The notes under the pieces are model-generated. The model had not been told where the DNA came from and made no database searches. It saw only the letters and a program-made list of their open reading frames with translations. From contig JAILZC010000001.1 in the NCBI GenBank assembly GCA_023512665.1, forward strand, positions 1 to 17,078: 17,078 nt of DNA, given 5' to 3'. Position numbers and translations under genes: made by a program. This stretch comes from Candidatus Bipolaricaulota bacterium. GTDB lineage: Bacteria > Bipolaricaulota > Bipolaricaulia > RBG-16-55-9 > DRXL01. The stretch's first letter is position 1, and each line of letters begins with the position of its first letter. Shown here one piece after another: positions 1 through 17,078 of the stretch.

Positions 1-782
1 GCCCATAGGGCGACGCCCTGGGCACTCTGGGGCAGGCGCCGCGCGGCAAACCCCGTGATCGCTCCGTTCTTTTGGGGTTCACCGACGGGCACCCATTGGA
101 ACCCCTCACCCCTGACCTCTCCCCCGGCTCCTCCCCTGAAAGGGGAGGGGAGCCCCTTCCCGAAGGGGGTGGGGTTAGGTTCGGGAGAGGGGCCGAGGGT
201 GAGGGGGTGATCGCTGATATAGAAGATTTCGTCAAAGCTTTCGAGCTCTTGCTGGCTGCGCAGCATCTGAAGAATGTGCGACTCTCCAGCGTTGCTCTGC
301 AGCGTTGGGCGGGAGGCTTGCAGTATAGAGAGGGCTTGGGCGTGATCCTGCGTCCAGGGCACGAGTAGCCGAGGGGTTCGCTGCGCTTGGATGACCGTGA
401 GATGGCTGGGACGGCGCCTCTCGATGATCTCTCGAGCGAGGGCGATGGCGCGCTCGTAGCGGCTCTGCCCTTGCTCGCGCGTCTGCATACTCGCGCTGCC
501 GTCAACAATCATCGCGAGGGTGCCACCGCTGAAGAATGCTTGGGGGAGTGTCGGCGTAGCCAGGGCGAAGACCAGAGCAGCGAGAGCAGCCAACTGCACC
601 AGCAAGAGCCCGATATTGGTCCACAAGAAGATGAGGGCGCTGCGCGGCTGCTCCGGCTCTTGACGCCAGAGCCACAGGGCCGAGACCGTGAGACGCTCCT
701 CGCGCCGCCGCAAGAAATACAGCGCCGTGACCACACCGGCCAACCCCAACAGCCCAAACGCCCAGGCGTTCAGAAAGATCAT
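1..782 (-). CDS. BatA-like VWA membrane protein, C-terminus outside window
   Basis: Reading the minus strand from an ATG at 782 gives 260 residues with no stop before the window edge. The N-terminus (residues 1-25) is a hydrophobic helix followed by an RRREER cluster, the pattern of the BatA aerotolerance-regulator N-terminal domain. A second helix lies at about 50-75. A von Willebrand A fold follows, with the metal-site motif DGSAS at residues 94-98. The start overlaps the stop of the DUF58 gene as ATGA, so translation is probably coupled. From the MoxR/Bat family, the role is a membrane-anchored partner of the MoxR ATPase in envelope or metal-dependent complex assembly; the target is unknown. 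At about residues 192-227 the reading frame crosses a palindromic C-rich/G-rich repeat (101-208) translated as a Pro/Gly-rich stretch, which looks like an insertion. Family call is fairly sure; exact Bat subtype is not. Confidence 0.82.
   Translation of the reverse strand, partial: MIFLNAWAFGLLGLAGVVTALYFLRRREERLTVSALWLWRQEPEQPRSALIFLWTNIGLLLVQLAALAALVFALATPTLPQAFFSGGTLAMIVDGSASMQTREQGQSRYERAIALAREIIERRRPSHLTVIQAQRTPRLLVPWTQDHAQALSILQASRPTLQSNAGESHILQMLRSQQELESFDEIFYISDHPLTLGPSPEPNPTPFGKGLPSPFRGGAGGEVRGEGFQWVPVGEPQKNGAITGFAARRLPQSAQGVALW
101..208. repeat. Family 1 palindromic repeat inside the BatA-like gene
   Basis: A C-rich left arm (102-127) and a G-rich right arm (183-207) flank two inner hairpins, CTCCCCT-gaa-AGGGGAG (131-147) and CCCCTTCCCGAAGGGG (153-168). 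It is the longest of the three copies and keeps the minus-strand frame open across about 36 codons. Confidence 0.83.
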
Positions 783-1654
783 TGGAAGAGCACCCCACGG
801 AGGTCTTCAAAGAGCGCGCGCTCCAGCGGGCGCGCCGTCGAGAGCTGCGCGTATCTGATTTGATGCTCACGACAGAACGCTTCTAAAGCTCGCTCGTATC
901 TGTGCAGGTTCTCTCGATAGCGCGCGACGGCCCGCGCACTCACAGAGAACTCTTGTGGCGCTTCGCTGTCGCAGAGGCGGGCTTCGTGGCGCACCCGTGG
1001 CTGCAGATCTTCTTCTGCGAGTATCTGGATCACCACGACTTCAAACTTTTTGAGGAGCAAGCTCACAAGGCCGTGCTCGTACCCCTGGGGGTCGAGCATA
1101 TCGCTGAGCAGGACTGCTAATCCCCGACGTAGGGGGAGCTTGCTGAACCGTTCGAGGCTCTCATTGAGCGCCGTCTGGCCGGAAGGCTCCAGTGCTCCCA
1201 GAAGGCTGAAGAGGTGATGGACGTGCGCCAGGCCGGGCTTGGGGGGCACGCCCCGCGCCACGTCGTGTGCGAACGGGAAGACCCCCACACGGTTCATCTC
1301 TTTCAGTCCGACATAGGCGATAGCCCCGGCAAGCTGCACCGCATAGGTGAGTTTCTCCCCCACGGCCATCGAGCGGCTCGTGTCTATGAGGACATAGATC
1401 GGGACGTCCTCCTCTCGCTGAAAGACTTTGACGAAGAGCCGATCCAGCCGCCCATAGAGATTCCAATCAACGTAGCGAAAGTCATCCCCAGGGTGATATT
1501 CACGATATTCTGCAAATTCTAGGCTCATACCGGCGCGCGGCGTCGTCCACAGGCCGGTCTGACCCTGGAAGCGCCGGCGCACCGCTATCTGCAGAGCCGA
1601 TAGCTTTTTGAAGAGAGTTTCATCAAAGATCCGCGACTTACTCTGGGCGAACAT
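779..1654 (-). CDS. DUF58 domain protein
   Basis: 291 residues, a usual length for DUF58 proteins. The DUF58 core is at about residues 35-100: a GLWTTPRAGMSLEFAEYREY region, PGDDFRYVDW (56-65), then a VWA-like metal site DTSRS at 91-95. No signal peptide or membrane helix is seen, so it is likely cytoplasmic or peripheral. DUF58 proteins nearly always sit beside moxR and are thought to act as VWA-type adaptors for the AAA+ ATPase. That holds here: its start lies 17 bases inside the end of the MoxR gene, and its stop overlaps the next start as ATGA. It is therefore translationally embedded in the operon. Its molecular substrate cannot be told from sequence. Confidence 0.93.
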   Translation of the reverse strand: MFAQSKSRIFDETLFKKLSALQIAVRRRFQGQTGLWTTPRAGMSLEFAEYREYHPGDDFRYVDWNLYGRLDRLFVKVFQREEDVPIYVLIDTSRSMAVGEKLTYAVQLAGAIAYVGLKEMNRVGVFPFAHDVARGVPPKPGLAHVHHLFSLLGALEPSGQTALNESLERFSKLPLRRGLAVLLSDMLDPQGYEHGLVSLLLKKFEVVVIQILAEEDLQPRVRHEARLCDSEAPQEFSVSARAVARYRENLHRYERALEAFCREHQIRYAQLSTARPLERALFEDLRGVLFQ

Positions 1655-2624
1655 GATGGAAAATCTCTTGGAGAATTTTGTCTACCGGGACGCCTTCGGC
1701 CTCCCCCCGGAAGTTACGAATGACCCTGTGAATGAGACTTGGGTAGAAGACCGCGTGGATGTCCGCGATGCGGGTGTGGACTTCGCCGGAGAGGAACGCA
1801 TGGGCCTTGGCCCCGCGCACCAAGGCAAGCGCGGCGCGTGGGCTGGCCCCGTATTCGACGTACTGTTTGACCAGCCCTGGGGCGTTCTCCGAAGTGGGCT
1901 GCGTCGCGTCTACCAGGCGCGCGACATAGCGCCGCAGGGGCGACGCGATGGGCCAGCTCGCCACGAGCCGCTGCGCCTCAAGGATATCCTCGCGGCTCAG
2001 GACGTGCTTGATCGCAAGAGCGCTCTGCCCGCTCCCATGCCGGTCAATGATCTGCTCTAGCTGATCGAGCGAGGGCGGGCGCACCAGAATTTTAAAAAAG
2101 AACCGATCAATCTGGGCTTCCGGCAGGGGGTAGGTGCCCTCTAGCTCGATGGGGTTTTGAGTGGCCAAGACCATAAACGGCTCCTCGAGGGGGTAGGTCT
2201 CGCCGCTTACGGTGATGGTGCGCTCCTGCATTGCTTCCAGGAGCGCCGATTGGGTCTTGGGGGTCGCGCGGTTGATCTCATCGGCCAGCACTAAGTGAGC
2301 GAAGATCGGGCCGGGGGCAAACTCAAAGTGGCGTCGCCCGGCCTCGTCTTCGATGAGGATTCTGGTCCCGATGATGTCCGCGGGCATCAGGTCTGGGGTG
2401 AACTGGATGCGCGCGAATTTCAACCCCAGGGCTTTCCCTAGAGTCCGCACCAGCAGCGTCTTGCCCAATCCCGGCACGCCCTCGAGCAGAAGATGCTCGC
2501 CGCACAACAAGCCGATGAGCGTCTGCTGGATGACCTCGTCGTGCCCGATAATGACGGAGCGGATCTCTTCGACGAGGGCGTGAAACTTCGCTTGGAGATC
2601 GCGAATCTGCTTCTCGGTGATCAC
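1638..2624 (-). CDS. MoxR-family AAA+ ATPase
   Basis: 328 residues, full length for the family. Walker A GVPGLGKT is at 49-56, Walker B LVLADEI at 111-117, sensor 1 ATQNP at 154-158, and the MoxR signature GTYPLPEAQIDRF at 163-175. The start is GTG at 2624, with a good ribosome site (AAGGAG at 2632-2637, 7-base spacer). MoxR ATPases are chaperone-like motors that work with VWA proteins in maturation of envelope or cofactor-containing complexes; here the VWA partners are the DUF58 and BatA-like genes immediately downstream. The gap upstream (2625-2721) contains no promoter I can recognise but holds an array of hairpins (see repeat at 2642-2721), so moxR expression may depend on transcript processing within the operon. 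Confidence 0.96.
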   Translation of the reverse strand: MITEKQIRDLQAKFHALVEEIRSVIIGHDEVIQQTLIGLLCGEHLLLEGVPGLGKTLLVRTLGKALGLKFARIQFTPDLMPADIIGTRILIEDEAGRRHFEFAPGPIFAHLVLADEINRATPKTQSALLEAMQERTITVSGETYPLEEPFMVLATQNPIELEGTYPLPEAQIDRFFFKILVRPPSLDQLEQIIDRHGSGQSALAIKHVLSREDILEAQRLVASWPIASPLRRYVARLVDATQPTSENAPGLVKQYVEYGASPRAALALVRGAKAHAFLSGEVHTRIADIHAVFYPSLIHRVIRNFRGEAEGVPVDKILQEIFHHVRPE

Positions 2625-2641
2625 AGTGTTGCTCCTTTCTT

Positions 2642-2721
2642 GCAGGCTTCGCCTGCACCATTCACCTTGCCGCTTCGCGGCAAGACGAACGTCAAGCGAA
2701 GCTTGTCCAGACGAAGTCTGG
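2642..2721. repeat. Family 2 palindromic repeat, copy 1 (four-hairpin array)
   Basis: The operon gap before moxR is almost entirely inverted repeats. On the plus strand: GCAGGC-ttc-GCCTGC (2642-2656), CTTGCCGC-ttc-GCGGCAAG (2666-2684), CAAGC-gaa-GCTTG (2693-2705) and CCAGAC-gaa-GTCTGG (2707-2721). Every loop is TTC or GAA, arranged ttc, ttc, gaa, gaa. A longer alternative stem pairs AGGCTTCGC (2644-2652) with GCGAAGCTT (2696-2704). The reverse complement of 2642-2706 matches 14781-14845 at the end of carB, about 26 of 29 bases in one arm and 15 of 16 in the other by hand alignment. Its place between a stop codon and a ribosome site resembles REP-type intra-operon hairpins that affect mRNA stability; that role is inference. 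Confidence 0.85.
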
Positions 2722-4269
2722 TCAGCGTCTGGCCAAGCTGAGAAAATACTGGCGCACGGCCTCGCGCAGCTCGACGGGAATCTCTAACGCATCTATGAGC
2801 GCTTCGACTTTCTGATAGTCAATCTGGACTAGGGTAGGCTGCCCTGGGGTATCGGGGTTTTGGGGCAGCCCGATGCTCACGATCTCAAAGAGGATCTCAA
2901 GATTTTCTTCTTGGGGGGCGGGCACGCTCGTCGAGCGCGTGCGCTCGCGCAGCTGGGAGAGATCGGGCAAGTCTTTGACGGCTTCGGGATCGAGCGGGGC
3001 TTGGCCGCGCCCTCCCGAAGGCCGGGCATTCTCCTGCCGCGCCCCTTCTGGAGATTCTTCAGAATCGGTCTCTTGAGAGTCTTGCGTCCCCTCTTGAGAG
3101 GGCTGGGCGCTTTCATCAGGACTCCCCGGCGTCTGGGAGCGGGCTGTCTGGGGGGGCTCCGGCTGAGAGAGCGCTGATTGGGCTTCACGCTGGAGCTGCT
3201 CCAATTGTTGATGGAGATCGCGGCGCGCCTCCAAGTTCTTGAGGGCTTCTTCTAATCTTTTGCTGAACTCTTCGTCGTTCTGGGCTGTCTGTAAGGCGCG
3301 CTGCGCGATAGATACTGCTTCGGGGTTTTCTTGTTGTAGCTGCTCCAAGAGCTTTTGCATCTCTTCGGGGGAGAGCCCTTGCGCCTGCCCCTGAAGCTCG
3401 CGCAGGGCCTGCATGAGTCGGTCGAGCGCCGACTGCCCTTGAGGGGGTCTGTCGGTCCGGACGTCGCCTGCAGGGTCTTCTACGAGAGAGGCGTCGTCGC
3501 TGGACTTCTCTGCTGCTGGAGGGGGGGCTTGCTCGTCGAGGGGCGGATTGAGAAGTCGGTTCTGCTCCTGGCGAATCTCTTCTTGGAGTTGGTGGAGTAT
3601 CGCGCGGGCGCGGGCGTCGTTGGGGTTTTGGGCCAGCGCGGCGCGGGCTTGCTCCAAGCGAGAGCGCAGGGCGGGGAGCTTCTCTGCTATCGCGGTCGGC
3701 GGCGTCTGCAGCAGCTCAGCGGTTCGAGCTTCTTGTTGGGAGATTGGGGCAGATTGGGACGGTCGCGTAGAGACGGTGCTCTCTGACAGAGCGCCCCACA
3801 GAAAGCCTCCTGGGGGAACGACGCTGGTCATCCCCGCGCACAGCAGGGCGAGGGCCAGCACGCCCAGCCAGCGCCAGCGCTCCGTGATGGGCAGGGCGGT
3901 AGAGAGATCGAGCCTCAGAGTTTCGAGACGAGAGACGAGCAGCGGGAGGAACTCCTTGGGACCTTGACCGAGAGAGAGCTCATAGAGTGTTATGAGCTTT
4001 TCATCGCAGTGGGCGTTGCGGTCGGCGCGAAAGATCGTGCTCGTCATATCAAGGGGCCGGAACCAGCCCCACACAAAAGCCAAGCTTGCGAGAACGAGAT
4101 TTCCTCCGAGCCACCACACGGGCGAGATGGGGGAGACGAATACTGACACTATCAGGGCGATGGCCGTAAGCCCCAGGGTGATGAGGAGCGTCCCGCTGAG
4201 AGCGCTCAGCCCGTGCAAGAGGCGTTGGCGGCGCTCCAGCCGCGCGTACACCCGCTCAAACGAGTTCAT
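2722..4269 (-). CDS. DUF4175-like membrane protein with long coiled-coil region
   Basis: 515 residues from ATG at 4269. This start has an AAGGAGG site (4277-4283) and overlaps the preceding stop as ATGA; a longer frame to 4419 exists but its extra 50 residues are non-hydrophobic, lie inside the upstream gene and lack such a site. Two membrane helices (about 21-43, 48-70) and a third (133-151) are followed by a Gln/Glu/Arg-rich, coiled-coil-prone region (195-240, 280-370), a low-complexity Pro/Ser/Glu/Gln linker (370-425) and a compact C-terminal segment (about 428-515) ending with an IPVELREAVRQYF motif. The layout recalls DUF4175-type proteins found beside MoxR/DUF58 genes, but I assign the family only tentatively. 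The last codons and stop run into the repeat-rich gap before moxR. The tail could contact a VWA or MoxR partner; that is inference. Confidence 0.8.
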   Translation of the reverse strand: MNSFERVYARLERRQRLLHGLSALSGTLLITLGLTAIALIVSVFVSPISPVWWLGGNLVLASLAFVWGWFRPLDMTSTIFRADRNAHCDEKLITLYELSLGQGPKEFLPLLVSRLETLRLDLSTALPITERWRWLGVLALALLCAGMTSVVPPGGFLWGALSESTVSTRPSQSAPISQQEARTAELLQTPPTAIAEKLPALRSRLEQARAALAQNPNDARARAILHQLQEEIRQEQNRLLNPPLDEQAPPPAAEKSSDDASLVEDPAGDVRTDRPPQGQSALDRLMQALRELQGQAQGLSPEEMQKLLEQLQQENPEAVSIAQRALQTAQNDEEFSKRLEEALKNLEARRDLHQQLEQLQREAQSALSQPEPPQTARSQTPGSPDESAQPSQEGTQDSQETDSEESPEGARQENARPSGGRGQAPLDPEAVKDLPDLSQLRERTRSTSVPAPQEENLEILFEIVSIGLPQNPDTPGQPTLVQIDYQKVEALIDALEIPVELREAVRQYFLSLARR

Positions 4270-4958
4270 AGAGTTCCTCCTTCTGCTATTATATCTTGAT
4301 CGCGCTTGTTCAGCAGCGTCGCCGTCCACCTGAGTAGCAGAAAGATCCCTGCCCCCAGGCTCCCATAGGCGAGGAGCAAGAATCCCCACTGCTCCTTGAG
4401 CGAGCCTTCGCCGAACCACAGCGACAGCACCAAGAAGGGGTTGAGCGGCCTGAGAGCGAAGAACGTCCCGATCACGCTGACGATGAGCAGGGCATATTTG
4501 ATATTAAATTGGGTGATCTCCGAGGGCCAGCGCAGCCCGATCGCCAGGCCGATCAAGGCCCAGCATGATCCGTAGAGCACGAGGTAGAAGAGCGCCACGG
4601 CGATGCGGGCGAGCGGGAGGCCGCTGATGCCCACAAAGACCGTCCAGTACGGCAGGCTGAGCACCATTAAGAAGCCGACATGCCCCAACAGGCTTGTATG
4701 AATCTCTTGGGGAGATCGTCTCAGCTTGGCGTGGGCCGGCCCGAAGTTGAGCGAGTAGATTGTGAAGAGTGCTATTGCTGCTGTGACGAAGATCGGCACC
4801 ATGCTCAGGCGCGGCTCGCTGAGCGCATCAATGCGCGCCGACGACGGCAAGGCCATGAGCAAGGGAATCCCGGTCAAGACTAAATAGCCCACGTAGGCCG
4901 ACCAGGTCGTCGGCATGATCGGCTCAATGCGAGCGATCGCTTCGCGGGCGGAGCGCAT
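4266..4958 (-). CDS. Six-helix membrane protein, ABC-2 permease-like topology
   Basis: 230 residues from ATG at 4958. The frame stays open to 5123, but this start has an AGGAGG site a few bases upstream, shares one base with the preceding stop (TGATG), and leaves out 55 polar residues that would overlap the upstream gene. Hydrophobic segments at about 19-37, 51-70, 92-112, 115-142, 152-178 and 190-210 give around six membrane helices. Size and topology resemble ABC-2-type permease subunits, but there is no ATP-binding-cassette gene in the window and no diagnostic motif, so the function is open. Its position, overlapping genes on both sides in the MoxR operon, says it is made in step with them and probably belongs to the same membrane assembly. 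Confidence 0.8.
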   Translation of the reverse strand: MRSAREAIARIEPIMPTTWSAYVGYLVLTGIPLLMALPSSARIDALSEPRLSMVPIFVTAAIALFTIYSLNFGPAHAKLRRSPQEIHTSLLGHVGFLMVLSLPYWTVFVGISGLPLARIAVALFYLVLYGSCWALIGLAIGLRWPSEITQFNIKYALLIVSVIGTFFALRPLNPFLVLSLWFGEGSLKEQWGFLLLAYGSLGAGIFLLLRWTATLLNKRDQDIIAEGGTL

Positions 4959-6667
4959 CAGCCTCCTGAAACGGTGACCAACCGTAAGACCGTTCGGGCT
5001 TCGCGATCTGTCTTGGCCCATACAGAACCATCCTCCAGCCATCCAATCAGAGCGGGACTGGCGTTCATATCGCCCCACTGCTGCCATACCATGCGCTGAC
5101 CTTCGGGCAAGCTGGTGAGCCACTCGGCCGGAGAGACGCGACTCAGCTCGCTCAGCGGACGGCGCAACTCCGTCTGGGCCGCAACCGTGCCCAGTCTATA
5201 GAGCTCTTGGCCCATGCGCACAACGGCGTCCTGCAAGACCGCCGATGAGCGATTATACACCCGTATCTGAGGAGGGGTGACGGCCTCGTTGACCGTAAAC
5301 TGGACGAGCGGCTCGGCCATGCGCTCGGCGGAGAAGAAGCGCACGGAGTCGCGCATACTGCGAAAGCGCAGCGCGCGCGTCTGGGGAGAGACGATCTCAG
5401 CAATAACCTCGCCCACGGGGCGCGCCGCCGCCCATAGCCCCGGCTTCACTGCCCTCACGGAGTCCGCAGTAACTAAGAAGAGTTCGTCCTGAGAGCGCCG
5501 GAAGAAGACGCCGTACCAGTCCTGCTCCCACGCTATGGGCTCATCCGACCAGATGCGCACGACCCCGATGTGCACCGCATATCTTTCGTGGGAGAACTCT
5601 GGGCGGTGCTGGTACTGAAAGAGCACGACCGAGAGCGCGACGGCTGCGAGCGCGATCCCCAGAGAGATCCTACGCCGGTACGTGGCGAGCATCCCGCCTA
5701 TCCCAACTCCGATGACAAACGCGAGGAGCAGCCCACCGATGACCTCCCGCGCGGGAAAGGGCACGACGAGAGCGCCGAGAGCCCGTATAATCGCTTGATC
5801 TCCTTCGGGAGCTCTCTCTGGCGATCGCCCGGGAAGCTGTTCAGGGAGTGTGGCGAGTGCCACGAGCAAGACCCTCCCCTGACCTACCGGGCGCTCCCAC
5901 ACGACAGGACGTCCAGCGGCGCTCACGACGACACGGGCCCCCGGTCGTAGATCGCCCTCCAGCCAGGCGGTCTCGTGGTGGCGCACGACGCGCCCGTTCG
6001 TGATGGGCAAAAGGAGCGCCCACCAGGCGCTCTCCACCGATGGTTGCGCAGCGCCGAACTGCTCGTACCAATTCTCCCCAGATACTATGACGAGCTCGCC
6101 GCCGCACACTAGCCAGCCCAGCAAAGCCGAGCGTTGCTCCGCGCTCAGCCGCGCGGGGTCCAGCCGCCCCCACACGATCCGTGAGACGCCCTCGTAGCTC
6201 GTCCAGCGTTTGGGGAGCTTTTCGGGGGCTATGGGCTCCAGCGAGGGCATCTGGCCTACGGCAAGCCCGAGAGTGATCGGGGTTTCGCTCCAGCGCTCGC
6301 GCACGACGATCTCTGTGTGCGTGATCTCTCGGTTTTCTGCCAGCAGTGCCACGCGCACCGGCACGCCCACGCTGCGAATGGGGAAGTCTAATGAGATAGT
6401 CTTGCGCGCCCCTGGGGCGAGGCTCACCGACATCCGCAGGCGCTCAGAGAAGCTTCGTTCGGTGAAGTCGCGTATCTCCTGGGAGACTTCGAGATAAAAG
6501 CTTTGAGCCGGCCCACGGTGCCGCAGCGTGACGACGAGGGGGGTCAGAGCGCCGGGGAGAAAACGCCCGTTGAACCCCAGCTCGACGCTCTCGATCTGGG
6601 GCTGGGCGAGCACCGGAGCGGCTGCCAGGGCCACCGTCACAAACCCCCATGCGCAGATGCGCCGCAT
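4958..6667 (-). CDS. Secreted/membrane protein of unknown function, first gene of MoxR operon
   Basis: 569 residues. An N-terminal signal peptide ends near residue 21 (VLA before QPQ). A beta-rich extracytoplasmic region (about 22-125) is followed by a segment at 156-275 whose pattern (IVWGRLD, an LLGWLVCGGELVIVSG strand-turn, then VGQGRVLLVAL) resembles the inactive glutamine-amidotransferase-like folds of BatA/DUF4159-type proteins. I see no catalytic Cys/His/Glu set. Two membrane helices (about 308-328, 334-351) lead to a C-terminal region of about 218 residues that would also be outside the cytoplasm. ATG at 6667 has a GGAGGG site close by and follows a promoter at 6688-6716. I do not recognise a named family; the role in the operon is presumably an envelope-exposed component. 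Confidence 0.83.
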   Translation of the reverse strand: MRRICAWGFVTVALAAAPVLAQPQIESVELGFNGRFLPGALTPLVVTLRHRGPAQSFYLEVSQEIRDFTERSFSERLRMSVSLAPGARKTISLDFPIRSVGVPVRVALLAENREITHTEIVVRERWSETPITLGLAVGQMPSLEPIAPEKLPKRWTSYEGVSRIVWGRLDPARLSAEQRSALLGWLVCGGELVIVSGENWYEQFGAAQPSVESAWWALLLPITNGRVVRHHETAWLEGDLRPGARVVVSAAGRPVVWERPVGQGRVLLVALATLPEQLPGRSPERAPEGDQAIIRALGALVVPFPAREVIGGLLLAFVIGVGIGGMLATYRRRISLGIALAAVALSVVLFQYQHRPEFSHERYAVHIGVVRIWSDEPIAWEQDWYGVFFRRSQDELFLVTADSVRAVKPGLWAAARPVGEVIAEIVSPQTRALRFRSMRDSVRFFSAERMAEPLVQFTVNEAVTPPQIRVYNRSSAVLQDAVVRMGQELYRLGTVAAQTELRRPLSELSRVSPAEWLTSLPEGQRMVWQQWGDMNASPALIGWLEDGSVWAKTDREARTVLRLVTVSGG

Positions 6668-6687
6668 ATACCCTCCGCGTAATACAG

Positions 6688-6716
6688 AGGGTACGAGCTG
6701 GGAGAGGATTTGTCAA
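6688..6716 (-). promoter_or_regulatory. Promoter of the six-gene MoxR operon
   Basis: Reading the minus strand, a perfect -35 TTGACA (6711-6716) is followed by a 17-base spacer and TACCCT (6688-6693) as a -10 with 3 of 6 matches. The predicted start lies near 6681, giving a very short leader before the ATG at 6667. It is the only good sigma-70-like match upstream of the overlapping gene string, so it probably drives all six genes. The weak -10 would fit need for an activator. Confidence 0.55.
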
Positions 6717-6717
6717 G

Positions 6718-6735
6718 CACACGGCTAGCTGTGTG
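6718..6735. promoter_or_regulatory. 18-bp palindrome abutting the operon -35 box
   Basis: CACACGGCTAGCTGTGTG is a near-perfect dyad (one G-T mismatch) that spans the stop codon of the VKOR gene (6725-6727) and ends one base from the -35 box of the MoxR operon. There is no T-run after it in either direction, so it is not a classical terminator. Its position fits a regulator binding site or a weak transcript end; sequence alone does not decide. Confidence 0.3.
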
Positions 6736-7195
6736 GCTCAGGAGCTTCTTGAGGCTCTCTTGTGAGCGCGACCAGCTCCCACGTCGCAAAGATCAAAATG
6801 AGCGTCACCAGTACGGCAGAAATCACGCACCAGGTGCAGATCGCGTAGATCACGAACAGCTCAAGATACGTCAAATAGACCGAGTAGAGAAACGCCCCCA
6901 GCGCCAGGCCGAAATTCAACCCTGCGAGCATCCGACGGCGCTCTAGCGAAGAGCGGAGCTGCAACGCCGTGACGAGGAGAAAGATCAAATACCCCATCAG
7001 GCCGAGCACCGCCACGGGGATGGGGCCGATCTGACTATAAGGGCTATTCTGCACGATCTCGCACTCTTGGCTCCCGCCCAGGCAGATCAGCCCGCCTCCG
7101 GTGAATTTCTCATAGGTGAGATAGCCGGCCACGCCCAAACCGCTGAGGGCGAGCGTCGCTATAGTCCACAATCGCCATCTGGTCATCGCAATCAC
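6725..7195 (-). CDS. Vitamin K epoxide reductase (VKOR) family thiol oxidoreductase
   Basis: 156 residues from GTG at 7195, overlapping the DsbA-like stop as GTGA; an ATG at 7186 with GGTGA just upstream is an equally good start (153 residues). Four to five membrane helices. The loop cysteines are C38 and C45 (QECEIVQNSPYS, with the conserved Ser at 51), and the redox pair C120-x-x-C123 (ICTWCV) begins the last helix. Bacterial VKOR homologues reoxidise DsbA-type proteins and pass electrons to quinone. The preceding, overlapping gene encodes exactly such a thioredoxin-fold partner, so this is a self-contained DsbB-replacing system. All four expected Cys are present, so it is likely active. 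A separate thioredoxin domain is not fused, unlike some bacterial VKORs. Confidence 0.93.
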   Translation of the reverse strand: MIAMTRWRLWTIATLALSGLGVAGYLTYEKFTGGGLICLGGSQECEIVQNSPYSQIGPIPVAVLGLMGYLIFLLVTALQLRSSLERRRMLAGLNFGLALGAFLYSVYLTYLELFVIYAICTWCVISAVLVTLILIFATWELVALTREPQEAPEPHS

Positions 7196-7887
7196 CGGAA
7201 GTTTCGCTCGATCGCCTCGCGCAAGCCTAGGTAATCTACGCCGCGGATCAGCTCCCCGTTGACGATGAAACTCGGCGTATAGTTGACGCCTCGCTGCTGG
7301 CCCTCGCGTATATCATCTTGGACTTTCTCCCTGTAGCGCCCAGAGTCGAGACAGATCTGAAAGTCTTCGGCTTTCAGCCCCAGCTCACGGGCAAAGCGCA
7401 CCAGATTGGGCTTGCTGAACGCCCCGCGATTCTCCCCGCGCTGATTGGCGAACAGTTTGTCGTGATAGGCCCAAAAGCCCCCTTGCTCTGCAGCGCAATA
7501 CGTAGCTTCCGCAGCCCACAGAGACTCTTGGCCCAAGAACGCAAAGTTTCTAAAGACCAGGCGCACTCTGCCCGTTTTAATATAAGCTTTTTCAATGCGC
7601 GGCTTGTACTGCCGAGCGAAGACCTCACACGCGGGACACTGAAAATCCGCGTATTCGTAGACCGTCACGGGGGCGTTGGGATCGCCCATCTCCGGGAGAA
7701 AGTCGCTTCCCACCGGGCGCGTCACTTGGAAGCTCTCGCCGGGGCGTGACAACACTACCGTCAGTACGATCAGTCCCACGATGACCACACCACCGACGGC
7801 AATCCCTAACAGCATCGGCTGGCGATACCACGGTACTGCAGGCTTTTTCGCTGGTTTTGTCGGCTTTTGTGGGCGCTTGGCGCTCAT
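7192..7887 (-). CDS. Membrane-anchored DsbA-like thiol-disulfide oxidoreductase
   Basis: 231 residues. A short Lys/Pro-rich cytoplasmic tail (1-22) and one membrane helix (about 25-47) anchor a thioredoxin-fold domain outside. The redox motif is CPAC at 84-87, within YADFQCPACEVF, and the cis-proline loop is TPSF at 204-207, within NYTPSFIVNG. Two further Cys (131, 179) lie in the helical insert and may form a structural disulfide. This is the thioredoxin_4/DsbA-type architecture common in bacteria that pair it with VKOR. It is transcribed first, from a promoter at 7923-7952, with a GGAGGAGA ribosome site. It introduces disulfides in exported proteins and is recycled by the VKOR encoded next. 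Confidence 0.93.
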   Translation of the reverse strand: MSAKRPQKPTKPAKKPAVPWYRQPMLLGIAVGGVVIVGLIVLTVVLSRPGESFQVTRPVGSDFLPEMGDPNAPVTVYEYADFQCPACEVFARQYKPRIEKAYIKTGRVRLVFRNFAFLGQESLWAAEATYCAAEQGGFWAYHDKLFANQRGENRGAFSKPNLVRFARELGLKAEDFQICLDSGRYREKVQDDIREGQQRGVNYTPSFIVNGELIRGVDYLGLREAIERNFR

Positions 7888-7922
7888 AGGCTATCTCCTC
7901 CGCTGCTCTGGGTTCTCCTCAA

Positions 7923-7952
7923 ATTATAGAGAGTACGATCACGGTCTGCCAT
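7923..7952 (-). promoter_or_regulatory. Promoter of the dsbA-like/VKOR pair
   Basis: On the minus strand a perfect -10 TATAAT (7923-7928) lies 18 bases after ATGGCA (7947-7952; 4 of 6 matches to TTGACA). The -35 sits in the last codons of the FAU-1-like gene. The predicted transcript starts about 30 bases before the ATG at 7887. There is no visible terminator after the FAU-1-like gene, so some read-through from it is possible. Confidence 0.6.
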
Positions 7953-9246
7953 GAGCGCGCGCGTTCAGCATCCGAGCGCACTCCGTAGCAATAGTGTGCG
8001 CGCGCATTATGAGCTGTGGGCTCACACAATGAGCAACGCCCTGTAAATCGGGCTCGTCAATGATCTGCGCGGGCTCGCCAGGACGCTGCACCACGTCAAT
8101 TTCTAAGTCAACATAGCGCACGCGATCCGCATAGAACTCAATTGGCGTGTTGATGTTCACATACACACCCTTCAGGGTGCCATCGCGCGAGTAGTAGCGC
8201 GTCTCGTAGTGCCACGCGCCGCAAGAGAATTCCGTGATGGCGTAGTCTCCGGGTTCTTTGGGGATGTTCAGCCCGTCATAGACCCCGGGGCCCTTGATCT
8301 CGCGGCGCACGGTGATCTGCTGAGGACTCGTTTGAATAACCTGACCGGTCATCGCCACGCTGAAGTCGCTCGAGACTTTGATATGTTCAATGCGCACGCG
8401 CTGGCTTGGCACAGCTATTGCTTCTGGCGCGCTCTGGTGACGATGATATCCCGATTCTGTGGGGGTCAAGCGGGCGCGCCACCGGTCGAGCGTCTGTTTG
8501 CTGCCGCCGGGGAACTCGATCATCACGGTCGTCTGCCCGGCTAAGAGCTTGCCGGGGATACCCTCGTCGGGATGGCTCTCGAGCTTGAGCAGCTCTTGAC
8601 GAAGGAGCTTGATCTCGTCTTGGAGATCGCGCATATCTCTGTGATACGCGCTGGTGCGCCAGATGACTCCCCAGCCGTTGGCGCAGCATCTGCGTCCCAG
8701 GGTGAGAAGGCGTTCGCGCTCTTCAGTATCAGTAATCTCTTTGCTGATGCCCACGCCCTGCTCTTGGGAGAGCACGGCGAACCGTCCTGCCAGGCTCAAT
8801 TTGGTCGTCACAATGGGCTGGGGATGGGCGATCTCCTTGACTTGCACGCGCACAGCCTCGCCCTTCTTCAAGGGCCGATCCAGCTCCGGGTGGGGGAGAA
8901 ACCCCCTCAGGCCCCCAAGGTCTATCTCATAGCCCCACGCGCGTCTCTTGTGCACGATCCCCAAATAGATCGCGCCCAGCTCGGGGAGGGCCGGCGTGCA
9001 CAGAGCGTCGGGTAACTCAGCGAAGAGCAGTGCTGTGAGAGCGTTCAGAGGCGCTGTGGCTCCCACGGCGAGAACCCCCTGCTTGTCTTCGCGGTCGCGC
9101 ACGTCTACCTCGAACGGAGCGAAGCGGTCCTGAGGGTCGGTGTAGGGGTAGAGCGCCTCTGTAGGCTGCACAATCTGCCATCCATGCTCTCGCAATAGTG
9201 CTGCCAATGCCGTTGCGTAGATGCCTCGCAGTCGTATGCTGTACAT
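7939..9246 (-). CDS. FAU-1-like RNase E/G-type RNA-binding protein with DUF402 domain
   Basis: 435 residues from ATG at 9246 (GAGGG just upstream). The frame is open to 9306, but that would place the promoter inside the gene, and the alignable FAU-1-type N-terminus (MYSIRLRGIYATALAALL) begins here. An S1-like RNA-binding segment is at about 90-150 (AIYLGIVHKR...RGFLPHPEL), followed by an RNase E/G-like region with GWGVIWRTSA near 195-205 and a helical stretch. The C-terminal DUF402 domain (about 315-400) includes CGAWHYETRYY and GVYVNIN. This order matches archaeal FAU-1 (AU-rich RNA-binding protein, reported in 5S rRNA processing). I do not see the RNase E catalytic Asp motif, as is usual in FAU-1. 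It is divergent from rtcA with overlapping promoters. FAU-1 is mainly archaeal, so its presence here hints at old transfer. Confidence 0.87.
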   Translation of the reverse strand: MYSIRLRGIYATALAALLREHGWQIVQPTEALYPYTDPQDRFAPFEVDVRDREDKQGVLAVGATAPLNALTALLFAELPDALCTPALPELGAIYLGIVHKRRAWGYEIDLGGLRGFLPHPELDRPLKKGEAVRVQVKEIAHPQPIVTTKLSLAGRFAVLSQEQGVGISKEITDTEERERLLTLGRRCCANGWGVIWRTSAYHRDMRDLQDEIKLLRQELLKLESHPDEGIPGKLLAGQTTVMIEFPGGSKQTLDRWRARLTPTESGYHRHQSAPEAIAVPSQRVRIEHIKVSSDFSVAMTGQVIQTSPQQITVRREIKGPGVYDGLNIPKEPGDYAITEFSCGAWHYETRYYSRDGTLKGVYVNINTPIEFYADRVRYVDLEIDVVQRPGEPAQIIDEPDLQGVAHCVSPQLIMRAHTIATECARMLNARAHGRP

Positions 9247-9252
9247 AAGCCC

Positions 9253-9281
9253 TCGACATTCACCGATGCTTGGGATAGGAT
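9253..9281 (+). promoter_or_regulatory. rtcA promoter
   Basis: TCGACA (9253-9258; 5 of 6 matches), 17-base spacer, TAGGAT (9276-9281; 4 of 6). The predicted start near 9288 leaves only about 12 bases before the ATG at 9300, with an AGAGGA ribosome site at 9289-9294. Its -10 shares five bases with the -10 of the opposing promoter. Confidence 0.5.
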
Positions 9282-9306
9282 ACACAATAGAGGAATGGTA
9301 TGGCAA
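9277..9306 (-). promoter_or_regulatory. Promoter of the FAU-1-like gene, facing the rtcA promoter
   Basis: On the minus strand TTGCCA (9301-9306; 5 of 6) is followed by an 18-base spacer and TATCCT (9277-9282; 4 of 6). The predicted start near 9270 gives a leader of about 24 bases before ATG 9246, which supports that start over the longer frame. The -35 lies over the first codons of rtcA. Confidence 0.48.
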
Positions 9307-10337
9307 GCGCAGAGATGATCGTTCTTGATGGGGCTGTGGGGGGCGGATCGGTCTTGCGCGTTGGGGTGGGCTTAGCGATCGCGCTGCAGCGCCCTTTGAG
9401 AGTGATCAATATTCGTCAGGGGCGCCCCAATCCGGGGCTGCAAGCGCAGCATCTTGCGGGCCTGCACGCCGCAGCGCAGCTCTGTGGGGCACGGCTTCTT
9501 GGCGCTCAGATCGGCTCCCGCGAGATCGAATTTCGTCCAGGACCCATAAAGACGGATCGTATAGCGATCCAGATTGGGACGGCAGGCTCAGTCGCTCTCG
9601 CGTTGCAGCCCATTCAGATCGCGCTCGCCAGATGCTCTCACCGTGTGGATGTCGAGATCGAGGGCGGAGGCACCTATGGGCAATGGGCGCCTCCCATCGC
9701 CGCATTGGAGCATGTCAACTTTGCTCTCGTGCGTCGCTGGGGATGGAGGGCTTCTTTGGAAATCGAGCGCGAGGGGTTCTATCCCAAGGGCGGGGCGCGC
9801 GTGCGCGCGCGCTTTGAACCCGCTCACATCAGTGGGCCACTTGAGTTTCTTGAGCGCGGAGCGTTGCGAGAGATTCGTGGGCTTTCGCTCGCTTCCCATC
9901 ATTTGCAGAAGGGCCGAGTCGCCGAGCGCCAGGCCGAAGCAGCTCTCACCATCTTGCGTCGCCAGTTCCCTCATACAGCTATCGAGATTGAAGTACGCTA
10001 CGCCGAGACGCTCTCGCCGGGGTCGGCTGTCGTGCTCTGGGCGGAGTGCGAACACACGATTCTTGGGGGAGACGCCCTGGGGGAGCGCGGGGTTTCTGCT
10101 GAGAGGGTGGGCGAGCAAGCGGCTTCCGCCTTAATTGCAGAATGGCGCAGCAGCGCGACCCTCGATCGCCACATGGCCGACCAGATCATCCCCTTCTTGG
10201 CGCTCTTTGGGGGGAAATTCCTCTGCGCGGAGCTGACTGATCATATAAAGACCAATATCTGGGCGGTGGAGCAGATCACAGGGAAGAAGATTGACGCCAT
10301 CGAGCGGGCAGGGCTGTGGGAAATTGCTTTGGCTTGA
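9300..10337 (+). CDS. rtcA: RNA 3'-terminal phosphate cyclase
   Basis: 345 residues, normal length. RtcA converts an RNA 3'-phosphate to a 2',3'-cyclic phosphate through a covalent His-AMP. Visible family motifs: DGAVGGGSVLR at 10-20, RPNPGLQAQHL at 42-52, GTAGSVALALQPI at 93-105, GGTYGQWAPP at 123-132, GFYPKGGARV at 159-168, HMADQ at 291-295 and DHIKTNIWAVE at 314-324, where H315 corresponds to the catalytic histidine. The N-terminal glycine-rich loop is two residues shorter than the usual DGxxGEGGGQxLR form and lacks its Glu, which may affect metal or ATP binding. ATG 9300 has AGAGGA upstream; M6 (9315) is an alternative closer to the family start. No RtcB ligase is adjacent; the neighbour is a divergent FAU-1-like RNase. 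Confidence 0.93.
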   Translation: MASAEMIVLDGAVGGGSVLRVGVGLAIALQRPLRVINIRQGRPNPGLQAQHLAGLHAAAQLCGARLLGAQIGSREIEFRPGPIKTDRIAIQIGTAGSVALALQPIQIALARCSHRVDVEIEGGGTYGQWAPPIAALEHVNFALVRRWGWRASLEIEREGFYPKGGARVRARFEPAHISGPLEFLERGALREIRGLSLASHHLQKGRVAERQAEAALTILRRQFPHTAIEIEVRYAETLSPGSAVVLWAECEHTILGGDALGERGVSAERVGEQAASALIAEWRSSATLDRHMADQIIPFLALFGGKFLCAELTDHIKTNIWAVEQITGKKIDAIERAGLWEIALA

Positions 10338-10362
10338 CCCCCGGCCTTTGTTTGGTTATAAT
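10334..10362 (+). promoter_or_regulatory. carAB promoter (near consensus)
   Basis: TTGACC (10334-10339; 5 of 6), 17-base spacer, perfect TATAAT (10357-10362). This is the strongest promoter in the window. The -35 overlaps the stop codon of rtcA (TGA at 10335-10337). The predicted start is near 10369-10370, immediately before an ATG-TAA start-stop pair at 10371-10376. Confidence 0.8.
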
Positions 10363-10368
10363 ACGCGC

Positions 10369-10491
10369 CAATGTAACCTGAGGTGATCCGGCTCAGGCCG
10401 TGCTGCAGCGAATCTGTAGGAACAAAGAATGGAAGGGCCAGCTGCCGAGGCGGACTGGCCCATTTTTTTTGCCGTGGGGAGGGTCGTTGTT
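10369..10491 (+). promoter_or_regulatory. carAB structured leader, candidate attenuator
   Basis: The leader of about 120 bases has three consecutive hairpins: CCTGAG/CTCAGG (10377-10382 with 10392-10397), CTGCAG/CTGTAG (10403-10408 with 10414-10419) and an intrinsic terminator (10435-10470). An ATG at 10429 with AGGA seven bases upstream reads through the terminator in frame into carA, so translation starting there would melt the terminator. The main carA ribosome site, GGAGGG (10478-10483), lies just after the T-run. I do not recognise a known riboswitch, T-box or PyrR site. A pyrimidine- or arginine-responsive attenuator is plausible for carAB but not shown. Confidence 0.5.
10435..10470 (+). 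terminator. Intrinsic terminator inside the carAB leader
   Basis: A perfect seven-base GC-rich stem GGGCCAG (10435-10441) / CTGGCCC (10455-10461), with a 13-base loop that can fold further, is followed by A and eight T (10463-10470). This is a textbook Rho-independent terminator on the plus strand. It would end any read-through from rtcA and, being downstream of the carAB promoter, also most carAB transcripts unless it is prevented from folding. Confidence 0.85.
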
Positions 10492-11637
10492 ATGGCCATG
10501 CTAGCCCTCGAAGACGGAAGAGTCTTTCGTGGGCGCGCTTTCGGCGCCCAGGGAGTTCTCTGCGGCGAAGTCGTCTTCAATACCGGCATGGCCGGCTACC
10601 AAGAGATCTTGACCGATCCGTCTTACGCCGGCCAGATCGTCTGCATGACCTACCCCCATATTGGGAACTACGGGATCAATAGCGAAGATATTGAGTCCTC
10701 TCGTCCGTGGGGCAGGGGGTTCATCGTGCGAGAACTCTCTCAAAGATTCTCTAACTGGCGCGGACAGATCAGCTTGGATCGTTATCTCCAAGAGCACAAT
10801 ATCGTCGGGCTGTGCGAGGTGGACACGCGGGCGCTGACGCGCCACATCCGGGAGCGCGGGGCGATGCGCGGCTGCCTCTCCAGCTTCGATGTTGATCCCC
10901 ATGAATTAGTCGAGCGCGCTCGCTGCGCCCCTACGATCTCTGAGGTCAATTGGGTCAGGATCGTCGGCTGCACTTCACCCTCACCCCCGTCCCCTCTCCC
11001 CTCGGAGGGAGAGGGGAGAGAAGGGGTGAGGGGGCGAGGGGATGAGGGGGAGGGCCTGCACATCATCGTGGTGGACTTTGGCGTGAAGAGAAGTATTCTT
11101 AAGAATTTGCAAGCGCGCGCCCACAGAGTCACGGTCGTCCCGCACTTCTGGAGCGCCAAAGAGATTCTCAGACTCGACCCCGACGGCATCGTGCTCTCCA
11201 ATGGCCCCGGCGACCCTGCTATTCTGAAAGATGCCATCCGCACCGCGCGCGCCCTGATAGATTCTGAATACTGCCCGATCTTTGGGATCTGCCTCGGCCA
11301 TCAGATCCTGGGGCTAGCTTTGGAAGCGCGCGTGTATAAATTGAAATTCGGCCATCGTGGGGTCAACCAGCCCGTCAAAAATCTCCTCACACAGAGGGTC
11401 GAGATCACCTCGCACAATCACGGGTTCGCCCTCGCAGACTTGCCCGACGAGTTAGAACTAACACATATTAATCTCAACGACGGCTCGATTGAGGGCTTCC
11501 GGCACAAAAAACTCCCCGTCTTCGCCGTACAGTATCATCCTGAGGCCTCGCCGGGGCCGCACGACGCGCTCTCGCTCTTCGATCAGTTCTTCGATCTGAT
11601 CAAAAGTTCACGGACATGCCCAAGCGCACGGATCTGA
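10492..11637 (+). CDS. carA: Carbamoyl-phosphate synthase small (glutaminase) subunit
   Basis: 381 residues from ATG 10492, chosen because CarA proteins start like [12 protein letters not shown] and a GGAGGG site lies eight bases upstream; the frame is open back to 10429. It hydrolyses glutamine and passes ammonia to CarB for carbamoyl phosphate (pyrimidines, arginine). The N-terminal domain (1-160) has [20 protein letters not shown], and the class I amidotransferase domain (about 190-375) has the nucleophile C267 in FGICLGHQ and H349/E351 in [10 protein letters not shown]. The catalytic set is complete. Between the domains (about residues 162-188) the frame runs through a palindromic repeat (10975-11055) absent from normal CarA, translated as a Pro/Ser then Gly/Glu/Arg stretch. 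The 3' end overlaps carB by 22 bases. Confidence 0.97.
10975..11055. repeat. Family 1 palindromic repeat inside carA
   Basis: A C-rich arm (from 10975) and G-rich arm (to 11055) flank a perfect ten-base hairpin, CCCCTCTCCC (10991-11000) / GGGAGAGGGG (11007-11016), with loop ctcgga. It keeps the carA frame open and adds about 27 residues exactly at the domain linker. The same C-rich/hairpin/G-rich pattern occurs at 101-208 and 16635-16696. Confidence 0.85.
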
Positions 11638-14600
11638 AAAAGATTTTCGTGATCGGTTCCGGACCGATTGTCATCGGCCAGGCGGGGGAGTTCGATTATT
11701 CGGGGACTCAAGCGTGCAAAGCGCTGCGTGAAGAGGGCTACGCAGTCATCTTGGTGAATAACAACCCTGCGACGATCATGACCGACCCGCAGAGCGCCTC
11801 GCGCGTCTATCTGGAGCCGCTCGTCCCGGAGATTGTGGAGAAGATCATCGCGCGAGAGCGGCCGGACGCGCTCTTGCCCACCGTGGGTGGCCAGACGGCT
11901 CTGAACTTGGCAAGAGAGCTGGCGCGATCGGGGATTTTAGAGCGATACGGGGTTGAGCTGATCGGCGCTTCCGAGCGCGCCATCGAGATCGCCGAAGACC
12001 GACTGCTCTTCAAAGAAACAATGGAGCGTGCGGGGCTGCCCGTGCCCAAAGGGGGCCTGGTGCGCTCTCTCGAAGAAGCCCGACGGATCTCACGAGAGCT
12101 GAGCTATCCCATCTTGGTGCGCCCGTCGTTCACGTTGGGAGGCGAGGGCAGCGGTGTCGCGCACTCAGAAGCCGAGCTGAGCACAGTCGTGCAGCGCGGG
12201 TTGGAGCTCAGCCCCGTGCACGAGGTCTTAGTCGAAGAGTCCGTCATGGGCTGGAAGGAATTTGAACTCGAAGTGATGCGCGACCGCAACGACAACGTCG
12301 TGATTATCTGTTCTATCGAAAATTTTGACCCGATGGGCGTGCACACGGGCGACTCGATCACCGTCGCGCCGGCGCAGACGCTCACAGACAAAGAGTACCA
12401 ACAGATGCGCGATTGGGCGGTCAGAATCATTCGCGCTGTGGGCGTCGAGACTGGGGGGAGCAACATCCAGTTTGCCGTCAATCCCCGCGACGGGAAGATG
12501 CTCGTGATCGAGATGAACCCGCGCGTCAGTCGCAGCTCAGCGCTCGCGTCCAAAGCCACGGGATTCCCCATCGCGAAGATCGCAGCCAAGCTCGCCGTGG
12601 GCTATACCCTCGACGAGCTGACTAACGATATCACCCAAAAAACTCCGGCGAGCTTCGAGCCCACGCTCGACTACGTCGTCGTGAAAATTCCCCGATGGGA
12701 CTTCGAGAAATTCCCTGGATCTGACACGACGCTCACCACGCAGATGCGCTCGGTAGGTGAGGTGATGGCGCTGGGGCGGACGTTCAAAGAAGCCCTGCAA
12801 AAAGCGATCCGTTCTCTGGAGATCGGACGATTAGGCTTTGGGGGAGAGCACGAGGAGCTTTTGCTCTCTGCGGAACTTATCCGAAGCTCTCTGGAGCGTC
12901 CCAACCCGCAGAGAATTTTCTCTCTCTCTCAGGCGTTGCTCGCCGGGGTCTCTATCGAAAAGCTGGCGCGCTGGACGGGGATAGACCCGTGGTTCTTAGC
13001 GCAGCTCGAAGAGATCGCGCTCTTGGAGAAGCGCATCCGTGGCTATGATCTTGCGACCTTGCCCCCAGAAGTGCTGTGGCAAGCCAAGCGTTTCGGCTTC
13101 TCGGATGCAGTGCTAGCAAAGATGCTCAAGACTTCTGAGAGGGCAGTGCGCGCACGACGTATCCAGCTTGGGATGCGCCCAGTCTATAAGAAAATCGACA
13201 CGTGTGCTGCGGAGTTTGAGGCCCAGACGCCCTATCTCTACTCGACCTACGAAGCCGATGAGTGCGAAGCCGCGCCTACCCAAAGAAAGAAGGTGCTCGT
13301 GCTGGGCGGCGGGCCATATCGCATTGGCCAGGGGATCGAGTTCGATTATTGCTGTTGTCATGCGGCGATCGCTCTGCGCGAGCTGGGCTTTGAGACGATT
13401 ATGATCAATTGTAACCCGGAGACGGTCTCGACAGATTACGACACTTCAGACCGACTGTACTTTGAACCCCTCACCCTCGAAGACGTTCTCAATACTCTTG
13501 AGATCGAAAGACCCCACGGGGTGATCGTGCAGTTTGGGGGCCAGACGCCCTTGAAGCTGGCGCTCCCGCTTGCCGAGCATGGTGTGCCCATCTGGGGCAC
13601 GAGCCCAGAAAATATTGACTTGGCCGAAGACCGCGAGAAATTCAATCTCGTGCTAGAAGAACTGCAGGTGAGGCATCCGCGAGGGGGGATCGCGCGGACA
13701 CGCGAAGAGGCCCTTGCCGTGGCGCGCGATCTGGGATTTCCCGTGCTGGTGCGCCCCAGCTACGTGCTGGGTGGGCGCGCTATGGCCATCTGCTACGATC
13801 AAAGCGATCTTGAACACTATATCGCTGAAGCCGTGCGCGTCTCGCCAGAGCATCCCATTTTGATTGACGAGTTCCTTCAAGACGCGATCGAGGTGGACGT
13901 GGATGCCGTCGCCGACGGCACCGACTGTGTGATCGGCGGGATCATGGAGCATATCGAGCGCGCGGGGATTCATTCGGGCGATAGCTGCTGCGTCCTGCCG
14001 CCGTTCACGCTCAGCGCAGAGATTCTTGAAGAGATTCGCGCTGTGACCAAGAAGTTAGCACGGCGCCTGCGCGTGGTAGGGTTGATCAACATTCAGTTTG
14101 CTGTTCAGAATGGGGCTCTCTACGTCCTCGAGGTCAATCCGCGGGCGTCGCGCACCGTGCCGTTTGTGAGCAAAGCCACAGGGCTGCCCCTGGCGAAGAT
14201 CGCCGCCAAGGTGATGGCCGGGGTGACTCTGAGAGAGTTGGGACTGCGCACCGAGCCCACGGTGAAGGGGTTCCATGTCAAGGCTCCGGTCTTCCCCTTC
14301 GATAGATTCTTAGTAGACCCGGTCCTGGGCCCGGAGATGAAAAGCACCGGCGAAGTGATGGGCTCAGGGCGCACTCTTGGGGAGGCATTCGCCAAAACCC
14401 AGATGAGCCTCAAGAGCCGGCTCCCCACTCAAGGGCGCGTCTTTGTGAGCGTCAACGACCGTGATAAAGGGGCCATCGCTCCTCTAGCCCGTGCGTTGGC
14501 GGAGCTTGGCTTTAGGATCATCGCGACGCGCGGCACAGCGGAGCGTTTGCGTCGTGAGGGCCTTCCTGTGCAGATCATCAACAAGATAAGCGAGGGCCAT

Positions 14601-14846
14601 CCCCACATCGGCGATGCGCTGGGTGCTGGGGAGATCGCGCTCGTCATCAACACACCGCGGGGCAAGCGCGCCCACCATGACGAAGCGGCGATGCGTATCA
14701 GCGCAGTTAAGCATCGTGTGCCGTATGTGACGACCATCGAAGGTGCGCGGATACTGATCGAAGCGATTCGGGCGCTCCAACAGGCTTCGCTTGACGTTCA
14801 TCGTGCCGCCAAAGGTGGCACGGCGGACGGTCCAGGCGAAGCCTAG
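11616..14846 (+). CDS. carB: Carbamoyl-phosphate synthase large subunit
   Basis: 1076 residues, full length. It uses bicarbonate, two ATP and CarA-derived ammonia to make carbamoyl phosphate. The first half (1-400) opens with [21 protein letters not shown] and holds ATP-grasp 1, with [17 protein letters not shown] near its end. The oligomerisation region is at about 405-550. The second ATP-grasp half starts near 558 ([19 protein letters not shown]) and includes [19 protein letters not shown]. The MGS-like allosteric domain is at about 939-1056 ([13 protein letters not shown]...). The last 20 residues (1057-1076) and the stop codon are encoded by a palindromic repeat (14781-14845) and are not family sequence. 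It is translationally coupled to carA (22-base overlap) and converges on the cytochrome gene with two bases between stop codons. Confidence 0.98.
14781..14845. repeat. Family 2 palindromic repeat, copy 2, forming the carB 3' end
   Basis: Outer arms AGGCTTCGC (14782-14790) and GCGAAGCCT (14836-14844) pair perfectly. The centre is a hairpin, GTGCCGCC-aaa-GGTGGCAC (14803-14821, one G-T pair). The element matches the reverse complement of 2642-2706. The central stem differs in sequence from copy 1 yet still pairs, so the fold rather than the exact sequence is kept. It lies in frame and supplies the C-terminal tail and stop of CarB. Confidence 0.82.
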
Positions 14847-14882
14847 CATTAGCGCAAGCTCTGCAGGTACGCTACTAATGCT
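14845..14882. other. Imperfect hairpin at the carB/cytochrome convergent junction
   Basis: AGCATTAG (14845-14852) pairs with CTAATGCT (14875-14882), extendable by a CG/CG step with a small bulge. It covers the final bases of carB, the two-base gap and the last codons of the cytochrome gene. There is no T-run on either side, so if it ends transcripts it does so weakly; it could act with the adjacent family 2 repeat as a bidirectional stop. Confidence 0.4.
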
Positions 14883-15604
14883 TGCAAGTCTTCGTCTGAG
14901 AGGTGGCCATAGCGCGGCATAGGCCAGGGAATCCCCTCGGTCGGACCGATGACATAGACCGAGAGCGGGTCTTTGAGGTGTTGCAGCTGCCAGTCGTCGG
15001 TGCGCCCGTGCGCGCCAGCTTTCGTAAGATTGGGCCCGATGGGCCCGCCGCTCTTGCCGATCATGTGACAGCCTACGCACCCTTGGCTGCTAAAGAGCGC
15101 TTTTCCGCGCTCGACTTGCTCGCGAGTGAAGCGCTCTGGGATACTCAGCGTGGGCTCTTCGCTGGGCTCGTGCGCAGGGGTGAACGTCTTCACGTACGCG
15201 ACGAGCGCATCGAGCTCTTCTTTGGGAAGATACGCATAGGAATTCATCTTGCTGCCGGGGATGAGCTTGTGTGGGTCTATATAGTGTTCGCGCAGCCACC
15301 GTTCGTCGCGGCGCATCCCAGCGTTGCTTAAGCTTGGCCCCACAGGGAAGCCCACCAAGGGTCCTCCAGGCTCCAGCCGCGCCAGATGACACGACGTGCA
15401 CCCTCCTGCCTGGAAGACGAGCTTGCCGCGCTCCACGAGATCAAGCCGGGCCAGCGGTGAGGCCGCGTGCTCTTCTTCGGTGCTTGCGGCTGAGGGCGTG
15501 TACCAGAAGCCCTCTAAGAGGGCGATCCCCTTCGCGGCGAAGACCCCAAGCCCAACCAAGAGAAAGATCACTAAGATCAGATCATTCCAGCGTTCGCGTC
15601 GCAT
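14849..15604 (-). CDS. Membrane-anchored dihaem cytochrome c
   Basis: 251 residues. One N-terminal membrane helix (about 9-31) anchors two cytochrome c domains outside the cytoplasm. Haem sites are CTSCH (69-73) and CVGCH (176-180). Likely axial Met ligands are M120 in PGSKMNSY and M229 in PWPMPRYG. The first domain resembles the CcoO type of monohaem domain (WLREHYIDPHKLIPGSKM, then a Y-x-x-L segment); the second is a generic class I domain with GPNLTKAG. It is probably an electron carrier or a subunit of a respiratory complex, but no oxidase gene is in the window. ATG 15604 has AAGGTGA a few bases upstream and a promoter at 15643-15671. The exported haem-binding cysteines fit with the nearby disulfide-forming pair only in a general sense. 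Confidence 0.9.
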   Translation of the reverse strand: MRRERWNDLILVIFLLVGLGVFAAKGIALLEGFWYTPSAASTEEEHAASPLARLDLVERGKLVFQAGGCTSCHLARLEPGGPLVGFPVGPSLSNAGMRRDERWLREHYIDPHKLIPGSKMNSYAYLPKEELDALVAYVKTFTPAHEPSEEPTLSIPERFTREQVERGKALFSSQGCVGCHMIGKSGGPIGPNLTKAGAHGRTDDWQLQHLKDPLSVYVIGPTEGIPWPMPRYGHLSDEDLQALVAYLQSLR

Positions 15605-15642
15605 GGCATCACCTTGTGAGTTCGCATAGATTTTGATGCTCC

Positions 15643-15671
15643 AGTATAGAGGACATGAACTTGATCTTCAA
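15643..15671 (-). promoter_or_regulatory. Promoter of the dihaem cytochrome gene
   Basis: On the minus strand TTGAAG (15666-15671; 4 of 6), 17-base spacer, TATACT (15643-15648; 5 of 6). The predicted start near 15636 gives a leader of about 32 bases. It sits in the 98-base gap after nadE, which otherwise shows no clear terminator. Confidence 0.6.
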
Positions 15672-15702
15672 CATGCTCTTCTTCCCCGCACCTGTCACAT
15701 TG

Positions 15703-17078
15703 TCACGGCGCAAAGCGATTGACGATGGGCTGGCGCCAGTCGCGCCCAAACGCCCTTCGGGTGATCTTCGGCCCCACGGGGGCTTGGCGCCGCTTGTACT
15801 CGCTCTTCTGTATGAGCGCGATGATCGCGTGCACGACGCTTTGGGGAAGCTGGAGGGCTTGCGCGATCTCGTCGGGGCTCTGCCCCCGCTCGATGAACGC
15901 TTCGAGAACCCTGTCGAGATCGCGATAGGGTGCGGGCAGGTCGGCCTCGTCCGTCTGACCGGGGCGCAGCTCCGCCGAGGGCGGGCGCTCTAAGACCCTT
16001 TGGGGTATAACTTCAGACTGAGCATTGCGCCAGTGCGCCAGCTGATAGACCCTCGTCTTGGTGACGTCTTTGAGCACGCAGAACCCGCCGGCCATGTCAC
16101 CGTAGAGCGTGGCGTAGCCTAGGGCCAGCTCGCTCTTGTTGCCCGCCGTCAAGACCAATCTTTTGAATTTATTCGAGAGCGCCATCCAGAGCACAGCGCG
16201 CAGGCGCGCTTGAATGTTCTCTTCAGTCGAGTCAGGCTGCGCCTTAGCCAAGACCGGAGCGAGCGCAGAGAGCGCGCCCGCGTAGAGCGCGTCTATGTCG
16301 AGCGTGATCAGCTGGATTTCAAGATTTTGGGCAAGAGCAAGAACATCTTCGTGGCTCATCGGCGATGTGAACCGCGAGGGCAGAAAGACCCCACAGACGT
16401 TCTGTGGGCCGAGCGCGTCGACAGCGATGCAAGCCACGAGCGCTGAGTCAATGCCCCCAGAAAGCCCGACGATCACCCGCTCGAAGCCGTTCTTGCGCAC
16501 GTAGTCTTTCGTGGCCAGCACCAACGCGCGATAGACCTCCTCGGCTTCAGAGAGAGGCGGCTCGATGCGCGGGAGCGCTTTCTGCGCAGGGTACGTCCCA
16601 ACAGGACGGGGGAGCTTGATGACGGACACCTGAGACCTCACCCCGCCTGCGGCACCCCTCTCTGCTTCAGAGAGGGGTTGGGGAGGAGGTGAGAGACTGA
16701 GATCGGCAACCAAAAGATCTTCAGTGAACGCTTTGGCCCGCGCCACTATCTTCCCGTCTCGGTCATAGATCAAGCTCTGGCCGTCGAAGACGAGCTCGTC
16801 TTGGCCGCCTACGAGGTTGCACAGGGCGATGGCGACGTGCTCGCGCGCCGTGTGCGCTGCTAGCAGGGCCTCACGCTGAAAATTTTTCTGGATCTCATAG
16901 GGCGAGGCTGAGATATTGAGAATGAGCTGGGCTGCGGCGCGCGCTTGAGCGCCGATCGGGCCATCAGGGCGCCATAAATCTTCGCAGATCGTGACCCCGA
17001 ACGAGAGATGCCCGTCGGTGAAGAGAAAAAGCTTTTCGCCGGGGTGAAAGTAGCGCAGCTCGTCGAAGACCCCGTAAT
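15703..17078 (-). CDS. nadE: Glutamine-dependent NAD+ synthetase, N-terminus outside window
   Basis: The frame is open from the window edge to the stop at 15703 (about 458 residues present). The visible N-terminal part is the end of the nitrilase-type glutaminase domain: YGVFDELRYF, catalytic Cys in FGVTICEDLW (Cys codon at 16984-16986) and NLVGGQDELVFDG. The C-terminal synthetase domain has the ATP P-loop SGGIDS (16444-16461), TEENIQARLRAVLWMALSN and LYGDMAGGFCVLKDVTKT. It amidates nicotinic acid adenine dinucleotide to NAD using glutamine. A shorter frame from a TTG at 16773 is internal, not the true start. In the linker between domains the frame crosses a palindromic repeat (16635-16696), giving a short Pro/Ser then Ala/Gly stretch. 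All catalytic motifs in view are intact. Confidence 0.96.
   Translation of the reverse strand, partial: YGVFDELRYFHPGEKLFLFTDGHLSFGVTICEDLWRPDGPIGAQARAAAQLILNISASPYEIQKNFQREALLAAHTAREHVAIALCNLVGGQDELVFDGQSLIYDRDGKIVARAKAFTEDLLVADLSLSPPPQPLSEAERGAAGGVRSQVSVIKLPRPVGTYPAQKALPRIEPPLSEAEEVYRALVLATKDYVRKNGFERVIVGLSGGIDSALVACIAVDALGPQNVCGVFLPSRFTSPMSHEDVLALAQNLEIQLITLDIDALYAGALSALAPVLAKAQPDSTEENIQARLRAVLWMALSNKFKRLVLTAGNKSELALGYATLYGDMAGGFCVLKDVTKTRVYQLAHWRNAQSEVIPQRVLERPPSAELRPGQTDEADLPAPYRDLDRVLEAFIERGQSPDEIAQALQLPQSVVHAIIALIQKSEYKRRQAPVGPKITRRAFGRDWRQPIVNRFAP
16635..16696. repeat. Family 1 palindromic repeat inside nadE
   Basis: CCCCTCTCTG (16655-16664) pairs perfectly with CAGAGAGGGG (16668-16677) around a three-base loop. 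It is flanked by CCTCACCCC on the left and GGGGAGGAGGTGAG on the right, which pair as outer arms. The nadE frame is kept. It is the shortest of the three family 1 copies. Confidence 0.82.

Follow-up and report, generated by a model that had tools for sequence, protein, structure and literature searches.

In the window, that is, the whole stretch of 17,078 nucleotides analysed in this study, the genes for both subunits of carbamoyl-phosphate synthase are found together with several palindromic repeats, one of which lies inside carA (Table 1). This element is laid out as CCCTCACCCCCGTCCCCTCTCCC, a 6-nt loop, and GGGAGAGGGGAGAGAAGGGGTGAGGG, after which a purine-rich tail reaches about position 11054, and the carA frame passes through the palindrome without a stop. 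The protein matches PF00988 (small-chain domain) at residues 25-150 and PF00117 (glutamine amidotransferase) at residues 214-389, and the insert falls between the two. In a structure model of CarA with a mean pLDDT of 84.9, residues 168-183 (counted from position 10501), which belong to the repeat-derived linker, are predicted with a pLDDT below 50, as would be expected for a flexible joint. A previous reading of the letters by themselves (the sequence-only reading) had described a palindrome translated in carA at the domain junction, with copies elsewhere. The ORF translation, the Pfam scan and the repeat searches bear this out, except for the gain of about 27 residues that it had also stated.

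The pattern CCCTCTCCC N1-8 GGGAGAGGG N1-8 GGGTGAGGG occurs at one place in the window, where it matches both strands (10978-11015 on the minus and 10992-11032 on the plus strand), and at none in 300 dinucleotide-preserving shuffles. The same order of blocks, CCCTCTCCC-loop-GGGAGAGGG-loop-GGGTGAGGG, characterizes the BoxC/PIT/triplex motif, a multi-copy sequence of many genomes, and the carA element agrees with its block definition, having three consecutive blocks that could fold as a class II (Y-R-R) intrastrand triplex with short loops; on the minus strand, by reading, the loops also stay within the published limit of 1-6 nt. Scans of the window for tRNA and with Rfam at the gathering score gave 0 and 0 matches, and no near match in plasmids was obtained with 7.5 kb of the window.

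Two other genes of the window hold copies. The copy in the gene first named bat can be read as family A arms enclosing a family B element (GACCTCTCC...GGTTAGGTT), and NadE is 12 residues longer here than in four relatives and 14 longer than in a fifth. The claim that both genes carry copies holds, in that both copies are in frame and belong to related families. A second palindromic family, family D, has six matches in the sampled DNA, one of which is the C-terminal tail of CarB.

The carA leader (window positions 10370-10470) is conserved in five genomes as TGAGGTGA-CC-GCT...GCCGTGC...TCTGTA; a strong hairpin comes next, accompanied by eight T in all but one of these genomes, and the arrangement resembles an attenuator or riboswitch. 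Covariation gives weak support, since both partners have changed in just one pair among the 36 predicted. The leader has no Rfam match at the gathering score, and the single match of a permissive scan (E 0.37) was taken as chance.

Table 1. Genes and palindromic repeats of the window
Feature	Position	Strand	Basis
Repeat copy in the gene first named bat (3-782, minus)	102..207	-	in frame
Intergenic palindromic repeat of family D, in opposite orientation to the copy in carB	2644..2706	+	
carA, carbamoyl-phosphate synthase small subunit	10492..11637	+	start set by alignment to relatives, Pfam
Entire stretch of repeat origin with its purine-rich tail (codes for the replaced CarA linker)	10975..11055	+	sequence reading, alignments, structure model
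Palindrome of family A within carA: hairpin between a C-rich and a G-rich arm	10978..11032	+	pattern matches, aligned copies
carB, large subunit	11616..14846	+	ORF, Pfam
Copy of family D that encodes the C-terminal tail of CarB (21 residues)	14780..14844	+	
Palindrome from a related family inside nadE, before the NAD synthase domain	about 16630..16694	-	in frame

Repeat family in the genome and genus

The carA palindrome belongs to a repeat family with many members in this genome, which is of Bipolaricaulota type. In the assembly (1.46 Mb, 322 contigs, 69.8% complete), the half-element pattern has 47 forward and 46 reverse matches, 93 in all, and the reversed-pattern control has 0 + 0. A feature unique in the genome, which the sequence-only reading had named as an outcome that would speak against a spreading element, is thus excluded by the 93 half-matches. 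The pattern is present in all six genomes of the genus, with 3 to 47 matches per strand. In 203,566 sampled bases, 69 hairpins were found, of which 49 have both outer arms and are treated as full copies; the 20 without an outer arm were excluded. By eye, the common form of family A is TTCACCCTCACCCCCGTCCCCTCTCCCCTCNGAGGGAGAGGGGAG-n-AGGGGTGAGGGG, which the carA arms fit over about 55 nt, and some copies of the family lie at contig ends. No literature on palindromic repeats in Bipolaricaulota was found in an open-licence library.

Replacement of the CarA linker

In relatives, the two CarA domains are joined by a native linker some 21 residues long, which in G007 is QPYEWNEPLPRDWYGPQEAKE. This linker is absent here and 27 repeat-coded residues stand instead, so that the net change is only about +6. 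Therefore, the alignment with relatives, which had been proposed as a check for a clean gain, shows a linker replacement, and a clean gain of 27 residues is ruled out.

Linker sequences are highly variable among CarA relatives. The nearest one, P0001, is 91% identical (4 contigs, sources jgi and ena) and keeps the same insert peptide, and P0008, which was omitted from the CarA tree, has the same kind of insert. A different linker insert is found in P0002 to P0006, and the linker of P0003 holds a 10-residue peptide equal to one that family D gives the CarB tail here. In P0016 the insert is like family A with an extra stretch inside, and its close sister P0017 (fork 100/99) has the native linker. 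The linker DNA of G004 is, in our own reading, a degenerate family B element. DNA was read for the linkers of the window, G001, G002, G004, G007, and G008, and the other linkers were labelled from protein sequence alone. The inserts of the window and P0001, of P0016, and of G004 are, as far as these comparisons can tell, separate insertions at one CarA linker. A linker similar in all relatives, which had been named as a further outcome against the element, is not what the alignments give, since in several relatives this spot is occupied by repeat-like inserts of other kinds, and further relatives have kept the native linker.

The CarA tail is 95% identical in contig L112 of 'Candidatus Acetothermia bacterium RSWS18'. 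This places the organism among the Bipolaricaulota/Acetothermia, as do several protein matches named Candidatus Bipolaricaulota. In G007 and G008 (L034 and L036), the CarA C-termini end in other repeat-like tails, SPSPQPSPWKGEGS and SPLTPPLKREGNPPSLQGRGQGG.

The wide variation of the linker among relatives could suggest that a low-complexity Pro/Ser/Gly/Glu linker simply drifted to a likeness of the repeat. This is extremely improbable, since the match exists at the DNA level with 93 half-matches, the arms fit over their length, the shuffles yield 0/300, and the nearest relative retains the insert peptide; chance or drift can be set aside by the half-matches and the shuffles. It is equally hard to believe in an artefact of assembly or binning, to which the fragmentation and incompleteness of this metagenome-assembled genome and the copies at contig ends might point, because P0001, in its few contigs, and P0008 hold the same kind of insert, G003 has in-frame elements, and element-like peptides occur in open frames of G002, G004, and G005.

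In-frame copies within genes

By judgement, 15 of the 49 full copies lie in frame within genes. Seventeen of the 49 are flanked on each side by 30 or more open codons in one frame and reach a total coding score above 8; from these, L142:1638 and L152 were dropped (upstream scores -0.19 and -0.25), and L161 (-0.01) and L173 (-0.10) were kept. A stricter test of 240-nt flanks found one frame without a stop for 9/49 copies, one frame with a stop for 1, different frames for 2, and one or no coding flank for 30, with 7 not scorable. Since carA itself failed this test, the number 15 is to be taken as a count by judgement. By either number, a spreading element that is able to live in frame inside genes, as first proposed, is upheld, and the count of genic in-frame copies that had been suggested as a check was made here on the sampled full copies.

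Positions relative to Pfam matches are as follows. Seven of the 15 copies fall between two matches (carA, mutL, polA, a GHMP kinase, an ABC-F-type protein, a Mur ligase read as murE, and a TPP enzyme), two fall within one match (purH and a heavy-metal P-type ATPase read as a copper ATPase), and six are undecidable. The consensus of the element can be read without a stop in four of its six frames, which yield flexible Pro/Ser/Gly/Glu/Arg peptides. Because more than one of them is used, a single dedicated coding frame is ruled out.

Rickettsia palindromic elements are palindromic repeats that stand in frame in housekeeping genes. The shared trait, an in-frame palindromic insert in conserved genes, is found here, and the comparison, one of concept, may be kept as an analogy; here, in contrast, the bacterium is unrelated, the native CarA linker was replaced, and more than one frame is used. 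From the interpretation given by the sequence-only reading, the spreading in-frame element and the likeness in concept to the Rickettsia elements remain, whereas the clean gain in CarA does not, and the sequence class is one already known.

This class is BoxC/PIT/triplex, whose repeats occur in more than 260 genomes according to Holder et al. 2015 (PMC4666352). Many copies above chance, which are asked of the class, are present here. Holder et al. report copies of the triplex motif in E. coli K-12 as always intergenic, a trait that describes E. coli rather than defines the class, whereas 15/49 full copies are genic and in frame here. Compared with E. coli BoxC, the copies in this genome are translated and nested, and related hairpins frame DUF559 genes. 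New, then, are the in-frame copies, the nesting in sister genomes, and the DUF559 link.

Movement and nesting of the elements

Seventeen residues of PurH are missing from five relatives, whose matches are 509-510 residues long. In the nearest of these, the empty site is TTGAGGGTGAGAG, with GAGGGTGAG in it, and already resembles the element end GGTGAGGGTGAGAG. At this single clean empty site the overlap with the end amounts to 9 nt, and no duplication of the target, of the kind looked for in a MITE of a DDE transposon, is seen. In polA, one and the same linker carries an insert in this genome (G000) and in G005, and it is free of inserts in G003 and G001. In the gene of the heavy-metal P-type ATPase, the sister genome G003 holds family C inside family A, and G000 holds A alone. 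The Mur ligase gene of G000 contains a second, oppositely oriented A inside A, that of G003 a single A, and those of G001 and G002 neither.

Termini of family B lie within 60 nt of A elements on either side in 18/49 cases and on both sides in 6/49; the same test at 20,000 random positions gave 2.8% for either side and 0.125% for both. Together with the nested cases in the ATPase and Mur ligase genes, this shows palindromes entering other palindromes and partly replacing them. The nested swaps share arm sequence, and recombination between C-rich arms could yield the same swaps with no enzyme of the element's own, a point that is taken up below.

DUF559 nuclease genes framed by repeats

A nuclease gene of the DUF559 family (PF04480) that is framed by repeats is a plausible candidate for the mover of the palindrome. 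A G/C-rich pyrimidine-purine hairpin was searched for within 230 nt of 29 DUF559 domains, and it was found upstream of 22, downstream of 20, on both sides of 16, and on at least one side of 26. At control positions in the same loci (2591 pairs), the values were 5.0% per side and 0.8% for both sides. Hairpins on both sides were seen in 11/13 loci of Bipolaricaulota and 5/16 elsewhere, and on either side in 13/13 and 13/16. The 13 loci were taken from 35 matches listed, with fused or weak ones (e.g. L224-L226) unused and L222 skipped at a contig end. The 16 loci outside the phylum, from named cyanobacteria, proteobacteria, and Deinococcus, were taken from 30 listed (39 records). L219/L223 and L217/L228 look orthologous. 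In this test, both loci of E. coli and that of Picosynechococcus had no hairpin on either side.

The DUF559 unit of G005 is framed by GACCTAACCCC...GGGGAGAGGTC, with the ends GACCT...AGGTC. Short family B elements of this genome have both ends as in the G005 unit, with the gene absent, and they look as deletion derivatives of such a unit would. Among 60 genomes, the own genome included, DUF559 is present in 19, the three-block motif in 29, and the two together in 15 (Fisher p 0.0019, a value that ignores kinship). The other 14 motif-bearing genomes have no DUF559 match; 11 of them are at least 90% complete, and their motif copies are few (1-11).

By profile, DUF559 resembles homing endonucleases: its profile matches 3hrl, a solved endonuclease-like protein, with E 2.3e-44, and 3r3p, a 'Mobile intron protein' which we take to be I-Bth0305I, with E 8.6e-7. 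A homing-related nuclease encoded within the element, as in homing elements, is thus found here in the repeat-framed DUF559 units with their 3r3p profile match. Relatedness of the nuclease domain to the EDxHD homing endonucleases, such as I-Bth0305I (PMC3943268), is a likeness of sequence profiles, and, in contrast to them, free-standing DUF559 proteins are short, most having 115-174 residues. In PMC12907096, a DUF559 protein of Caulobacter is explained as a Vsr-like enzyme of mismatch repair, which counts against DUF559 as the mover. No published link of DUF559 with palindromes or mobile repeats was found in the open-licence literature.

Several DUF559 genes have unusual contexts. In L217 (G028) and L228 (G062), an in-frame DUF559 lies within an HsdM gene between two repeat-coded peptides, and L217 also has GIY-YIG. 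A DNA methylase in L224 (G022) is interrupted in frame by an insert that holds DUF559 (residues 501-602) and repeat-like peptides; the insert is intein-like and ends in HNC, where 'intein' is a reading of the sequence, with no splicing-domain match listed. In 120 DUF559 homologues (P0121-P0240), repeat-like peptides follow the domain in 41 and precede it in 10, as counted with a loose motif and a rough domain end and with no control.

The E. coli DUF559 gene is ycjD, the sequence of which is present in 3365/5426 genomes, and in BW25113 a triplex motif begins 166 nt past it. Three E. coli strains without ycjD (L262-L264) have an efflux operon after sapF instead, so that the site is not simply empty, and they were rejected as empty sites.

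A Y1 tyrosine transposase of the RAYT type, as for REP sequences, was considered as another mover. According to PMC2817692, REP/RAYT units are likewise short palindromes with inverted copies flanking a nuclease-type gene, and REP copies are in clear excess where the cognate RAYT is present; this analogy speaks for such a mover. However, the nuclease here is DUF559 (Vsr-like) and not a Y1 transposase, and the elements enter genes. Moreover, PF01797 has one partial match in one of the six genus genomes (61-91% complete), and visual inspection of the aligned copies showed no GTAG-type or GT(A/G)G head at the foot of the palindrome. RAYT as the mover is therefore very improbable and was rejected because its profile is nearly absent.

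Spread of the palindromes with no enzyme is a more serious alternative. In this scheme, template switching, slippage, or recombination of the C/G-rich arms multiplies the palindromes, and the DUF559 genes are passengers that landed in repeats. Processes of this sort have been discussed for the instability of triplex motifs. Holder et al. (PMC4666352) report no mobility genes and no transposase or integrase remnants near E. coli motifs, link the motifs to small changes and deletions, and also describe triplex formation in vitro by the E. coli sequence. The 14 element-bearing genomes without a DUF559 match and the shared arm sequence of the nested swaps fit this scheme as well, as does the negative result of the cognate-repeat test. 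In that test, with six named records, DUF559 flanks in a distant 50-kb stretch hit their own record in 2/12 cases, the same as control flanks (2/12), and the counts of hairpin arms ranged from 0 to 3, with no excess in the own record. Against it stand the 16/29 DUF559 domains framed on both sides versus 0.8% of control pairs, the short family B elements with both termini of the DUF559 unit, and the profile match to a mobile-intron nuclease. Overall, spread with no enzyme is considered rather unlikely, with a chance of roughly one in three. The link between DUF559 and the palindromes is strong yet circumstantial, and the chance that DUF559 is the agent of movement appears about even.

Proposed mechanism and its meaning

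A proposed origin of the carA stretch by means of DUF559 can be described as follows. A non-autonomous palindrome would have landed in the inter-domain linker of CarA and taken the linker over. Its autonomous form would be a small gene for a DUF559 (Vsr-like, homing-endonuclease-related) nuclease between two palindromic ends, and the short elements would be derivatives of this unit by internal deletion. The nuclease may act on hairpin-forming DNA, opening either palindromes already in place or short sequences matching the element ends, and repair would then copy in another palindrome, often with loss of the old hairpin. Since four of the six consensus frames are open and encode flexible peptides, copies may survive in frame wherever the protein can accommodate them, in many cases at the junction of two domains. 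Taken as a whole, the reading of the carA stretch as a non-autonomous mobile palindrome of BoxC/PIT/triplex type, with a DUF559 unit as its autonomous form and homing-like spread over palindromes, is slightly favoured. With somewhat less confidence than an even chance would give, it can be suggested further that the BoxC/triplex-type palindromes across bacteria are the ends and deletion derivatives of an undescribed class of DUF559-driven elements, which in Bipolaricaulota became recurrent inter-domain linkers of essential enzymes. If such a class exists, elements would pile up inside one another, since the nuclease would use palindromes as homing sites.

The finding is real and more general than first read, in that a known class of repeats is used as protein linkers and its nested spread is directly evident. 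With a DUF559 nuclease gene framed by repeats, the mobility of the triplex motif becomes testable in E. coli K-12, where ycjD and a motif are neighbours. Selfish palindromes can repeatedly supply protein linkers within one genome, and one joint of an essential enzyme can host different inserts in related organisms.
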